Shown in pieces: positions 1 through 64,000 of a stretch of 64,000 nucleotides of DNA. Both the position numbers and the translations under genes were made by a program. The notes beneath the pieces were generated by a model. It saw only the letters and a list, made by a program, of their open reading frames with translations, was not told the DNA's origin and did no database searches. The stretch's first letter is position 1, and every line of letters starts with the position of its first letter. The stretch is from Fibrobacter sp. UWT2 (lineage in GTDB: Bacteria; Fibrobacterota; Fibrobacteria; Fibrobacterales; Fibrobacteraceae), in assembly GCF_900142545.1 (NCBI RefSeq), contig NZ_FRBF01000016.1:1-64000 (forward strand), in the 5' to 3' direction.

Positions 1-45
1 GTCTAGGACCCTCTGCCATTCCTCTTCTGTGTGTATTTTTGTCAT
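1..45 (-). CDS. Partial CDS, N-terminus only; possibly peptide-methionine (R)-S-oxide reductase
   Basis: An ATG at position 45 on the minus strand opens a frame that runs off the window edge after 15 codons (MTKIHTEEEWQRVLD). AGAGG lies about 6 nt upstream and would serve as ribosome binding site. The TEEEWxxVL pattern resembles the start of MsrB proteins, which usually begin with a similar acidic EEW-L segment before the YxVxxxxGTE motif. Fifteen residues are too few to decide, so the identity is a guess; that a gene starts here is better supported. Confidence 0.4.
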   Translation of the reverse strand, partial: MTKIHTEEEWQRVLD

Positions 46-444
46 GCAAACCTCTAAAGTTGTGTCCAACTTTTGGGGTTTACGTCACGCCTAGGGGCCC
101 GCCCCTAACACCCCGCTTTATATTGCAAAACAATCAGGATTTACACATATGAACTAGTTCCAAAATGGAACTAATTGATTCCATCAACACGTAACACATG
201 AGTCATACACCCTTTCTTTTTTCATTAAAATCTAACATTTCCACCAGATGACATCTTTTGACAGGTGCTTGATTATATATTTAGCGCATTGAATTTACAA
301 ATATCCATAACACCTAAAATTCAAAGCACTTCAAAAGCCAGTTCAATCACAAGGAAACGCACCTACAAAAAAAATAGAACCAACATCCAAAGCAGATTTT
401 TTTTCAACAAATAAACCAAGACCAAAAAAATTATATTTAGAAGG
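46..444. other. AT-rich intergenic region between divergent genes
   Basis: About 400 bases without a convincing gene. It is much richer in A and T than the housekeeping genes downstream, fitting a transferred restriction-modification island. A TATATTTAGCGC element at 276-287 looks like the -10 region seen elsewhere in the window (the same string precedes the acetyltransferase gene at 28310) and could drive the methyltransferase with a leader of about 160 nt. A TTGACA at 258-263 is only 12 bp from it, too close for a standard -35. Confidence 0.5.
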
Positions 445-1536
445 ATGAAAAAGAAGATGATTCCCGCCTCAAAAAGCACATTCTCTACCCCATGGCAAAT
501 GCACGAATTCTTTGCAGGCAGTGGTTTGGTGTCCTATGGATTAAAAGAAATGTTTCATTGCGTTTGGGCAAATGACATTAGCACTCAAAAAGCCGCAGTT
601 TATCAAGCAAATCTTAACCTAAAACATTTTATACTAGGCGACATCAAAGATATTCAGGGAAAATCTCTTCCTAAAGCACATATGTCATGGGCTAGTTTTC
701 CATGTCAAGATCTATCTCTCGCCGGAGCAATGGGAGGAATACATGCATCAAGAAGCGGACTTGTATGGGAATGGCTACGTATCTTAGACGAATTGAAGGA
801 AAAACCCAAAATTTTACTTCTTGAGAACGTAATTGGCCTTTTATCAACAAATCACGGAAACAATTATCGCGCCATACACAAAGCAATTTCTGAGCGCGGT
901 TATAAATGCGGAGCAATAGTTTTAAACGCTTCTTTATTCGTTCCCCAATCTCGACCACGAGTATTCATTATTGCGGTAGATAAAAAAAGTCATATTCCCT
1001 CAGAACTTACCGGCAAAGGACCTTGTTGGCTTCACAATTCATCTGCTATAGAACTTGGCAACTCTCTACCAAATTGGATTTGGTGGAAAACGGATCGTCC
1101 TTCCAAAAGAACAGTGACTTTAAAAGATATTGTTGATCCCACAGTTCCTTTTGACAAAGACAACGTATTAAAGCTAATTCCACCAAAACATATCGAAAAA
1201 CTCAATAAATTCGATTTCATTTATGCAACCGGGTATAGACGAACTCGCAACGGGAAACAGCAATTAGAGATTCGCTGCGACGGAACTGCAGGTTGTCTCA
1301 GAACACCTGAGGGTGGAAGCAGTAAGCAATACCTCATTCTAAAAAACAAAAATGAAATTCACGCTCGTCTTCTCACCATTCGTGAAACAGCACGTTTGAT
1401 GGGTGCTCCAGACACATACATTCTTCCTGGATCCTATAACGATGGTTATAAAGCAATGGGAGACGCAGTAGTCATGCCGGTAGCCAAATTTATAGGCGAA
1501 CGTTTTTTGGCAAAACTTGCAGAGGCGGTATACTAA
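445..1536 (+). CDS. DNA (cytosine-5-)-methyltransferase
   Basis: Type II modification enzyme that would transfer a methyl group from S-adenosylmethionine to C5 of cytosine in a specific DNA site. The conserved motifs appear in order: motif I FAGSG at residues 23-27, motif IV with the catalytic cysteine in FPCQ (Cys87), motif VI ENV at 127-129, motif VIII QSRPRVF at 168-174, the target-recognition region around 190-290, and motifs IX/X near the C-terminus (RLLTIRETARLMG and GYKAMGDAVVMPVA). At 363 aa it is a normal length. AGAAGG touches the ATG at 445, so the real start may be the in-frame ATG at 457, 12 nt from that site. Its stop overlaps by one base an ATG opening the N-terminal piece of the next gene (TAATG), so the two are probably co-translated as a restriction-modification pair. 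Recognition sequence unknown. Confidence 0.93.
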   Translation: MKKKMIPASKSTFSTPWQMHEFFAGSGLVSYGLKEMFHCVWANDISTQKAAVYQANLNLKHFILGDIKDIQGKSLPKAHMSWASFPCQDLSLAGAMGGIHASRSGLVWEWLRILDELKEKPKILLLENVIGLLSTNHGNNYRAIHKAISERGYKCGAIVLNASLFVPQSRPRVFIIAVDKKSHIPSELTGKGPCWLHNSSAIELGNSLPNWIWWKTDRPSKRTVTLKDIVDPTVPFDKDNVLKLIPPKHIEKLNKFDFIYATGYRRTRNGKQQLEIRCDGTAGCLRTPEGGSSKQYLILKNKNEIHARLLTIRETARLMGAPDTYILPGSYNDGYKAMGDAVVMPVAKFIGERFLAKLAEAVY

Positions 1537-1661
1537 TGAAATATGAACAAAAATTGGGGGCTTTTCAGAAGTCAAAAAACATTATATCTAAAGGGGCTTT
1601 GGCTATTGTTATCCAACTAACCGCTGATGTTCGGACAAAAAAAATTTCCTTTAAACCCTGA
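1536..1661 (+). other. Out-of-frame N-terminal segment of the restriction-enzyme-like gene
   Basis: An ATG at 1536, sharing its A with the methyltransferase stop, opens a 41-codon frame beginning MKYEQKLGAFQK and ending at a TGA at 1659-1661. Residues 19-32 (KGALAIVIQLTADV) followed by the 1627 frame (FPLNPESFKTPKGG) read as one continuous DUF4928-type N-terminus. The two frames meet at a run of eight A (1637-1644); with seven A the whole of 1536-2472 would be one open frame. Either the gene is broken, or the join depends on slippage or phase variation. Confidence 0.65.
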
Positions 1662-2472
1662 AAGTTTTAAGACCCCTAAAGGAGGCCAAGTTGCAGGCCT
1701 AAGCGGGAAAAAGCTACAAAAAATTCTTCAGAGATACGGAATAAAACAGTCATTAGCTTCAGAAGCCGGACGAACAAGTCGTGGTTCTATACAATTAATG
1801 ACAGACTATCTCAATTTCCTTAATGAATGGCATTCCAACGAAACTATTGATTTTGACAAGGTAGAACTATTTTGGGCTGAACAGATAAAGAAATTCTTCC
1901 AAAGTAAACCACTAACGTTGTCTGCCAACAACTCAAAAACAATAAGTGCAAATTTAAACGAGCTATTTCAACAAGCAAAAAACAGACAAGAGCATATCAC
2001 CGGAACGCAATACATGGGAACAATTTTACAGCATCTAGTTGCTGCAAAATTAAAAGTCATTATGCCAAATGTTCCATTTGAAATTCATGGAGCATCCGTT
2101 GCCGATTCTCCGACTAACCGAGATGGAGACTTTGAAATCAATGACACCATTATCCATTGCACAACAAGTCCTACCGAAGCTTTATTAAATAAATGCGCAG
2201 ATAACATTGACGCAGGAAAACATCCGATAATCATAACCTTATACGATAGAGTTGAGGTTGCCCAAAAACAGGCCGAAGACAAAGGATTATCTGATAAAAT
2301 TGATGTATGGAGTGTTCAACAATTTTTATCTACAAATTTATGCGAGCACAGCCTTTTTAAGGCTGCAAACATCAATGATAAGATGGAATCCATTATCAAA
2401 GAATACAACAATATTGTAAGCGAACACGAGACTGATCCTAGCCTAAAAATTAATTACCTAGCAAAAAAATAG
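1627..2472 (+). CDS. DUF4928-like putative type II restriction endonuclease (main frame)
   Basis: A 281-residue frame directly behind the methyltransferase. Segments such as GGQVAGLSGKKLQKILQRYGI, GRTSRGSIQLMTDYLNFLNE and RDGDFEINDTIIHCTTSPTE match my memory of the DUF4928 family, which accompanies cytosine methyltransferases and is presumed to be the cognate nuclease. The last segment (about residues 157-176) has acidic residues on adjacent strands that could form a PD-(D/E)xK-like metal site; that is inference. The ATG at 1627 has no good ribosome binding site and follows an in-frame stop at 1618-1620. The natural start is probably the ATG at 1536 in another frame, joined across the A8 run at 1637-1644. 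High A+T, like the methyltransferase, suggests joint transfer. Confidence 0.7.
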   Translation: MFGQKKFPLNPESFKTPKGGQVAGLSGKKLQKILQRYGIKQSLASEAGRTSRGSIQLMTDYLNFLNEWHSNETIDFDKVELFWAEQIKKFFQSKPLTLSANNSKTISANLNELFQQAKNRQEHITGTQYMGTILQHLVAAKLKVIMPNVPFEIHGASVADSPTNRDGDFEINDTIIHCTTSPTEALLNKCADNIDAGKHPIIITLYDRVEVAQKQAEDKGLSDKIDVWSVQQFLSTNLCEHSLFKAANINDKMESIIKEYNNIVSEHETDPSLKINYLAKK

Positions 2473-2498
2473 CCCCATTTCCGCGTTAGGGATAGTGA

Positions 2499-2605
2499 CC
2501 CGTAAAGGCGGAGACTTGCGCTAGCAAGGCTCCGCGAGCGAAGCGAGTATAGCCCGACCCGGCGAGGCAAGGGAGATTCCGGGTCAAGCCCGGAATGACA
2601 AATGA
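2499..2605. repeat. REP-like extragenic palindromic sequence
   Basis: Dense inverted repeats fill this gap: GGCGGAG/CTCCGC-type arms around 2508-2535 and a perfect 8-bp palindrome ATTCCGGG (2576-2583) with CCCGGAAT (2589-2596), followed by GAC. The same arms, with GTC after the first and GAC after the second, recur inside a lipoprotein gene at 28089-28113. This looks like a dispersed extragenic palindrome, G+C-rich against AT-rich flanks. Confidence 0.55.
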
Positions 2606-2633
2606 GGCCGAGCCGGGGAACGTCCAAAAGCAC

Positions 2634-2658
2634 AAAAAAAGCCCTTGCGGGCTTTTTT
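2634..2658. terminator. Bidirectional rho-independent terminator
   Basis: AAAAAAAGCCC TTGC GGGCTTTTTT: a short G+C stem flanked by A and T tracts on either side, between the convergent restriction gene and the minus-strand gene ending at 2693. It can serve both strands. Confidence 0.8.
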
Positions 2659-2692
2659 CATATAGTACTCTACCGCCGCAGGCGGTCTATTC

Positions 2693-3070
2693 TTATTCCA
2701 GCGCTTCTCTAATCTGCTGGATAAAATCCATTTCTTCAGGAGAGACGTTGCTCTGGTTATCGTCTTCGCGAGAGGCATTTGCCACGCGAAGCATGGATTC
2801 AAGAACCTTGCTCTTAAATTCGGGAGATTCATTCTTCAATGCCTCGACACAAGCATGGGCGCGGTCTTTAGCCGACTTGAACTTGGCGTAGGTATTGTTG
2901 AAATCGTCCCACGAAACATCCGGGGTCAGTTCGTCATGAATCGCATCCAGCGTATCGCTTTCGGCTTCCGTCGCCGAAGAGGAACCCTCTAGGAGTTTAT
3001 CGGTCTCGTTTTCGTGGAAAAGACAAGCCACCTGCCAAGAAAGAATCAAAAGAGCCAAATTAGGATTCAT
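2693..3070 (-). CDS. Small acidic protein of unknown function
   Basis: A 125-residue protein starting at the ATG at 3070, transcribed away from dnaX. The first 18 residues are hydrophobic (NLALLILSWQVACLF); the rest is acidic and predicted helical, with many Glu and Asp. The C-terminal part (SPEEMDFIQQIREAL) recalls the end of TerB-like helical domains, but the resemblance is weak. No catalytic motif is seen. GAGGTAATCT in front of the ATG gives a reasonable ribosome binding site. Codon use resembles the core genes, so it is probably native. Confidence 0.6.
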   Translation of the reverse strand: MNPNLALLILSWQVACLFHENETDKLLEGSSSATEAESDTLDAIHDELTPDVSWDDFNNTYAKFKSAKDRAHACVEALKNESPEFKSKVLESMLRVANASREDDNQSNVSPEEMDFIQQIREALE

Positions 3071-3099
3071 AGATTACCTCATCGTTATGAAACAAATTT

Positions 3100-3114
3100 A
3101 CTATATTCCCGCAC
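3100..3114 (+). promoter_or_regulatory. Candidate -10 element abutting the dnaX start codon
   Basis: ACTATATT with TATATT at 3102-3107, only 7 nt before the ATG and no Shine-Dalgarno between. Transcription would start at or within a base or two of the ATG, giving a leaderless message. Confidence 0.5.
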
Positions 3115-4872
3115 ATGGCATACGTAGCAATGGCCCGAAAGTGGCGTCCGCAATCTTTTTCCGACATGGTCGGTCAGGAACATATCGCAAAGACCCTTCA
3201 AAACGCAATTGAAGGCGGTCGTCTGCACCACGCATTCCTGTTCACCGGAACCCGCGGCGTCGGTAAGACCACCAGTGCCCGTATCCTCGCCCGCACGCTG
3301 AACTGCACCGGCGGAGACCCGCTACACCCCTGCGGACAGTGCGAAAGCTGCAAGGACATTTCGGGCGGCAACCCGATGGACGTCTTTGAAATCGACGCAG
3401 CCTCCAATACCGGTGTCGACAATATCCGCGACGTGATTGAACGCGTGCAGTACCCGCCTGTCATCGGCAAATACAAGATTTTCATTATCGACGAAGTCCA
3501 CATGCTTTCGACGGGCGCCTTCAACGCGCTCCTCAAGACGCTCGAAGAACCGCCTGAACATGTGATTTTCATCTTCGCAACGACCGAAGTCAACAAGGTG
3601 CCGCAGACCATTTTGAGCCGTGTGCAGCGTTTTGACTTCAAGCGCTTGACCATCGAACAGATTCGTAGCCGCCTCCGCTTTATTTGCGAACAGGAAGGCA
3701 TCAACGCCTCTGACGAAGCCCTCGACATTTTCGCCGAAAAAGCCGACGGTTCCATGCGCGACGGTCTCACCTACTTCGACCAGGCATATGCCTTTACCGG
3801 CAACGAAATGAGCGCCGACGCGGTCCGTAGCGTCCTCGGCATTCCCCCGGTGGAACTGTTCTTTACGCTGATTTCGGCTATCGAAGGCCACGACCTCAAG
3901 GGTTGTTTCAAGATGGTGGACGAAGCCTGCAAACGCGGCATCGAATTCACTCCGCTCCTGGACGGATTCGGCAAGTTCCTGCGCAACCTGCTTTACGCCC
4001 GTCTCGACGCCTTTACGCCTGACGCCCTGAACATTTCGGAAGAACTTTACACCAAGTACAAGAGTGTGGTTCCCGAGCTCAAGAATGGCGACATTCTGCG
4101 CATCAGCAAGCTTTTGATTGACCTGCAAGCAACGCTGCGCTACAGCACGAACCCGCGCTTGCTGGTAGAAACGACGTTTGCCCGCATGGCTTGGCTCGAC
4201 AGGCTTACCGACTTAAGGCGAGCGCTTGCCGCCATCAACGACCCGAAAAGCGCCTCCGAAGAGGCGTTAAAAAAAAAAGTAACTGAAGTCCAAAATTACA
4301 TTGACGCCGAGGAAGAAGCCAAGGCGTTACAGCAACGCGAAGAAAACCCCTTCGCGGCTTTGCAAAGTTCCATTGCGGGTCCAAGCAACGGCGAAGTCTA
4401 CAACCGCTATGAGATTCCTTCCGTCTGGGGCTCCATCAAGTCTAAAATTGCTGATTCCGGCGATTTCGCCTTCTCGGTGGCCCTGAACGACACCGTGCTC
4501 GAAACCAGTGACCTGAAGGCCACCCCCTTCCCCATCGCGCTTACCTACCTGGGCGACAACGCCAGCGATGCCTGGGGCGTAAAACAGATGGAAGATCACC
4601 CCGAGTACATGGAGCGCGTCAAGCAGATGCTTGAGGACATGCTCCAGACTCCGGTAATCTTGACCCTTAAAACCCGCGCCTTCAACGAATCGGAACTCAA
4701 GATCCGCAAACAGGCCCAAATGTCGCCTTACCAGCTGGACCTTGAAAAGGAACCCGGACTCCAAAAACTCAAGGAACTGTTCCAGGCCGAACTGATTTAC
4801 AGCCACAAGAGTAACCGCACCATGGCCCCGCAGCAAGCCGAAGGCTGCGACGTGGACAGCGACGAAAACTAA
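3115..4872 (+). CDS. dnaX: DNA polymerase III subunit gamma/tau
   Basis: Clamp-loader ATPase of the replicative polymerase. The start MAYVAMARKWRPQSF matches the usual DnaX N-terminus, supporting the ATG at 3115. Walker A is GTRGVGKT (45-52), the zinc module uses Cys64, 73, 76 and 79, Walker B is DEVH (126-129), and sensor 1 is around 157-170 (ATTEVNKVPQTILSRVQRF). Domains I-III end near residue 370, and a tau-like extension runs to 585. At 4269-4278, codons 385-388 (Leu-Lys-Lys-Lys) contain ten consecutive A. Loss of one A gives an immediate TAA, and gain of one gives Ser-Asn-stop, so slippage would yield a gamma-like protein of about 388-390 residues. ybaB follows by 44 nt, a common arrangement. 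Confidence 0.97.
   Translation: MAYVAMARKWRPQSFSDMVGQEHIAKTLQNAIEGGRLHHAFLFTGTRGVGKTTSARILARTLNCTGGDPLHPCGQCESCKDISGGNPMDVFEIDAASNTGVDNIRDVIERVQYPPVIGKYKIFIIDEVHMLSTGAFNALLKTLEEPPEHVIFIFATTEVNKVPQTILSRVQRFDFKRLTIEQIRSRLRFICEQEGINASDEALDIFAEKADGSMRDGLTYFDQAYAFTGNEMSADAVRSVLGIPPVELFFTLISAIEGHDLKGCFKMVDEACKRGIEFTPLLDGFGKFLRNLLYARLDAFTPDALNISEELYTKYKSVVPELKNGDILRISKLLIDLQATLRYSTNPRLLVETTFARMAWLDRLTDLRRALAAINDPKSASEEALKKKVTEVQNYIDAEEEAKALQQREENPFAALQSSIAGPSNGEVYNRYEIPSVWGSIKSKIADSGDFAFSVALNDTVLETSDLKATPFPIALTYLGDNASDAWGVKQMEDHPEYMERVKQMLEDMLQTPVILTLKTRAFNESELKIRKQAQMSPYQLDLEKEPGLQKLKELFQAELIYSHKSNRTMAPQQAEGCDVDSDEN
4269..4278 (+). promoter_or_regulatory. A10 slippage site within dnaX
   Basis: Ten A residues in the codons TTA AAA AAA AAA G. 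Both alternative frames stop within three codons (TAA after A9; AGT AAC TGA after A11 or a -1 ribosomal shift). The site lies just after the ATPase core, where other bacteria make the short gamma form by -1 frameshifting (E. coli) or transcriptional slippage (Thermus). Confidence 0.6.
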
Positions 4873-4882
4873 GCCCCTTTTT

Positions 4883-4896
4883 ACTATATTACCGCT
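4883..4896 (+). promoter_or_regulatory. Candidate -10 element before ybaB
   Basis: TTACTATATTACCG repeats the dnaX-type element, but here it sits about 25 nt before the ATG and is followed by GAGGA, so a short leader with an ordinary ribosome binding site is expected. Confidence 0.35.
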
Positions 4897-4916
4897 AAAA
4901 CAACGAGGAAAATACT

Positions 4917-5225
4917 ATGGATATGAGCAAAATGTTGCGTGACCTTCAGAAAATGCAGAGCAAGATGATGAAGGCCCAGAGCGACCTCAAGGCACAAAGT
5001 TTCGAAGCCGAAGCCGGCGGCGGAATGGTGAAGGTCGCCATGAACGGTAAGGGTGTCGTCACCATGATCAAGATCAACCCCGATGCCGTTGACAAGGACG
5101 ACGTGGAAGCTCTCGAAGACCTGCTCATGGCCGCCATCAACGCAGCCGTCAAGAAGAAAGACGAAGCTACCCAGGAAAGCATCAGCGGCATTACCGGCGG
5201 CATGAAAATCCCCGGCCTGATGTAA
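4917..5225 (+). CDS. ybaB: YbaB/EbfC family nucleoid-associated protein
   Basis: A 102-residue small DNA-binding protein, normal length for the family. The N-terminal helix is rich in Met, Lys and Gln (KMLRDLQKMQSKMMKAQ). The core GGGMVKVAMNGKGVVTMIKINPDAVD carries the family's conserved Gly/Val pattern, and the C-terminus ends in the typical GGMKIPGLM. It forms dimers that bind DNA and affect nucleoid organisation. GAGGA lies 9 nt before the ATG. It follows dnaX by 44 nt and is probably in the same transcript plus its own -10-like element; the usual third partner recR is absent here. Confidence 0.95.
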   Translation: MDMSKMLRDLQKMQSKMMKAQSDLKAQSFEAEAGGGMVKVAMNGKGVVTMIKINPDAVDKDDVEALEDLLMAAINAAVKKKDEATQESISGITGGMKIPGLM

Positions 5226-5249
5226 TTTCGGAATTGACACATTATTTTC

Positions 5250-5281
5250 AAAAAGATGCCTGCACAAACGGGCATCTTTTT
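5250..5281 (+). terminator. Rho-independent terminator after ybaB
   Basis: AAAAGATGCC and GGGCATCTTTT form a stem around a nine-base loop, ending in T residues, between ybaB and the efflux operon. Confidence 0.8.
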
Positions 5282-5399
5282 AATTTGTAATTTCGTCCTG
5301 CAATAAATGCAATTCATCACCTAAAAGCCCCTGTCGCCCTTTTATATAGTGCAAGATTTTTTATATTTGTTGCGCAAAAAAGTGTATATAGGAGTAAGA

Positions 5400-6809
5400 A
5401 TGCCCAGGCATTTAGCAGCATTATCGGCTATGGCATTGAGCCTCGTAGCCCCGCAATGGGCGGGTGCTACAACCTACACGCGCGACGAAGCCGTCAAAAT
5501 AGCCCTTGAAAAGTCCTCGGACGTCAAAACTGCCGAAGAAGAAGTCATTTCGGCAAATTCCCAAGTAGATGCCGGTTACGGCAACGCCCTCCCGTCAATT
5601 GACCTTGACGCTACCATCACCCGTATTTTCGGTCTCGATGACGTCAAAAATAAAAAGCCCGTATACAACGCGCTGAACAACACGGTAGCTGAAGATGGTA
5701 GTGACCCGTCCGTCTATGACTACGTGAACGCAGGCGCCATCGACGGCCTTATTTACGGCATGTCCAAGCAGGGTTACCGCTGGCAATCTTCTGTGGGACT
5801 TACCGCGACCCAGATTCTTTACGCCCAGGGTAAGGTGGGTACCGGCATCGAAATCGCCAAGGCCTATAAGCACGTCAAGGAAGTCAACCTTGAAAACACG
5901 AAGGCAAACGTCCGCTACGACGTGGAAAACGCATTCGACCAGCTCATTTTCCTGGATTCATCAATCGTTATCCTGTACCAGTCCAAGGACATGCTTCAGG
6001 AAAACCTGAATTTCGTGGAACAGGGTCTCAAGAGCGGCATGATGACCGAACTCGACTTGATTCGCATACAGCTCAAGATGGACCAGCTGACCTCCCAAAT
6101 CAACAGCACCGAAAAGAAGCGCGTGCTTGCCCGCAATGCCCTACTTAACACCATGGGCCTTGAATGGGATTCCGAAGTCAAGTTCCAGGGGGACCTCCGC
6201 GATCCATTGCAGGGCTACGCCTACCCCGATACCACCATGGCGAATGTGAAAAAGCGCCGCAAGGAACTGGTGATGCTCGAAGCAAGCGAAGAAATGCTCC
6301 AGAAGAATGTTTCTATCGAAGAAGGTGGCTACAAGCCGACGGTCGTACTCGTGGGTGGCCTCAAGTATGGCAACAACAAGAACCACTTCTACCAGTGGGA
6401 CGCTCCGGATTGGGACGAAAACATCAGCAAGTACATCGCCTTGAACCTCAAGCTGAACCTCTTCAACGGCATGAAAACCAAGGAAGCGGTCGTTCAGGCA
6501 AAGTCCGACTTGCGTAGCACCCAAATCAAGAAAGAAACCGCCGAACGCGGCTTCCGCATGCAGATCGAGTCTTGCGCCAACACGCTCGAAGATGCAAATT
6601 CCCAACTTGAAATTGCCAAGCGCCAAATCGACCTGGCTCAAAAGAATTACGACCTGACCAACGACAGTTACAAGCTCGGAAGAGAAACCCAGCTGAACCT
6701 TCTCACTGCAGAAAACGACCTTCGTACAGCGAAGATCGGCTACATGCAAGCTATCGTGAATTGGAACCAGGCTTACAACGCCCTCCTTCAGGCCACCGGT
6801 GAATATTAA
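5400..6809 (+). CDS. TolC-family outer membrane efflux protein
   Basis: Outer-membrane channel of a tripartite efflux pump, 469 aa from the ATG at 5400, which has GGAG 8 nt upstream; an in-frame GTG at 5349 lacks such a site. Residues 1-23 form a signal peptide ending in WAGA. The mature protein has the two long helical repeats of the family (about 25-250 and 270-469). The ends are typical: TRDEAVKIALEKSSDVKTAEEEV at the start of repeat 1 and NYDLTNDSYKLGRETQLNLLTAENDLRTAKIGYMQAIVNWNQAYNALLQATG at the C-terminus. The adaptor gene starts 20 nt downstream, making an operon with the RND pump. Substrate unknown. Confidence 0.93.
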   Translation: MPRHLAALSAMALSLVAPQWAGATTYTRDEAVKIALEKSSDVKTAEEEVISANSQVDAGYGNALPSIDLDATITRIFGLDDVKNKKPVYNALNNTVAEDGSDPSVYDYVNAGAIDGLIYGMSKQGYRWQSSVGLTATQILYAQGKVGTGIEIAKAYKHVKEVNLENTKANVRYDVENAFDQLIFLDSSIVILYQSKDMLQENLNFVEQGLKSGMMTELDLIRIQLKMDQLTSQINSTEKKRVLARNALLNTMGLEWDSEVKFQGDLRDPLQGYAYPDTTMANVKKRRKELVMLEASEEMLQKNVSIEEGGYKPTVVLVGGLKYGNNKNHFYQWDAPDWDENISKYIALNLKLNLFNGMKTKEAVVQAKSDLRSTQIKKETAERGFRMQIESCANTLEDANSQLEIAKRQIDLAQKNYDLTNDSYKLGRETQLNLLTAENDLRTAKIGYMQAIVNWNQAYNALLQATGEY

Positions 6810-6829
6810 TAAGAGAGACGAGGAAAGAA

Positions 6830-7873
6830 ATGAACAAGACAGTTAAAACCCTCCTGACAATCGCTGTCGCATCGCTGATGCTTGTCGCCTGCGACAAGAA
6901 AGAAGAAAATGCCGAAAAGAAGGCATCGACTATCGAAGAAATCCAGAAAGAAAAAGGCAAACCCGCCCGCGTAGTCAAGGCTGCCACCTCGAAACTTACC
7001 GACGTGCGTAAGTTCAGCGGCACCATCCAGGGTATCAACCAGAACAGCGCCATCTGCAAGATGGGCGACCCGATTGCTAAAATCAACGTGCAGGTGGGAT
7101 CCTCCGTCCAGAAAGACCAGGTAATCGCCGAATACCTGTTCACGGGCGACAACACCCAGTACCAGGAAGCACAAGAAAAGATTGCCGTTCTTGAAAAAGC
7201 AACTGAACGCATGCGTGAACTCCATGCCAAGGGCGGCATTAGCCAGCAGGACATGGATAGCCAGGAAATGCAACTCAAGGTCGCAAAGATGGGACTTGAA
7301 ACCGCCCGCCGCGCTACCTTGATTCTCGCTCCTGAAGCCGGCGTGGTGACCGAAATCAAGTTCAAGGTTGGCCAGACTCCGGGACAGGGCGCTCAGTTTG
7401 CAACCATTGCAAAGCTCAACAAGGTTATCTTGAAGTTGAACATCACCAGCAAGGACATCGGATTCTTCAAGAAGGGGGCATCTGCCAAAGTCACTGTCGC
7501 CGACGAAACGTTCACGGGTAAGGTGACTCTGATTCCGCTCGCAGCGGACCCGACAACCCACTTCTTCCCGGTTGAAATTACGTTCGACAACAAGGCCAAG
7601 AAGCTCCTGCCCGGCATGTACGTGACCGCAGAACTCGACGCCCGCCAGGTGGAAGGCATCGTGGTTCCTGCCGAAGCAATCGTTTACCGCAACGGCATTA
7701 ACGTCATCTGGACTGTCGATGCCGAAGGCAAGGCCCTCCGCAAGATCGTGAAGCTTGGCGTGCAAACCAAGAACGATGTGCAGATTACAGAAGGTCTTGA
7801 AGGTGGCGAAACCGTGATTGTCGAAGGCCAGTCCAAGATGAACGACGGCGACAAAGTGCTGATCGTTGAATAG
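6830..7873 (+). CDS. RND efflux periplasmic adaptor (HlyD/AcrA family) lipoprotein
   Basis: Membrane-fusion protein linking the inner-membrane pump to the TolC channel. It is 347 aa, with a lipoprotein signal (LMLVAC, lipidated Cys near residue 21), so it would be anchored in a membrane facing the periplasm. A lipoyl-like half (IAKINVQVGSSVQKDQVIAEY) is followed by a short coiled hairpin (about 105-150), the second lipoyl half (APEAGVVTEIKFKVGQTPGQG) and a beta-barrel/membrane-proximal region. The coiled hairpin is short for the family. GAGACGAGGAAAGAA gives the ribosome binding site. The pump gene follows after 13 nt. Confidence 0.92.
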   Translation: MNKTVKTLLTIAVASLMLVACDKKEENAEKKASTIEEIQKEKGKPARVVKAATSKLTDVRKFSGTIQGINQNSAICKMGDPIAKINVQVGSSVQKDQVIAEYLFTGDNTQYQEAQEKIAVLEKATERMRELHAKGGISQQDMDSQEMQLKVAKMGLETARRATLILAPEAGVVTEIKFKVGQTPGQGAQFATIAKLNKVILKLNITSKDIGFFKKGASAKVTVADETFTGKVTLIPLAADPTTHFFPVEITFDNKAKKLLPGMYVTAELDARQVEGIVVPAEAIVYRNGINVIWTVDAEGKALRKIVKLGVQTKNDVQITEGLEGGETVIVEGQSKMNDGDKVLIVE

Positions 7874-7886
7874 GAGATGATTCTGA

Positions 7887-10800
7887 ATGATTAAGGCCAG
7901 TATCTATAAACCGATAACCATGCTCATGGTCATTTTGACCGTGGTGGTTTTCGGTCTCTACACCTACAGCATGATGGTGGTGGACCTGATGCCGAAATTC
8001 GACGTCCCCGTGGTCACCGGTACCATCATCTATCCGGGTGCAAACCCCGAAGAAATCGAAACGACCATCATCAAGCCTATCGAAGAACAGGTGGAACTGG
8101 TGGACGGTATCGACTACGTGCAGTCGATATGCCTTGAAAACTACGGTATCGTGGTCGCCATGTTCAACATGGGTATCAACGTGGACGTGGCAGCAAACGA
8201 CGTGCGTTCCAAGATTGAACTTGCCGCAGCCGACTTCCCGGATGCCGTGCAGGCCCCGATTATTTCGAAGGTGGACATTAACGGTGCCGCCATCATGTCC
8301 ATTTCGTTTACCGGACCGCTCAACTCCACGGAACTCCGCCAGAAGGTGGAAGACGAAATCGAACCGCTGTTCACCTCTGTTCCGGGCGTGGCAAGCGTTG
8401 ACCTTTTCGGTGGTACCACTCGCCAGATTTCCATTGAACTTGACAAGGACAAAATGATTGACCGCAATGTAGACATTGCGACCATCATGGGAGTTTTCGG
8501 ACAAGCTAACGTCAACAACCCGATTGGTGAAGTCATCGGCAAGCACAAGAATACGACCGTGCGTACCGCAGGTAAGTTCACCAGCCTCGATGAAATGCGC
8601 GACCTGGATATTCCGACCCAAACAGGCGTGATCAAGCTTTCTGAAATCGCCGACGTCAAGGACACGATTGAATCGATTACTTCTGCTTCTCGCTTCAACG
8701 GAACGAACTCTGTTTCACTCGATATCAAGAAGCGTTCCGACGCTAACGTGGTTGAAGTTTCAAGAGGCGTGCTCAAGCGCATGGCCCAGATTCAGCAAAC
8801 ACTCCCCGAAGGATTCGAACTTCACCTGGTTTACGACAAGTCCGAAGCCGTGAACGAAGCTGTCGATAACGTGATTCAGAATATCGTTATCGCAATCGGC
8901 CTTACGGCTGGACTTTTGCTCTTGTTCCTCGGCAAGTTCTCGACCATGTTCATTGCGGCCCTTACGATGCCGATTTCCGTGATTGGTGCATTTACCCTTA
9001 TGTATTTTGCGGGCTTTGGCATCAACATGATGTCGCTCATGGCTCTGTCGAGTTCCGTGGGTCTGTTGGTGACGAACTCTATCGTGGTGCTTGAAAACAT
9101 TAACGAAAAATTAAAACTTGGACTTGACCCGAAAGAAGCTGCTTACCGAGGCACCAGTGAAATCATGGTCGCCATCATGGCTTCGACACTCACCAACGTT
9201 TGCGTGTTCGTGCCGATTGCCTTCATGAAGTCCATTGCCGGTATCTTCTTTAGAACGTTCGGTCTGACCATGGTGTTTGCAACCTTCGTGTCGCTCTTGG
9301 TGACTTTCACCTTGACACCGCTCATGGCAGCCTACTTGTTCAAAGGCAAGAAGAAAGACGAAAACGGAAACATTATCGAAGAAAAGCCCTCGATTCTTGA
9401 CCGAATTTTGTCCCTTTTCCCTAAGGCCCTGAATGGGATTCGCTTTGTATACCTCAAGACCCTTTCGTTCTGCCTTTCTGTTCCGGGTGTTATATTCCAA
9501 GTCGTTGCACTTGGCGCAGGAATTTTCTTTGTGGGTGTTCTTGCGAAGAACTTCTTGACCGTCGAAGTGATGCCGAAACAGGACCAGGGCATGATTTCGG
9601 TGAAGCTCGAAATGCCTGTGGGTACTAACATCGAAACCACCGACAGCATAGCACGTATTATCGAAGAGCGAGTCAAGGGTGTTCCCGAAATTGTGCACTA
9701 CAGCATGAACGTGGGTGGTTCTGACGGTTTTACGACCGTAAACCAGGCTACCATGCGTGTAAAGCTCTTGAAGGACTGGGAAGGCCGTACTCGTAGTACC
9801 GACCAAATCGTCGATTCGCTACGCCCTTACCTTGCAAATATTCCTGATGCATTTATTTCGATCAAGTCTACTTCCGCTTCTGAAATGCAGAACAACTCCG
9901 CTGGCGACGTGGTGCTCGAAGTGAGCGGTCTGCATGCAGACTCCGTGGTGAAGGCTTCCGAAATCGTGATGGATAAAATCAAGGAAACCATCGAAGGTGT
10001 CGTCGACGTGAAGATGAGCTACGAAGCGGGTAAGCCCGAAATTCGACTTCTCCCGAACCGTCAGGCTCTCGCCGATTATGGCATTACGCTCAAGACAGCC
10101 GCCAACTACAACTACATTGCAGTGAGCGGTTATGAAGCAGGCCAGTACACCGACGACGGCGAAGAATACGATGTCTATGTGCGTATGATGGAAAAAGACC
10201 GTCAGAGCCACGTAGACATCGAAAACCTCCCGATTTTGACCCCCAAGGGTTATGTGAACGCTAACGAACTCTTCTTTATCGAAGACGGTGCAGGCCCGAC
10301 CCGTATTGACCGTAAGCGCAAGATGAGACGTGTTGACGTTTCGATGAACTTGTTGCCTGGACACACGACTGGTGAAATCATGGGCAAGGTCGGAGCGCTC
10401 GCCGCAGAAATGAAGGACCAAGTTCCCGAAGGAATTTCGTTCGGCTTTGGCGGTAACGCAGACATGCAGAATGACATGGTGGACGAATTCAAGACGGCTA
10501 TCTTGATGGCTATCATCCTCACCTACATTTTGCTGATTGCATTGCTCGAAAGCTTTGCCCAGCCGTTCATTATTATGACGACAATCCCGATGGGTGCTAT
10601 AGGCGTGATTCTTTCCCTTATCGTTACCGGCAAGGCACTTTCGATGATTGCCTTGATGGCTATCGTGATGCTTATCGGTGTGGTGGTGAACAACGCTATT
10701 CTATTGCTTGACGAAGCAAACCGACTGCTACGAAGTGGCGCGATGGGCAGACGATCTGCCATTATGACCGCAGGCGAAACCAAGTTCCAGCCGATTGTAC

Positions 10801-11033
10801 TTGCAACGTTTGCATCTGTGGTGGCTCAGCTTCCGCTTGCGTTCGCTCTCGGTGGTAACGTGGCTGCTATGACCCAGCCGATGGGTATTGCCTCTGTGGG
10901 TGGTTTGATTGTGTCTGCAATCCTTACCATGTACCTGGTGCCGACCTTCTTCTGGCTCCCGAACGCCATCTTCCACAAGGCGAAAAAGAAAGCCGGAAAC
11001 ATCAAGAAGAATTTACAGCGCCACAAGGCATAA
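7887..11033 (+). CDS. RND family efflux transporter permease (AcrB/HAE1-like)
   Basis: Proton-driven inner-membrane pump of the hydrophobe/amphiphile efflux family, 1048 aa, the expected length. One N-terminal membrane helix (residues 11-31) precedes the first porter domain beginning FDVPVVTGTIIYPGANPEEIETTI, a hallmark of HAE1 pumps. Six helices follow near 335-500, then a second helix/porter repeat from about 540 and helices 865-1025. The repeated motif PISVIGAF in the first half is matched by PMGAIGVI in the second. GGAGATGATTCTG precedes the ATG. The operon layout TolC-adaptor-pump is complete; no regulator lies beside it, and the substrate cannot be read from sequence. Confidence 0.95.
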   Translation: MIKASIYKPITMLMVILTVVVFGLYTYSMMVVDLMPKFDVPVVTGTIIYPGANPEEIETTIIKPIEEQVELVDGIDYVQSICLENYGIVVAMFNMGINVDVAANDVRSKIELAAADFPDAVQAPIISKVDINGAAIMSISFTGPLNSTELRQKVEDEIEPLFTSVPGVASVDLFGGTTRQISIELDKDKMIDRNVDIATIMGVFGQANVNNPIGEVIGKHKNTTVRTAGKFTSLDEMRDLDIPTQTGVIKLSEIADVKDTIESITSASRFNGTNSVSLDIKKRSDANVVEVSRGVLKRMAQIQQTLPEGFELHLVYDKSEAVNEAVDNVIQNIVIAIGLTAGLLLLFLGKFSTMFIAALTMPISVIGAFTLMYFAGFGINMMSLMALSSSVGLLVTNSIVVLENINEKLKLGLDPKEAAYRGTSEIMVAIMASTLTNVCVFVPIAFMKSIAGIFFRTFGLTMVFATFVSLLVTFTLTPLMAAYLFKGKKKDENGNIIEEKPSILDRILSLFPKALNGIRFVYLKTLSFCLSVPGVIFQVVALGAGIFFVGVLAKNFLTVEVMPKQDQGMISVKLEMPVGTNIETTDSIARIIEERVKGVPEIVHYSMNVGGSDGFTTVNQATMRVKLLKDWEGRTRSTDQIVDSLRPYLANIPDAFISIKSTSASEMQNNSAGDVVLEVSGLHADSVVKASEIVMDKIKETIEGVVDVKMSYEAGKPEIRLLPNRQALADYGITLKTAANYNYIAVSGYEAGQYTDDGEEYDVYVRMMEKDRQSHVDIENLPILTPKGYVNANELFFIEDGAGPTRIDRKRKMRRVDVSMNLLPGHTTGEIMGKVGALAAEMKDQVPEGISFGFGGNADMQNDMVDEFKTAILMAIILTYILLIALLESFAQPFIIMTTIPMGAIGVILSLIVTGKALSMIALMAIVMLIGVVVNNAILLLDEANRLLRSGAMGRRSAIMTAGETKFQPIVLATFASVVAQLPLAFALGGNVAAMTQPMGIASVGGLIVSAILTMYLVPTFFWLPNAIFHKAKKKAGNIKKNLQRHKA

Positions 11034-11058
11034 GATTTAGACAATAGAGAGAGAAGTA

Positions 11059-11094
11059 AGTCTCGGTCGCACGACCGGGACTTTTTGTTTTTTT
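11059..11094 (+). terminator. Rho-independent terminator after the efflux operon
   Basis: AGTCTCGGTCG CAC GACCGGGACT followed by TTTTTGTTTTTTTT, 25 nt after the pump stop codon. Confidence 0.9.
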
Positions 11095-11145
11095 TGCAAT
11101 CACGTGTTTGCACGCTTGAGCGGGAATGTTTTTTATTTTCGCGGT

Positions 11146-12411
11146 ATGGAACCTTTACTTTCTACGAAATGGTGTCGCGAGCACAATGTCGCCTTACTCG
11201 GCTACTTGAGCGACTCGCATCAGCCCTTCCCTATTGCAGTCACGGATGACAGCGACGATTTCTTGTTGCAGAAGGTGCGAACGGAGCTTGGCGAGCCTAT
11301 ACAAGCCTGCATCAGGAGCAAGGCCGAAATTCACCAGATTCTTAGCCAGAATACGGACGGCCTAGAAGAGGTTCTTTTGAAGCCCGAGAATGCGCAAAAC
11401 GCCTCTTGGGAATCCGAACCGATCGTGAATTTGGTCGACAACCTGATAGAGCAGGCCATTGATTTCAAAGCCTCCGATATTCATCTGGAACCCTCCACGG
11501 AATCCTTACGAGTACGCTTAAGGCAAGACGGTTTACTGAAAGACCATAAAAGTTTGCCCTTGTGGATTCAAGAACCCATTCTGGTACGACTGAAGATTCT
11601 CGCCGACATTGACATTACAGACAAAAGAATTCCCCACGACGGGTCATTCACATTTAACGGCTTTAGGCACAGCGCCAACATTCGTGTGAGCACGCTCCCC
11701 GTACAAGGGGGCGAAAAATGCGTTCTTCGAATCCTCCCGACTTCGAGCCATCAAGCACCTAAGTTATCGGCATTGCATTTAAGTCCGGCCAGCGAAGCGT
11801 TCTTGAAGAACGTTTTCAACAGTCCGCAGGGATTGTTCTTGGTAACAGGTCCAACAGGCTCCGGAAAGACCACCACGCTCCATGCCGGTTTGCAAGAGAT
11901 CTTGCACAAGCAGGTGAATGTGACAACGATTGAAGACCCGGTAGAATACCCACTGGATGGTGCCGCCCAGGTGCAGGTGAACGAAAAATGCGGATTCACC
12001 TTTGCCGTAGCGCTCCGGGCCATATTGCGCCAGGACCCCGACGTGATCATGGTAGGGGAAATCCGCGACAAGGAAACGGCGCAAATCGCCCTCCGCGCTG
12101 CGCAAACCGGTCACTTGGTCGTCTCAACGCTTCACACGAATTCAGCCAAGGCCGGTTTCACCCGCCTCAAAGACTTGGGCGTTTCGCAAACGGCCCTGCA
12201 GGAATCACTTCTGGGCGTTATGGCGCAGCGCCTTTTGCGGTGCCGTCCGGCCCAAGGACTTCCTTATTCGGGTCGGAGGGCGGTTGTAGAAATCCTCAAG
12301 CCCGACGGAACTTATGTTGACGGGACACTCCGGGAAAACGCCTTGAAGCTAGTTGAAGACGGTTTCACCGACCAAGAAGAAATCCAACGTGTAATTGGCC
12401 CTACTCCCTAA
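11146..12411 (+). CDS. GspE/PilB-type secretion/pilus assembly ATPase
   Basis: Hexameric ATPase of the type II secretion/type IV pilus class, 421 aa from the ATG at 11146; an upstream in-frame TTG (11104) would add 14 untypical residues. A short N-terminal region (1-95) replaces the usual longer GspE N-domain. The core has the LVDNLIEQAIDFKASDIHLEP segment, Walker A GPTGSGKTTT, the Asp box TIEDPVEYPLDG, Walker B DPDVIMVGEIRD and the His box TGHLVVSTLHTN. The tetracysteine zinc motif of true GspE is absent, with only one Cys (CRPA) left. No pilin, GspF or GspG gene is adjacent, so it is an orphan whose partners must lie elsewhere. No Shine-Dalgarno is evident. Confidence 0.88.
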   Translation: MEPLLSTKWCREHNVALLGYLSDSHQPFPIAVTDDSDDFLLQKVRTELGEPIQACIRSKAEIHQILSQNTDGLEEVLLKPENAQNASWESEPIVNLVDNLIEQAIDFKASDIHLEPSTESLRVRLRQDGLLKDHKSLPLWIQEPILVRLKILADIDITDKRIPHDGSFTFNGFRHSANIRVSTLPVQGGEKCVLRILPTSSHQAPKLSALHLSPASEAFLKNVFNSPQGLFLVTGPTGSGKTTTLHAGLQEILHKQVNVTTIEDPVEYPLDGAAQVQVNEKCGFTFAVALRAILRQDPDVIMVGEIRDKETAQIALRAAQTGHLVVSTLHTNSAKAGFTRLKDLGVSQTALQESLLGVMAQRLLRCRPAQGLPYSGRRAVVEILKPDGTYVDGTLRENALKLVEDGFTDQEEIQRVIGPTP

Positions 12412-12421
12412 CCACAGCCCA

Positions 12422-12450
12422 CTTCCTACAGTCTACTTCCTACTGTCTAC
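12422..12450. repeat. Short degenerate direct repeat (CTTCCTACxGTCTA type)
   Basis: Two near-copies of CTTCCTAC-(A/T)GTCTAC in tandem between the ATPase gene and the next promoter. The complementary motif (GTAGGAAGTAGAC) recurs upstream of ilvC at 24627-24656, so it appears to be dispersed intergenic low-complexity sequence. Confidence 0.5.
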
Positions 12451-12454
12451 TATT

Positions 12455-12471
12455 TTACTATATTCTCGGCC
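12455..12471 (+). promoter_or_regulatory. Candidate -10 element abutting the MCE gene start
   Basis: TTACTATATT with TATATT at 12459-12464, 7 nt before the ATG and without a Shine-Dalgarno, the same geometry as at dnaX. Confidence 0.5.
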
Positions 12472-13479
12472 ATGAAGATTTCCGACCGTGCATTGGGTTA
12501 CATTTCACTGATAGCGTTGTTTGGGCTATTTGCCATCATCGCCTATTCTATGTGGGATGCCCATCACGAGGCCACCACCATTATCCAGGTCGATTTCGAT
12601 GAACTGGGCTCCCTGCAGCCCGAAGACCAGGTAGTGATTCGCGGATACACCGTCGGAACCATCGGCAAAGTCCAATGGCTTGGCGACCGCGCCCGCGTAG
12701 AAATCAAGTTCAACCAGCCCATCGTAATTCGCGAAGGCACCCAGTTCAACAACACCAATTACGCCATCATGGGCCAGCGCAGGCTGGAAATCATTCCTTC
12801 CAAGACGGGAAAGGTTCTCCCCGACAGCTACATCCATCAGGGTCACTTTGAACCGGGTATTGCCGAAGTTTTGCGCTACATCGAAAACGTGAACGACCAG
12901 GTGGAAACCATTCGCCAGATTATCTACCTGGTGACCAACGGAGACTCGGCACACCGTTCCGCCAGCGACCTCGTGGAATACGTCCTCAAGAACGTCGAAG
13001 TCACCCTCAGCAATACGGAACGTGCGCTCCAGACTTTACAGCCCGCCCTGAACAATCTCTTTGCCCAGGCCGATGTGGCCAGCAAGAATCTACTCGTGAT
13101 TACCAAGCAGGCCGATTCCGCCATAGTCACGGTTACCAACACCGTCAACGAAAAATTGGAACTGGCCGAAAACGCCATGCAGAGAATTTCTGAAGGGGCC
13201 GAAAAGACCAACGACATTATCAACAGCATCGAAGCAGATCCCTTCTACAGCAAGATCCTTTATTCTTCTGAAACGGTGGACAAGGTGAACGAACTGGTCA
13301 CCAAGCTCAACGAAATCGTGCGAGCCATCGACACAAAGGGCATCAAGATGCTTGACGAAAACGGCAATCCGGTCAAGCCCTTCGCTTGGAAGAACCTGAA
13401 CCTTGTCGGAAAGACCGCCCGAGAAAAAGCTCGCGAACGCGCCGAAAAAGCCAACGTCAATAAAGCCCAGAGCGAGTAA
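12472..13479 (+). CDS. MCE/MlaD-family protein
   Basis: Membrane-anchored lipid-transfer component, 335 aa. One N-terminal membrane helix (residues 9-27) is followed by an MCE domain at about 36-115 (VDFDELGSLQPEDQVVIRGYTVGTIGKVQ...GTQFNNTNYAIMGQRRLEI). The rest is long helical, Asn/Glu-rich coiled coil typical of MCE proteins that span the periplasm. Homologues bind phospholipid in Mla or Mce transport systems, but the ATPase and permease genes usually alongside are missing here. recG follows after 3 nt, so the two are likely co-transcribed. The start lies 7 nt from a TATATT element. Confidence 0.85.
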   Translation: MKISDRALGYISLIALFGLFAIIAYSMWDAHHEATTIIQVDFDELGSLQPEDQVVIRGYTVGTIGKVQWLGDRARVEIKFNQPIVIREGTQFNNTNYAIMGQRRLEIIPSKTGKVLPDSYIHQGHFEPGIAEVLRYIENVNDQVETIRQIIYLVTNGDSAHRSASDLVEYVLKNVEVTLSNTERALQTLQPALNNLFAQADVASKNLLVITKQADSAIVTVTNTVNEKLELAENAMQRISEGAEKTNDIINSIEADPFYSKILYSSETVDKVNELVTKLNEIVRAIDTKGIKMLDENGNPVKPFAWKNLNLVGKTAREKARERAEKANVNKAQSE

Positions 13480-13482
13480 GCC

Positions 13483-15531
13483 ATGGACTTAAGCAACCTT
13501 CCCAAAATGGGACCGAAAAGCCTTGAGGCTCTCAAGTCTACAGGCATCGTTTCGCTTTCGGATTTTCTGTACAATATTCCGCGCACCTACCTGGACCAGA
13601 CCAAGGTCAGTTCTATCGGAAACTTGCATGTAGGTGAACGAGCCGTCGTTATCGGTAAGATCATTCGTGGAGGCATCATTCGCGGCCGAGGCAGCCGTTT
13701 TGTAGCGACCCTTGCCGACGGAACGGGTGAAATCACCCTGACATTCTTTAAGGGAGCCTCGTACCAGAGCAGACGCCTGCAGCCGGGTTCGCGCTGGCTT
13801 GCCACAGGAGTCGTAGGCGAATATCGCGGGCTCCAGATGACGCACCCCGACATGCAGCCCATGGACGAAGACGAACAGTTCAGCGGCCAAATTCTGCCGG
13901 TATATTCCATGACCGAAGCAATGGTCAAGGCCCGCATTACGCAGAAGGCGTTACGCAACTGGTATAGCGTCATCTTTCATTTTCCGGCTCTGACGATTTC
14001 AGGAATTTGCCCCAAGGAACTGACAGACTATTTGCATTTTAACGCGGTGCTGAACAACCTGCGCGTTCTGCACAAGCCCGCCGATTTTGAATCCATTCGC
14101 AAGTCCAAGCGAGAACTAAAAGTTTTGGAGCTGCTCCCCTTCTGCCTGCGCATGGTGAAGCGGCGCGAGAACCAGAAGGTTCGCGGGCACGAAAGGCAAA
14201 TTGACTTGGGCCAGGTCATGCTCGCCAAGTCGAGGCTTCCCTTTAATTTAACGGGCGGGCAGGACGCGGCGCTGAACCGCATCATCGACGGTCTGAACGG
14301 CAAGAAGCAATTCCACGCCTTACTGCAAGGTGACGTAGGCTGCGGCAAGACGGTGGTCGCCCTGCTCGCCATGCTGGCCGTATGCGGCGCTGGCGAGCAA
14401 TGCGCATTGATGGTGCCGACCGACATCTTGGCACGCCAGCATTTTAAGCAGATGAAACCCTTCTTTGAGGCAGCAGGAATGCGCATTCAACTTTTAGTTG
14501 GGGCGACCCCCGCCGCCGAAAAACGCCAAATTCTGGGCGAACTCCAGATGGGACTTTGCCAAGCCGTGATTGGCACTCATGCGCTTTTCTCGAAGGATGT
14601 AACTTTTGCGAAGCTCGGCTTCGTCATTATCGATGAACAGCACCGCTTTGGCGTGAACCAGCGCGAAGCATTACTTTCGAAAGGCGAATACCCTGACATG
14701 CTCGTCATGAGCGCCACGCCGATTCCCCGAAGCCTCGCCATGACCTTATACGGCGACTTGCAAGTCATTTCGATCAAGGAAAAACCTGCAGGCCGAAAGC
14801 CCGTGAAGACTCGCCTCGTCAGCCCCGACAAGCGTAACGACATGAAGAAATTCATCTGCAGCGAGGCGAAGGGCGGAAATCTTTGCTACTGGATTGTAAG
14901 CCGCGTCGGTAGCGACGACGAAGGCAATTCCCGCAGCGTCGAAGATGTGGTGAACGAATTGCGCGCTTTTGATTCCAGCGTTGTCGTGGAAGGCATTCAC
15001 GGCCAAATGGACGAAGAAGAACGCGATGGCATTTTAAAGAGATTCGCCGCCGGAGAAGTCCATATTCTTGTCGCAACGACGGTGATTGAAGTCGGCGTGA
15101 ACGTCCCCGAAGCAAACATCATGGCGATCGACCAGCCCGACCGTTTCGGGCTGGCGCAGCTGCACCAGTTGCGTGGACGCGTGGGTCGCGGCGATGTGCA
15201 GGCCTGGTGTTTCTTGATGATGCCCGATGGCGAAGCTGCCGCAAATTCACTGGAACGCCTGACTCAATTCAGCCACACCGACGACGGTTTCGAAATCGCA
15301 GAACTCGACTTGCAGACTCGCGGCGCCGGCAACCTGGAAGGCAACGAACAGAGCGGCAGCTGGGTATTCCGCTGGTTCGACTGGATTGCCGACCAGGAAC
15401 TCATCGCACAAACCCTGCAAATGGCCGAAGCCATCTTAAAAGACAAGGACTCCTTCGATGAAGAAGCCCGTGAAAGAATCCAGCTGTGGTATAGCGAAAA
15501 GAAATCCGCCAACGAAGACGGCGTTCACTAA
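13483..15531 (+). CDS. recG: ATP-dependent DNA helicase RecG
   Basis: Branch-migration helicase acting on stalled forks and Holliday junctions, 682 aa, normal length. An N-terminal wedge/OB domain (about 1-180: DLSNLPKMGPKSLEALKSTGI, ADGTGEITLTFF) precedes the SF2 motor with Walker A GDVGCGKT, motif II DEQH (in IIDEQHRFGVNQRE), motif III MSATPIPRSLAMTLYGD and motif VI QLHQLRGRVGRG. The C-terminus has the family's LEGNEQSG loop. It starts 3 nt after the MCE gene with no clear ribosome binding site, implying translational coupling. Confidence 0.96.
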   Translation: MDLSNLPKMGPKSLEALKSTGIVSLSDFLYNIPRTYLDQTKVSSIGNLHVGERAVVIGKIIRGGIIRGRGSRFVATLADGTGEITLTFFKGASYQSRRLQPGSRWLATGVVGEYRGLQMTHPDMQPMDEDEQFSGQILPVYSMTEAMVKARITQKALRNWYSVIFHFPALTISGICPKELTDYLHFNAVLNNLRVLHKPADFESIRKSKRELKVLELLPFCLRMVKRRENQKVRGHERQIDLGQVMLAKSRLPFNLTGGQDAALNRIIDGLNGKKQFHALLQGDVGCGKTVVALLAMLAVCGAGEQCALMVPTDILARQHFKQMKPFFEAAGMRIQLLVGATPAAEKRQILGELQMGLCQAVIGTHALFSKDVTFAKLGFVIIDEQHRFGVNQREALLSKGEYPDMLVMSATPIPRSLAMTLYGDLQVISIKEKPAGRKPVKTRLVSPDKRNDMKKFICSEAKGGNLCYWIVSRVGSDDEGNSRSVEDVVNELRAFDSSVVVEGIHGQMDEEERDGILKRFAAGEVHILVATTVIEVGVNVPEANIMAIDQPDRFGLAQLHQLRGRVGRGDVQAWCFLMMPDGEAAANSLERLTQFSHTDDGFEIAELDLQTRGAGNLEGNEQSGSWVFRWFDWIADQELIAQTLQMAEAILKDKDSFDEEARERIQLWYSEKKSANEDGVH

Positions 15532-15532
15532 T

Positions 15533-15838
15533 TTACTCTAGCATCGGGGCCACCGTCAAAATGACAAGCCCGATCAAGACCACGTTCAAGAAGAAAAAGG
15601 AACGGCGGACAATTTTATAGAACAGCGGCAACCAGTGAAACACATGGTCGCTAGGCTGCACCAGTTCCTTGAAACCGAGAAATACGCTGATAGCGCCCGT
15701 GACAATCATCATCATGGCGCCCACGAAATAGCCCTCGTTCCACACGGCAACCGTAAGGATCGTTCCCATGAGCATGGCGATTACACCAACGGCAGCTTCG
15801 ATGCGCAGAATCAATTTGTTCAATTTTTCTTTATTCAA
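15533..15838 (-). CDS. Small integral membrane protein of unknown function
   Basis: I chose the TTG at 15838 as start. GAGGAAAACC lies just upstream, and TATATTTG at about 15863-15870 (minus) looks like its -10. The frame stays open to 15985, but that extra part would contain the promoter. The resulting 101-residue protein begins MNKEKLNKLILRIEAAVG and has three hydrophobic segments (about 12-29, 34-55 and 78-98), with a polar loop FKELVQPSDHVFHW between. No known family is recognised. It converges on recG with a single base between the stop codons. Confidence 0.65.
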   Translation of the reverse strand: MNKEKLNKLILRIEAAVGVIAMLMGTILTVAVWNEGYFVGAMMMIVTGAISVFLGFKELVQPSDHVFHWLPLFYKIVRRSFFFLNVVLIGLVILTVAPMLE

Positions 15839-15997
15839 GGTTTTCCTCAGCTGTAGAGTTGCAAATATAAAAATTAATCCGGGCCGTAAATTACAATGTT
15901 GATACCGATTTGCTACCGTAATAACAACGGAAGTAAAACATAATAACGATTTTTTTACAGTGTTTCTAATTTTGGGTCGCCTCAATTAGGAAACCCT

Positions 15998-17461
15998 ATG
16001 AAAGCCCACAAAATATTCGTGATTACGGGAGCAATCGCAGCCAATGTTATGGCCGGCGGTTTAAATACCAACACCAACCAGTCCATCGCCTACCAGCGAA
16101 ACGTAGCACGCTACGCAACGACAGAAAACGATGCGCCCTATTTCAACCCTGCTGGGACCGCATTCATGAAAGACGGCTGGCACTTATCCCTGAATTCCCA
16201 GGCATTCTGGCAAAGCCGCAGCACCGTTACAGAAAGCCCGCTTTTCGATGGCGACGGCGAAAAGAAGTTTGAAGGCAAAGCCCAGATTCCCGCCATGCCC
16301 AGCATTCTCGCCACATGGCACCGCGGCAAGCTGGCCATTTCCGGCTATTTTGGCATTCTAGGCGGAGGCGGAAAACTGAACTACACTAAGGGCATTCCCT
16401 CCTTCGAAGCAGCAATTGCGCAGATTCCGGGACTGTTGTCCCAAAGCGGGCTCGAAACCTCTGCATACGATGTTGACCTTTCCCTTAAGGGAGCCTCGTA
16501 CGTGTACGGCATCGGACTAGGCGCCGCCTACCAAATCAACGACATGTTCTCGGCCTACTTGGGCGCCAAATTCTGCTACGCCACCAACCATTACGAAGGC
16601 AAGCTCAAGAACGTGCAGCTCAACCCGAAAAATGCACAACTAGGATTGAATGGCGATATGGTCAAGGCCGCCGCCACATTCAACGCCATCTCTGACGGCT
16701 TGGCGGAAAAAGCAGAACAAGCCGCAGGGGCCGCCAAGCAATATGCCGCAGCCGGCGACATGCAAACTGCAGCCCAATACGAGGCCCAAGCAAAAGAACT
16801 CACCATCAAGTCCAAGACCTTCGAAAGCGTTGCAGAACAGGTCTCCGACCGAGAACTTGACGTGACTCAAACCGGCTGGGGAATCACACCCATCGCAGGC
16901 ATTGCGTTCAAATACAAGCGCTTGACCGCAGGCATCAAGCTAGAATACAACACCTCTATCGAAATGGAAAACGACACCAAGGTTAACGAAGTCGGCCTTT
17001 CCAACTTCGATGACGGCGTCAAAGCCCACAGCGACATTCCCGCCTCGGTTTATATGGGCGTCACCTACGCTGTCCTAGACAATTTCCGCGTCAGCGCCGG
17101 ATACGGCCACTGGTTTGACTGGTACGCCGATCTGCCCGGCAACCAAGAAGAGCACGCCGATGGAACCGACGAATACTTGGCAGGCATGGAATTTGACTTC
17201 CTTTCCCGCTGGACAGTTAGCGGCGGCGTGCAGTATTCCAGATACCATCTGGATGACGACTACCTGAGCGACATGAACATCATGCTGGACAATGTCACCC
17301 TCGGCGGCGGCTTCGCCTTCCGCGCCACAGACTGGGTCAAGTTCAACGTCGGCTATTTCCACACCATTTATCAGGACTGGACCGAAAAAGAATCCTACGG
17401 CAAGAACACCTACAAGCGCACAAGCCGCGGCATCGGCATCGGCGCCGACCTGGATTTCTAA
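15998..17461 (+). CDS. OmpP1/FadL/TodX-family outer membrane transporter
   Basis: Outer-membrane beta-barrel for uptake of hydrophobic compounds, 487 aa. A signal peptide ends at about residue 20 (NVMAGG). The N-terminus GLNTNTNQSIAYQRNVARYATTENDAPYFNPAGTAFM carries the NPAG plug motif of the family, and the C-terminus ends in an aromatic-rich barrel strand (GIGIGADLDF). Residues about 218-290 are an Ala/Gln/Glu-rich helical insertion (EQAAGAAKQYAAAGDMQTAAQYEAQAK) unusual in a barrel, probably an extracellular or periplasmic coiled segment. AGGAAACCCT precedes the ATG. It stands alone, with a terminator behind it. Confidence 0.88.
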   Translation: MKAHKIFVITGAIAANVMAGGLNTNTNQSIAYQRNVARYATTENDAPYFNPAGTAFMKDGWHLSLNSQAFWQSRSTVTESPLFDGDGEKKFEGKAQIPAMPSILATWHRGKLAISGYFGILGGGGKLNYTKGIPSFEAAIAQIPGLLSQSGLETSAYDVDLSLKGASYVYGIGLGAAYQINDMFSAYLGAKFCYATNHYEGKLKNVQLNPKNAQLGLNGDMVKAAATFNAISDGLAEKAEQAAGAAKQYAAAGDMQTAAQYEAQAKELTIKSKTFESVAEQVSDRELDVTQTGWGITPIAGIAFKYKRLTAGIKLEYNTSIEMENDTKVNEVGLSNFDDGVKAHSDIPASVYMGVTYAVLDNFRVSAGYGHWFDWYADLPGNQEEHADGTDEYLAGMEFDFLSRWTVSGGVQYSRYHLDDDYLSDMNIMLDNVTLGGGFAFRATDWVKFNVGYFHTIYQDWTEKESYGKNTYKRTSRGIGIGADLDF

Positions 17462-17490
17462 CCCGCTCCGTAAAACTTAATGAAAAGGAG

Positions 17491-17518
17491 AAGGCTCCCG
17501 CGTCTTGCGGGAGCCTTC
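17491..17518. terminator. Hairpin terminator between the FadL gene and rnpB
   Basis: AAGGCTCCCGC GTCTT GCGGGAGCCTT, a strong 11-bp stem located between two convergent transcripts. The T tract is short on both sides. Confidence 0.75.
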
Positions 17519-17524
17519 ATTAAA

Positions 17525-17888
<364 letters not shown>

Positions 17889-17894
17889 ACCCCA

Positions 17895-17900
17895 AATATA
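17895..17900 (-). promoter_or_regulatory. -10 element of rnpB
   Basis: TATATTTGGGG on the minus strand. The initiation point expected 6-8 nt downstream coincides with the predicted 5' end of the RNA, which gives an independent anchor for the -10 consensus used elsewhere in this window. Confidence 0.55.
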
Positions 17901-17901
17901 G

Positions 17902-17928
17902 AAAAACGCCCTTTGAAATGAAAGGGCG
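17902..17928 (-). terminator. Rho-independent terminator of the esterase gene
   Basis: On the minus strand CGCCCTTT CATTTC AAAGGGCG is followed by TTTTT, 28 nt beyond the esterase stop and immediately before the rnpB promoter. Confidence 0.85.
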
Positions 17929-17956
17929 CTTTGGAAAGTTTAGAAATTGTCGTTTT

Positions 17957-19288
17957 TTAGCGAGAAATGCCGAATCGGATGGCTCGTTCACCCTTCACGC
18001 GAAGCACATACACACCGCGTTCAAGGCCTGCAAGTTCCACGGTTTCACCCGCAGAAACCACGCCATTCTTCACCATACGGCCACGCAAATCCGTCACGGC
18101 GTAAGCGAGATTGCTACCCTTCGACACCGTAAAGCTCAGGTTGCCTTCACCCATTCTGAGTGCCGAGGGCTTGACCAAGGCAAGCACGATGCGTTCGGCA
18201 GGCTTCTGAGTCAGGCCATAAAGGAAGGTGAATACCTTTTCCTGCACCTTTACGTCGTAGTCTTCGTAGTCGTAGAATTCGTGAGGCTGGCCATCCACGA
18301 AATAGGTTTCGTGTTCCACATTGTTTGCCGTAAGCACGGAGTCAATCACGTAGCTACCGTAAAGAGTCGGAGTCGCCACGTGGAATGCAAGCGCGCCAAC
18401 CGATGCCGCAGCCGCAGGCATCAAGTTTTCAAGAACGGCGGCAATGTTACTCAGCGGGCGTCCTGTCTTCCAGACGACCGTACTGTCGGCTTTACCATGA
18501 ACCAAGAGAACCGGCTTTTTCACGTCTTCGATAATTTTCGGATCATGCACAGCGCCCCACAAGGCTGCCACGGCATTGGCCTGGGAATAGGCACCCGCAA
18601 CGCCATAAGCATCGAGACCACCCAAATCCGGGGACTTCTTGGCGGCTTCAGGAATTTCAGATTCCTTGTCCATGTAGATATTTTCGAGCGAAAGAATGGC
18701 GCCGGCACTATTGCCGATCAAGTAAATACGACCCGGATCAATGCCCAATTCATCGGCATGGGCTCTCACGTAACGAACCGCCGCACGGACGTCCTGAATT
18801 CCGCGATAAACCGTTCTCGAAAAGTCAAGGCTATCGATGGTCAGGGCCTTATCCTTGATAACGGCCGTAATGCCCAAGCGATACTGCACCGCTGCAGTCA
18901 CGTAACCACGAGCCGCCAGGGAATCGCAATAGGTAACCGTATGCTGGTCGGTATCGTCCTTTGCACCGGCTGCAAACGCACCGCCATGCATCACCAACAC
19001 CACCGGGCGATTCTTTTCGGTATCGTTTTTCGGCTTATAAATATCCATCTTCAAGTCGACTTCGGTCAAGTCGATTTCGTTGTCGTAAAGGTAGACCGGC
19101 ATGCCATCGTTCAAAGCGGCATACGTAATGAGCGCCGTCGAAATGGAATTGAGGGTTTTAAGGTGTTTGACCTTTGATGCATAGGTGACGTTCTTCTTGA
19201 CTTCGACGTCAAACATGCGGTCTTTGTAACGTTCAGCGGCGCCGGCAAAGGCTACCGCGCAGGCTAAGAAAAGGGCAATTTTCTTCAT
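17957..19288 (-). CDS. Secreted alpha/beta-hydrolase (carbohydrate-esterase-like) with C-terminal sorting-type domain
   Basis: Secreted esterase of 443 aa. The signal peptide is residues 1-17 (ending AGA). The hydrolase core shows the oxyanion motif HGGAFAAG, the nucleophile elbow GNSAG (Ser near residue 194), an Asp candidate in HGKADST and the His in QPHEFYDY. The lid region differs from classic lipases, and the family resembles esterases acting on acetylated or feruloylated plant polymers; that is inference. The last 65 residues (AYAVTDLRGRMVKNGVVSAG...GLERGVYVLRVKGERAIRFG) form a beta-sandwich like C-terminal sorting domains of the type IX secretion system. Ribosome binding site AAGGAG; TATATT lies 12 nt before it. 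Its pectate lyase neighbour suggests joint attack on plant cell wall. Confidence 0.85.
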   Translation of the reverse strand: MKKIALFLACAVAFAGAAERYKDRMFDVEVKKNVTYASKVKHLKTLNSISTALITYAALNDGMPVYLYDNEIDLTEVDLKMDIYKPKNDTEKNRPVVLVMHGGAFAAGAKDDTDQHTVTYCDSLAARGYVTAAVQYRLGITAVIKDKALTIDSLDFSRTVYRGIQDVRAAVRYVRAHADELGIDPGRIYLIGNSAGAILSLENIYMDKESEIPEAAKKSPDLGGLDAYGVAGAYSQANAVAALWGAVHDPKIIEDVKKPVLLVHGKADSTVVWKTGRPLSNIAAVLENLMPAAAASVGALAFHVATPTLYGSYVIDSVLTANNVEHETYFVDGQPHEFYDYEDYDVKVQEKVFTFLYGLTQKPAERIVLALVKPSALRMGEGNLSFTVSKGSNLAYAVTDLRGRMVKNGVVSAGETVELAGLERGVYVLRVKGERAIRFGISR

Positions 19289-19347
19289 ATAATCTCCTTA
19301 CGCACAAAATATAGCTAAAGGAGATAATTTTGTCTGCAAAGGGCCTT

Positions 19348-19665
19348 TTAAGTATTAGGCTTGTTTTCGGAGGCTTTCTTGGCTTCCAGTTCCTTTTGCC
19401 TACGCAGGATCTGTTCGCGGGCAAGTTCGGCCTTCGTCTTCTTTTCTGCAAACAAGTTATCCAAGGCAGACACGGCCTTGCCGTCGGCATCCTTGGCACG
19501 GGAATTGAAGAATACGGCCAGCAGGAAAAAGACTACCAGATAGCAAGCCACCGCCGACAAAAGCGCCACGATTTCGGAACCCGAGGCCGCCTCTACCTTG
19601 AGGTAGAGGACAATCGACAGCGGGATTGCAAGCATGAACAGGAAAGCCGGGAGTTTTTCTTTCAT
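19348..19665 (-). CDS. Small membrane protein with C-terminal coiled coil
   Basis: A 105-residue protein with two membrane helices (about 6-23 and 32-54) and a charged C-terminal helix rich in Lys, Glu and Ala (LFAEKKTKAELAREQILRRQKELEAKK), probably a cytoplasmic coiled coil. No family is recognised. It starts 18 nt after the pectate lyase stop on the same strand, so it is probably co-transcribed with it. GTAGAAAATT precedes the pectate lyase end, while the ATG at 19665 has only a weak ribosome binding site (TAAAG). Confidence 0.65.
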   Translation of the reverse strand: MKEKLPAFLFMLAIPLSIVLYLKVEAASGSEIVALLSAVACYLVVFFLLAVFFNSRAKDADGKAVSALDNLFAEKKTKAELAREQILRRQKELEAKKASENKPNT

Positions 19666-19683
19666 GACCGCTAAAGTAGAAAA

Positions 19684-21372
19684 TTACTGGGCTCCGCTTT
19701 GCTTCTTGACTCTTAAAGCAAGCTCTGCATCAGCGGAATCAGCCGTATACTTGTAGTCGGGCTTGTAGCCGCGAGCATCGGTAATGAAATCTTCGCCGCC
19801 GGCGGTATGCCAGTTGGATTCCATGTCGGCAAAGCCCACCGTAGAATCCACCGGAGCACCGTCATCGTAATACCAGCGGTATAGCGTCACGGGCATTTCG
19901 TTATTGAAGATGTTCTTTTCTATCAGGCAGGTAGCGGAATCTGAACATACCACACCCGACAAATCTAAAGAGTAGAAGAAGTTGTTGTAGGCATGAAGTT
20001 TGCCTCCATGTGCAAGAATTCCGTCGCGAGAGAGCCCCTCGAAGTAATTGTGATGCATCGTCAAGCTTTGGGCTGTATCCATAATGATATCGCCGGCAAG
20101 TCCGAACAGCACACCCGTCTGAGCATTTTCAAAACGAGACCAAGAAATCGTGACATTATGCGAGCAGCGCTTCACATCGAATTCCACCAGCGGGTATTCC
20201 TCGAAGGTGCAATGGTCCACCCACACATGATGCGTACGGTTATGGATCGAAAGGGCGCGGCGAGATGTCGTATCTTGCGCTGTAATAGACGGCGCCGTAA
20301 AGGTCAGATTTTCAAAGATCAAGTTGCTTGAAGCATCGGTAAGCACACCCATGCCCGAAATGCGGATATCGCGACCGCGGCCATCGAATGTCTTGTCGGA
20401 CTTCAAACGGAGCGGAGCCTGCAGGTTATAAGTGCCATCTTTTTCGAACAGCACCCATACCGGGCCTTCCTTATAGGCACATTCACGGAGCGACCCCGGT
20501 GCAATCACCGCCGTCGTTGACGCAGAATCCGTACTGGTCGTGTCTTCGACAATAATGTAGTCTTCGGTTGTGGTCACAATACAGACTTCGCCCTTCTGCT
20601 TGCTGATATTGCCCGCAGAATCGGTAACGCCCGCAGCACCGAGCACGCCTACAGCATAGCCGTCGGCCAACTTAATCAAGGCATCGTGTTCGTTCCAGTC
20701 GGCATCGGGATATTCACTTGCTGCCGTTTCCTTAGGCTTGACCACATTAATGCTTGAAGTGGAATCAGAGCAGTCTACATACAAGGTATCGCCCGTCGTC
20801 GACTGCACCTTGGCCGAATAAACCTCTTGCGGGTCGCCGATTTGCACGTCAAAATCGCCCACCGGGAGCGAGTCAATCACAAAGTGACCCGTGCTGTCCG
20901 GAATCACGTAGCGGTCAAGGCCCGCAATACGGACCACCGGCATCGAATCACCGAGCATCACGTAGCCTTCGATCGAAGAAAGTTCACCGAGCTTGACCGT
21001 ATCGATTTTAGCGGCCGACTTTTTCTCCAAGTCTACGCTGCGGATAGCGCCTGTTGCCACTGTTCCATCGACATGGCGAGCCTCCACCATGTAAGAACCC
21101 GGTTCCATCGGAATCTTGACAAAGCCCGAATCATTCGTTTCGAGCCAAGGCACCACGCGGTTGCCTTCGGGTAAAAAACCTTCCGGGAGCGCACGCACAC
21201 GGCTATAAGCGGCTGGCTTACCGCTTGCCAACTGAATCTGCAACGCAATCGTCGATTCGGCTTCGGTACCGCCCGCGACATCGCGACGTTCAGAGCAGCC
21301 CACAAAGCTACTGCAAAGCATTCCCGCCACCACGGGAGCCAGAACTGCATATAAAGATTTTCTCTTAAGCAT
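19684..21372 (-). CDS. Pectate lyase-like lipoprotein (PL1-type beta-helix)
   Basis: Polysaccharide lyase candidate, 562 aa from the ATG at 21372 (MLKRKSLYAVLAP); longer in-frame starts upstream lie within the preceding gene. The lipobox is FVGC near residue 26, so it is membrane anchored. Two carboxypeptidase-regulatory-like beta-sandwich domains (about 45-125 and 130-205) precede the catalytic right-handed helix. Characteristic repeats are DGRGRDIRISG, NLIFENLTF, HHVWVDHCTFEE, NVTISWSRF and LTMHHNYFEGLSRDGILAHGGKLHAYNNFF; HVWVDHC and the following strands carry the calcium-binding Asp pattern of PL1. Its ATG overlaps the end of the TIGR02147 regulator (ATGCTTAA), implying translational coupling. 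It likely cleaves pectin backbones at the cell surface. Confidence 0.88.
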   Translation of the reverse strand: MLKRKSLYAVLAPVVAGMLCSSFVGCSERRDVAGGTEAESTIALQIQLASGKPAAYSRVRALPEGFLPEGNRVVPWLETNDSGFVKIPMEPGSYMVEARHVDGTVATGAIRSVDLEKKSAAKIDTVKLGELSSIEGYVMLGDSMPVVRIAGLDRYVIPDSTGHFVIDSLPVGDFDVQIGDPQEVYSAKVQSTTGDTLYVDCSDSTSSINVVKPKETAASEYPDADWNEHDALIKLADGYAVGVLGAAGVTDSAGNISKQKGEVCIVTTTEDYIIVEDTTSTDSASTTAVIAPGSLRECAYKEGPVWVLFEKDGTYNLQAPLRLKSDKTFDGRGRDIRISGMGVLTDASSNLIFENLTFTAPSITAQDTTSRRALSIHNRTHHVWVDHCTFEEYPLVEFDVKRCSHNVTISWSRFENAQTGVLFGLAGDIIMDTAQSLTMHHNYFEGLSRDGILAHGGKLHAYNNFFYSLDLSGVVCSDSATCLIEKNIFNNEMPVTLYRWYYDDGAPVDSTVGFADMESNWHTAGGEDFITDARGYKPDYKYTADSADAELALRVKKQSGAQ

Positions 21373-22309
21373 TGTCCGCACCCCCTTCGGCATTTTCACC
21401 AGCGATATCATCACCGGCAACTTCTAATTCGTCGCCGTTCGTCATTTCCATACCGCGAATACGGCGCTTGCGACCGCGGCGCTGCGGAGGCGGATACGGG
21501 TCCGAAAGCGGAAACAGCTGCATGCCGAGCTGGAATACCCGATTGGGCTTTGCGCACTGCCCCACCTTCGCCAAGACTTCGCGCCTAAAGCGGCGCACCA
21601 TCTCGACCAGTTCCTTGTAAGTCGGCTCATCACAAGCAAAGGCCAGCGTCGACAAATTGCGTTCGCTGCGGTCAAAGCGGTCCATGGCGTCTTGCGCCAC
21701 ATTCAAGTTCTGCTGGATGTAAGAGTTGACCGCCGTACTGAACGACTCCGAACCGCTCGAAATCAGGCCCTGCGTCTGTTCGTAAAATCCTGTTGCCTCG
21801 TTCTTCTTGATCATCGAGAGGCGTTCCAGCAGCGCAATCGAAGACTTAACCTGCGAGGCCGTAATCGGCGGACGCACCATCAAGCCGAGTGCCGCGTCAT
21901 CACCCACATACGGATAAAAAGTCACCAGTTCACGAATCACCGCATGGTACCAGTGGTCAAAGTATTCGAACTGGTCCTTGGCCACATTTTCGACCTTGCA
22001 TTCCTTGGTGGCCACCAGCTTTTCCAGGTACTGACGGCTTTCGGAATGGTTCTTCGCCTGGTTGAACGCCACCATGTCGGCAAAGTAGGCCTTTTCGCGG
22101 TCATCATTGCAAAAGATATCGGCAAACACCGAAACCAGACGGCTGGTCAAGTTGCGCTTGCCCTGCAGAATCTTGTTGAACATCGACGCATCGAACCCGG
22201 CACGGTCGGCAATATAGCGATGGCTAAAACGCCAATCGCCCTTATGGCGCTCTTCATAGGCGTCACGCAAGAATTCGCGGTAGTTCAAGTATTCAAAAAG
22301 ATTCACCAT
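21365..22309 (-). CDS. TIGR02147 family (Fibrobacter paralogous) putative transcriptional regulator
   Basis: A 314-residue protein whose start, MVNLFEYLNYREFLRDAYEERHKG, is the signature of the TIGR02147 family first described from F. succinogenes. Residues 30-70 (FSHRYIADRAGFDASMFNKILQGKRNLTSRLVSVFADIF) resemble an XRE-like helix-turn-helix. The central part (about 85-260) matches the DUF4423-type region with ITASQVKSSIALLERLSMIKKNEATGFYEQT, a winged-helix-like segment. The C-terminal 55 residues are Arg/Pro-rich then acidic, probably disordered. The stop overlaps the ATG of the pectate lyase, so regulator and lyase are made together; it may control its own operon. Members of this family are numerous in Fibrobacter, and their targets are not known to me. 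Confidence 0.88.
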   Translation of the reverse strand: MVNLFEYLNYREFLRDAYEERHKGDWRFSHRYIADRAGFDASMFNKILQGKRNLTSRLVSVFADIFCNDDREKAYFADMVAFNQAKNHSESRQYLEKLVATKECKVENVAKDQFEYFDHWYHAVIRELVTFYPYVGDDAALGLMVRPPITASQVKSSIALLERLSMIKKNEATGFYEQTQGLISSGSESFSTAVNSYIQQNLNVAQDAMDRFDRSERNLSTLAFACDEPTYKELVEMVRRFRREVLAKVGQCAKPNRVFQLGMQLFPLSDPYPPPQRRGRKRRIRGMEMTNGDELEVAGDDIAGENAEGGADNA

Positions 22310-22324
22310 ATTAAAAATCCATAA

Positions 22325-22352
22325 AAAAAACCGAGCGCAAATTGCTCCCGGT
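22325..22352 (-). terminator. Rho-independent terminator of the dCMP deaminase gene
   Basis: On the minus strand AACCGGGAGC AATTT GCGCTCGGTT is followed by TTTTTTT, between the deaminase stop (22434) and the regulator start (22309). Confidence 0.75.
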
Positions 22353-22433
22353 TATCAATATAATAAATATTTCGCCAAAAAGTCTACATTTTGACAAAAA
22401 TTTATGTCCACACTTTTCGGGGTGTGATAAAAA

Positions 22434-22994
22434 CTACTTTTTCGGCTTCGAAACCACGGGGCGAATGCGCTTACCGCAAAGCGTCACCACGATTCCCGCC
22501 TGAGCAAACATGTAGTAGGCCGTGTCGCGGCTGTTGTTCAGCGTAGACTTCGGGTCATAATCGTCCTTGGTCACGAACACTTCGGCAACGCCCGAAAGGC
22601 TCACATCCAGGGCGCAGCGTTCGCACGGAAAACCAATCACATAGAGCTTGGATCCCGGAGGCACCTTGCCGCGGGCATAATGCAGCGCGTTGATTTCGGC
22701 ATGCACCATGAACGGGTACTTGTTCGCTTCGAACTCGTGGTGGCTCAGCAGCTCGCCCGAATCGGCATCCAACAAATCATAAGCCAGCAACTGCTTTTCG
22801 CGGGTGTACGGCACCGTTTCGTCATCAAAGCCAGCCGGAGCGCCATTGTAGCCCGTGCTGATCACGCGACCGTCGGCACTCACCAGCACCGCCCCCATCT
22901 GGGTATTCTGGTCCTTAGAAAGGCGCGCCTGCGCGCACATCATCTGGGTATAGACTTCGTCACGAAGCTTGCTGCGAGATTGAGAATTGTTCAT
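22434..22994 (-). CDS. dCMP deaminase family protein
   Basis: Zinc-dependent cytidine/deoxycytidylate deaminase, 186 aa from the ATG at 22994. A TTG three codons upstream (23003) overlaps the TATATT element and is unlikely. The zinc ligands are in HAEIN (His and catalytic Glu) and PCERC (two Cys), the standard arrangement. The Cys-rich N-terminal zinc site found in some ComEB proteins is absent, and a 25-residue insertion (YTREKQLLAYDLLDADSGELL) lies before the active site. The enzyme would convert dCMP to dUMP for thymidylate synthesis. A -10-like TATATT ends 7 nt before the ATG. Confidence 0.9.
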   Translation of the reverse strand: MNNSQSRSKLRDEVYTQMMCAQARLSKDQNTQMGAVLVSADGRVISTGYNGAPAGFDDETVPYTREKQLLAYDLLDADSGELLSHHEFEANKYPFMVHAEINALHYARGKVPPGSKLYVIGFPCERCALDVSLSGVAEVFVTKDDYDPKSTLNNSRDTAYYMFAQAGIVVTLCGKRIRPVVSKPKK

Positions 22995-23007
22995 GTGGGA
23001 CAATATA
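22995..23007 (-). promoter_or_regulatory. Candidate -10 element abutting the deaminase start codon
   Basis: TATATT at 23002-23007 (minus), then 7 nt and the ATG, with no Shine-Dalgarno. Confidence 0.5.
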
Positions 23008-23011
23008 GATA

Positions 23012-23039
23012 GACGAGAGACGAAAGACGAGAGACGAAA
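23012..23039. repeat. Perfect tandem repeat, 14 bp x 2
   Basis: GACGAGAGACGAAA occurs twice in direct succession in the gap between ilvC and the deaminase gene. Confidence 0.75.
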
Positions 23040-23041
23040 GA

Positions 23042-23073
23042 AAAAAGTCTGCCGTTTCCAGCAGACTTTTTAA
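23042..23073 (-). terminator. Rho-independent terminator of ilvC
   Basis: On the minus strand AAAAAGTCTGC TGGAAAC GGCAGACTTTTTT, 25 nt past the ilvC stop. Confidence 0.88.
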
Positions 23074-23097
23074 AATCGTCAATATGACAGGGTGCGA

Positions 23098-24576
23098 TTA
23101 CACAACCTTGGTCATACCGCTCATGCGTTCACGGAGCCAAGCACCAACTTCTTCAACCGGATGCTGACGGATGTTCTTGTTCACCTTGATGAGTTCTTCG
23201 TTATCCACAGCGGTGGTCTTGCCTTCGCCGTAGATAGCGCCGATGTCGTCCTTCTTCACTTCGTTCTTCATGAAGTCGGCGAGCAGAGGCACGCACTTGT
23301 TGGCGAACAGGTAGCAACCGTATTCGGCGGTGTCGCTGATTACGCGGTTCATTTCGTACAACTTCTTACGAGCGATGAGGTTGGCGATAAGCGGAGTTTC
23401 GTGGAGAGATTCGTAGTAGGCGCTCATCGGCTTGATGCCCACGGAGCACATGGTTTCGAAAGCGAGTTCCACACCGGCCTTGATCATGGCGGTCATGAGA
23501 ACGCCGCGGTCGAAGTATTCCTGTTCGGTGATGACCTTGTCGGTAGCTTCGACCTTTTCGAATTCGAGCTCGCCCGTTTCGCCACGCCACTTGAGCAAAT
23601 CCTTGTCGCCGGCTTCCCAGTCCACCATCATGGTGCTGGAGAACTTGCCAGAGATAATGTTGTCCTGGTGTTCGCAGTAGAGCGGCTTCATGATCTTCTT
23701 CATCTTTTCGGCGAGTTCCGTGGCGCGGATCTTGGCCGGGTTGGAGAGACGGTCCATCATGTTGGTGATGCCGCCGTGCTTCAGGGCTTCGGAAATGGTT
23801 TCCCAGCCGTACTGGAGCAGCTTGACCGCGTAAGCCGGTTCAACGCCGAAATCCTTCACCATCTTGTCGTAGCAGAGGATGGTGCCGGTCTGGAGCATAC
23901 CGCAAAGGATGGTCTGTTCGCCCATGAGGTCGGACTTCACTTCGGCAACGAAAGAGCTTTCGAGAACGCCCGGACGGTCGGCATGGAGGCCAGCGGCGTA
24001 AGCCTTGGCGTAGTCCCAGCCCTTACCTTCGGGGTCGTTTTCCGGGTGCACGGCGATGAGGCAGGGCATACCGAAACCGCGAACGTATTCGCTACGGACT
24101 TCGGAACCCGGGCCCTTCGGGGCGACCATGATCACCGTGATGTCCTTGCGGATTTCCTGGCCTTCTTCCACGATGTTGAAGCCGTGGCTGTAAGAGAGGG
24201 CGGCGCCCTTCTTCATGAGCTTCATGATGGCCGGGATCACGTTGTGGTGCTGCTTGTCCGGTGTGAGGTTGCAAACGAGGTCTGCATCCGGAATCATTTC
24301 TTCGTAGGTACCGACCTTGAAGCCGTTTTCAGTAGCGTTCTTCCAGGACTGGCGCTTCTGTTCGATGGCTTCCTTGCGGAGCGTGTAAGAGACGTCGAGG
24401 CCGCTATCGCGCAGGTCAAGACCCTGATGGAGACCCTGGGCACCGCAACCGACGAACACGATCTTCTTACCCTTGAGGGCTTCAACACCACGGCTGAATT
24501 CAGAATGTTCCATGAAACGGCAGTGGCCAATTTCTTCGAGTTGGCGACGCATAGGGATAGAATTGAAATAATTCAT
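23098..24576 (-). CDS. ilvC: Ketol-acid reductoisomerase (class II)
   Basis: Second common step of valine, leucine and isoleucine synthesis: isomerises and reduces acetolactate or acetohydroxybutyrate with NADPH. At 492 aa it is the long, class II form with duplicated C-terminal knotted domain. The Rossmann motif [17 protein letters not shown] sits near residues 39-55. The N-terminal [22 protein letters not shown] is typical of class II enzymes. Conserved acidic metal ligands follow in the helical part (for example [15 protein letters not shown]). Ribosome binding site AGAGG lies 11 nt before the ATG at 24576. It is a single-gene unit with its own terminator. The long open frame on the opposite strand reflects codon bias. 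Confidence 0.96.
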
Positions 24577-24626
24577 TTTTTTGAACCTCTGTTAAATAAA
24601 ATTGTTCCGAGGGCAAAGATAGCAAA

Positions 24627-24656
24627 GTAGACGGTAGGAAGTAGGAAGTAGACAGG
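24627..24656. repeat. Short direct repeats GTAGGAAGTAG upstream of ilvC
   Basis: Overlapping copies of GTAGGAA and GTAGAC. They are reverse-complement relatives of the repeat at 12422-12450. Confidence 0.45.
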
Positions 24657-24734
24657 AAAAAGATTGGTTTGAAGGGGGAAGAATTCCCCGAAAACCCAAA
24701 ATCAAATAAATGGGTTCAAAATTCAGGGTAGGAA

Positions 24735-25718
24735 TCAGTCCTTGATGCAACGGATAGAAAAAGCATCATTCATTTTACTGTAAAACGATAACATATAGTC
24801 GTTTTCGTAAGACAAACCCACATAGAAAGCATAGTCAGCTTCGTAATCATCGGAACTCCAAAAAACCGCAGATTCACCATCATCATTTTCAAAATTACCA
24901 TAGCCATCCCTAGCTCCAACGGGCCGAGCATTAAACCCATAGGCATCCGTACCATTTCCGTTTTTATACCAGCCATTTTGAGACTTTAACATCTTACAAG
25001 CTATATTTCTACCTCCTACAGCATCATACAGGGTGCCCCACTCAATCTGCTTTGGCATGTGCCAGCCGCTAGGGCAAATGCCATGAACAGAATCCATAAA
25101 ATACAGGCCACAGGACTTGCTGCCATAACCACAATGCAACGGTTTCTCACCTTCGGTAGTCCATCTCATTGAATCAATGGCCGCAGCCCATGTGTATAAG
25201 CGACCATACATTTCACAATAAAAAGCACTATCATTATAGCACCAACTTTTACCATTTACGCTTAAGTCTGAAGAATCATAGTAGTTCAGATTTTCAGCCA
25301 TCCACCACTGACTACCTATTTTCACCGTCTTGTAAGTTTGACCATCACGATCGTCAAGCAAAGTTCCATATTCGCATTTGTCCTCAGTTTCTGTCTTGCA
25401 CGGAATCGCTAAAGTCACTGAACTCGACGAAAACACATCCTTGCCCGCGAAACTGCTACTAGACTTCACATTTTGTTTGGACGAGCTAGACCCATTCGAC
25501 TCCGCATTGTCGCTGCTAGAGATAGCGTCGTCATTACACTCCTCGCAGCGTAAATCGCTAGAATCGGTCAATTTTTTTGTTGAAGATGAACTTACTTGCC
25601 CTTCAGCGCTACTCAAGGTCGTAGGATCATCATCGCTCGGATTTGTGGAATTGCCACCTTCCCCGCTACACGCCGCCAAGAACGCAACCATGCACAACGC
25701 CACAAAAATCTTTTTCAT
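24735..25718 (-). CDS. Lipoprotein with one Fibrobacter major paralogous domain (TIGR02145)
   Basis: A 327-residue surface lipoprotein from the ATG at 25718 (GGAGG upstream); the frame is open further upstream but without a signal peptide there. The lipobox is LAAC (Cys17). A Ser/Asp-rich linker (20-115) leads to one paralogous domain (about 130-327), with DGQTYKTVKIGSQWWMAENLNY, YGRLYTWAAAID, GICPSGWHMPKQIEW, KMLKSQNGW, FWSSDDYEADYAFYV and a final SIRCIKD. Function is unknown; the domain is widespread in Fibrobacter and related FCB bacteria. Its leader CCGGAGGTTTTATGAAAAA is shared with the genes starting at 28257 and 30108, evidence of recent duplication. Confidence 0.9.
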   Translation of the reverse strand: MKKIFVALCMVAFLAACSGEGGNSTNPSDDDPTTLSSAEGQVSSSSTKKLTDSSDLRCEECNDDAISSSDNAESNGSSSSKQNVKSSSSFAGKDVFSSSSVTLAIPCKTETEDKCEYGTLLDDRDGQTYKTVKIGSQWWMAENLNYYDSSDLSVNGKSWCYNDSAFYCEMYGRLYTWAAAIDSMRWTTEGEKPLHCGYGSKSCGLYFMDSVHGICPSGWHMPKQIEWGTLYDAVGGRNIACKMLKSQNGWYKNGNGTDAYGFNARPVGARDGYGNFENDDGESAVFWSSDDYEADYAFYVGLSYENDYMLSFYSKMNDAFSIRCIKD

Positions 25719-25989
25719 AAAACCTCCGGGAATCCCCAACAACTTAATTTTTCCGGCGGAAATATAATTATTTTCACATACTCTGTTCATTTCATGTGAA
25801 TTGCTGACAACAATGTGCGACATATCCACACACAACAAAAAAATCTGTTGATAGCAGCAAACAGTTGATTGCAAAAACAAGGGGGTTCTCGTTTTTTGCA
25901 ATTTTTAATTGTAGATTTGCACACTCAACAACTTTTAGGACATTGACTCGTCCATGGTATTTATTTATATTTATGGAAGGTCATCTAAT

Positions 25990-26142
25990 ATGAACACAGA
26001 AATCAAAAAAGACATCAAAAAGCTGATGGACAAATTACCCGAGGTAATTGCCGCTAAGAAGCGTATGTCTGCCCATATTAAGGAATATGGGTCGTTAGAA
26101 TCATTTAACGATGACCACATTAAGTTCGTCAAGCCGCTATAG
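25990..26142 (+). CDS. Small protein, antitoxin-like partner of the downstream gene
   Basis: A 50-residue helical, Lys-rich protein starting at the ATG at 25990 (GGAAGG 7 nt upstream); an earlier in-frame ATG at 25954 lacks such a site. It reads NTEIKKDIKKLMDKLPEVIAAKKRMSAHIKEYG and ends in FVKPL. Its 3' end overlaps the next gene by 32 nt in another frame. Size, order and overlap fit the antitoxin or accessory part of a two-gene module, but there is no recognisable DNA-binding motif. The A+T content is higher than in neighbouring genes. Confidence 0.6.
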   Translation: MNTEIKKDIKKLMDKLPEVIAAKKRMSAHIKEYGSLESFNDDHIKFVKPL

Positions 26143-26620
26143 TTTAACCGAATCCCCAAATGGTTATATCTTTACAACAGATTATGGCAACGAATATCTC
26201 GTTACCTTTTCGGACTTAACAAGTATAATCAACCTGAAGGGTTTAAAAATCTACGATTTCGGGATCGAAGTCATTAAGCGAAATTCGGTAAAAAATGACA
26301 AGTTTAACGGGAAACTGAAAAATACTATAGCAGCATTACTTTCCCAGTTGTTCTTCAAGCAACCCGAATGCGCGATTTTGATTATTCTAGACACTACAGA
26401 CAATAAACATCAAGCACGCTATAGGATGTTTCTTTCGTTAAAGCATAATTCTTGGTTCAAGCAATTTAACAATGGTGTGCTAGAAATAATTGACCTCCCC
26501 CTATGCGAAAAAGATTTTGAAAACGTCTGCTTTTTACTCATCCGCAAACAAAATCCCCATTTGCAAGATATTCAATCAGCCCTTACAGAATACCTAAATT
26601 TATCCTTTGGGAATGATTAA
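26111..26620 (+). CDS. DUF6169-like protein of unknown function
   Basis: A 169-residue protein beginning in the 3' end of the small gene before it. The first ATG in frame is at 26111, just after an in-frame stop, and has no ribosome binding site, so translation must be coupled. The start YSLTESPNGYIFTTDYGNEYLVTFSD resembles DUF6169 proteins, alpha/beta proteins that often sit behind a small gene; I recall the family rather than verified it. A conserved-looking core is LFFKQPECAILIILDTTDNKHQARYRMF with a later KQNPHLQDIQSALTEYL. AT-rich and lying between lipoprotein genes, it may be a mobile toxin-antitoxin-like cassette. Confidence 0.6.
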   Translation: MTTLSSSSRYSLTESPNGYIFTTDYGNEYLVTFSDLTSIINLKGLKIYDFGIEVIKRNSVKNDKFNGKLKNTIAALLSQLFFKQPECAILIILDTTDNKHQARYRMFLSLKHNSWFKQFNNGVLEIIDLPLCEKDFENVCFLLIRKQNPHLQDIQSALTEYLNLSFGND

Positions 26621-26638
26621 AAACAGGGCAACAATTAA

Positions 26639-26655
26639 GGACTCCCTTGGAGTCC
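26639..26655. terminator. Possible hairpin between convergent genes
   Basis: GGACTCC CTT GGAGTCC, a 7-bp perfect stem with no T tract. It may end one or both transcripts, but this is weak. Confidence 0.3.
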
Positions 26656-26685
26656 CCGCGTTTCTGTACCACATTCGCCTTGCGG

Positions 26686-28257
26686 TCAGTCCTTTACGCA
26701 ACGGACTGAAAACCCGTAGTACTTAGTGGAGTTGCCCAGGCCCACATCCGCGTAGTAGTAGTCCATAGCCACGTCGCACGCGCGGGAGCGATCGTTCTCA
26801 GTTGAGCACCAAAAATACGCGAGCCAGCCGTCATAATTGAAAGCATGATTCCATAAGCCAGCAGGCAAGACTGCAAAACCAAACGCATCCGTACCTTTGT
26901 TCTTATACCAGCCACTCTGCGACTTGAGAACCTTGCCCGCACTGGATTGGCCGCCCACTGCCGTGAACAGGACATCCCATTCCGTTTGCGATGGTAAGTG
27001 CCAGCCCGTGGGGCAAATGCCCTGCACCGTGCCGGTCAGATCGCAAAATTTGTCGTAACCGCATTCAAGCGGATTATCGGCATCATTTGCCAGTTTCACC
27101 GAGTCGATCGCCGCGGCCCAGGTGTAAAATCGACCTGTCACATCACAGTTTGCAGGTTCATCGTTGTAGCACCAGGACCAATCATATTTATCCTCACCCG
27201 AGCCTCCCTGACCAGGGTCAAAGTTCAGGTTTTCCGCCATCCAGGTTTGTTCACCAATTTTAACCGTCCTGTAAACCTTGCCATCACGAGTGTCCGTAAC
27301 AGAATCATACTTTATTTCAGGATTCAAGTAAGTCTCTTTGGGTAAACCCCAATCAAAGTCTTTCAAAGAACTTGATGATACTTCGCTTACACTGCTGCTA
27401 GACTCGCTACTACTAGACTTTGCCAAACTGCTACTGGATTTGGCTGAACTACTTGATTTTACACTACTACTGGACTGCATTGGGGCATCCGAATAGTCCT
27501 TGAGACAACGGACGGAATACCCGTTGTACTTATCGGTATAGTCCAGGTCCGCATCATCGTAGCCGTAGCCCATGAGCACGTTGTACACGCCATCGAATCC
27601 GCCCTCCGTAGAACTACTCCAGAAGTGCGCGACGGTGCCCTCGTAGTCGTAACCCCAATCACCGTAGATTCTGACGCCAGCAGGCAACGCCGAGAACGCA
27701 TAGGTGTCCGTGCCGTTGCCACTTGCCCCGTGATTATCACTCCAGCCGCCGGCGGACTTGAGCATCTTGCCCGCTATTGAATCTCCGCCAACCGCTGTGA
27801 AAAGCGTATTCCATTCATCGTCGCTGGGCAAGTGCCAACCAATGGGACAAGCTGTTGCCGCAGCAGCCCATGTGTAAAGGCGACCGTAGTTGGAGCAGTT
27901 GGATGGATCGTCGTCATAGCAGTAAGAGTTCGTCGTTTCATAGTTCAGGTTTTCCGCCATCCAAATCTGCGTGCCGATGGTAACAGTCTTGTAGGTCTGG
28001 CCATCGCGGGAGTCGATCATCACCCCCATAACTACAGTCGATGGATCAACAACACTCGATGACGAACTCTTCGCCTTTTCACTGCTAGATTCCGGGTCGC
28101 CGCCCGGAATGACGGAGGAGGAGGATTCGCCTTGCTCAACCGAAGAAGACGATTCAACACCCGGTTCTTCATTCGACCCTGCAGACGCCGACGAACTGTC
28201 ATCGCACCCGACAAAAGCAAATGCCACCAAACCCATCGTCAGAAGAATCTTTTTCAT
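26686..28257 (-). CDS. Lipoprotein with two Fibrobacter major paralogous domains
   Basis: A 523-residue lipoprotein with lipobox FVGC (Cys18). Ser-rich linkers occupy 20-70 and 262-305. Two TIGR02145-type domains follow them: about 78-258 (DGQTYKTVTIGTQIWMAENLNY, ACPIGWHLPSDDEW, FWSSSTEGGF, SVRCLKD) and 322-523 (DGKVYRTVKIGEQTWMAENLNF, GICPTGWHLPSQTEW, SVRCVKD). The second is very similar to the only domain of the protein encoded at 28870-30108, including the stretch FDPGQGGSGEDKYDWSWC. Part of the first linker, SSSVIPGGDPESSS, is encoded by a REP-like palindrome (28089-28113). Function unknown. Confidence 0.9.
   Translation of the reverse strand: MKKILLTMGLVAFAFVGCDDSSSASAGSNEEPGVESSSSVEQGESSSSVIPGGDPESSSEKAKSSSSSVVDPSTVVMGVMIDSRDGQTYKTVTIGTQIWMAENLNYETTNSYCYDDDPSNCSNYGRLYTWAAAATACPIGWHLPSDDEWNTLFTAVGGDSIAGKMLKSAGGWSDNHGASGNGTDTYAFSALPAGVRIYGDWGYDYEGTVAHFWSSSTEGGFDGVYNVLMGYGYDDADLDYTDKYNGYSVRCLKDYSDAPMQSSSSVKSSSSAKSSSSLAKSSSSESSSSVSEVSSSSLKDFDWGLPKETYLNPEIKYDSVTDTRDGKVYRTVKIGEQTWMAENLNFDPGQGGSGEDKYDWSWCYNDEPANCDVTGRFYTWAAAIDSVKLANDADNPLECGYDKFCDLTGTVQGICPTGWHLPSQTEWDVLFTAVGGQSSAGKVLKSQSGWYKNKGTDAFGFAVLPAGLWNHAFNYDGWLAYFWCSTENDRSRACDVAMDYYYADVGLGNSTKYYGFSVRCVKD
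28089..28113. repeat. REP-like palindrome inside a coding sequence
   Basis: ATTCCGGG (28089-28096) and CCCGGAAT (28103-28110) around a six-base loop, followed by GAC. These are the same arms as the extragenic repeat at 2576-2599. It is read in frame as the Pro/Gly part of a Ser-rich linker. Confidence 0.6.
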
Positions 28258-28309
28258 AAAACCTCCGGTAACCCGGTAACACTAATCCAAGGAACAATGT
28301 AGTATTTTA

Positions 28310-28323
28310 TATTTAGCGCAACC
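28310..28323 (+). promoter_or_regulatory. Candidate -10 element close to the acetyltransferase start
   Basis: TATATT at 28310-28315, 8 nt before the ATG at 28324, with no ribosome binding site. The string TATATTTAGCGCA is identical to one at 276-288. Confidence 0.45.
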
Positions 28324-28866
28324 ATGCTCCAAATTTTCGAAGTGACAAAAGATTCTCCGTGGTTGCCGCAGGTGAAGGCGCTGTACGAGTCAGCGTTTCC
28401 GGCGAACGAGCGGATTCCAATGAAGCAGTTGTTGAACAACAAGATTCAGCGGGAATTTTGTGCATTCGTGGATACGATTGATGGCACACCCACATTTTGC
28501 GGGTTCTCGAATTCGATTACACGGGGCACGATTACCAACATCGTCTATTTTGCAGTGGAGCCTACGCTACGCAGCCGCGGTTATGGTTCAGAGATCCCGA
28601 AAACCATCCGCGAACAGCACCCCGAGACCCGTCTGGTGGTTGACATCGAGGTCGAAGAAGATTCCAAAGACGCCAAGGAGCTTAAGCTTCGGGAGCGCCG
28701 CCGCAATTTCTACCAGCGCAACGGTTTTGAAGCCTCCCCGTTCGATTACCTATGGCAAGGCGAACATTACCGATTGCTCACGGTGGGCGGAACCGTTACC
28801 GAAAAGGAATTCCGCGATTTTTGGAAAGAAGTCCTCAAGGTCATTCCCGGCGCAAAATACCCGTAA
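28324..28866 (+). CDS. GNAT family N-acetyltransferase
   Basis: A 180-residue protein with the acetyl-CoA fold. The N-terminal strand and helix are EVTKDSPWLPQVKALYESAFPANERIP, motif A is YFAVEPTLRSRGYGSEI (the R-x-x-G-x-G loop that binds the CoA pyrophosphate), and motif B is RRRNFYQRNGFEAS. ALYESAFPxxER is common in acetyltransferases of the phosphinothricin or small-molecule type; the acceptor is unknown. It lies alone between two minus-strand lipoprotein genes; its stop is 3 nt from the end of the next gene, so transcripts converge. Confidence 0.85.
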   Translation: MLQIFEVTKDSPWLPQVKALYESAFPANERIPMKQLLNNKIQREFCAFVDTIDGTPTFCGFSNSITRGTITNIVYFAVEPTLRSRGYGSEIPKTIREQHPETRLVVDIEVEEDSKDAKELKLRERRRNFYQRNGFEASPFDYLWQGEHYRLLTVGGTVTEKEFRDFWKEVLKVIPGAKYP

Positions 28867-28869
28867 AAG

Positions 28870-30108
28870 CTAGTTCTTTACGCAGCGAACTGAATACCCG
28901 TTAAACTTGTCGAATTCGCCCAAGTACGCATTCTCGTAGTCAAAGTACAAGTCTATATAATATGCGACGTCGCTATCGAACTCTGTAGAGCTCCAGAAGC
29001 TCGCGTGTTCGCCTTCGAAAACGAAGTTGCTATTGCCAGCAGGCAACGCAGAAAAGCCGAAAGCATCTGTGCCGTTTCTTTTTTCGGTCCAGCCGCTCTG
29101 CGTTCTGAGGACCTTACCCGCAGTTGAATCGCCGCCAACCGCCGTAAACAAGGCGTTCCATTCGTCAGAACTGGGCAAATGCCAACCCGGCGGGCAAATT
29201 CCGTACACCGTATCGGGCAAGGAGCAGGTCTTGCCAAGGCCGCAATTCTGCGGATTGTCCACATCGTTCGCCAATTTCACCGAGTCAATGGCTGCAGCCC
29301 AGGTGTAAAAGCGTCCCGCCACATCGCAATTTTTCGACTTGTTGTCAAAGCACCAAGACCAATCATATTTGTCTTCACCCGAACCTCCCTGACCGGGGTC
29401 AAAGTTCAGGTTTTCAGCCATCCAAATTTGGTCGCCAATTTTCACCGTCTTATAGACTTTGCCATCGCGAGAGTCCGTAATAGAATCGTACTCTATTTCT
29501 GGATTCAGACGCAATTCTTTAGGAACTTTCCAACTCCAGTCTCCAGAATTAAGCAAGCTGCTGATAGACGTGGTATCAGGTTCGTCGCATAGGATCCAGT
29601 CCCCCTGTTCACACCTAGCATAATAAATTGGCGTACGCCCTGGTGCATGATTCGCCGCATACATATACGACCATGGCTTCACCAAGCCTTCATTTTCAGC
29701 ACTACATACCCAATCATCTGGAGCAACGCGAATCACGTCCCCGCCCCCTTCCATTAATTCTTCCGGAGATGTTGGAAAAGGTCCAGACCATTTACCACTT
29801 CCACATTTATAAAAATCTGTTGCGATTATAAAAGACGTACCCATGACATCTAGCACTTCCGTGTACTGCCGCATTAAGAATTTGCCCTCGTACTTTTCAT
29901 CGCAAGTACGATATTCCCCCGGATTAAAGGGTTCTTGCACAGAAGAACTTGAGGGAGGCTCTTCCGAGGAACTTGAAATGATTGCCTCAGAAGAAGACGA
30001 ATTCACAGAATCCACGGAATTTGCAATAACGGATTCAGAACTGCAGGCGCCCAATAAAGAAACGAATCCGACTTCAGCCACCCAACGCACAATAGAAAAC
30101 TTTTTCAT
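28870..30108 (-). CDS. Lipoprotein with a Cys-containing N-domain and one Fibrobacter major paralogous domain
   Basis: A 412-residue lipoprotein, lipobox LGAC (Cys22), then a short Ser/Glu linker. Residues 65-180 (from GEYRTCDEKYEGKFLMRQYTEVLD to YYARCEQGDWILC) form a separate Cys- and Trp-containing beta-rich module not seen in the other paralogues here. The TIGR02145-type domain (about 205-412) contains DGKVYKTVKIGDQIWMAENLNF, GICPPGWHLPSSDEW, KVLRTQSGW and SVRCVKN, closely matching the second domain of the neighbouring protein at 26686-28257. The same CCGGAGGTTTTATG leader is used. Function unknown. Confidence 0.9.
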   Translation of the reverse strand: MKKFSIVRWVAEVGFVSLLGACSSESVIANSVDSVNSSSSEAIISSSSEEPPSSSSVQEPFNPGEYRTCDEKYEGKFLMRQYTEVLDVMGTSFIIATDFYKCGSGKWSGPFPTSPEELMEGGGDVIRVAPDDWVCSAENEGLVKPWSYMYAANHAPGRTPIYYARCEQGDWILCDEPDTTSISSLLNSGDWSWKVPKELRLNPEIEYDSITDSRDGKVYKTVKIGDQIWMAENLNFDPGQGGSGEDKYDWSWCFDNKSKNCDVAGRFYTWAAAIDSVKLANDVDNPQNCGLGKTCSLPDTVYGICPPGWHLPSSDEWNALFTAVGGDSTAGKVLRTQSGWTEKRNGTDAFGFSALPAGNSNFVFEGEHASFWSSTEFDSDVAYYIDLYFDYENAYLGEFDKFNGYSVRCVKN

Positions 30109-30237
30109 AAAACCTCCGGCAACCCGATATAAAAAAGCTATAACAAATGTAGATAATTCAATGCTTAATTTATTTTATGAAAATATAATTAATACAAATC
30201 TTTACGTTCGACATTTGTTAACTTTGTATAAACTGTA

Positions 30238-31509
30238 ATGAACATGAAACGATACGAGCTTGACACAATCGGACAAATCTACGGACCCACGATTACCAAA
30301 ACGTGGAGTCCCACGTTCAGAGTGCAGGTTACATTGCACGAAACTGTCGACCCCGCATTGCTTCAACAGGCGACCGATAATCTCAGAAGTCGTTTTCCCT
30401 ACATTTTTGTGGCTCTGAAAAAAGGCTTATGTTCCTATTACTTTGAAGAAACCGACGAGAATTTGCAAGTTCAGCCAGATGGCGAACATATGCTTGCCTA
30501 TTACGGCATGGAAGAGGCTGCGCATCATTGTTTACGCGTCATTTATGGGAAAAAGCATATTGCCATCGAAATTCTGCATGTATTGACAGACGGAAATGGA
30601 GCAAACGTCATTCTGTTCACGCTTCTGCACCGCTATCTAGAACTGCGACACGGCTTGCCAGAAGTTCCAGCGAATTTCCGGCACAATTTGGTCTATTCCT
30701 TTAACGACAAGCCAATAGACGAAGAATCTGAAAACGCCTTCACAAAGAACGCTGGCTCAAATCCCATCAATTTGAAGGAGCCGAGGCCCTACAAGTTGCA
30801 AGGCAAGCGCCTTACGGACAAACAAGAGATTTACACCATAGGCGTTATCGATACCGACGCCCTCGTCGCCAAAGCGCATAGTTGCAAAGCAACCGTTACC
30901 ACATACCTTTCCGCTGTTATGGCCGAAGTTATCTGCGAACTTCAAAACGAGCAATGCCAAAAGAAAGCGGTCGCCATCGGCGTTCCTGTCGACCTCAGGA
31001 AGGTTCTTGCTAGCAAGAGCATGCGCAACTGTGTCGCCCAAAAGAATCTGGTACTTCTTCCCGAGCAACTAAATTACAGTTTAGAGCAAAAATGCGATTT
31101 GCTAGGCCAGCAGCTGAACCATTTTAGGCAAGACAAGGAATTGGTACGGAATCTGATTGCGGCCTACGTGACTCCATTGGAAAATCCACTAGTAAAGCAT
31201 ATTCCCTGCATCGTTAAGGACAGGGTTATCAGCTACCTGTACACCAGAGACGCCGATGCGGTCATGAGCATCAACCTTTCGAATCTTGGCGAAGTAAAAG
31301 TTCCCGAAGAGATGCGCCCTTTCATAGACCGAGTCTATTTTATTTTAGGGCAAGAAAAGACTATCCCCAACACTTGCACCGTCATCAGTTTCAACGGAAA
31401 AACATCCATCAATTTTACACGAAACATTCAAGAATCCGCTGTCGAAGACAGATTCTTCAGACACCTTAAGGAACTGGGTTTGAATGTTGACGTAGAACAA
31501 CTTAAATAA
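30238..31509 (+). CDS. Condensation/alcohol acetyltransferase-like acyltransferase
   Basis: A 423-residue protein of the CoA-dependent acyltransferase superfamily. The key motif HxxxDG is present as HVLTDG (about residue 119), within AIEILHVLTDGNGANVILFTLLHRY. The N-terminal half starts with the substrate-channel strand WSPTFRVQVTLHETVD and the C-terminal half has the bridging region AVAIGVPVDLRKVL and the DFGW-like position SFNGKTSINFTR. Such enzymes esterify alcohols or peptidyl carriers; the acceptor cannot be read. No Shine-Dalgarno is present, and a TATAAA at 30227-30232 ends 5 nt before the ATG. A lipoprotein gene follows after 12 nt and is probably co-transcribed. Confidence 0.75.
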   Translation: MNMKRYELDTIGQIYGPTITKTWSPTFRVQVTLHETVDPALLQQATDNLRSRFPYIFVALKKGLCSYYFEETDENLQVQPDGEHMLAYYGMEEAAHHCLRVIYGKKHIAIEILHVLTDGNGANVILFTLLHRYLELRHGLPEVPANFRHNLVYSFNDKPIDEESENAFTKNAGSNPINLKEPRPYKLQGKRLTDKQEIYTIGVIDTDALVAKAHSCKATVTTYLSAVMAEVICELQNEQCQKKAVAIGVPVDLRKVLASKSMRNCVAQKNLVLLPEQLNYSLEQKCDLLGQQLNHFRQDKELVRNLIAAYVTPLENPLVKHIPCIVKDRVISYLYTRDADAVMSINLSNLGEVKVPEEMRPFIDRVYFILGQEKTIPNTCTVISFNGKTSINFTRNIQESAVEDRFFRHLKELGLNVDVEQLK

Positions 31510-31521
31510 ACAGGAGGATAT

Positions 31522-32121
31522 ATGAAAAAACTCTTATTGCTGTCCCTTGCCCTACTGCTTGCAAGTTGCGCCCCCAGCCGCGTGGAGCCCACTGTCACAA
31601 CTAAGGGTTTTTCTGCATTCAACGGGCTATACACAAAAGTAACCAGTCGCACCCTGAGCACCCCTGTGCCTAAGCCTATTTCCGTAAAGTTCGACGGTGA
31701 CTGGGATATTCAAACCTCCTATTTTTCGCTTGAAAAGAATCTCGCCTTCTTCATGTGCACCAAGGAACCGGAACACATCCAGTTCAGGGGTATGCGCATT
31801 GACGATCTCTACCGTGATGCAACTTTCACTGTAGACAGGAACGCCCCCGAAGAAACGTTCATCAAATTCTACTTGCAATGGGATCACGACTTCTGGACCA
31901 CCAAACAAGAAATGATGAAACACGGTGACGCCTCCAGCCCCAAATACAACAGCGAAAAGAAATACGGCACCATCAAGACGGTCAATGGAGCATATCAGCG
32001 TTGTGTCCTTGCCGCTGTCGTTGAAGACGCCCTTTTCATGATGACCGGCGAAGCTGTAAACTCCGACAAGGACATTTGCGAGACTGAAGCCGAAATTTGG
32101 GAAAGTCGCGAATCGTTCTAA
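31522..32121 (+). CDS. Lipoprotein of unknown function
   Basis: A 199-residue lipoprotein, signal MKKLLLLSLALLLASC with lipidation at Cys16. The mature part has mixed alpha/beta character with no recognised motif; notable segments are DGDWDIQTSYFSLEKNLAFFMCTKEP and FIKFYLQWDHDFWTTKQEMMKHG. GGAGGATAT gives a strong ribosome binding site. Its closeness to the acyltransferase suggests that the pair acts on an envelope substrate, which is inference. Confidence 0.75.
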   Translation: MKKLLLLSLALLLASCAPSRVEPTVTTKGFSAFNGLYTKVTSRTLSTPVPKPISVKFDGDWDIQTSYFSLEKNLAFFMCTKEPEHIQFRGMRIDDLYRDATFTVDRNAPEETFIKFYLQWDHDFWTTKQEMMKHGDASSPKYNSEKKYGTIKTVNGAYQRCVLAAVVEDALFMMTGEAVNSDKDICETEAEIWESRESF

Positions 32122-32291
32122 AGGCGATTGTTTCGGGCTTTTAACCCGTTTTTGCAAGAATTTGTGACGTTCAGCATGCGTTTTTGCATGTTGTTTTTTG
32201 GGCATTCTTTTTCCCCGGAAAAGAATTATTTTTGTACTCGTAAGGGTCTCGTTATGAGGCCAGGTTATCTTTTTACGACAAGAGGGGTCCT

Positions 32292-33710
32292 ATGAAATCC
32301 AGATTCTTTTTGACCGCAGGATTTGCAATCAGCTTATTGTGCGCAGCCTGCAGTGACGACAGCAACAGCCTGAAAGCTAGCGACGCAGGCAAAGACGATG
32401 GTCATGTCGCAGATAAGACCACCCCCGAAAACCCAAACGTTGAAACGGCAGACGGAGCCACCTTCGAAACTAAAGGAAATAGATCTTACCACGTCAACGA
32501 CTACAGTTCCATCGAAGAAGCATCAGTCATGTACGACTCATACGATGTCAAGATGATTCGCACATTCGATGAAGTCTATACCACCGTTGAAGCGCCTTCT
32601 GTCGCCCCCGGAGGTGTCGTAGAAGACGTTCCCGTAGACTATGCTCCCGGCGGAGATCCCGGCGACGATTATAACGGCAGAACTTATGGCCTGCTCACCG
32701 CCTCCGAATGGAACGATTTGGACAATTGGAATGCCTGGAGTGAAATATTGGCAGGAGAATTTTCCGATAAGACGGCCTACTGGAAATTCTACCCCTCGAC
32801 TCTCGCCGCGGTCAAGGTCGTTGACGAAAACGGCACCGGTTTAGCCAACGTTTCCGTAGAACTCCTTAACGGCAACGACATAGAATTCGCAACCAAAACC
32901 GACAACTCGGGCCTCGCCTACTGCTGGGTCAAATTATACGAAGATGCAATCAAAGAAACCGTAAAGGCAGAAGACTTCTCGTTGAAAGTCAACGGCAAGG
33001 TTTCCGAAGCCCCCGTCGAGTTTTCGCTCCTAAGCGGCGAACTCAAGGTCAATACGATTACAAGCGACGCCAAGCAGGCAGATGCCAAGGCAGATGTCGC
33101 ATTCATCGTTGACGCCACCGGCTCCATGGGCGACGAAATCAGATTCCTCCAATCGGACCTCAGCTATATCATTGACCACGCCCACTCGGAAACTAACGTT
33201 GCTTTACGTACGGCAATCGTATTCTATCGCGACGAAAGCGACGAATACCTCACCCGCGGCAAGGACTTTTCCACTGATGTCGCGAACACCCAGGCATTCA
33301 TCGCCGAACAGTATGCTAGCGGCGGCGGTGACTACCCCGAAGCCGTACACTCTGCACTTGAAGCCACGCTGCAGAATTTCTCCTGGAACGAATCGGCACG
33401 TGCTCGTATCGCCTTCCTGATTCTTGACGCTCCCGCCCACCATCAGGACGACGTCATCGAAAGCCTTCAAAGTTCCATCCGCTTCTACGCCAAGAACGGC
33501 ATCAAGCTGATCCCCGTAGCGGCCAGCGGCGTCGACAAAGATACGGAATCCATGTTGCGCTTCTTTGACATCATCACGGGCGGCACCTACGTATTCCTCA
33601 CCGATGACAGCGGCATTGGGAATTCCCATATCGAAGCATCCGTAGGCGAACACGAAGTAGAAACGCTTGCTGACCTGATGATTCGCCTGATCAAGAAATA
33701 CGTGGAATAA
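32292..33710 (+). CDS. VWA-domain lipoprotein
   Basis: A 472-residue lipoprotein with lipobox CAAC (Cys19). A low-complexity region (20-160) is followed by an Ig/carboxypeptidase-regulatory-like fold (about 173-255: AAVKVVDENGTGLANVSVELLNG) and a von Willebrand A domain (about 262-472). The MIDAS is DATGSMGDE, a DxTxS variant typical of bacterial secreted VWA proteins, with the downstream Asp in GGGDYPEAVHSAL and the Asp in ILDAPAHHQDDV. It probably binds a metal-dependent ligand at the cell surface. Ribosome binding site AGAGGGG; a terminator follows. The 170-base upstream gap holds T-rich sequence and a weak GGGTT/AACCC hairpin, nothing else I recognise. Confidence 0.85.
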   Translation: MKSRFFLTAGFAISLLCAACSDDSNSLKASDAGKDDGHVADKTTPENPNVETADGATFETKGNRSYHVNDYSSIEEASVMYDSYDVKMIRTFDEVYTTVEAPSVAPGGVVEDVPVDYAPGGDPGDDYNGRTYGLLTASEWNDLDNWNAWSEILAGEFSDKTAYWKFYPSTLAAVKVVDENGTGLANVSVELLNGNDIEFATKTDNSGLAYCWVKLYEDAIKETVKAEDFSLKVNGKVSEAPVEFSLLSGELKVNTITSDAKQADAKADVAFIVDATGSMGDEIRFLQSDLSYIIDHAHSETNVALRTAIVFYRDESDEYLTRGKDFSTDVANTQAFIAEQYASGGGDYPEAVHSALEATLQNFSWNESARARIAFLILDAPAHHQDDVIESLQSSIRFYAKNGIKLIPVAASGVDKDTESMLRFFDIITGGTYVFLTDDSGIGNSHIEASVGEHEVETLADLMIRLIKKYVE

Positions 33711-33742
33711 GAAGATTCAAATTATCACCCTAAAAAAGCGAA

Positions 33743-33773
33743 AGGGCGGTCGAAAGGCCGCCCTCATTATTTT
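33743..33773 (+). terminator. Rho-independent terminator after the VWA gene
   Basis: AAGGGCGG TCGAAAGG CCGCCCT, then CATTATTTT. Confidence 0.8.
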
Positions 33774-33851
33774 GCACGCTTGCAGTCCCCCCTAAAATAA
33801 GGTATATTCGGGGCGTATAAAGATAAATTAAAGAAAAAAGGAGAAAATACA

Positions 33852-34502
33852 ATGAGCGAATGCAAGTCTGAAGATATGGATAAAGTTTGGATGAAGAGAA
33901 TCCGTAATCTGGCAGGCCTGATGGGAATGATTCTGCCTTGGGTTTCCTTACTCGGCGCCATTCTCGTTGCTCGCACCAAGGGTTTCCCTAATGATTTCTG
34001 GAGCCTTCTGTCCATTTCGGAAACTTACTATGTGACACCTCCGCTGGTAGGCATCTTGACGACAGCAGCTGTCGTGTTGATGTGCTATAAGGGCTATAGC
34101 ACCAAAGACCATGTGATTTCCGCCTTGGCTGGCGTTTTCGGTCTGATGATCGTCCTGTTCCCGTGTAAATGCCCTGCCGCCGAAGAAATTGTTGGATTTT
34201 TCCAGTTGCCTGTGAAAATCTCAGATATTATTCACTGTGCCTCTGCAGTCGCCTTCTTTTTGCTTTTATCGTACATGAGCTTGTGTCAATTTACTCAAGG
34301 TAAAAATGACACGCGTAACAAGCGCATCAAAAATATCATCTTCAAGATTTGCGGCATCGGCATGTTGGCCTCTTTGGCCATGATGGTCATCCCGGTCGAT
34401 TTCTTCGCAAAGACATTCGTCGTCGAAGCAATCGCACTAACCTTCTTCGGCGTCAGCTGGCTTGTGAAAGGTGAATTTCTCGGATTGTTGTCCGACGACT
34501 AA
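33852..34502 (+). CDS. Integral membrane protein of unknown function
   Basis: A 216-residue protein with five or six membrane helices (roughly 23-42, 60-80, 88-108, 122-145, 163-183, 190-208). Between helices 3 and 4 is a Cys pair, PCKCPAAE, possibly periplasmic. The pattern resembles small DUF998-like proteins only loosely. TATATTCGGGGCG at about 33802 and AAGGAG 9 nt before the ATG give a normal promoter and ribosome binding site. A membrane-anchored paralogous-domain gene follows after 70 nt. Confidence 0.7.
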   Translation: MSECKSEDMDKVWMKRIRNLAGLMGMILPWVSLLGAILVARTKGFPNDFWSLLSISETYYVTPPLVGILTTAAVVLMCYKGYSTKDHVISALAGVFGLMIVLFPCKCPAAEEIVGFFQLPVKISDIIHCASAVAFFLLLSYMSLCQFTQGKNDTRNKRIKNIIFKICGIGMLASLAMMVIPVDFFAKTFVVEAIALTFFGVSWLVKGEFLGLLSDD

Positions 34503-34572
34503 AAATTAAAAAAAAATGTTCATCGAAATAAAAAATATATTACTTTTATGAAGTCCTCAAAAAGGAGAAAAT

Positions 34573-35328
34573 ATGAGTACATCCTTTATCGTTTTTAATA
34601 TCATCGGTCTTGCAATCGTCATCATTGCAGCATTCCGCATCGGCATGCAGGTGAGCAAGGCGGCTAAGTTGGAAGCCCCGGAAGCGCAAAACAACAAGTC
34701 CTATGACGAATGCCTAGCCAAAAACAATACAAGCTTTAAATACGGTTCCTTTACCGATGCACGCGATGGCGAAACCTACCGCACCATAAAAATCGGCAAC
34801 CAGGTGTGGATGGCCGAAAACCTGCGCTATAAGACAGAAGACAGTTTCGCCCCCGGCAACGAAGAATCCAACGTTGCTCAATACGGCAGGCTCTATAAAT
34901 GGACTACCGCACTGAACATTCCTGCAGAATACCAGGAACAGTCCCCAGCAAAAGACATCAACATGTATCGCGAAATCAAGGCCGACAACTACCAGGGCAT
35001 CGCTCCGGAAGGCTGGCACATTCCGAGCATTAAGGAATGGGAAACCCTCATGGAAAACCTCCCCGCCAAGTCCAACGGTGTGGAATTGCGCAGTGAATGC
35101 ATCTGGCAAAAGCCCGGCACCGACACTTTGGGATTTTTCGCACTCCCTGCCGGTTACCGTTTCGACAACGGAGCCTTCTGCCAGTTCGGCAAGCGTGTTC
35201 GTTTCTGGTGCAAGGAAGAATACGGCACGGCCAATGCCTACCGTTTTAACCTTACCGAAGACTCCATGGACATCGAAGGTGTTTACAGATCCGACGCCAT
35301 TTCTGTCCGTTGCGTAAAGAACGCCTAA
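34573..35328 (+). CDS. Membrane-anchored Fibrobacter major paralogous domain protein
   Basis: A 251-residue protein. Unlike the other four paralogues it has no lipobox, but an N-terminal membrane helix (IVFNIIGLAIVIIAAFRIGM, 6-25), so it is held in the inner membrane or is the product of a start-anchor. The domain covers about 58-250: DARDGETYRTIKIGNQVWMAENLRY, YGRLYKWTTALN, GIAPEGWHIPSIKEW, FFALPAGYR and SVRCVKN, with the usual FWSS replaced by FWCKEE. Ribosome binding site AAAGGAG. It stands behind the membrane protein gene at 33852, possibly as one transcript. Confidence 0.85.
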   Translation: MSTSFIVFNIIGLAIVIIAAFRIGMQVSKAAKLEAPEAQNNKSYDECLAKNNTSFKYGSFTDARDGETYRTIKIGNQVWMAENLRYKTEDSFAPGNEESNVAQYGRLYKWTTALNIPAEYQEQSPAKDINMYREIKADNYQGIAPEGWHIPSIKEWETLMENLPAKSNGVELRSECIWQKPGTDTLGFFALPAGYRFDNGAFCQFGKRVRFWCKEEYGTANAYRFNLTEDSMDIEGVYRSDAISVRCVKNA

Positions 35329-35378
35329 TTTAAACTTTCACAGGAAATCCTTCATGCCCCGCATGGAGGATTATATTT

Positions 35379-36332
35379 ATGATTCTCCGCAAGCCTGATT
35401 TTTATGACCAGTTCAAATGCATTGCCTCGCGGTGCAGCGACACTTGTTGTGTCGGCTGGGAAATCGATATTGACGAGGCGACACAAGAGGTTTACCGCAA
35501 GGTGGCGGGAGCCTTTGGCGAGCGGCTCCGCGCAAACATTGAAGATGGGCATTTTAAAATGCTCCCTCACGACCGTTGCCCGTTTTTAGACAAGGACAAC
35601 CTCTGCGAAGTCTACCAGAACTTGGGCGAAGACGCCTTATGCGACATTTGCACCGAGCATCCGCGATTTGTCGAGGTCTATGGCGATATTATGGAGCGGG
35701 GACTCGGGCTCTGCTGCGAAGAAGCCGCGCGCCTGTTGCTTGAAGGCGAAGGCCCGTTGGCCTTTACCAGCGAAGAATGCGACGAACCCGAAGACGAATT
35801 GGATGACGATGACCGCGAAGTCCGCAACGAAGTGCTTTACATGCGAGAAAGCTTCTTCAAGACGCTAGCGGACAGTTCCATTTCTCTCGGCAACAAGCTC
35901 TATCAAGTTTTCGGATACACCGGCGAAAACATATTCGAGCCCTTTGAAAGTGCCTGCGCCATGTTGGAGCTTCTAGGAAAAGCCGAAAGCTACGGCCCGG
36001 ATTGGGACGCAGCCTTCGCACGCATCAAGGCCCGCGTTGAAGCCGCCGATGCGAAGCCCCTTTCGGATCAAGGATTCTTCACCGAAAACGAAAGTTGCCG
36101 ACTGCTCACCTATCTGATTTATCGACACTACGCCAAATGCCTTTTTGAAGGCCACGAACAAGGCAAATTAAAGTTCGCCTTGTTCTTCTGGAACTTGGCA
36201 AGATTTTTCACTCGGGAGCTTGCAGGCAACGCCCCCGGTGACATCAAAATCAACGCTGTCAAAATCCTTTCGAAGCAGCTAGAATACTGCCAAGAAATTA
36301 TGGAACTCGTTGAAATTTCTCTAGACGAATAA
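35379..36332 (+). CDS. FliB-type lysine-N-methylase family protein
   Basis: A 317-residue protein with the Cys-rich N-terminus of the flagellin lysine-N-methylase (FliB) family: FKCIASRCSDTCCVGWEIDID (residues 12-32), then CPFLDKDNLCEVYQNLG, LCDICTEHPRF and LGLCCEEAARLLL. About nine Cys lie in CxxxxCxxxCC and CxxC arrangements that would bind iron-sulfur or zinc. The remainder is helical. The usual substrate is flagellin, but nothing flagellar is seen in the window and Fibrobacter is non-motile by flagella, so another protein is probably modified. GGAGG stands 11 nt before the ATG. Confidence 0.85.
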   Translation: MILRKPDFYDQFKCIASRCSDTCCVGWEIDIDEATQEVYRKVAGAFGERLRANIEDGHFKMLPHDRCPFLDKDNLCEVYQNLGEDALCDICTEHPRFVEVYGDIMERGLGLCCEEAARLLLEGEGPLAFTSEECDEPEDELDDDDREVRNEVLYMRESFFKTLADSSISLGNKLYQVFGYTGENIFEPFESACAMLELLGKAESYGPDWDAAFARIKARVEAADAKPLSDQGFFTENESCRLLTYLIYRHYAKCLFEGHEQGKLKFALFFWNLARFFTRELAGNAPGDIKINAVKILSKQLEYCQEIMELVEISLDE

Positions 36333-36336
36333 AGGG

Positions 36337-37764
36337 CTAGGCCGCTAGGCGATCTTTGTCCATCACATGCTTACGCCATTTGCCGCTCTTCCAGCGAATC
36401 CAGAAAATAAGCGGAGCCGTACTGTACACGGCAACGACCGTAATCCAGGCGTATTGAGCCGGCAGGTGGAAAATGTAAGCTGCCACATACAAGGCTCCCG
36501 CCACGCACCAATTCATAATGGCACACGCGAACATGACCCACACGGTATCGCCCGCACCGCGAAGTGCACCCGCATAAATCACGAGCAAGACTTCTACGAA
36601 AATGTAGAAGGTCGCAATTCGCAGCATGAAAATGCTCATAGGCCGCGCCGCCGCGAAAATAGCTAGCGCCTCGGCAGATGCTTCAGCCGCATCGGGCTTG
36701 AATATATCCGTGAGAATACCCGGCAAGAAAATAAAGAAAACACCCATCAGCAAGGAATATCCCCAGCCGAGTTTGAGGCCGGAATAAGTCGAACGCGTTG
36801 CCGCGGCACCGTCGCGCGCACCCACGTAACGCCCCACAAGGCTTGTAGAGGCTACTTCAAGGCCCATCAGCGGAACGTAGGCCACCATGTCCCAGTTGAA
36901 CATGACCGAAGACGCAGTTGCCGATTCGGGCCCAAGCGCATGGAACATAAGAATCAGGAGCTGGAACGCCGCCATATTCAGGCACATTTCGACACCGGAA
37001 GGAATTCCTTTCTGCAAGAGTTCCTTGGTCAAAGGCCAGCTAAACGCAAACGCATAACGGGTGCGGAATCGGTCGTGGCAATTTTTGCCGAAGAATTTCG
37101 CAAACAAAATCACCGTCGAAACCAGGTTCCCAATCAGGGTACCGTAAGCGGCGCCCGCCACGCCCAAGGCGGGAATCGGGCCAAAGCCGTAAATCAAGAA
37201 GAAGTTGCAGACGACATTCACAATCATGCCGACAAAGGCTGCCTTCATGACAATCTTGGTTTCGCCGATACCGCTAAAGAAACACGGAGCCGCATTGCGC
37301 ACCAAGTTAATGATGCCACCGAACATCAGAATGTTGAAGTAGGTCTTTTGATACTGCAGCTGGTCTGCCGGCAAATGTTCCATTCCAAAAGCCAAGTGCC
37401 CTAGCGGAATCGTAAGGTACAAAAGCGGCACCGAAACAAGCGACAGGTACACCGCCTGCATGAACACACGGGCACAATCCCAGCGCTTTTTGCCACCCAG
37501 GCGCTGCGCCACCATAGCGGTCGTGTAGCTGATGGCTCCGGTAAAGAACATGGTGAGCGCAAGTTGCACTGCCCCCGCTCCAAGAGCCGCATTCATTTCG
37601 GCCGGGCCAAGTTTCGAAAGGAACAGGCGATCAATAAAAGTCATGATCGTGTCGAAAGACATCGACATAAGCATGGGAAGTGCTACCACGAGCACATCCT
37701 TCACATCACCGTTTTTCTTGAATTTAGACGGTCTGTAGAACTTATTGAGTATTGCGTCGACCAT
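36337..37764 (-). CDS. MATE family efflux transporter
   Basis: Cation-coupled drug or metabolite exporter, 475 aa from the ATG at 37764; a TTG four codons earlier overlaps the promoter region. Twelve helices are arranged as two similar six-helix bundles (about 20-235 and 245-455). Family motifs include VALPMLMSMSFDTIMTFIDRLFLSKLG in the first helix pair, GALRGAGDTVWVM near the C-terminal bundle and TSLVGRYVGARD after helix 8. A TATATTTG element ends 9 nt before the ATG with no strong ribosome binding site. It lies downstream of, and in line with, three envelope genes on the minus strand (43 nt gap) but may have its own promoter. Substrate unknown. Confidence 0.92.
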   Translation of the reverse strand: MVDAILNKFYRPSKFKKNGDVKDVLVVALPMLMSMSFDTIMTFIDRLFLSKLGPAEMNAALGAGAVQLALTMFFTGAISYTTAMVAQRLGGKKRWDCARVFMQAVYLSLVSVPLLYLTIPLGHLAFGMEHLPADQLQYQKTYFNILMFGGIINLVRNAAPCFFSGIGETKIVMKAAFVGMIVNVVCNFFLIYGFGPIPALGVAGAAYGTLIGNLVSTVILFAKFFGKNCHDRFRTRYAFAFSWPLTKELLQKGIPSGVEMCLNMAAFQLLILMFHALGPESATASSVMFNWDMVAYVPLMGLEVASTSLVGRYVGARDGAAATRSTYSGLKLGWGYSLLMGVFFIFLPGILTDIFKPDAAEASAEALAIFAAARPMSIFMLRIATFYIFVEVLLVIYAGALRGAGDTVWVMFACAIMNWCVAGALYVAAYIFHLPAQYAWITVVAVYSTAPLIFWIRWKSGKWRKHVMDKDRLAA

Positions 37765-37807
37765 ATTGGGCGACAAATATAGAAATTTTTACAATTTATG
37801 CAAGTTT

Positions 37808-38161
37808 CTATCGAGCAACACTTTCAAGTTTCTTTTTTAAGGTTGAAAGGACTTCTTTCTTTTCGGTATCAGGGCGAGCCTGGAGGCTACCTGTATACAG
37901 GGCATCGACAAGCCCATTTGAAAGCGCTTCGGATGCCTTGCCCTGGTCGCCCAACTTTTTTACCTGGAGTTGGATTCCTTCGCTAGAAAGCGAAGCCGAC
38001 ACTTTTTTCAGCGTTGATTCATCTTCTGCATTTACGACGCCCACCGTCACGGTCACTGCCGTCACTTCTTTTTTGAGGGTTGCATGCTTACGGGCGCAAC
38101 AGTCAAATCGAGCCGCAGCAAAAGAACTTAATAAAGCACATAATAAAAGTATTTTTTTCAC
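37808..38161 (-). CDS. Small secreted protein with a Cys-Cys pair
   Basis: A 117-residue protein with signal peptide 1-17 (ending AAA) and a mature N-terminus RFDCCARKH. The remainder (EVTAVTVTVGVVNAEDESTLKKVSASL...IQLQVKKLGDQGKASEALSNGLVDALYTGS) is reminiscent of the N-lobe of NlpA/MetQ-type periplasmic binding proteins, where a similar 'EALxNGxxDA' stretch lines the ligand site. It is far too short for a complete binding protein. The gene begins 10 nt after the porin-like gene, so it is in the same operon. The adjacent Cys pair may bind a thiophilic metal. Confidence 0.65.
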   Translation of the reverse strand: MKKILLLCALLSSFAAARFDCCARKHATLKKEVTAVTVTVGVVNAEDESTLKKVSASLSSEGIQLQVKKLGDQGKASEALSNGLVDALYTGSLQARPDTEKKEVLSTLKKKLESVAR

Positions 38162-38171
38162 AGTCCCCCCA

Positions 38172-39353
38172 CTAGAAATCGAACATAACTTCGACGCCGA
38201 ATATCAAAGAAGGATCGTTTTTATTGCCTTCGGACGGCCAATCTTTATCGTCAGGGATGTCGGCAAGAACCATCGAGATAATATTTATTTTGTAACCGGG
38301 AACATTAAAGTAGAACCGTCCACCGACGCGCCACGATTGCAAATCTTCATCTTTGTCTAAAGTATTCGTATGGTATTCAAGAGGGATACCAATACTTAAG
38401 GATTCCAGCAAGGCTACGCTCGGTTCTACCGCTACAAAAAAGTATTCCGGACGAGTTGTCATTTCCAAGAATGTACGTTCCGGGTCATCGATAACCGCAT
38501 AGAACAGAGAACCTATGATGCAAAATCTCGAAAATTCAAACGACGGTTCAGCCAAGAATACATGATTCGACACCGCATCATCGCTAGCCAAGAAGACCGA
38601 ATGATAGCCGTATAATCCATGCAAGGCAAAATGTTCCGACGAAAGCGAAATATCTAGCCCAGCATAAAGTTCATTAAAATCCTTTCGCTGATAGCTTTTG
38701 TAATCGGCATAAGGGCGAAATACCTGGCCTGCAATTTCAAAATCGTAAGCGGCATGAATTTCGTACGTAAGGCCTTCTTTGCAATCCATTCCCATGTATT
38801 CGCCGAACATATAGTGGTAATAGCAACTTTGGTCGTTACTTCCGCTACCAAAGCCGACATTGAGTTGCAAGCCATTCCACAAGAATTCAACGCCGCGAAT
38901 AGACTTTTGCCTTATGCCCGCCGCATCGTCCCGAGGGTCGCCAAAATCATAATAATTTTTGAACAGACCTTCGAAATAATTTAAATCGCCAATACGAAAA
39001 GCCAAGTGTTCAGAAGGCGCATATTGAACATAAGCTCCGTTAAAAACGACAGTCGGGTGCACAGGATCCATGGTCGCATCATCGCCCATATCCATGCCTT
39101 CCATATCTTCCATTCCATCCATCGCCATTCCCATCGCTTCAATTTCGAGCCATGCAGACCAACGATCGTTAAAACGGACATCGAAATCCAAGTCTAGCAT
39201 AGATTCATAACGATGCACAACGTTCGATTCATCAGTATTCCAGTCGGCATAAGCGTGAACCATAATCATTCCCGAAAGGTCCAGCTTAGGACGCTCAAAG
39301 GCAAGCGACAAACCGACTAATAGAAGGACATACAATAATATTCGTTTATTCAT
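38172..39353 (-). CDS. Porin-like outer membrane protein with Met/Asp-rich loop
   Basis: A 393-residue predicted beta-barrel from the ATG at 39353 (MNKRILLYVLLLVGLSLA, signal peptide). Alternating aromatic and polar strands run to a C-terminal Phe (FGVEVMFDF), typical of outer-membrane barrels. Residues about 80-102 form a loop of Met, Asp, Glu and Gly (MGMAMDGMEDMEGMDMGDD) resembling methionine-rich copper/silver-binding segments. A second Cys/Tyr/Met loop is QSCYYHYMFGEYMGMDC. No exact family is recognised. It follows the hydrolase gene by 33 nt and precedes the small CC protein by 10 nt. Confidence 0.7.
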   Translation of the reverse strand: MNKRILLYVLLLVGLSLAFERPKLDLSGMIMVHAYADWNTDESNVVHRYESMLDLDFDVRFNDRWSAWLEIEAMGMAMDGMEDMEGMDMGDDATMDPVHPTVVFNGAYVQYAPSEHLAFRIGDLNYFEGLFKNYYDFGDPRDDAAGIRQKSIRGVEFLWNGLQLNVGFGSGSNDQSCYYHYMFGEYMGMDCKEGLTYEIHAAYDFEIAGQVFRPYADYKSYQRKDFNELYAGLDISLSSEHFALHGLYGYHSVFLASDDAVSNHVFLAEPSFEFSRFCIIGSLFYAVIDDPERTFLEMTTRPEYFFVAVEPSVALLESLSIGIPLEYHTNTLDKDEDLQSWRVGGRFYFNVPGYKINIISMVLADIPDDKDWPSEGNKNDPSLIFGVEVMFDF

Positions 39354-39386
39354 ACAAATAAATTCTGGCACCCATCACTTACAAGA

Positions 39387-40727
39387 TTACTTTTTCAAAC
39401 TCTTAATAAATTCATCGATATAACCCGTTACCGTTTTCACGTCTTCGGCAGAGCCCCAATGGGTATTGTGGTCGGCACCTTCAACTTCGTGAAACACAAC
39501 ACTTTTTGCTCCAGAAAGTCCCTTTTGCAAGGTTTTCTGAGATTCGTTATCGAACAAGGCATCCTTGGTGCCCCATATGATTTGAACATCCGTCGCAATC
39601 GAAGAAAGACGCTTGGTATTATCAATTTTCAAAAGATTCTTGACCAAGTATTTCCACACATAGTAAGGCACTTGTTTCAAGTGTTCCAGATTGGCGGCCT
39701 GAAAATCCTTATCCGGATTCATGCTGTAGCCCCACGCCTGAATAAAGCTTTCAGGGAGTTTCTGGGTCGAATCGTATGCATAAATGCCATCGAACGATTC
39801 ATCGTCGGTACCGTTCACAAGCCAATCCAGCGTGGCATTCTTCTCGTCAACCGAAGCACCTGAACCAATCAAGGTAATCGAAGAAACAAGCTCTGCATTC
39901 GTAATGGACAATTCCTGAGCAATAAAGGCTCCAAGCGAATGTCCCACAATGTGAACTTTTTTCAGGCCAAGTTTTTCGACAAAGGCTGCTATATCGCTTG
40001 CAAGTTCAGCGACAGAATACGAAGATTCATCAATCGGCTTGTCCGTTTTTCCATTGCCGCGGTATTCGGGTACATAAACGCGATAGCCTTTTTTGGCAAG
40101 CGACGGTGCCACCTGCGACCAAGAAACTCGACCATCGGTAAGTCCGTGAATCAATACGACCGGAGTTCCCTTTTCATCACCCGTCACTGTATAGGCCAAA
40201 TGTATTCCCGTTGCAAGGTCAACCGATTTTTCTGTCCAGTCGACATTCTGGTATTCGGCAAAACTTTTTGTTGTAAAGGTATTATTCTTGCCCATAAAAT
40301 GATGCCCGTTCACCTGAGCTTCATCTTCAAAGGCATAGACATCCGTATTGCTGCTCCCCACATGAACAACATCGGCACTTCCAGAAAAATCAACACGGCC
40401 AGAACGCTTGATGAGCAAATTTCCGGTCACCTTGACATTCTTTAGGACCGTTGCACCTGGCGTTGTCGTAGAAACCGTCAGCACACCATTGATTGTTGTA
40501 TCTTGCAAGAAAATGAATCCATCCTGGATATCTTCATCTCCAAGCGTCAGGTCACCGACGCTAGGTTCTTCCATGTGATGGCCATGGTGCTCTTCGTGGG
40601 AAGTTTCTTCTTCGTGAGAAGATTTTTCTTCGGGGGCGCTACTTGAGTCATCAGAGCAAGCGGCAAAGAAAAGTGTAGAAGCAAGAATTGCTGCCGAGAA
40701 TAAAGCAAAATTATTATGAATTGTCAT
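39387..40727 (-). CDS. Lipoprotein alpha/beta-hydrolase with His-rich N-terminus
   Basis: A 446-residue lipoprotein, lipobox FAAC (near residue 24). Directly behind it comes a His/Glu-rich stretch (SSHEEETSHEEHHGHHMEE, about 37-55), likely metal-binding. A beta-helix-like segment with repeated strands (about 60-160: GDEDIQDGFIFLQDTTINGVLTVSTTTPGATVLKNVKVTGNLLI) precedes the hydrolase domain (165-446). The catalytic features are HGLTDG (oxyanion), the elbow GHSLGA, the Asp in WGTKDALFD and the His in ADHNTHWG. It resembles prolyl-aminopeptidase/haloalkane-type hydrolases with unknown substrate. GGAGG 6 nt before the ATG. It is first gene of the minus-strand group with two metal-motif neighbours. 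Confidence 0.82.
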   Translation of the reverse strand: MTIHNNFALFSAAILASTLFFAACSDDSSSAPEEKSSHEEETSHEEHHGHHMEEPSVGDLTLGDEDIQDGFIFLQDTTINGVLTVSTTTPGATVLKNVKVTGNLLIKRSGRVDFSGSADVVHVGSSNTDVYAFEDEAQVNGHHFMGKNNTFTTKSFAEYQNVDWTEKSVDLATGIHLAYTVTGDEKGTPVVLIHGLTDGRVSWSQVAPSLAKKGYRVYVPEYRGNGKTDKPIDESSYSVAELASDIAAFVEKLGLKKVHIVGHSLGAFIAQELSITNAELVSSITLIGSGASVDEKNATLDWLVNGTDDESFDGIYAYDSTQKLPESFIQAWGYSMNPDKDFQAANLEHLKQVPYYVWKYLVKNLLKIDNTKRLSSIATDVQIIWGTKDALFDNESQKTLQKGLSGAKSVVFHEVEGADHNTHWGSAEDVKTVTGYIDEFIKSLKK

Positions 40728-40895
40728 TGAAGCCTCCGTTTGTATTCGTTTTAAATCGGGCTCAATATTAGATTTTACGGAGGTTTACGTCCAATACTAT
40801 TTTTTCATGGCAATTGATAGCTTTTTTCTATAACAAGTTCATTTTATCGTGAGCAAACGGCTTACCTCAAATTCAAAGTCCAAGCAAGAAATTAC

Positions 40896-40910
40896 TATAT
40901 TTGACCCACT
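40896..40910 (+). promoter_or_regulatory. Candidate -10 element close to the ffh start
   Basis: ACTATATTTG with TATATT at 40896-40901, 9 nt before the ATG and without a Shine-Dalgarno. Confidence 0.5.
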
Positions 40911-42275
40911 ATGTTTTCACAGCTGACTGACTCTCTAGAATCTACTCTCAAGAACCTGCGCGGGCAGGGCAAGCTCACCGAAGAAAACGTCGCCGAATCG
41001 CTGCGCGAAGTGCGCCGCGCTTTCCTCGAAGCCGACGTGAACTTCAACGTGACCCGCGACTTTGTTAAGGCCGTCAAGGAAAAGGCCATGGGCTCCGAAG
41101 TGCTTACCTCGGTGACTCCCGGTCAGCAGATTGTGAAGATCATCCACGACGAACTCGTGGCCGTGATGGGTGGCGAAACCAAGGAAATCAACCTGTCGGG
41201 CCCGGCTCCGGTAGGCATCATGATGGCTGGCCTGCAGGGTTCCGGTAAGACGACTTTCGCCGGCAAGATTGCCCTTTGGATGCGCAGCAAGAAAAAACGC
41301 AAGCCCCTTCTGGTGGCCGCTGACGTATACCGCCCCGCCGCTATCAAGCAGTTGCAGGTGCTCGGCAAGTCCATCGGCATCCCCGTTTATGACGAAGGCC
41401 AAGGCGATCCGGTGGAAATCATCAAGCACGGTTACCAGTACGCCAAGGACAACGGTTTTGATTTAGTCATTTACGATACCGCAGGCCGTCTGCAGATCGA
41501 CGAAGAGTTGATGCAGGAACTCGAAAAGGCCAAGGAAGCTGTTCACCCCGACGAAATCCTGTTCGTGGCAGACGCCATGATCGGTCAGGAAGCCGTGAAC
41601 GTGGCCGAAACCTTCTGGCAGCGCCTCTCGTTTACGGGCGTATGCCTTTCCAAGATGGATGGCGACACCCGCGGCGGTGCAGCCCTCAGCATCAAGAAGA
41701 TGACGGGCGTGCCTATCTGCTTTATCGGCGTCGGCGAAAAACTTTCGGATATTGAACTTTTCCACCCCGACCGTATGGCCAGCCGAATCCTCGGCATGGG
41801 CGACGTGGTCAGCCTTGTGGAAAAAGCGCAGCAGGTCATCGACGAAAAAGACGCCAAGGACCTGAAGAAGAAGATTCTCAACAACACCTTCGACCTGAAC
41901 GATTTCTTGAACCAGTTGCGTACTATCAAGAAGCTCGGCCGCATCAAGGACATTCTGAGCCTGATTCCGGGTCTGAACAAGCTCCCCATCGACCAGATTG
42001 ACGAAAAGGAACTCGTTTACGTAGAAGCCGTGCTCAGCTCCATGACCCCGAAGGAACGCAAGAAGCCTGATATTTTGGACGGCAGCCGCAAGGCTCGCGT
42101 GGCCAAGGGTTCCGGCACCGAAATCGGTCGCGTGAACGCCGTGCTCAAGCAGTACGAGACCATGAAGGAAATGTTCAAGAAGGTCGGCGACATGGCCCGC
42201 AGACAAAACAACGGCGGCCAAGTAGGTTCCAACTACACGCCGCCTAAAGACAAGAAGAAAAAGAAGAAGAAATAA
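40911..42275 (+). CDS. ffh: Signal recognition particle protein (SRP54 homologue)
   Basis: GTPase that binds signal sequences and SRP RNA for co-translational membrane targeting; 454 aa, normal length. The N-domain is 1-90 (MFSQLTDSLESTLKNLRGQGKLTEENV). G-domain motifs: G1 GLQGSGKTTFAGK (about 107-119), G3 DTAGRLQIDEEL, G4 LSKMDGDTRGGAALS, and GERLSD-like GVGEKLSDIELFHPDRMASRILGMGD. The Met-rich M-domain (about 325-425) ends SGTEIGRVNAVLKQYETMKEMFKK. A Lys-rich tail (KDKKKKKKK) follows. The start lies close behind a TATATTTG element. A bidirectional terminator stands downstream. Confidence 0.97.
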   Translation: MFSQLTDSLESTLKNLRGQGKLTEENVAESLREVRRAFLEADVNFNVTRDFVKAVKEKAMGSEVLTSVTPGQQIVKIIHDELVAVMGGETKEINLSGPAPVGIMMAGLQGSGKTTFAGKIALWMRSKKKRKPLLVAADVYRPAAIKQLQVLGKSIGIPVYDEGQGDPVEIIKHGYQYAKDNGFDLVIYDTAGRLQIDEELMQELEKAKEAVHPDEILFVADAMIGQEAVNVAETFWQRLSFTGVCLSKMDGDTRGGAALSIKKMTGVPICFIGVGEKLSDIELFHPDRMASRILGMGDVVSLVEKAQQVIDEKDAKDLKKKILNNTFDLNDFLNQLRTIKKLGRIKDILSLIPGLNKLPIDQIDEKELVYVEAVLSSMTPKERKKPDILDGSRKARVAKGSGTEIGRVNAVLKQYETMKEMFKKVGDMARRQNNGGQVGSNYTPPKDKKKKKKK

Positions 42276-42280
42276 AAGTG

Positions 42281-42303
42281 AAGCCCGGTCAACCGGGCTT
42301 TTG
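42281..42303. terminator. Bidirectional terminator after ffh
   Basis: AAGCCCGGT CA ACCGGGCTT with T residues to the right, between convergent ffh and the minus-strand lipoprotein gene. Confidence 0.8.
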
Positions 42304-42318
42304 CTTTAACAAATCGCT

Positions 42319-43158
42319 TTAGTGATTTTCGAGCTTGCTTAAATCTGTAGAAAGCATTTTCCAGAGGCGGGACGCGAAAGGTTCCGCCCATTCTTTTTCG
42401 GGTGCCACGCGACTGGTGGTCGCAGCGGTGAATTCCGAATACACGAGGAACACAAGTTCCCCGTAGCGGGCGTCCCATAGCGTCCAAAGCGTTTGCCAAG
42501 TATAGCCACCGCTCTTGCCGAGGTCCGTATCCATACGCACATTCAGCACTACCGGAATGGACACATAGCGCAATTCGTAGCGGCTAGCTAAAGCATTCAG
42601 CAAGTTCTTGAAGTCCTTGGAAAGTTCACGGGAAATATCCTGCTCCACCCCGTCGCGTTCCAGCCACGGGCTCATATCGCTCAGCTTTTTACCGTCGGCA
42701 AAGATGGAGCCTAGCAGCATGTTCGAAAGGCTATCCACATAAGCGGAATCCGCATCCGGCAGGCGCATGCCCGGGAGCATGAGTTCGCGGCGCATCTTGG
42801 GGAATGCCTTGACCATCAAGGAATCTTCGACGCGGGCCAAGTCAAAATCCAGAGCGTCTGCGCTGTAGCTGTGGCAGAACTTGCATTTTTCGGGGCGGTC
42901 AGCCTTAATCGAAAGCGACGGAAAAACGCCCCATACCGCCGTTGAATCCATGCGGCTATACGCCTTCTTGTTCCACTCGCGGTAGAATTTTTCGTTCGTG
43001 ATCTTCAGTTCGATATCGCCGCGGGTTCCGCATTCCTGACACGGAGCGTCCTTCATGCTCGCATCACCCGAAGCATCATCGCCGCCTTGGCTGCCTGCGC
43101 AACCAGCGAAAGCCAACATGCTAAAGCAAACTAAAAATGCGATTTTCAATCTTTTCAT
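42319..43158 (-). CDS. Lipoprotein with two CxxC motifs, unknown function
   Basis: A 279-residue lipoprotein, lipobox FAGC (Cys20). Two Cys pairs follow: CQECG (40-44) and CKFCHS (about 92-97), suggesting a metal site or a disulfide-type redox role. The helical remainder includes KDFKNLLNALASRYELRYVSIPVVLNVRMDTD and a WQTLWTLWDARYGELVFLVYSEF strand region like that of TPM- or CsgG-type lipoproteins, which carry a similar 'WD...G.lvf' pattern; this is weak. AAGGGAG precedes the ATG. Confidence 0.75.
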   Translation of the reverse strand: MKRLKIAFLVCFSMLAFAGCAGSQGGDDASGDASMKDAPCQECGTRGDIELKITNEKFYREWNKKAYSRMDSTAVWGVFPSLSIKADRPEKCKFCHSYSADALDFDLARVEDSLMVKAFPKMRRELMLPGMRLPDADSAYVDSLSNMLLGSIFADGKKLSDMSPWLERDGVEQDISRELSKDFKNLLNALASRYELRYVSIPVVLNVRMDTDLGKSGGYTWQTLWTLWDARYGELVFLVYSEFTAATTSRVAPEKEWAEPFASRLWKMLSTDLSKLENH

Positions 43159-43184
43159 ATAGCTCCCTTAGATTCTTCGACTCC

Positions 43185-43262
43185 GTGCTACGCACTTCTC
43201 CACAAAGAGGATAACTCAACTTTAGAACTAAAGTTCTTAGTTTCGCATAGCTCAGAATGACA
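43185..43262. repeat. Dispersed-repeat-like intergenic sequence with perfect inverted repeat
   Basis: Contains AACTTTAG AA CTAAAGTT (43218-43235) and GCTCAGAATGACAC, similar in its 3' end to the GGAATGAC of the REP-like elements at 2.6 and 28.1 kb. No gene is seen. Confidence 0.4.
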
Positions 43263-43267
43263 CTTTT

Positions 43268-44164
43268 CTAGACCTGCCTCGGTTTTCCCGTCCAACCAAG
43301 CTTTTCGCGAAGCGCACCCACAAAACCCGTATGGCGCATGCGAATAAAGGTCGTCACCGACTTGCTTTCGGCGAGAGTCACCACATCATTAGGCTTCAAC
43401 ACCACCGTGGTACGGCCATCGAACACCAAGTCGAGTGGGCCATCGACCGCAGACTTCATCTGAAGTTTCTTGGAAGAAAGCGAAAGCACCAGCGGACGCA
43501 CCGAAAGGCTACTGGGAGCCACCGGAGTCAACACCACCGCAGGCGTTGCCGGGTGAATAATGGGACCGCCTGCCGCCAAGTTGTAAGCGGTAGAACCCGT
43601 CGGAGTTGACACGAGCAGAGAATCGGCCCAGTAATCGGTCAAAGCCGTTCCGTTGTATTCTACGCTCACATTCACCATACGCTCGGGCGCGTGCGCACGA
43701 ACGTGCACCTCGTTCAACACCGTCTGCTTGGCGACTTGTTTCTTGCCATGGTAAACCACAGCTTCAATCATCATGCGCTCGCGGGTCGAAAAGTCACCGG
43801 CAAGCAAGCTATCCAAAGTCTGCGAAAGGCCTTCCACGCGAGTCTCAGCCAAAAAGCCCACACGACCCGCGTTCACGCCCAGAATGGGCGTGTCGTGCCC
43901 GAGCGCCATATGCGCCGCCGAAAGCACCGTACCGTCGCCGCCAATGGCCAGGAGCAAATCCGACTTGCAAAGCACATTTTCCTTGACAACCTTGATGGGC
44001 TTATGTGCCAAATCCTTCAGGTTATCCAGAACGCAGAAGGTGACCTGCGGATGCTCCACCGCCCACTTGGAAATCATGTCAAGCGCAAGAGCCAAATCCG
44101 GATTCTTGTCTTTCCAGCCCACGATGCCAATAGTCTGGAAATTCATTTTTCCATTCTTCTTCAT
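43268..44164 (-). CDS. nadK: NAD kinase
   Basis: Phosphorylates NAD to NADP; 298 aa, normal length. The ATP/NAD motif GGDGTVLSAAH (about 75-85) and the second signature STPTGSTAYNLAAGGPIIHP (about 186-205) are both present, with NAGRVGFLAE between. AGGAAACCTAAG precedes the ATG at 44164; an in-frame ATG at 44146 (MNFQTIG) is a plausible alternative. It starts one base after the stop of the EPSP-synthase-like gene and so is the last member of an aromatic amino acid operon. NADPH supply for shikimate reduction would be a reason for this pairing, by inference. Confidence 0.95.
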   Translation of the reverse strand: MKKNGKMNFQTIGIVGWKDKNPDLALALDMISKWAVEHPQVTFCVLDNLKDLAHKPIKVVKENVLCKSDLLLAIGGDGTVLSAAHMALGHDTPILGVNAGRVGFLAETRVEGLSQTLDSLLAGDFSTRERMMIEAVVYHGKKQVAKQTVLNEVHVRAHAPERMVNVSVEYNGTALTDYWADSLLVSTPTGSTAYNLAAGGPIIHPATPAVVLTPVAPSSLSVRPLVLSLSSKKLQMKSAVDGPLDLVFDGRTTVVLKPNDVVTLAESKSVTTFIRMRHTGFVGALREKLGWTGKPRQV

Positions 44165-44165
44165 C

Positions 44166-45536
44166 TTAGGTTTCCTCCGGCTTTGCCGTGGCCTGTTCCA
44201 ACAAAAGCTTTAGCTTCTGCAATACGCCCGGATAAGTCGCTTCGACCAATTCGGAATTCGCCACAGGTTCATCATTTTCAAGAGCTATGGAAAGCACGGA
44301 AAGAGCCAGGCCATTCTGCGGCACCTCTCCCCCGTCAAAGTCGCTTCCGTTCACAATCGTTTCTAGCCCGCGAATCACAAGGCCGTCATCGTAGACGCCC
44401 ACTTCGGCGCCCGTCTTGCGCAAGTTTTCTGCCAAGGCTTCGTTCGTGGGGCGCATTTCCTTACGCAGTTCCTTGGGAATGCGCAGAATCGTTTCACCTT
44501 CGGCAAAGCAAGCTGCTACGGCCAAGAAGGGATATTCCTCGATACCCGTCGCAATGGTATCTTCCGAAAAGCGACGGCCCTGCAGACGCTTGCCCGAAGC
44601 CAGCGGGTAAACCATGACATCGCCATAGACATCACCAAAACGCTCGCGGCGGCTCACCGTTTCGAAGTTTCCGCCCATACGCTTGAGGCATGTAAGGGCT
44701 CCCGCACGGGAACTGTTCAAGTCCACATTCTTGAGCGCCACTTCCGTATTCTTGGGGATGCTCGCAATCGTCGCAAGCAACGCCAAAGCCATGGCTTCGG
44801 TGGTATCGCCCGGAACATAGTAGTCGCGGCCCGTAATCACCGGCGTTTCAGAAATCTCGGTAAACTGGGTGCGTTCAATTTTCTGGCCGCGAGCCATCAT
44901 CATGCGGCGTTCCAATTCCGTCAGCTGTTCCATGCCGCGAGATTCATACTTCAACGAAACGCCAAAGTACATGAGCATTTTGGTCCACTGATCATGAACC
45001 GAGCCCTTTTCTTCGAAAGACAGGTATTCGCCACGAATCAGCGTACGCAACAGCAAGCGGTTGCGCATCACGGTCGCCACATTGCCGAGAGAATCCTTCT
45101 TGATCGCCGGATCTTCGGCAGCAAAAGTAAACGTAAACTTTGCCGGTTCATCGGCGACAGGCTTCACCTTGAAATACTTCTGCAAAAGTTCCTTGGCGTG
45201 TGCGACCTTTGCAATTCCCGCTTCGTCATTTTCGGCAGCGAATGTATAAATCTGCTCAACGTCTTTTGAAGCCAGAGTCCAAAGCATTACAGAGCGGGAC
45301 TCGCTCATATCCATAGGGAGCATGTCCGGCAAGCTATACTGAAAGCCCTTGCCTTCGAGTACCAGCTGATGGCCCTGTTGCGTATAATTCAGGCCAAATT
45401 CCTTGAGTGCCTCGGCAAAAGGTTCTACACCAGCAGCAAAAGAAAAGTCTTCAAAAACGGTACGACCATTCACAAGCAGCGCCATCACCAGCGCAAGCTC
45501 CATACGTTCGCGGTCGGGGTTTAAAACAAATTCCAT
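44166..45536 (-). CDS. Divergent 3-phosphoshikimate 1-carboxyvinyltransferase (EPSP synthase)-like protein
   Basis: A 456-residue protein with the two-domain EPSP synthase fold by pattern: repeated beta-alpha-beta units, GREYYVPGD-like segment GRDYYVPGDTTEAMALALLATIAS, ALKNVDLNSSRAGALTCLKRMGGNFE, EEYPFLAVAACFAEGETILRIPKELR and GAEVGVYDDGLVIRG, corresponding to the C-terminal half of AroA. Typical catalytic sequences are lost or altered: the N-terminal DKSxSHR is not present (LNPDRERMELALVMALL instead), KESDR reads KEMRP, and the DHR motif near the end reads PQNG. It may therefore be a diverged or non-catalytic paralogue, or an unusual active form. Gene order (chorismate mutase, prephenate dehydrogenase, this, NAD kinase) supports a role in aromatic synthesis. 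Confidence 0.78.
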   Translation of the reverse strand: MEFVLNPDRERMELALVMALLVNGRTVFEDFSFAAGVEPFAEALKEFGLNYTQQGHQLVLEGKGFQYSLPDMLPMDMSESRSVMLWTLASKDVEQIYTFAAENDEAGIAKVAHAKELLQKYFKVKPVADEPAKFTFTFAAEDPAIKKDSLGNVATVMRNRLLLRTLIRGEYLSFEEKGSVHDQWTKMLMYFGVSLKYESRGMEQLTELERRMMMARGQKIERTQFTEISETPVITGRDYYVPGDTTEAMALALLATIASIPKNTEVALKNVDLNSSRAGALTCLKRMGGNFETVSRRERFGDVYGDVMVYPLASGKRLQGRRFSEDTIATGIEEYPFLAVAACFAEGETILRIPKELRKEMRPTNEALAENLRKTGAEVGVYDDGLVIRGLETIVNGSDFDGGEVPQNGLALSVLSIALENDEPVANSELVEATYPGVLQKLKLLLEQATAKPEET

Positions 45537-46678
45537 TAGCGTTCCTTTACGTCGTAGCCAAGTTGCAACAGAATCTGCATGGCACGGCGGGCCTCTTCAG
45601 GGGTCTTAAACGCAAGCAGCAATGTGCCTGCAATATTTTCGCGGACTTTCATCAGTTCAATATCGCGAATGTTCAAATTGTTGTCGGCAAGGGGTTGCAG
45701 CACCTGCAACAGCGCACCCGGTACATCTTTCAGGGGCACCGTAATTTCAGAGAAGGCGGCTGCGGCATTGCGGCCCGGCGCAAACAGGCTTGCACGGCCA
45801 TCGTTACCGGCCTTGAAAACCGTTTCCAACGCAGCAGAGCAATCATCGCCCGCGGGCTTGCCATCGCAAACCACCTTTAGGCTTTCCATGGCCTCGACAG
45901 TCTTGTCGATTCCGGCGCGCACTTCTTTAAGCGCAAGCACCGTCTGATCGCGGTTCGTGACGGCTATATCGTGCCACATGTTCCAGCCAGAGGCGGCAAT
46001 GCGCGTCATATCTCTAAAGGCGCGACCTGCGTAATGCTGGTAGTTGGGCTTCACCAAGCGCTCCGGCATGCTCGCCGCCAGCGTTGAAGAAAGCATCTGC
46101 GGCATGTGCGACACCCAAGCCATGGTGCGGTCATGATGTTCCGGCGGGAACACCACGGCATTTGCGCCCACAAAAGAAATCAAGTTCAAGAGCGGTTTGT
46201 ACACCGATTCATCTACGCCTTCGGGCGGGCATACGAACCAGTAGGCATTCTCAAAAATCGAAGGATCGTTGTATTCGAGCGTACGCTTTTCGGAGCCAGC
46301 CATCGGGTGGCTGCCCACAAACACAAACGGCTTCGGGAGCTTAGCCCCTGCCTTGCAAATTTCCACCTTGGTCGATCCGATATCGCTCACCAGAATCTGC
46401 TTTTGAGCATCCAGCAGAGACAAATCCATCTGCGACAAGTTTTCAATCGTCTTTAAGATATGGAGAATCGGAGCGCAAAGCAAAATCACGTCGGAACCAG
46501 GAACCCAGTCCTTGATTTCGTCGTAGCCGTAAAATTCATCGGCAAGTCCCAGTTCTTTTGCACGAGCAAGCGTGGCAGGGCTACTCACCGCACGCACCAC
46601 CGTCGGCAACTTCGCCTGCTTAATGGCTGCGGCTACCGAACTTGCCAAAAGTCCAAAGCCAACAAAAGTAAAGCGCAC
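45536..46678 (-). CDS. tyrA: Prephenate dehydrogenase with C-terminal ACT domain
   Basis: Oxidatively decarboxylates prephenate to 4-hydroxyphenylpyruvate in tyrosine synthesis; 380 aa. The Rossmann N-domain starts GFGLLASSVAAAIKQ, followed by VLLCAPI and VSDIGSTK; SHPMAGSEKRT and HHDRTMAWVSHMPQ hold conserved active-site His residues. The helical dimerisation region covers about 175-290, and residues 300-375 (ITVPLKDVPGALLQVLQPLADNNLNIRDIEL) form an ACT regulatory domain, likely a tyrosine sensor. Its ATG overlaps the chorismate mutase stop, and its own stop overlaps the next ATG (TAATG), so the operon is translationally coupled. Confidence 0.93.
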   Translation of the reverse strand: MRFTFVGFGLLASSVAAAIKQAKLPTVVRAVSSPATLARAKELGLADEFYGYDEIKDWVPGSDVILLCAPILHILKTIENLSQMDLSLLDAQKQILVSDIGSTKVEICKAGAKLPKPFVFVGSHPMAGSEKRTLEYNDPSIFENAYWFVCPPEGVDESVYKPLLNLISFVGANAVVFPPEHHDRTMAWVSHMPQMLSSTLAASMPERLVKPNYQHYAGRAFRDMTRIAASGWNMWHDIAVTNRDQTVLALKEVRAGIDKTVEAMESLKVVCDGKPAGDDCSAALETVFKAGNDGRASLFAPGRNAAAAFSEITVPLKDVPGALLQVLQPLADNNLNIRDIELMKVRENIAGTLLLAFKTPEEARRAMQILLQLGYDVKER

Positions 46679-46932
46679 TACTCCTCCACCTTTCGGGTTT
46701 CTTGCATAATGACGCGGAAAATATTCTTGATGGATTCCGGCGAAAGCGGGCCCTTTGTCAGGGTCGCCACTTTTTCGAGAACGGCATCTTCCCTACTGGC
46801 ATCGAAAACAGGGAGACCCTTTTCTTTCTTGATTTTTCCGATTTCAGTCGCATAGGTTGCCCTCTTGTTCAAAAGGGCAATCAGTTCATCATTCAGTTCA
46901 TCAATACGGTTGCGCCAGTCTTCAATATTCAT
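46678..46932 (-). CDS. aroQ: Chorismate mutase (AroQ type)
   Basis: A compact 84-residue all-helical mutase converting chorismate to prephenate. MNIEDWRNRIDELNDELIALLNKRATYATEIGKIKKEKGLPVFDASREDAVL carries the AroQ signature: Arg of the first helix, the LLxxR..xxxxIgxxK segment and RE..vl. The last helix (SPESIKNIFRVIMQETRK) completes the active site of the intertwined dimer. The stop overlaps the tyrA ATG. A TAAATT element at 46940-46945 ends 7 nt before the ATG, with no ribosome binding site, as for the other leaderless candidates. Confidence 0.9.
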   Translation of the reverse strand: MNIEDWRNRIDELNDELIALLNKRATYATEIGKIKKEKGLPVFDASREDAVLEKVATLTKGPLSPESIKNIFRVIMQETRKVEE

Positions 46933-46945
46933 AGTGTTGAATTTA
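46933..46945 (-). promoter_or_regulatory. Candidate -10 element abutting the chorismate mutase start
   Basis: TAAATT at 46940-46945 (minus) then 7 nt and the ATG, matching the TAnnTT pattern and the spacing at dnaX, the MCE gene and the deaminase gene. Confidence 0.45.
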
Positions 46946-46968
46946 GAAAAATGGCTCCTTGGTGTCGC

Positions 46969-48534
46969 TTAAAACTCCACCTTGTACTCGTCAAAAGCCT
47001 TCTTATTGGCCTTCATGTTCGGGCCATCCCAGTCAAATAGCGACGGGCCCCAGGCCCCGCTCAAAGTGGGTTCCCAGAAAAAGGCGCCAATCCAGCGGTC
47101 TAGTCCGCGAACCATATCGACAGCCTTCTTGCGCGAACCATCATAAGAATACGTGTTGTCCGATTCACCGCCATTGTATTCGGCCACAATGAATTCCAAA
47201 TTCGAATAAGTCGAAATCAAGCTTTTGAACAAACTATTCCACTTATCCGGCTTATCGTCACCGTAAGCGGTGTACGCCGAGAATCCCATCACATCAGCAG
47301 GAACCTTCTGGTTCTTGAAGATTTCTTCCATCCACCAGTTGACCGTGTTAGTCTTGCGAATGCTTTCGATATGGAGAACCGTCTTGATATTTTGCGACAC
47401 CGCCTTGACAGCACGGATGCCCGCCTTAAAGTACTTGCCCGCATTGGCCTTGCCGGCACTTGTACCCATATCGCCATTGATTGCAGTAGACGCCTTATCT
47501 ACCCCATTACCCCAGCAATCCGTCTTGCTGTTCGGCACATGAATCAAAATGCCCGGCGTGGTTTCGTTACCGATTTGCACCATTTCCGGAGTCGCATTCA
47601 CTTGCTTAAGCGAATTAATCAAGTCGTAAGTGTAGTTGTACACGGAATCCGCCATGGCATCGGAGCTTGTCACATTACGCCAGCGGCTCGGGATAATCTG
47701 CTTGCCAGGATCCGCCCAGTTGTCGCTGTAATGGATGTCCAGCAAGAAGGCCATGCCTGCCGCCTTAATCTTTTTCGCATACGCAATAATGTGGTCCTTG
47801 TCGGCATAACTTTCGGCATCATGATCGCAGCCCGACGCCGCATAACCGTACTGCGCCTTCGGACTCACAAAAGTCTTCAAGCGAATCGCATTGAATCCGT
47901 GGTCTTTCAGGAGCGTAAAGATGTCTTTTTCGGAGCCGTCGACATCGTAGAACTTGGTACCCCAGCGCTCGTATTCCTGCACCGTCGAAATGTCCGCACC
48001 GTTATAGAAGCTAAAGTCAAGCGCAGGCCCCTTGCTCGAAGAAGAGGGCGGCTCCATTCTAGAAGAAGATTCCGGAGGAGGTTCCATCTTGGAAGACGAG
48101 GAACGCGGCGGCCTCGAATCCGAAGACAAATCGGGAACAATTCTCGACGAAGACGATTTCGGCAATATAGCGCCCGAAGACATTTCCGCCGACGAAGAAC
48201 CCGACATCACACCACCCGATGACATTTCTATATCCGCAGAAGAAATCGGCAGTTCCGTACCCGAAGACTCCGGTACATTCGATTCCGACGAAAGCAGAGG
48301 TTCAAATGCAGACGAGAATTCCAAGCCGATTGAATCGCCACCGAGGCTCGGCGAACTATAATCCGGCTGCTCGACACCAGGTTCCACATAAAAAGTATCT
48401 CTCTGGACACTACTCGGCGAAGAATCAACCACCTCGTAATCAAACTGGGCGGCATTATCCGAATCGCCACCGCAAGCGCTCAAGGTAAGCGCACCAAACA
48501 CAAAGCCAAATGGTAAAAGCTTATTCAATCCCAT
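46969..48534 (-). CDS. GH53 arabinogalactan endo-beta-1,4-galactanase lipoprotein
   Basis: Cleaves beta-1,4-galactan side chains of pectin; 521 aa. Lipobox LSAC (near residue 21) and a very long Ser/Pro/Glu-rich linker (about 25-170, many SSSS blocks) anchor the enzyme at the cell surface. The TIM-barrel starts FYNGADISTVQEYERWGTKFYDVDG and shows the GH53 hallmarks HGFNAIRLKTFVSP, LDIHYSDNWADPGKQ, the acid/base Glu in VQIGNET and the nucleophile Glu in FIVAEYNGG. With the pectate lyase at 19.7 kb it indicates pectin degradation. A TATATTTG element on the minus strand near 48604-48609 would give a leader of about 60 nt. Confidence 0.95.
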   Translation of the reverse strand: MGLNKLLPFGFVFGALTLSACGGDSDNAAQFDYEVVDSSPSSVQRDTFYVEPGVEQPDYSSPSLGGDSIGLEFSSAFEPLLSSESNVPESSGTELPISSADIEMSSGGVMSGSSSAEMSSGAILPKSSSSRIVPDLSSDSRPPRSSSSKMEPPPESSSRMEPPSSSSKGPALDFSFYNGADISTVQEYERWGTKFYDVDGSEKDIFTLLKDHGFNAIRLKTFVSPKAQYGYAASGCDHDAESYADKDHIIAYAKKIKAAGMAFLLDIHYSDNWADPGKQIIPSRWRNVTSSDAMADSVYNYTYDLINSLKQVNATPEMVQIGNETTPGILIHVPNSKTDCWGNGVDKASTAINGDMGTSAGKANAGKYFKAGIRAVKAVSQNIKTVLHIESIRKTNTVNWWMEEIFKNQKVPADVMGFSAYTAYGDDKPDKWNSLFKSLISTYSNLEFIVAEYNGGESDNTYSYDGSRKKAVDMVRGLDRWIGAFFWEPTLSGAWGPSLFDWDGPNMKANKKAFDEYKVEF

Positions 48535-48623
48535 GCCTCTAATCTATACAAAACGCCCTTAAAAATCAACAAACGAATTCTTTACACTGGGCCTTGCGCG
48601 GCAAATATAGCGCCATATACAGC

Positions 48624-48649
48624 AAAAGGCCCCGCAAAGCGGAGCCTTT
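48624..48649 (-). terminator. Hairpin terminator after the lipoprotein gene at 48691
   Basis: On the minus strand AAAGGCTCCGC TTT GCGGGGCCTTTT, one mismatch in the stem, 40 nt past the stop. Confidence 0.65.
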
Positions 48650-48690
48650 CGCTAAATTCAACAGACAGGGCTAAGCCCTATGCCGTAAAA

Positions 48691-49557
48691 TTACTTGACC
48701 TGGAAATAGTAGGTCTGCAGAGTCTTGCCATCCTGGGAGAGCTGGAGAATCTGCTTGCCAGCCGGGAGGTTACCCGTAATCTGGAACAAGTTTTCAGCCT
48801 TGTATTCCACGTTCAGAGCAGTGCCCTTGTCCTTGTTGACAAAGAGACCGGTCTTTTCGTCAGCACCGAAGCCCTGGCAGTCGGAGTGGTCAGCGACCTT
48901 GCCTTCGACGGCGGGGTAAGTGGTGGCGACCAGCGGAGAAGTCACGGAGCTAGCATTCACGTAGAACACGTTGATGGAAGCGTCCACAGCCAACGGAGCC
49001 GGGAGGTTAGAAACCTTGGCAGCGCCCTTGTCAGCCTTCTTTTTCTTCTTCTTGTCAGTCTTCTGGCCAGGAACCTTGCCTGCATCGGTGTTGATCGGCA
49101 TGGTCAAACGGTAACCGGCAACAGATTCGCTGCAGCTCGTGGAGTACACGACCCACTGGTTATCAATCTTTTCAGGACCTTCGGTAGTACCGCTCTTGTA
49201 GAGACCCGGCTTGATCTGGTCGCTGTATTCGTACAGAGTCACAGAGAGGTTCGGGTTCTTTTCGTCGGTAGCAATGTTCTGCTGGCCGAGAATGTACTTG
49301 GAGCGACGAGCCTTGATCAGGTAGTTGCCAACGGGCACCTTTTCGAACTTGAACTTACCCTGCTGGAGATCAGTCTTGTACGGGTACTTCGGGTTCTGGG
49401 TACCGAAAATGGTAGAATCCATCCAAACAGTGGGCATTTCGATAGCCTTGCCGGTAAACGGATCAAGAACGACACCTTCGATAGTACCAGTCTTCTGGCA
49501 ACCGGTCATAGCCATAGCCACGAGAGCGGCTGCACCAATAAAGAGTTGCTTTTTCAT
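48691..49557 (-). CDS. Lipoprotein with carboxypeptidase-regulatory-like domain
   Basis: A 288-residue lipoprotein, lipobox MTGC (Cys20). Residues 25-110 resemble a carboxypeptidase-regulatory/SusD-like beta-sandwich (GTIEGVVLDPFTGKAIEMPTVWMDST...GKFKFEKVPVGNYLIKARRSKY). A Lys-rich break (KTDKKKKKKADKG) leads to a second beta-rich part whose C-terminus (NLFQITGNLPAGKQILQLSQDGKTLQTYYFQVK) resembles a short sorting-type strand pair. Function unknown. AAAGGA precedes the ATG. Base and codon use (CTG, GTC, TTC) resemble strongly expressed genes, suggesting an abundant envelope protein. Confidence 0.8.
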   Translation of the reverse strand: MKKQLFIGAAALVAMAMTGCQKTGTIEGVVLDPFTGKAIEMPTVWMDSTIFGTQNPKYPYKTDLQQGKFKFEKVPVGNYLIKARRSKYILGQQNIATDEKNPNLSVTLYEYSDQIKPGLYKSGTTEGPEKIDNQWVVYSTSCSESVAGYRLTMPINTDAGKVPGQKTDKKKKKKADKGAAKVSNLPAPLAVDASINVFYVNASSVTSPLVATTYPAVEGKVADHSDCQGFGADEKTGLFVNKDKGTALNVEYKAENLFQITGNLPAGKQILQLSQDGKTLQTYYFQVK

Positions 49558-49616
49558 AAGAGTCCTTTTTAAGAAAAGGCTCCCTTTTTATAGGGAGCCA
49601 ATTCATTTATCTGTAA

Positions 49617-49919
49617 TTATTCAGCGTCTTCAGCCTTGGCAGGAGCAGCCTTGCGGGTCTTACGCTTTGCACCAGTGATGTTGCCAGAGAAACGCTTGTT
49701 GAAGCGGTCGATACGGCCAGCCGTATCCACGCGATGCTGCTTGCCCGTCCAGAACGGATGGGTATCAGCCGTAATTTCGAGAGAAATTACGCTATATTCA
49801 ACACCATCGATAGTCTTCTTTTCGGCGGAAGACTTCGTGGAGCGGGTGATGTATTCTTTACCCGTATTCGCATCGACGAACACGACCGGTTGATAGTTAG
49901 GGTGGATACCTTCTTTCAT
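49617..49919 (-). CDS. rpmE2: 50S ribosomal protein L31, type B
   Basis: A 100-residue large-subunit protein from the ATG at 49919; the frame is open further upstream, but MKEGIHPNYQPVVFVDANTGKEY is the normal start. Conserved features: SLEITADTHPFWTGKQ and a basic end (RFNKRFSGNITGAKRKTRK). No zinc Cys ligands are present, so it is the zinc-independent form. The Ala/Lys-rich tail (AAPAKAEDAE) is short. AGGAAG lies 11 nt before the ATG. Confidence 0.95.
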   Translation of the reverse strand: MKEGIHPNYQPVVFVDANTGKEYITRSTKSSAEKKTIDGVEYSVISLEITADTHPFWTGKQHRVDTAGRIDRFNKRFSGNITGAKRKTRKAAPAKAEDAE

Positions 49920-50010
49920 TTTTAAACTTCCTATTGAAGCAGTTAATTTTGAGAGCCTAAATTTAGAAGAATTCGGCCATTTTGGCAAGGGAAATAGTAT
50001 TTTTGGGAGT

Positions 50011-50604
50011 ATGAACAGTTTTTTTAAGGCATTTTTTACAGTTATTCCCGCATTTTTGATGGGGTGTGGCAACGACAGCCCCGTTGCAAAGATCATCGTC
50101 ACCGACCAAAAAATGCCCCTTACCGAGTGGCCCGACAGCGCCTACATCGCCGGTTTGGACTCTATTTTGGCACTGGAGCCCATTAAAAAGGGCGCAGACG
50201 CCGAAGCCAAAATCAACATGAATGTGTTCGAAGCCCCGGTTTTCAAGCTGCCAGGCTCTGTCACGGGCAAAAAAGACGCAACCCCGAAGGCGAACCACGC
50301 AGGCAAGTCCGCGGGGGCAAAACAGGCAAATACCCCCAAGGCCGACAATTCCGCGGAACTCTTTGCAGACCGGTTCGCGACAGCGCTTTCCAAGTTGCAG
50401 TCCGATCCCTCTAACGCAAGCCTGTATAAAACGGTCACCGCAAACGACGGCGACGACCTGTTCAAGCTGTTAAAGCGTACCTACGGCGCCGGAGTCCAAG
50501 GACTCCCCCGCTTTTACGTGCTTTCGGCCCTGCAATCCGTAAACGCCGGCGTCATGCTAGAGCATTTAAACGCCGGCGATAAAGTCCGCGTCCCTAAGCT
50601 CTAA
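50011..50604 (+). CDS. Lipoprotein with LysM-like C-terminal domain
   Basis: A 197-residue lipoprotein with lipobox LMGC (Cys19). A Lys/Ala-rich low-complexity region (about 85-112) leads to a C-terminal part (about 140-197) with the LysM-like pattern TVTANDGDDLFKLLKRTYG...LQSVNAGVMLEHLNAGDKVRVPKL, which would bind peptidoglycan. GGGAG touches the ATG, 2 nt spacing, which is poor. The next gene follows after 28 nt and is probably co-transcribed. Confidence 0.75.
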   Translation: MNSFFKAFFTVIPAFLMGCGNDSPVAKIIVTDQKMPLTEWPDSAYIAGLDSILALEPIKKGADAEAKINMNVFEAPVFKLPGSVTGKKDATPKANHAGKSAGAKQANTPKADNSAELFADRFATALSKLQSDPSNASLYKTVTANDGDDLFKLLKRTYGAGVQGLPRFYVLSALQSVNAGVMLEHLNAGDKVRVPKL

Positions 50605-50632
50605 GGGGTATTGACATTTTAAAGGAGAGAAC

Positions 50633-52237
50633 ATGAAAAAGATCTATTTATTGCCCCTACTGTTGGCCCTATTCGCTTGTTCCAATGAAGACACCATGGT
50701 ACAAAAAGTAGACCTCGGGCAAGACTCACCCAACGACCAGGAGATTTCGTCATCTTCCGAAACAGCTATAGAATCGTCATCCTCCAGGGAGGCTTCGACA
50801 ATCGAGTCATCTTCTGACGCTCTCCCTGAATCTTCGTCGAAAGAACCGGAATCTTCATCCGAAGCACCGGAGTCCTCTGCAGCCGAGGCACCGGAATCTT
50901 CTAGCAGCGAACGCGTCGTTATCAATTTCGATTCACTGCCAAGCTTTGTCGATGCAAGAGATTCCCAGTCCTACAAGTACATCACCATTGGCGAGCAAGT
51001 CTGGATGGCCGAAAATTTGCGCTACCGCAAGGGTTTCGATTCGTTGAACCATATCAACGACTGGTGCTACAACAACCATGACGACAGATGTGCCGATTAC
51101 GGAGCCCTCTACACTTGGAGCGGCGCCATGAACGTCGATGAAAAATACAATACGGAACGCCTTTGGCGCAAGCGACCGGATGCTCCTGTTCAAGGGATTT
51201 GCCCCGAAGGTTGGCACCTGCCCACCACAAAAGATTTCGAGGTCCTGCAAAAATTAAGCGGCAACACCAACGCCTACGAAAAACTGCGCGCCCCCTATAG
51301 TTGGGAAAACGGTACCGTAGGCACAAACGAAGTAGGATTTTTCGCCGTCGGTTCAGGATATTTAGAGCACCGCACCCCCACTTTTACCGACAGTCTGAAC
51401 ATCACAGGTTTCTGGGTCGCTAGCGACATTTCCTACGAAACGGCCGATGTCTTTGCAATTATCACACGAGTCATGTACCGTTCACCCACCAAGGACAAGC
51501 GAAACGGATACTCAGTCCGCTGCATTAAGGGCGAAGGCGAAGTTCTCGACAGCAGCAACATCTATCACAAGCCCCTCTGGGACGATATGAAAGAGCGGAT
51601 TGATTACGGTCTGTTAATTGACGAACGAGACCATCATTTCTACAGAACCGTTAAAATCGGCGAACAGACCTGGATGGCCGAAAACCTGAACTACGACGGA
51701 AATTTCGGCGGATACTGCCAAGACGACTTAGAAGAAAACTGCGACCTGTACGGAAGGCAATACTTCTTTACGCAATTGCTCGAAATAAGCAAGCCGACCG
51801 TCACGGTACACTATTACGGCGTCAATTTGCCCGCACAGGGCGTTTGTCCCAACGGCTGGCATATTCCTGACTCCACGGAATGGAATACCTTGATTGCATT
51901 TGCAAAAAGCGCCCGCGGAAACGAATTCCCCCACAATTTGGTTGCTAGGAAATCGTTCAGACGCATCAACGGAGCCCAAGACTCCGTCAGTTTCTGGGGG
52001 TACGACACTTACGGTTTCAGCATCTTCCCCTATTATAAGGCAAAATACTATTCAACCGGAGAATTCGGCATAGGCGCAGTATTTGCATCTAGCATCCAAT
52101 ACTCTGGAAGCATCAGCGGATACCACTCCTACCAATTCTGGGCAACTCCTATATCTGAGGAAACAGGCGTTACGTTCGAAGCTATAGGCCGTTCCGTAAA
52201 AGATTTTGACGCCCATGTCCGTTGCATCAAGAACTAG
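50633..52237 (+). CDS. Lipoprotein with two Fibrobacter major paralogous domains
   Basis: A 534-residue lipoprotein, lipobox LFAC (Cys16), with a Ser/Glu-rich linker (28-95, blocks of SSS separated by acidic residues). Domain 1 (about 103-302) has DARDSQSYKYITIGEQVWMAENLRY, GICPEGWHLPTTKDF and SVRCIKG; domain 2 (about 325-534) has DERDHHFYRTVKIGEQTWMAENLNY, GVCPNGWHIPDSTEW and HVRCIKN. The two are more different from each other than the domains at 26-30 kb, so this is an older duplication. AAAGGAGAG precedes the ATG. A strong terminator follows. Function unknown. Confidence 0.9.
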   Translation: MKKIYLLPLLLALFACSNEDTMVQKVDLGQDSPNDQEISSSSETAIESSSSREASTIESSSDALPESSSKEPESSSEAPESSAAEAPESSSSERVVINFDSLPSFVDARDSQSYKYITIGEQVWMAENLRYRKGFDSLNHINDWCYNNHDDRCADYGALYTWSGAMNVDEKYNTERLWRKRPDAPVQGICPEGWHLPTTKDFEVLQKLSGNTNAYEKLRAPYSWENGTVGTNEVGFFAVGSGYLEHRTPTFTDSLNITGFWVASDISYETADVFAIITRVMYRSPTKDKRNGYSVRCIKGEGEVLDSSNIYHKPLWDDMKERIDYGLLIDERDHHFYRTVKIGEQTWMAENLNYDGNFGGYCQDDLEENCDLYGRQYFFTQLLEISKPTVTVHYYGVNLPAQGVCPNGWHIPDSTEWNTLIAFAKSARGNEFPHNLVARKSFRRINGAQDSVSFWGYDTYGFSIFPYYKAKYYSTGEFGIGAVFASSIQYSGSISGYHSYQFWATPISEETGVTFEAIGRSVKDFDAHVRCIKN

Positions 52238-52261
52238 CAAGTACGACAAGTTCTAAATATG

Positions 52262-52292
52262 AAAAACGCTCCTGGAATCAGGAGCGTTTTTT
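52262..52292. terminator. Bidirectional rho-independent terminator
   Basis: AAAAACGCTCCTG GAAT CAGGAGCGTTTTTT, between the convergent paralogous-domain gene and hisB. Confidence 0.92.
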
Positions 52293-52315
52293 AAACCAGA
52301 TTTTCCAGCGAGGGA

Positions 52316-52900
52316 TTAAAGCACGCCTTTGCTACTCGGAATGCCCTTCACCGTGCGGCTCGGGGCAATCGCCATCGCCACAGCGCGAGCGAATGCCTTG
52401 AAAATCGATTCCAGACAATGGTGATTGTCATTGCCGTAGAACAGTTCCACATGCAAGTTCATGCGGGCGTTTTCGCAAAAGCTCTTGAAGAAGTGTTCGA
52501 ACATGCTTGCTTCGATACCGCCAGCCATGGCAGCCGGGAGCTTTACGTTCCACACAAAACCGATGCGGTTGCTAAAGTCAATGCACACGCGGCTCAAAGC
52601 CTCGTCCATCGGCACAAAGTAAAAGCCGTAGCGTTCAATGCCCTTCTTGTCACCGAGGCATTCCACGAAAGCCTGACCAAGCACAATGGCAATGTCTTCC
52701 ATGCTATGGTGCATATCCACGTGGATATCGCCCTTGCAAGTCAAATCCAGGTGAATGCCACCATGAATTTGGAACAAATTAAGCATATGGTCCAAGAAGC
52801 CGTTACCGGAATCGATCTTGCCCGGAGTAGAATCATCCAGGTTTAAAGAAAGAGCGATATCGGTTTCGCCAGTCTTGCGAGTGAGATTCGTGCTACGCAT
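52316..52900 (-). CDS. hisB: Imidazoleglycerol-phosphate dehydratase
   Basis: Histidine biosynthesis enzyme removing water from imidazoleglycerol phosphate, 194 aa, the single-function form. Metal-binding motifs are HHSMEDIAIVLGQA and DNHHCLESIFKAFARA, each with the paired His that hold the Mn ions; FLDHMLNLFQIHG is also characteristic. It starts 9 nt after the RodZ-like gene (AAAGG before the ATG) and is the last gene of a minus-strand unit with maf; other his genes are elsewhere. Confidence 0.96.
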   Translation of the reverse strand: MRSTNLTRKTGETDIALSLNLDDSTPGKIDSGNGFLDHMLNLFQIHGGIHLDLTCKGDIHVDMHHSMEDIAIVLGQAFVECLGDKKGIERYGFYFVPMDEALSRVCIDFSNRIGFVWNVKLPAAMAGGIEASMFEHFFKSFCENARMNLHVELFYGNDNHHCLESIFKAFARAVAMAIAPSRTVKGIPSSKGVL

Positions 52901-52909
52901 ATTGAACCT

Positions 52910-53920
52910 TTACTTTACGATTCTGCCACCGTACACGCGGAAGCGCGTCACGCGGCCAAACTTCATTTCAGGCAGCGGAGTTTCCACGCCGTTCAAGAGC
53001 ATCTTGGCAATTGCAGTCGGATCGCCAATCGTTACGCACAGGGTATCGCCGGTGTTATAAACCATGCGAACACCGGCTCTAGAAATATTGGCTTCCTTCA
53101 AGAATTCGTTTGCATCTTCACGACGCTTGAGGCCGACCCAAGAAAGAGCTTCGCCAGAACCGATCAACACGAAATTTGTCTTGTTGGTTTTCGGAGCTTC
53201 TTTTTCTGCAGCCTTTTCTTCCTTCTTGGAATCAGACGAAATGAAAATCGTTGCAGAAGCGGGCAAATCGGATTTCTTCACCGCTTCGTCAACAACAGCC
53301 TGGCTAACCGTAGCATCAGCCTTCTTGGCAGAAGAATCCTTCGCCGAGGAATCCTTTGCAGCCGTAGAATCCACAGCCATGGAATCTACCGGAACAGCTT
53401 CAGCGCCATCGGGAATTTCCTGAGTACCGACAGATTCTTCCTGGGCCACCGGAGCCTTTTCAGCCGGCTGGGAATCCTGCGCCTGCTTCGTCGCAATGGA
53501 TTCAAGATCCAGGAAATGAGAAGCGACTAGGAATGCCAGTACGAGAATGACAATAACAACCGGAACGGCGTAGCTTTTCTTCTTGATTTCATCTTCTTTC
53601 AAGGGAGAAAGCTTGATCTTTTCAGAAGATCTTGTTTCAAAAAACGGCTTAGAAGGACCGCCACATTCGGCGCTATAGGCTCTAAGCATCTGGTCCACGT
53701 CCATATTGAGCTTATGGCCAATAGAACGCAAGTAACCACGCACATAAGCGGCAACCGGGAAAACTCTCCAGTCGCTAGCTTCAATAGCCTTTACATAGGA
53801 AACACCAAGCTTGATTTCATCAGAAAGCTGTTCAATCGTCATTCCGCGAGCGGCGCGGACTCTTGCAATAAAGTCACCCAACTTTTCTTCGGGCAGCATC
53901 TCTTCTGGCTGAATAGACAT
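52910..53920 (-). CDS. RodZ-like helix-turn-helix membrane protein
   Basis: A 336-residue protein from the ATG at 53920, which overlaps the maf stop by one base; the longer frame upstream lies within maf. The N-terminal cytoplasmic helix-turn-helix (about 14-75: LGDFIARVRAARGMTIEQLSDEIKLGVSYVKAIEASDWRVFPVAAYVRGYLRSI) is typical of RodZ/HTH_25 proteins. One membrane helix follows (about 148-166), then a long acidic Ala/Ser/Asp-rich periplasmic linker with repeats (KDSSAKDSSAKK) and a C-terminal DUF4115-type beta domain (LSWVGLKRREDANEFLKEANISRAG...). In other bacteria RodZ links MreB to the envelope in cell shape control; that role is inference here. Confidence 0.85.
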   Translation of the reverse strand: MSIQPEEMLPEEKLGDFIARVRAARGMTIEQLSDEIKLGVSYVKAIEASDWRVFPVAAYVRGYLRSIGHKLNMDVDQMLRAYSAECGGPSKPFFETRSSEKIKLSPLKEDEIKKKSYAVPVVIVILVLAFLVASHFLDLESIATKQAQDSQPAEKAPVAQEESVGTQEIPDGAEAVPVDSMAVDSTAAKDSSAKDSSAKKADATVSQAVVDEAVKKSDLPASATIFISSDSKKEEKAAEKEAPKTNKTNFVLIGSGEALSWVGLKRREDANEFLKEANISRAGVRMVYNTGDTLCVTIGDPTAIAKMLLNGVETPLPEMKFGRVTRFRVYGGRIVK

Positions 53921-54495
53921 TATACCTCTACCTTCAAATCTTCCAACATCCCGAGCATCCGTGCCACAGGCAAACCCACCACGTTGTAGTAGCACCCCCG
54001 AATTTCCTTGATAAGCCTTGCACCACCGGTCTGAATTCCGTAGGCGCCGGCCTTATCCATCGGGTCCTTAGAATTTACATAATTTTCGAGCTCTTGACTG
54101 GAGCAGTTTCTAAAAACGACCTCTGTTTCTTCACATTCCGCTTTAATAATTTGTCCGCCATGGGCGATTGCCACGCCGGTTATTACTTTGTGCGATCTCC
54201 CGTTAAGCTTTGTAAGCATTTCTAAAGCTTCCGCTTCGGTATGGGGCTTGCCCAGAGGCTTGCCGTCCAGGAACACCAAAGTGTCAAAGCCCAGCACAAT
54301 TTCTGAAGGCATCTTGCGAGAAACCGCCAAGGCCTTGATAGAGGCATTTTCTTTCGGGAAATCCAGCGGATTGGTAGAAGAGGGCTTTTCCTCTTCGTTA
54401 GAAACCACCACCTCAAAGTTCACGCCAATCAACTGCAGAATTTCTCTGCGCCTCGGCGAACCACTCGCTAAAATCACTTTCGTTTTTCCCATCAT
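53920..54495 (-). CDS. maf: Maf family nucleoside triphosphate pyrophosphatase
   Basis: House-cleaning enzyme hydrolysing non-canonical or modified nucleoside triphosphates; 191 aa, normal. Signature ASGSPRRREILQLIG near the N-terminus, GFDTLVFLDGKPLGKP with the catalytic Asp, then KLNGRSHKVITGVAI and SKDPMDKAGAYGIQ with the conserved Asp/Lys. AAAGGA precedes the ATG at 54495 (MMGKT; the second Met is also possible). The stop TAA overlaps the next ATG, so it is coupled to the RodZ-like gene. Confidence 0.95.
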   Translation of the reverse strand: MMGKTKVILASGSPRRREILQLIGVNFEVVVSNEEEKPSSTNPLDFPKENASIKALAVSRKMPSEIVLGFDTLVFLDGKPLGKPHTEAEALEMLTKLNGRSHKVITGVAIAHGGQIIKAECEETEVVFRNCSSQELENYVNSKDPMDKAGAYGIQTGGARLIKEIRGCYYNVVGLPVARMLGMLEDLKVEV

Positions 54496-54571
54496 ATCAT
54501 CCTTTTTTACTCAGAGGGAGCTTTCTGCGACCGACCTCACTGCTCAAAGCACCGCAGGTGCGCCCTCATCG

Positions 54572-57037
54572 CTAATTCGTCTCCGTACTACCCGCATTAA
54601 GTTTGATATCCGGCAAATCTCTCACGTAAATCGAGAAGCTCCAACCAGCGGCAGGTCCCGTAGGCGTCCAGCTAAAGTCAAGTTGCCAGCAATGCAGTAC
54701 ACGGTTAAAGGTAAAGCTGTGAGTCACAAAGCGACCTTCGTTATAGTTATAGCGCGTGCTATAAGTCATTTCCCAGTTCTTGGTGGGCTGCAAGCTTGCG
54801 CTGATTCCCGTAGAATGGGTAACGCGGTCCTGGAACAAGTCGCGTGCCACACGGGTACTGCTAAAGCTATAGCTGTAATCGAAGCCGAATGTCCACTTGA
54901 GCATTTCGTACTTGCCCATCTGCGAGGGCAAACCACCATTAAAATCACCACTCCAATTAAAGCGCTTCGAAAAATCGTAGCCCCAATATGTGAGTTCAGG
55001 AACCTGAACCTTATTGGGATTCTCGGTGAACTTATGGTAAACGCTATGACGTGTATTGATCGTGAAAAGGTAATCCGGCAAAATCTGGAAACCGAACGAA
55101 GACGTAATATCCGAGAACTGCAGGGAATCGGCGGCAAAGTTATAAGACACGTTATGGCGTGTCGTCAAGAGGCGTCTGGTACCGTACTGGTCTTCTACCG
55201 CGCGGCCTTCTTCGCCCTTGGTCGTATCGGCCGCATGGCCCACCACTTTCAAGTACTTGATATCAAAGTCGTTGTTAAGGCCAAAGCCCACCGTTTTCTG
55301 CTTAATCTGGTAAGGAGTCTGTCCCAACAGCGGGTGCGGTGCGAACTTTTTCACCGTATCGATTTCAGGAGCGTAGGTGTAAGACACGCTTGGAGAAAGC
55401 ACATGCCGCGCACCCGTAAAGCGTCCGATTTCAGGAACCCAGATACCATAGAGTTTCGTATCTGCGGTAATACTATAGTTGTGGTTGTATGCGACCTGAC
55501 CGTATTCGTCATGTTCGGGATCAAGGCTCATGTAACGCTTGCGGTACTTGAGGGAATCTTCAGGGTTAATCCAGCCCGTTCCAGTCCAGTAGCCTGTAAA
55601 GCTCGCACGCGGCGTCAAGTTGATGACATCGAAAATCGAGGTTGAATAATCCAAGGAGTAGGTACCCGTGTAACCCACGTATTCTGCCGTCGTATCTACC
55701 GCATTCACCGTGTCGCGGGCTCGCTTGGTGTAATAGTTGAAGCGGTTGTTAAAGTTGTAGTTGAACTTTTCCAGGTAACTGATAAAGGAGCCGTCTTCAT
55801 AAGCTTCTTCGTCTTCATCCAGTTCGAAGGTGAAGAGCTGGCCACTCATACGGTACTGGACATCCGGGATTTCGCGTTCCATCATGTCCGTCACCAAGTT
55901 ATGGCTCTGGCGGGCCTTCACCGTAAGGCTCTTGTTCGTTCCGAATCGGCCCGAGTAAGTCAACTGAGCATTGGCCTGTTGGTTCAAGATGGTTTCCGCA
56001 TCAAGGGCTTTATCTTTACGGATACTTTGGCTACTGACGAACGAGCCCGAGCCGCTCAAGGTCTGCTTGCCGTCGGGAGTCAAGTTCTGGTTATGCGTAA
56101 AACGAATATCGTAACCGCTGTTGGCCATATCGAATTCTTCGAGATACGCCGTATACGACAAGTTTCCATCCAGCACATAACGCTTCTTGTAGCGCACTTC
56201 GCCCGTCAAGGTAGAACGTTCGAATCGGGCTTCGTCACCTTCGATAATGTCGCCCTTGACCGTTGCATCCCAGTAATCGTTTGCCGCATAATAGAAGCCG
56301 AGGTTACTCATGTAGTAGCCCTGCTTCTGGTCGCCACCGAACTTGGGAGTCAAAAGACCCGACTTACGTCCGCTCTTCAAAGGAGCCACAATCATAGGCA
56401 GCACCGCCACAGGCACATCGGCAATGTTCAACACCACGGGGCGCGCCGTAATGGTTTCCTTGGGCTTCACCACCATGCGTCGTCCATAAAAATAAAAGTG
56501 CTGGTGCGTAGAATCGTTACAGGTACTAAAGTCGCCGCGGGCAATCTGAATTCGCTGGTCCGGAAGTCTGCGAACTTCCATACCATTCAATTGCTGGTTG
56601 TCCTGGTAAGTCGTGGCGTAATAGATTTCACCGATGCGGCTTTTCATATTGTACTTGAGCCGCATCCCCGAAAGGGACGGATTCTTGGTCTCACGGAGCA
56701 CCGGGTCGCCCGTCGCCGCCAAAATACTGTTTTCCTGATCGAACAGAATCGTGTCGGCATCCAGAGTGGCCGAACGGTACTTGAGCTGAGCGCTATTATT
56801 CAGATTGAAAGTGGATTTATCGACATCGTAAACAAGGTCTACGGCACGGTATTCAATGGTATCGACACCGCTCGTGTCACTCATCCAGTCCACTTCGGTG
56901 GTATCCTCTTCTTCTTGTACCCGCTCTTCGAGTTCAAAGCGAGTCATCTCCTGGCCGAAGGCGACCGGAGCGGCGATGGCAAAAATCCATAATGCCAAAA
57001 AAGCCCACAGAAGACGATGGGTTCTAGATAAAATCAC
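54572..57037 (-). CDS. LPS-assembly protein LptD family outer membrane protein
   Basis: An 821-residue protein that inserts lipopolysaccharide into the outer membrane. GTG start at 57037 and a signal peptide of about 28 residues ending AFGQ. The N-terminal OstA/LptA-like jellyroll covers about 45-180 (AVDLVYDVDKSTFNLNNSAQLKYRSATLDADTILFD, DPVLRE). The segment RPVVLNIADVPVAVLPMIVAPLKSGRKSGLLTPKFGGDQKQGYYMSNLGFYYA is the conserved LptD plug/barrel junction. The remainder is C-terminal barrel. A TAAATT at 57047-57052 ends 9 nt before the GTG with no ribosome binding site, another leaderless candidate. It is transcribed towards maf. Confidence 0.9.
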   Translation of the reverse strand: MILSRTHRLLWAFLALWIFAIAAPVAFGQEMTRFELEERVQEEEDTTEVDWMSDTSGVDTIEYRAVDLVYDVDKSTFNLNNSAQLKYRSATLDADTILFDQENSILAATGDPVLRETKNPSLSGMRLKYNMKSRIGEIYYATTYQDNQQLNGMEVRRLPDQRIQIARGDFSTCNDSTHQHFYFYGRRMVVKPKETITARPVVLNIADVPVAVLPMIVAPLKSGRKSGLLTPKFGGDQKQGYYMSNLGFYYAANDYWDATVKGDIIEGDEARFERSTLTGEVRYKKRYVLDGNLSYTAYLEEFDMANSGYDIRFTHNQNLTPDGKQTLSGSGSFVSSQSIRKDKALDAETILNQQANAQLTYSGRFGTNKSLTVKARQSHNLVTDMMEREIPDVQYRMSGQLFTFELDEDEEAYEDGSFISYLEKFNYNFNNRFNYYTKRARDTVNAVDTTAEYVGYTGTYSLDYSTSIFDVINLTPRASFTGYWTGTGWINPEDSLKYRKRYMSLDPEHDEYGQVAYNHNYSITADTKLYGIWVPEIGRFTGARHVLSPSVSYTYAPEIDTVKKFAPHPLLGQTPYQIKQKTVGFGLNNDFDIKYLKVVGHAADTTKGEEGRAVEDQYGTRRLLTTRHNVSYNFAADSLQFSDITSSFGFQILPDYLFTINTRHSVYHKFTENPNKVQVPELTYWGYDFSKRFNWSGDFNGGLPSQMGKYEMLKWTFGFDYSYSFSSTRVARDLFQDRVTHSTGISASLQPTKNWEMTYSTRYNYNEGRFVTHSFTFNRVLHCWQLDFSWTPTGPAAGWSFSIYVRDLPDIKLNAGSTETN

Positions 57038-57059
57038 GTTGCGGATAATTTAGAAAAAT

Positions 57060-57092
57060 GCAAAAAAAGAAACCCCCGATTTTGTCGGAGGT
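57060..57092 (-). terminator. Rho-independent terminator after the PDZ gene
   Basis: On the minus strand AACCTCCGA CAAAA TCGGGGGTTTC followed by TTTTTTT. Confidence 0.85.
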
Positions 57093-57118
57093 TGTAAGAA
57101 AAACGATCTGCGATCGAA

Positions 57119-57931
57119 TTACTTCAGCACAGCGTTCTTGCCGGAGACAGAGCCGTTGTGGTCAATACGAACAAGGTAACGACCGCTCGGAATGTTTTCA
57201 CCGTTCCAACGGAGCGTATTGAAGCCCGGCTGAGCGTTTTCGGCACGGAGCGTTGCCACTTCAGCACCATCGGAATTCAAGATGGTGACGATTGCAGTAC
57301 CGGCAGACTTCAAGTCAAAGCTAATGGCCTTGCGGGTAAAGCCCTTGAGGCTAGAAGAAGACTGCTTGGCAAGCTGCTGCTTGGGTGTCTTGGGCGCAAA
57401 CTCGTCGGCACGTTCGATGTAGATGCCGTTCAAGTTCGTAGCCTTCACCTTGGCGTCAGAGGCAACCAGCGAGCCCTGTTGGAGCACGGCAACCAGCTGT
57501 TTGCTGTTGCTTTCGGTTGCGCTTGCGTAGGTTTCAAGTTCCTGAGCGTTGAATTCAGCCTTATTGTACCAAGATTCCACCTTGGCGCTTTCCAGATCCT
57601 TCACAGTAATCTGGGCACGACGGATGGTAGCGGTATAGGTTTCGCCTTCACTCACGTACGTGATTTCAAGCGGTTTGTTCACCGTACCGCGAAGCATGGA
57701 CTTGGACTGTTCAATATCGTTACCCTTGAGGCTCACACCGTCAACGGCAGTAATCACGTCACCTGCCTGGAGCTTGGTATCAGCAGCAGGGGTACCCGGA
57801 ATCACTTCGGCAACCTTAACACCGTCACCGATTTGGTAAATGGTCACACCGATACCGCCGAATTCTTCGTCAGCCATGATCGGGGCAGCAAGCATCGCTG
57901 CAACAAGAGAAGCCTTGACAAACTTGTTCAT
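57119..57931 (-). CDS. Secreted PDZ-domain protein with C-terminal sorting-type domain
   Basis: A 270-residue exported protein; signal peptide 1-20 (ending MAD). A PDZ domain (about 24-108: GGIGVTIYQIGDGVKVAEVIPGTPAADTKLQAGDVITAVDGVSLKGNDIEQ) binds C-terminal or internal peptides, but no protease domain is attached. The centre is helical and the last 72 residues (RKAISFDLKSAGTAIVTILNSDGAEVATLRAENAQPGFNTLRWNGENIPSGRYLVRIDH) match a FlgD-like/type IX sorting-type beta-sandwich. AAGGAG 5 nt before the ATG. It could be an exported chaperone-like adaptor; no partner is obvious from context. Confidence 0.85.
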   Translation of the reverse strand: MNKFVKASLVAAMLAAPIMADEEFGGIGVTIYQIGDGVKVAEVIPGTPAADTKLQAGDVITAVDGVSLKGNDIEQSKSMLRGTVNKPLEITYVSEGETYTATIRRAQITVKDLESAKVESWYNKAEFNAQELETYASATESNSKQLVAVLQQGSLVASDAKVKATNLNGIYIERADEFAPKTPKQQLAKQSSSSLKGFTRKAISFDLKSAGTAIVTILNSDGAEVATLRAENAQPGFNTLRWNGENIPSGRYLVRIDHNGSVSGKNAVLK

Positions 57932-58072
57932 AAAAACTCCTTATAAATTCTATACGTTCTAAATATATAATAATTCACCGTTTCGGCAACTCCATTTGTT
58001 TGGATTATTCTGATTTTTGTCGTAACGGAGCCAAACCTTTACAAAAAAGCCTCAAAAAGCGATAAAACAGGC

Positions 58073-60352
58073 ATGAAGAAGAATTATTTTCAGGACATCG
58101 CCAAAAAACTCAACAAAAATACCCAAAATACCGAAAACGCAGGTCCGAACTTCGCCCTTCTTAAAATCACCGAATACTGGGTTCGCTTTCTGCAAGCAGA
58201 TCCCGATTACCTGAACGTCGAACCGCTTGTTACGCTCATGAATTTCGAGGCAAAGACCGAACTCGTCTACGCGCTCGCTAAAATCGAAGAAGAAAACCTA
58301 CGCCGCCCTGCCGCCGTTGCATCAAGAGTAAACTACTGTGGTCCCCATGGTCGTTCCTTTCTCCAAAAATACCCGAACAAAGATTACCATTTCGAAGTGC
58401 AGCACTGCATCAACAATATCAAGCAGCTCACCCGCGACGTATTTTCCGCCAACGAGTGGAAAAATTTCAAGGACATCATCATTCCGCTCTTCATGAAATT
58501 CGCCTGGGGTGAACTTTCTAAAGGCGTTCCCGAAAACAACGTTACCGTAGAACGAATCGAAAAATTGCAGAACATGTTCCACCTGCAAGATGACGAAATC
58601 GAAATCATTCTGTATCTCTGGTTGCAAGAATACGAAGAAATGGAAGTCACCTCCAAAAAGAAAGGACCTACGGCAGGCTCTCGCAGCCGTTACATCGAAA
58701 GAGATTTCGACCAGATTCCTATTGCAACAGGACTTTCTAAGCAGCGCGTATTGGAACTTACCGGCAGCGAATCGCTTCTTTCTAAGCTCGGAATCCTCAA
58801 TGAAGAATCCGATCTTGACCGCGATGTGGTATACCACCTGTGCGGACAAAACGAAATTACTAGGATCAGCAACATCGAAATGGCCGAAGCACCCAAGATT
58901 CCGTTCCCGATTCTCGCCAAGGATCGCCCCGAAGCAGACACGCTCACGTATCTGCTAAAAAATCATGATTACCAAAAATCGCTCAACATTCTGTTCTACG
59001 GTCGCGCAGGCACAGGCAAATCGGAACTTGCCAAAGCAATCGCTCAAGAAGTCGGGCTCCCGATGTATGTCATCAAGGCATCCGACAAGGGCGAACGCTT
59101 CTGTAACGACCTCACCAACATTGGCGACACGATTCTGCGCCGTCGCGTAAGATCCATTCGATTTGCCGCCATGAACAACCAAAACGCCAAAACGATCATT
59201 CTGGTCGACGAAGCAGACCAAATGCTGAACGGCCTCGAAAAAGGCGCACTCAATATGCTCATGGAAGATATCCACACGCCCATTATTTGGATTTCGAATT
59301 CCATGTCATTCGTACAAGAAAGCACCTGCCGTCGCTTTGACTTTTCGATGGAATTCAAGAACTTTACTGCCGAAAAGCGAGCAGTCCAGCTGCATTCCGT
59401 ACTGGAATCGCTCCATGTTCCCGACATGATTAGCGAAGAAGACATTCAGGCAATCGCCGCCGAATACCCCGTAACCGTAGGCGGATACACCAAGGCCATT
59501 CAAAATGCCATTCCTGCCGCCAAGCAGGACAAGGCCACCGCACTTTCCATTGTGCGCAAGACACTCGATGCCCACGCAAATCTCTTAAAAATTGAGCGGG
59601 ACAACACCCGCGAAAAAATGACGCATGCCCCGAGCTACGCGCTTACCGGGCTCAACATTGACCAAGACGTAGATGACATTCTCGAAGTCGCCGAAAATTT
59701 CAACCACATTTGGGAAAAACTTGACGGGAAATCGGCAGCCCAGTCGCTCAACCTGCTTCTTTACGGCGCCCCGGGCACCGGCAAGACCGAATTCGTACGA
59801 TTCATCGCCCGCAAGCTGAACCGGAACCTGGTCATTAAGCGGGCAAGCGATTTGCTCGGCATGTATGTAGGCGAAACCGAGGCGAACATCAAGGCAGCCT
59901 TCGAAGAAGCCGAAGAAAGCAAGGCCATCCTCTTCTTCGACGAAGCTGACAGCTTCTTAAACAACCGCGGCAACGCTAACTACAGCTACGAAGTCCGCCA
60001 AGTGAACGAGCTCTTGACACAAATGGAAAACTTTAACGGCATCTTTATTGCCGCCACCAACTTTAACGATCGCCTCGACAATGCATCTATGCGGCGTTTT
60101 GCATTCAAGGTGAAGTTCGACTACCTGAACACCGCTGGAATCGAAACCGTATGGCAGTCATTCTTCCCTAAAATCAAGTGTCCCGAACATGTCAAGCGTA
60201 TGACCATGCTTGCCCCAGGCGACTTCAACGCAGTCTACACACAGCTGCGTTACATGCCCACGAAAAAGCTCACCGCCGACTGCATCGCCGCTGCACTCGA
60301 GCGTGAAATCGCCGCGAAGGACGCTCGAGTAAATCGCCACATGGGATTCTAA
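58073..60352 (+). CDS. Double-AAA+ ATPase with unique N-terminal domain
   Basis: A 759-residue protein with two AAA+ modules. Module 1: Walker A GRAGTGKS (310-317), Walker B ILVDEAD (376-382), Arg finger region RR (420-421). Module 2: Walker A GAPGTGKT (565-572), Walker B FFDEAD (621-626), Arg pair RR near 674. Residues 1-275 are helical and resemble none of my known N-domains; they contain CGPHGRSF and a KKKGPTAGSRSR basic stretch. The architecture recalls CDC48/VAT-type or ClpB-like unfoldases, but no substrate domain is recognised. The start has no strong ribosome binding site (ACAGGC before the ATG). It is divergent to the PDZ gene and faces two paralogous genes of the minus strand. Confidence 0.85.
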   Translation: MKKNYFQDIAKKLNKNTQNTENAGPNFALLKITEYWVRFLQADPDYLNVEPLVTLMNFEAKTELVYALAKIEEENLRRPAAVASRVNYCGPHGRSFLQKYPNKDYHFEVQHCINNIKQLTRDVFSANEWKNFKDIIIPLFMKFAWGELSKGVPENNVTVERIEKLQNMFHLQDDEIEIILYLWLQEYEEMEVTSKKKGPTAGSRSRYIERDFDQIPIATGLSKQRVLELTGSESLLSKLGILNEESDLDRDVVYHLCGQNEITRISNIEMAEAPKIPFPILAKDRPEADTLTYLLKNHDYQKSLNILFYGRAGTGKSELAKAIAQEVGLPMYVIKASDKGERFCNDLTNIGDTILRRRVRSIRFAAMNNQNAKTIILVDEADQMLNGLEKGALNMLMEDIHTPIIWISNSMSFVQESTCRRFDFSMEFKNFTAEKRAVQLHSVLESLHVPDMISEEDIQAIAAEYPVTVGGYTKAIQNAIPAAKQDKATALSIVRKTLDAHANLLKIERDNTREKMTHAPSYALTGLNIDQDVDDILEVAENFNHIWEKLDGKSAAQSLNLLLYGAPGTGKTEFVRFIARKLNRNLVIKRASDLLGMYVGETEANIKAAFEEAEESKAILFFDEADSFLNNRGNANYSYEVRQVNELLTQMENFNGIFIAATNFNDRLDNASMRRFAFKVKFDYLNTAGIETVWQSFFPKIKCPEHVKRMTMLAPGDFNAVYTQLRYMPTKKLTADCIAAALEREIAAKDARVNRHMGF

Positions 60353-60357
60353 AAAAT

Positions 60358-60387
60358 GACCCGCCGGCTTTACCGACGGGTTTAATT
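60358..60387 (+). terminator. Rho-independent terminator after the AAA+ gene
   Basis: ACCCGCCGG CTTTA CCGACGGGT with one mismatch, followed by TTTAATTTT. Confidence 0.8.
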
Positions 60388-60419
60388 TTGCAATACAGTT
60401 ACCAGTTAATGAAGAAGCA

Positions 60420-61667
60420 TCACTTATTTTTTAGGGCATCCGAAATGTAGCAGATTTTTTCTTCGGTTCGAAGCCCCAAATAGTCGCCTTCAAAATCATC
60501 GCCAGTCACATTTTTCTGCGAATAGCAAACCGAATCATTGCGGTTCATTTCGGCGACATCGCTTGCATGGTACCCACGCAGCAAGTCTTCATGCTTTTTA
60601 ACATATTCCACTTTTTCCTGAAAAGTGTACAGGTTGATAAACTTATCCGGATCGCATAAATGCATCAAGCCATTACGAATCTGAGCCGGAGAATCCTTCC
60701 TGACTTTCAGCACGAATTCAACTAGAGCCGCCTTGACCTCGTCCACGTTGTCAAACTTAGGTCTGTTCGGCCAAGAAAGAAAACGTTCAAAAACAGAATA
60801 AATCAATTTCAAGTCGCTTTTCTTTCCGACCTGCATTTCCCACAAACCGGCGTTGCCATACTCCTGGCGTTCTAATCCCAGAAATTCTCCATACGCTCCG
60901 CATTCCGTATCTACACCTTCGGCACCTAAAGTCCATAGCCAGTGCAAATGCGCAGCAATCAGCAATTTCTTGGAATTTTTTTCCTTAAACTCCTTAAAAT
61001 ACGCCAAAGCATCTTCGTAAGCCTTTTGGCGTTTATCAAAATTCTCTGCTTTTTCGGCACACGCCTGTTTATAGCGCTCCATACGCTCCGCCACTTTCTG
61101 CTCACGTATCTTTATTTTGTCAAGTACCTTCTGGTAACGAGCCTGGAACTGTTCTTCGGTTTCCGTCTTCTTTTTCTTGGGCATTTTAACTTCGTTAAAA
61201 CAATCCATTTCTTTCGGCTTCTTGGGCAACTTGGCGCATTCACCCGGATCAGACGGAATAGACGGATAATCGGAATCCGGCATACTCAAGAAATCGAGTA
61301 CCTCAGCCTTGTACCCATTACAGTCGCTCGTATAATCATCAAAACGATCGTCATCGTGAGCCACGTCGTTTTCATAAACCTGAAAACGCTTCTTGAACTT
61401 AAAATAAGACTCGCCCTGATTTCTTGACGGTCTTTCCGTCCAGTTAAAGGGTTGAGAGCCAAGAATCAGCTCGGTAAAACTCTGGTCTGTACCCGCAAAT
61501 TCAATGGAGCCATCTTCGTTCTCTATCGCCGGCTTCGAAAAATCGATTACTCGATCTTCAATGACAGTCTTTTTCAAGAACGCATCGAACAAACGGTAGA
61601 TGCGTTCACACCCCGCTTTCATAAAGCGAGCAGAAGACTCTGAACCCAAATTGCTGACATTGACCAT
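60420..61667 (-). CDS. McrB-associated N-terminal-domain-like protein with inserted coiled coil
   Basis: A 415-residue protein from the ATG at 61667 (AGAGG 6 nt upstream); the longer frame upstream lies in the neighbouring gene. Its ends match the adjacent gene at 61729: RIYRLFDAFLKKTVIEDRVIDFSKPAIENEDGSIEFA near the N-terminus, then LIAAHLHWLWTLGAEGVDTECGAYGEFLGLE, RFLSWPNRPKF, IRNGLMHLCDPDKFINLYTFQEKVEYVKKHEDLL and TEEKICYISDAL. The block 'IRNGLxHLCDPDxFINLYxxxEKxxYV' resembles the N-terminal region in McrB-type AAA proteins (HLLFPDxFERI...K..I); family membership is inferred. Between the blocks lies a Lys/Glu/Arg-rich coiled-coil insertion of about 110 residues absent from the neighbour. 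No AAA motor is attached. Confidence 0.65.
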   Translation of the reverse strand: MVNVSNLGSESSARFMKAGCERIYRLFDAFLKKTVIEDRVIDFSKPAIENEDGSIEFAGTDQSFTELILGSQPFNWTERPSRNQGESYFKFKKRFQVYENDVAHDDDRFDDYTSDCNGYKAEVLDFLSMPDSDYPSIPSDPGECAKLPKKPKEMDCFNEVKMPKKKKTETEEQFQARYQKVLDKIKIREQKVAERMERYKQACAEKAENFDKRQKAYEDALAYFKEFKEKNSKKLLIAAHLHWLWTLGAEGVDTECGAYGEFLGLERQEYGNAGLWEMQVGKKSDLKLIYSVFERFLSWPNRPKFDNVDEVKAALVEFVLKVRKDSPAQIRNGLMHLCDPDKFINLYTFQEKVEYVKKHEDLLRGYHASDVAEMNRNDSVCYSQKNVTGDDFEGDYLGLRTEEKICYISDALKNK

Positions 61668-61728
61668 GTGTACCTCTTGTGTTGAAACTAATATTTTTTT
61701 AGTAGAAAAGGGACAAAAATGGAAAAAA

Positions 61729-62646
61729 CTAGAGCGCCTCGCACATTCTGTCAAAGATGTAACGGATTTTATCTTCAGTGCGGTCGGCACGGTAAACGTT
61801 ATTGTCATCCACCTTGCCGATTCGCTTAGAATAATAGACACTATCCTGAGCCTGAAGTGTTGTATAACCTTCAGCCTTGTAATTCTGCAAGAACGACGAG
61901 TGGCTTGCAATATAGTCCAACTTCAATTCGTAAGAATAGAGATTAATATACATGTCGGGGTCACACAAGTGCAACAAACCGTTACGAATCGGAGCGTCAA
62001 GATCGATTCGAGTCTTGAAAATGAAGTCAATCATCGCTGACTTGACCTGATCAACATCCTGGAATTCCGGCTTGTTCGGCCAGGTTAAAAAACGGTGAAG
62101 AATGGAATAAATCAGCAATAGTTCCTTTTTCAAGCCCATTGCAGAGACGCGAGCAAACCACAAGCCCTGATCCACTTTATAATCTTCGACATTTTCAGCC
62201 CAATGTTCCTCAATACCCGCAAACTTGCCGAACTTTCCGCACGACGTTTTAACGCCCGACATTCCCAGAGACCACAACCAGTACAAATGTGCAACCAGAA
62301 GCAATTCGCTCTTATGGAATTCCTTCCATGCAACGTCTTTACAAAGCTCCCTTAAAACAGCAGCCGGAGCCTTGATAATAGTTTCGACACTCTTTTTATA
62401 CTGTTCGCCGCCATTTTTGCCGCAAACCAGCTCGGAAAACGAGATTTCTTCGCCATTTTCGCCAAACAGCTTAGCGAAATCAATAGAGCTGTCTTGATAG
62501 TCTATCGCGCACTTCGAAAAATCGACTGCGCGATTTTCCATCATGGTGCATTCAACGAACCCCGCGAACAGATTATAGATGGGTTCATATTCGTTGACCA
62601 TGAAACGGTCTAATACATGGATGTTATTGATTTTAGTCATTTCCAT
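61729..62646 (-). CDS. McrB-associated N-terminal-domain-like protein (short paralogue)
   Basis: A 305-residue paralogue of the gene at 60420. I took the ATG at 62646 (GAGG 7 nt upstream); an in-frame GTG (62658) and ATG (62640) are alternatives. The shared blocks are present: PIYNLFAGFVECTMMENRAVDFSKCAIDYQDSSIDFA, LLVAHLYWLWSLGMSGVKTSCGKFGKFAGIEE, RFLTWPNKPEF, IRNGLLHLCDPDMYINLYSYELKLDYIASHSSFL and TEDKIRYIFDRM, without the coiled insertion. It precedes the longer paralogue in the same direction (61 nt between), so both probably come from one transcript. Tandem duplication, followed by insertion into one copy, explains the pair. Confidence 0.65.
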   Translation of the reverse strand: MEMTKINNIHVLDRFMVNEYEPIYNLFAGFVECTMMENRAVDFSKCAIDYQDSSIDFAKLFGENGEEISFSELVCGKNGGEQYKKSVETIIKAPAAVLRELCKDVAWKEFHKSELLLVAHLYWLWSLGMSGVKTSCGKFGKFAGIEEHWAENVEDYKVDQGLWFARVSAMGLKKELLLIYSILHRFLTWPNKPEFQDVDQVKSAMIDFIFKTRIDLDAPIRNGLLHLCDPDMYINLYSYELKLDYIASHSSFLQNYKAEGYTTLQAQDSVYYSKRIGKVDDNNVYRADRTEDKIRYIFDRMCEAL

Positions 62647-62658
62647 AAGGAGCCTCAC

Positions 62659-62913
62659 TTTTGATTGAATTTTTTGAAAAAAAATTTGAAGTTTTAAGGG
62701 GAGTTTTGAGTGGATATAGGGGTAAAACCAGAAATATTACTATTTCTAACAAATTAAAAAATCAAAATTTTAAATTAAAAAATTAAATCACCAAACCCAT
62801 AAGCTTATCAAATATAGTAAAAAATGTCATTTTTGTAAAGAGCATTATTTGACAATAATTGTCATTTGACAAAAACGTTATTGATGGCGATAAGACAAAA
62901 AAAGGAGATTATT
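62659..62913. other. AT-rich divergent intergenic region
   Basis: About 250 bases of strongly A+T-rich sequence between the McrB-like pair and the caspase-fold candidate. It contains the imperfect direct repeat TTTGACAATAATTGTCATTTGACAAAAACG (62849-62878) with ATTGTCATTTGACAA palindrome-like arms, a possible operator. No gene is seen. Confidence 0.5.
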
Positions 62914-63474
62914 ATGGATTCATGTACCGTCATTTTTTCAAACATGGGCGACACCGACACGCTGGTTCTCAAGCACATCTGGGAAGGTCTCCCCAACGTA
63001 AAGGTTGTCGAAGTCAACAACCACAACGGTCCCTGGGCTAAAAAAGTCAACTCCGCCATTCTAGCCGAAAAAGACACACTTATATTATGTGGTCACGGCT
63101 ACCCCAGCGGACTATTGTCGCCGCAAATGCACGGCGAACAGTTTCTCGTTTCCGAAAGGAATGTCCGTTACATCAAGGCAAAGCGAGTCATCGGGATCTG
63201 GTGTTACGCATCGTCGTTCGCCAAAAGTGTCAATCTGAATGGATTTTTCTCGTCGATGTTCATCAGCAACCCTATCGAAGCGCACATCAATGGTTGCACC
63301 CGTTCCGATGCGGCAACCATCACCCGCGAAGAAATTCTGTTCGGCCAGCGTCTGAACCAGCTCATCGCAAGTGACACCCCCATGAGCGAATGGAAGGACA
63401 AGCTGATCGACCAGGCCGACATGAACATCGATATCGTCAGGTTCAATTATAAGGGACTGACGTATTTGAAATAA
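62914..63474 (+). CDS. Caspase-fold-like small protein (putative Cys peptidase)
   Basis: A 186-residue protein from the ATG at 62914 (AAAGGAG 7 nt upstream). The pattern is that of a minimal caspase-like alpha/beta fold: strand CTVIFSNMGDTDTLVL, strand TLILCGHGYPSGLL with the candidate catalytic His in GHG, and strand RVIGIWCYASSFAKSV with the candidate nucleophile Cys in WCYAS. A normal bacterial caspase/CHAT pair reads GHGxxxGL and CxSxxF, so the spacing is right; other parts (NPIEAHINGCTRSDAATITREEILFG) do not match a known subfamily. It stands alone without prodomain. Function inferred as proteolytic; the alternative is a catalytically inert alpha/beta protein. Confidence 0.55.
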   Translation: MDSCTVIFSNMGDTDTLVLKHIWEGLPNVKVVEVNNHNGPWAKKVNSAILAEKDTLILCGHGYPSGLLSPQMHGEQFLVSERNVRYIKAKRVIGIWCYASSFAKSVNLNGFFSSMFISNPIEAHINGCTRSDAATITREEILFGQRLNQLIASDTPMSEWKDKLIDQADMNIDIVRFNYKGLTYLK

Positions 63475-63481
63475 TAGACAA

Positions 63482-63501
63482 GGGAGGGGTTGCCCCCTCC
63501 C
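63482..63501 (+). terminator. Hairpin without T tract after the caspase-like gene
   Basis: GGGAGGGG TTG CCCCCTCCC just past the stop codon. Strong stem, but no T run, so termination is uncertain. Confidence 0.4.
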
Positions 63502-63561
63502 TAAGACCCTCCTTACACTCGGAACAAGTTCCTTCGTGGGCACCTTCGGTGCAGAAGACTA

Positions 63562-63993
63562 TTATATATAATAATCGAAATCGTCTTCCGGCAATTGAGC
63601 GGCGACTCGGAGTTCATCATATTTACAACGAGCTCCTTTAAACATTTCTCTATATCCCGTACCTACAACGTTTCGCAAGTCCCAATGGCGAACATCGCCC
63701 TCAAATTGAGAATTTTCAAACATAGAACCAGCCCCAATAACATTGGAAACGTCCCATTGGCTGATATCGCCATTGAATTGCGAATTCTTGAACATTTCGT
63801 GCATATACGTAACATTAGAAACATCCCACTGGCTGATATCGCCGTTAAACGGAGAGTTCAAAAACAATTCGCTCATATCCGTCACATTTGACACATCAAT
63901 GTAGTTCAAGTCACATTCATTTCCATTTCTTTCAATAGCCACTTCTATAATTTTTTTAAGATGATCCCGATCCCAGGCAACAGCTTTATTCAC
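63562..63993 (-). CDS. DUF285 (BspA-type) repeat protein, probably truncated by the window edge
   Basis: A protein of at least 143 aa consisting of DUF285-type repeats, each of about 34 residues: [72 protein letters not shown] and [16 protein letters not shown]. The frame is still open at the right window edge, and a GTG at 63993 is the only start candidate inside; the true start may lie beyond 64000. Such repeats form leucine-rich-like surfaces and are often on secreted proteins, but no signal sequence is visible. It has no ribosome binding site in view. Confidence 0.75.
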
Positions 63994-64000
63994 AGGTCTC

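Follow-up and report, generated by a model that had tools for sequence, protein, structure and literature searches.

An AAA+ ATPase and caspase-fold gene pair on a hotspot island of Fibrobacter, and the phage-rich family of its caspase-fold member

Genes of the island and its insertion site

The window analyzed here is a 64,000-nucleotide stretch of DNA (G000:C16:1-64000) from a 3.49 Mb genome of the genus Fibrobacter, and its right-hand end carries a group of five open reading frames (ORFs) of mixed orientation. The first gene (58073..60352, + strand) encodes a double AAA+ ATPase of 759 aa, composed of an N-domain (residues ~1-275), two AAA modules (AAA1, ~300-430, and AAA2, ~557-700), and a C-terminal RHMGF tail. 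Two paralogous genes follow on the − strand and are referred to here as the helical pair, in which the second member (60420..61667, ~415 aa, with an ATG at ~61667) lies to the left of the first (61729..62646, ~305 aa). The next gene (62914..63474, + strand) encodes a caspase-fold (clan CD-like) protein of 186 aa, with a putative dyad of His61 (GHG) and Cys97 (IWC), and is followed on the − strand by a DUF285 gene of the PARCEL repeat type (63562..64000; PF03382, E 5.4e-27), of which the window holds only a part. The complete ORF is 374 aa long in the extended locus (L001). The genes named in the preliminary description of this DNA, including the DUF285 gene, are all present as ORFs.

The insertion extends beyond the interval of 58073-63993 originally delimited around these genes, and covers approximately 10.9 kb of the contig (57932-68804), of which 57932..64000 falls within the window. 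In the window's genome, this unit parts a PDZ-domain gene on the left (57119..57931, − strand; Pfam PDZ), which is a conserved flank outside the module and is found in 79/80 genomes, from the right-flank gene, F14. The unit is missing at the same site in five relatives (G029, G162, G138, G089, and G005), where the PDZ gene and F14 lie ~130 bp apart, and the PDZ protein of one of these genomes (G029) is 97% identical to that of the window. The GC content of the island is mostly 0.35-0.46, against about 0.50-0.54 in the flanks. Past the window, the right part of the island holds a second DUF285-type gene, located after the first, a 133-aa ORF (F5), another variable gene, and an ADP-ribosylglycohydrolase. 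The F5 ORF (L001:9832-10233; contig 65831-66232) is apparently truncated here, its relatives being P-loop proteins of 504-562 aa.

Among the 30 PDZ loci examined, F14 is located directly after or near the PDZ gene in 25, and the ATPase is found there in four, while neither gene is within reach of the PDZ gene in one genome, G080. The insert found at the same site in G080 (L331:2938-7382, G080:C2) is an LlaJI-type restriction-modification set, made up of a C5 cytosine methylase (PF00145, E 3.8e-80), an AAA_5 protein, and an LlaJI-type endonuclease (PF09563, E 5.3e-35), and is the one alternative insert with known defense genes at this site. Given the empty site in five relatives and the set present in G080, the site is an insertion hotspot, which carries restriction-modification genes in one species. 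These findings suggest that the module rides a mobile island, and the island location alone is no proof of a role in defense.

The helical proteins had been likened to the N-terminal domain of McrB. Their paralogy is upheld by the alignment (42% identity, with an alignable C-terminal region that bears an RNGLLHLCDP-type motif), but the McrB resemblance is not, given that the pair returned no match of weight in Pfam, NCBIfam, or PADLOC, no profile match in the PDB, no fold match, and no AAA-fused relative in a profile search of 151 genomes. The AlphaFold2 model of the first member is mostly helical, with a pLDDT of 82, and one fold search (E<3) recovered no match. In the 151 genomes, the profile of the pair matches sequences of the same bacterial family only, with the long forms being found in the genomes that carry the ATPase ortholog, and in G028. 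A paralogue of ~235-240 aa is present independently in many Fibrobacter genomes, and at several of the loci of the ~235-aa form (L046, L049, L051, and L055) it is located beside a RecD-like helicase gene.

The helical pair and the DUF285 genes lie on the strand opposite the ATPase, and their number, position, and strand vary between loci. It is for this reason, the variability and the opposite strand of the middle and right-hand genes, that a fixed five-gene system is rejected. The helical pair is treated here as accessory cargo tied to the island, and the DUF285 gene lies outside the conserved pair.

A phage-rich family of caspase-fold proteins

The AlphaFold2 model of the 186-aa protein has a pLDDT of 96.3 and a pTM of 0.92. 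In this model, a strand at residues 55-59 is followed by G60-H61-G62, and a strand at 91-95 by W96-C97, which puts the His and the Cys immediately behind the strands equivalent to beta3 and beta4 in a sheet of the caspase type. This is the placement of the dyad in clan CD, where the His comes after beta3 and the Cys after beta4 (PMC4357240). Foldseek matched the model to a Megaviridae caspase (E 1.9e-4, prob 1.00) and, among the solved structures, to gingipain RgpB (prob 0.93, TMq 0.53, but E 0.03), the other PDB fold matches being weak and mixed in fold class, with the best E-value (5.5e-3) belonging to an unrelated aminotransferase. In the aligned relatives that span the site, down to ~25% identity, H61 is present in 100/100 and C97 in 102/102; the GHG and WC motifs are conserved, and M115, S118, E122, and N178 are also invariant. 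Searches of Pfam, NCBIfam, PHROGs, PADLOC, and the PDB recovered no sequence match of weight for this family.

The caspase-like assignment made initially from the GHG...WC pattern is thus borne out by the model, its viral caspase and gingipain matches, and the invariant dyad. A caspase-type fold is highly likely, and an active cysteine peptidase is a likely prediction. The protein might, by contrast, be some other enzyme, or a binding protein, in which the His/Cys pair acts together with the further invariant residues, which form a pattern that is not known to occur in caspases, and the weak, mixed PDB matches are consistent with such a role. This is nevertheless highly improbable, given that the topology and the placement of the dyad fit clan CD, and that the ClpP and AAA+ neighbors described below fit proteolysis.

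Members of the family were found in at least 235 stretches of viral contigs, and the best 79 of these 235 loci were examined. The contigs of these 79 loci have a median length of 118 kb, and 24/79 are of at least 200 kb (raw lengths). Stand-alone members with 38-40% identity are also encoded in all 15 of the listed records of Lak megaphages. These matches suggest that large phages, among them the Lak megaphages of the gut, commonly carry the family. In the phage neighborhoods examined, no partner is conserved throughout and no AAA+ neighbor was found, and the search of plasmids recovered no match. The copy of phage Lak-B5 (L094:7176-7730) comes after FolD-like and phosphoribosyltransferase-like genes.

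In the family tree, the bacterial copies are scattered or nested among the viral ones, and at least seven changes are needed to account for them; the tree is unrooted, so that transfer between phages and bacteria may have gone in either direction. This unnamed, phage-rich family of caspase-fold proteins is the most surprising part of the locus, and its annotation could be added straight away to a large number of viral genomes. The literature search recovered no paper joining “Lak phage” with “caspase”.

The ATPase and its pairing with the caspase-like gene

The PF00004 profile matches the ATPase over two stretches (E 1.2e-44), Walker A and Walker B are retained in each of the two AAA modules, and the closest solved relatives are Cdc48/p97 (PDB profile E ~1e-49). 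Together with the N-terminal ~275 residues, which returned no match in Pfam or the PDB, this agrees with the two-motor AAA+ ATPase with a new N-domain of the preliminary description. An aromatic pore residue, which is typical of threading AAA+ proteins, is found in AAA2 at position 598 in 19/20 sequences.

At the C-terminus, G758 is invariant, and all of the members end in [MIL]-G-[FL], mostly with Met in the first position. In the compared loci, where the genes were ORFs picked by length and codon use, a [LIVMP]-G-[FL] tail is found in 28/28 of the AAA proteins, as against 7/521 of the other proteins, although the 28 are not independent, being for the most part homologs of one another. Nine further AAA proteins from Fibrobacter have no such tail. 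The motif through which the Clp ATPases dock on ClpP is (L/I/V)-G-(F/L), located on internal loops (PMC8745299). The MGF tail resembles this IGF motif, and the window's genome has two ClpP genes; docking on ClpP may reasonably be predicted from this resemblance, with an even chance of being correct, although the known motif sits on internal loops and the tail lies at the C-terminus. The tail argues for docking on ClpP, and not for the pairing, since it is shared by paralogues that have no caspase-like neighbor.

These paralogues (~35-45% identity) are found elsewhere in the genus, and regularly occur without the caspase-like gene and the other neighbors. The independent occurrence of the ATPase, which had been raised as a point against a joint system, is thus real for the paralogues, but not for the ortholog, which in the 80 genomes is always accompanied by the caspase-like gene. 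In one paralogue of the window's genome (G000:C7:98654-100925; L119:4652-7016), a frameshift has probably divided the gene into two ORFs that overlap. Paralogues of other subgroups are located beside or near WYL/WCX-type regulator genes (L085:2204-3232, L087:7963-8979, L088:4184-5230, and L119:828-2042), an arrangement often met with defense genes.

The 80 Fibrobacter genomes were searched with the ATPase, with matches of E<=1e-180 (53-78% identity) counted as the ortholog, and, by profile, for the caspase-like family. The ATPase ortholog was found in 10/80 genomes, and the caspase-like gene in 12/80. The caspase-like gene is present in 10/10 of the genomes with the ortholog versus 2/70 of the others (Fisher 4e-11, uncorrected for relatedness, a value that overstates independence because the species are related). 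Over 11 loci, the identity values of one protein track those of the other (Mantel p 0.006), a correlation that could also result from shared ancestry alone.

The two genes share a locus and a strand in 8/10 of the genomes with the ortholog, and are on different contigs in G002 and G161. They are adjacent on the same strand in G013 (L073), with a gap of 99 bp, and at locus L101, with a gap of 12 bp, while genes of the opposite strand are inserted between the same-strand pair in G000, G036, G019, G034, G070, G163, and G062. These inserts are the helical pair, DUF285 genes, or, in G163, a VWA-VWA-PP2C-kinase set. Divergent copies of the caspase-like gene occur in G010 and G063, with no ATPase ortholog beside them or elsewhere in the genome, and the copy at L103 has no ortholog ATPase beside it. 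The insert of G163 (L273:2328-7895, G163:C151) is on the minus strand and is reminiscent of the TerY-type signaling sets. VWA-like genes, two of them without a Pfam match at 1e-5, are located near four caspase loci (L098, L100, L115, and L268), possibly by chance.

What is conserved is the double-AAA+ ATPase together with the small caspase-like protein, and, on the comparative evidence, the two probably form a functional pair. The locus is more than a chance neighborhood, and narrower than the undescribed joint system first envisaged, of which the ATPase/caspase-fold pair on a hotspot island stands and the fixed set of five genes does not.

Outside Fibrobacter, the caspase-like gene closes a compact operon in the Spirochaetales, after an AAA+ gene of the AAA_lid_6 type and a ClpP gene (PF00574, E 1.5e-67), with gaps of ~10 bp. 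This operon was located at L106:3394-6579, L107:3-2852, and L274:6365-9550, and its AAA+ protein ends in MGFSA; we know of no name for a proteolytic operon of this type. In the Bacteroidales, two copies are near AAA+ genes, one with a gap of 23 bp (L112) and the other with one ORF in between (L111), and the tails of these AAA+ proteins are IGFAC and IGFSS. Most of the other bacterial copies, including most of those of the Bacteroidota, have no AAA+ neighbor. The AAA+-linked copies of the Spirochaetales, Bacteroidales, and Fibrobacter are on separate branches of the tree, and the pairing with AAA+ proteins has, for this reason, probably arisen more than once.

It is conceivable, and on balance rather unlikely, that the island is a site of mixed cargo, where a proteostasis-type ATPase paralogue and a phage-derived, domesticated caspase-like passenger would travel together because they lie side by side, with no joint function. 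Most of the ATPase paralogues do lack these neighbors, unrelated cargo (DUF285 genes, VWA-PP2C-kinase, restriction-modification set) is found at or near the site, and the bacterial caspase-like copies are nested in a phage-rich tree. Mere proximity is argued against by the 10/10 co-occurrence, which includes two genomes where the genes are on different contigs, by the same-strand order that the pair keeps despite the inserts, and by the AAA+ neighbors of the caspase-like gene in two other phyla.

Proposed mode of action and comparison with known systems

The functional pair would, in the scheme proposed here, join a double-ring AAA+ unfoldase of the p97 kind, whose N-domain is specific to the family, to a small, stand-alone cysteine peptidase of the caspase fold. 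The N-domain would capture a target or cue, and the pore of AAA2 would thread the target. The unfoldase may dock on the ClpP of the cell via its [M/I/L]-G-[F/L] tail, and could hand over targets to it, while the peptidase would cut at specific sites, either nicking the targets to provide a grip for the motor, or taking its substrates from it. The order of these steps is as conjectural as the steps. Carried by a mobile island at a hotspot, the module would most likely act in anti-phage defense or stress proteolysis, and its peptidase family would have been swapped between large phages and bacteria.

As a general reading, and not in each of its steps, the joint proteolytic module of unfoldase and peptidase is about evenly balanced between right and wrong, and the same balance applies, as a separate question, to the prediction that the module serves in anti-phage defense. 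Overall, the findings suggest a protein-cutting module of stress or anti-phage type, which is undescribed as far as could be found; among the titles and abstracts listed in the literature searches, no AAA+/caspase pair was found. A more ambitious version, rather unlikely and given here only tentatively, would see a new type of AAA+ protease, in which a Cdc48-like, double-ring unfoldase docks on ClpP by its MGF tail and counters phages jointly with a dedicated peptidase of the caspase fold. The stand-alone versions of this peptidase in large phages would then serve takeover or counter-defense.

The caspase-fold protein might instead be a toxin-like effector held in check by the ATPase, or set free by it when a phage infects, with death of the cell (abortive infection) as the outcome. 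Caspase-fold effectors exist in bacterial immunity, as outlined for Craspase (PMC9729208), and the hotspot location would suit such a role. This alternative appears improbable, given that no conserved antitoxin-like gene accompanies the pair, and that the peptidase occurs by itself in phages and in several bacteria, so that it is not obviously toxic by default.

Within the literature searched, three things are newly linked by the proposed proteolytic module, namely an unnamed caspase-fold family with an invariant dyad that is common in large phages, its repeated pairing in bacteria with AAA+ proteins (and, in one lineage, with ClpP), and a hotspot where one related species has a restriction-modification set.

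A number of known systems share parts of this organization. The McrBC and LlaJI systems are linked to it by the LlaJI-type set found at the same insertion site in G080, but no McrB N-domain could be detected in the helical pair of the window, which also lacks a motor. The ATPase is similar to Cdc48/p97 and the VCP-like ATPases in its two classical AAA modules with Walker A/B, and differs from them in its N-domain (1-275), which has no p97/Cdc48 N-domain match in Pfam or the PDB, and in its MGF/MGL tail. The ClpXP, ClpAP, and ClpCP proteases have an AAA+ unfoldase with a hydrophobic-Gly-Phe/Leu motif, which the tail of the window's ATPase resembles, and a ClpP gene is present in the spirochaetal operon, whereas the AAA modules of the window's ATPase are of the Cdc48 type, its tail motif is at the extreme C-terminus, and there is an extra, caspase-like partner.

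The peptidases of clan CD (the caspases, C14, gingipain, C25, and clostripain, C11) resemble the small protein in their alpha/beta topology and the positions of the dyad, and the matches to the viral caspase and RgpB may point the same way. The window's family is distinct from these peptidases in being a stand-alone protein of 186 aa with invariants of its own (WC, M115, S118, E122, and N178), having no Pfam or PHROG model, and being mostly viral in the collections searched.

IetA-IetS is an anti-phage system formed by an AAA+ ATPase and a subtilisin-like protease. The window's ATPase departs from IetA in having two AAA modules and a different N-domain, and scored 143.1 bits against the cut-off of 510 of the NCBIfam equivalog, with the best stretch restricted to residues 531-706. 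The partner also differs, being of the caspase fold and not a subtilase, and Pfam recovered no subtilase match at E<=1 in the five genes (for the ATPase, among the best 25 of 50 families). What IetAS and the locus have in common is the combination of an AAA+ gene with a protease gene (in the locus, a predicted one), together with the match of the window's AAA2 to the IetA models (PADLOC, E 4.6e-46; NCBIfam, partial).
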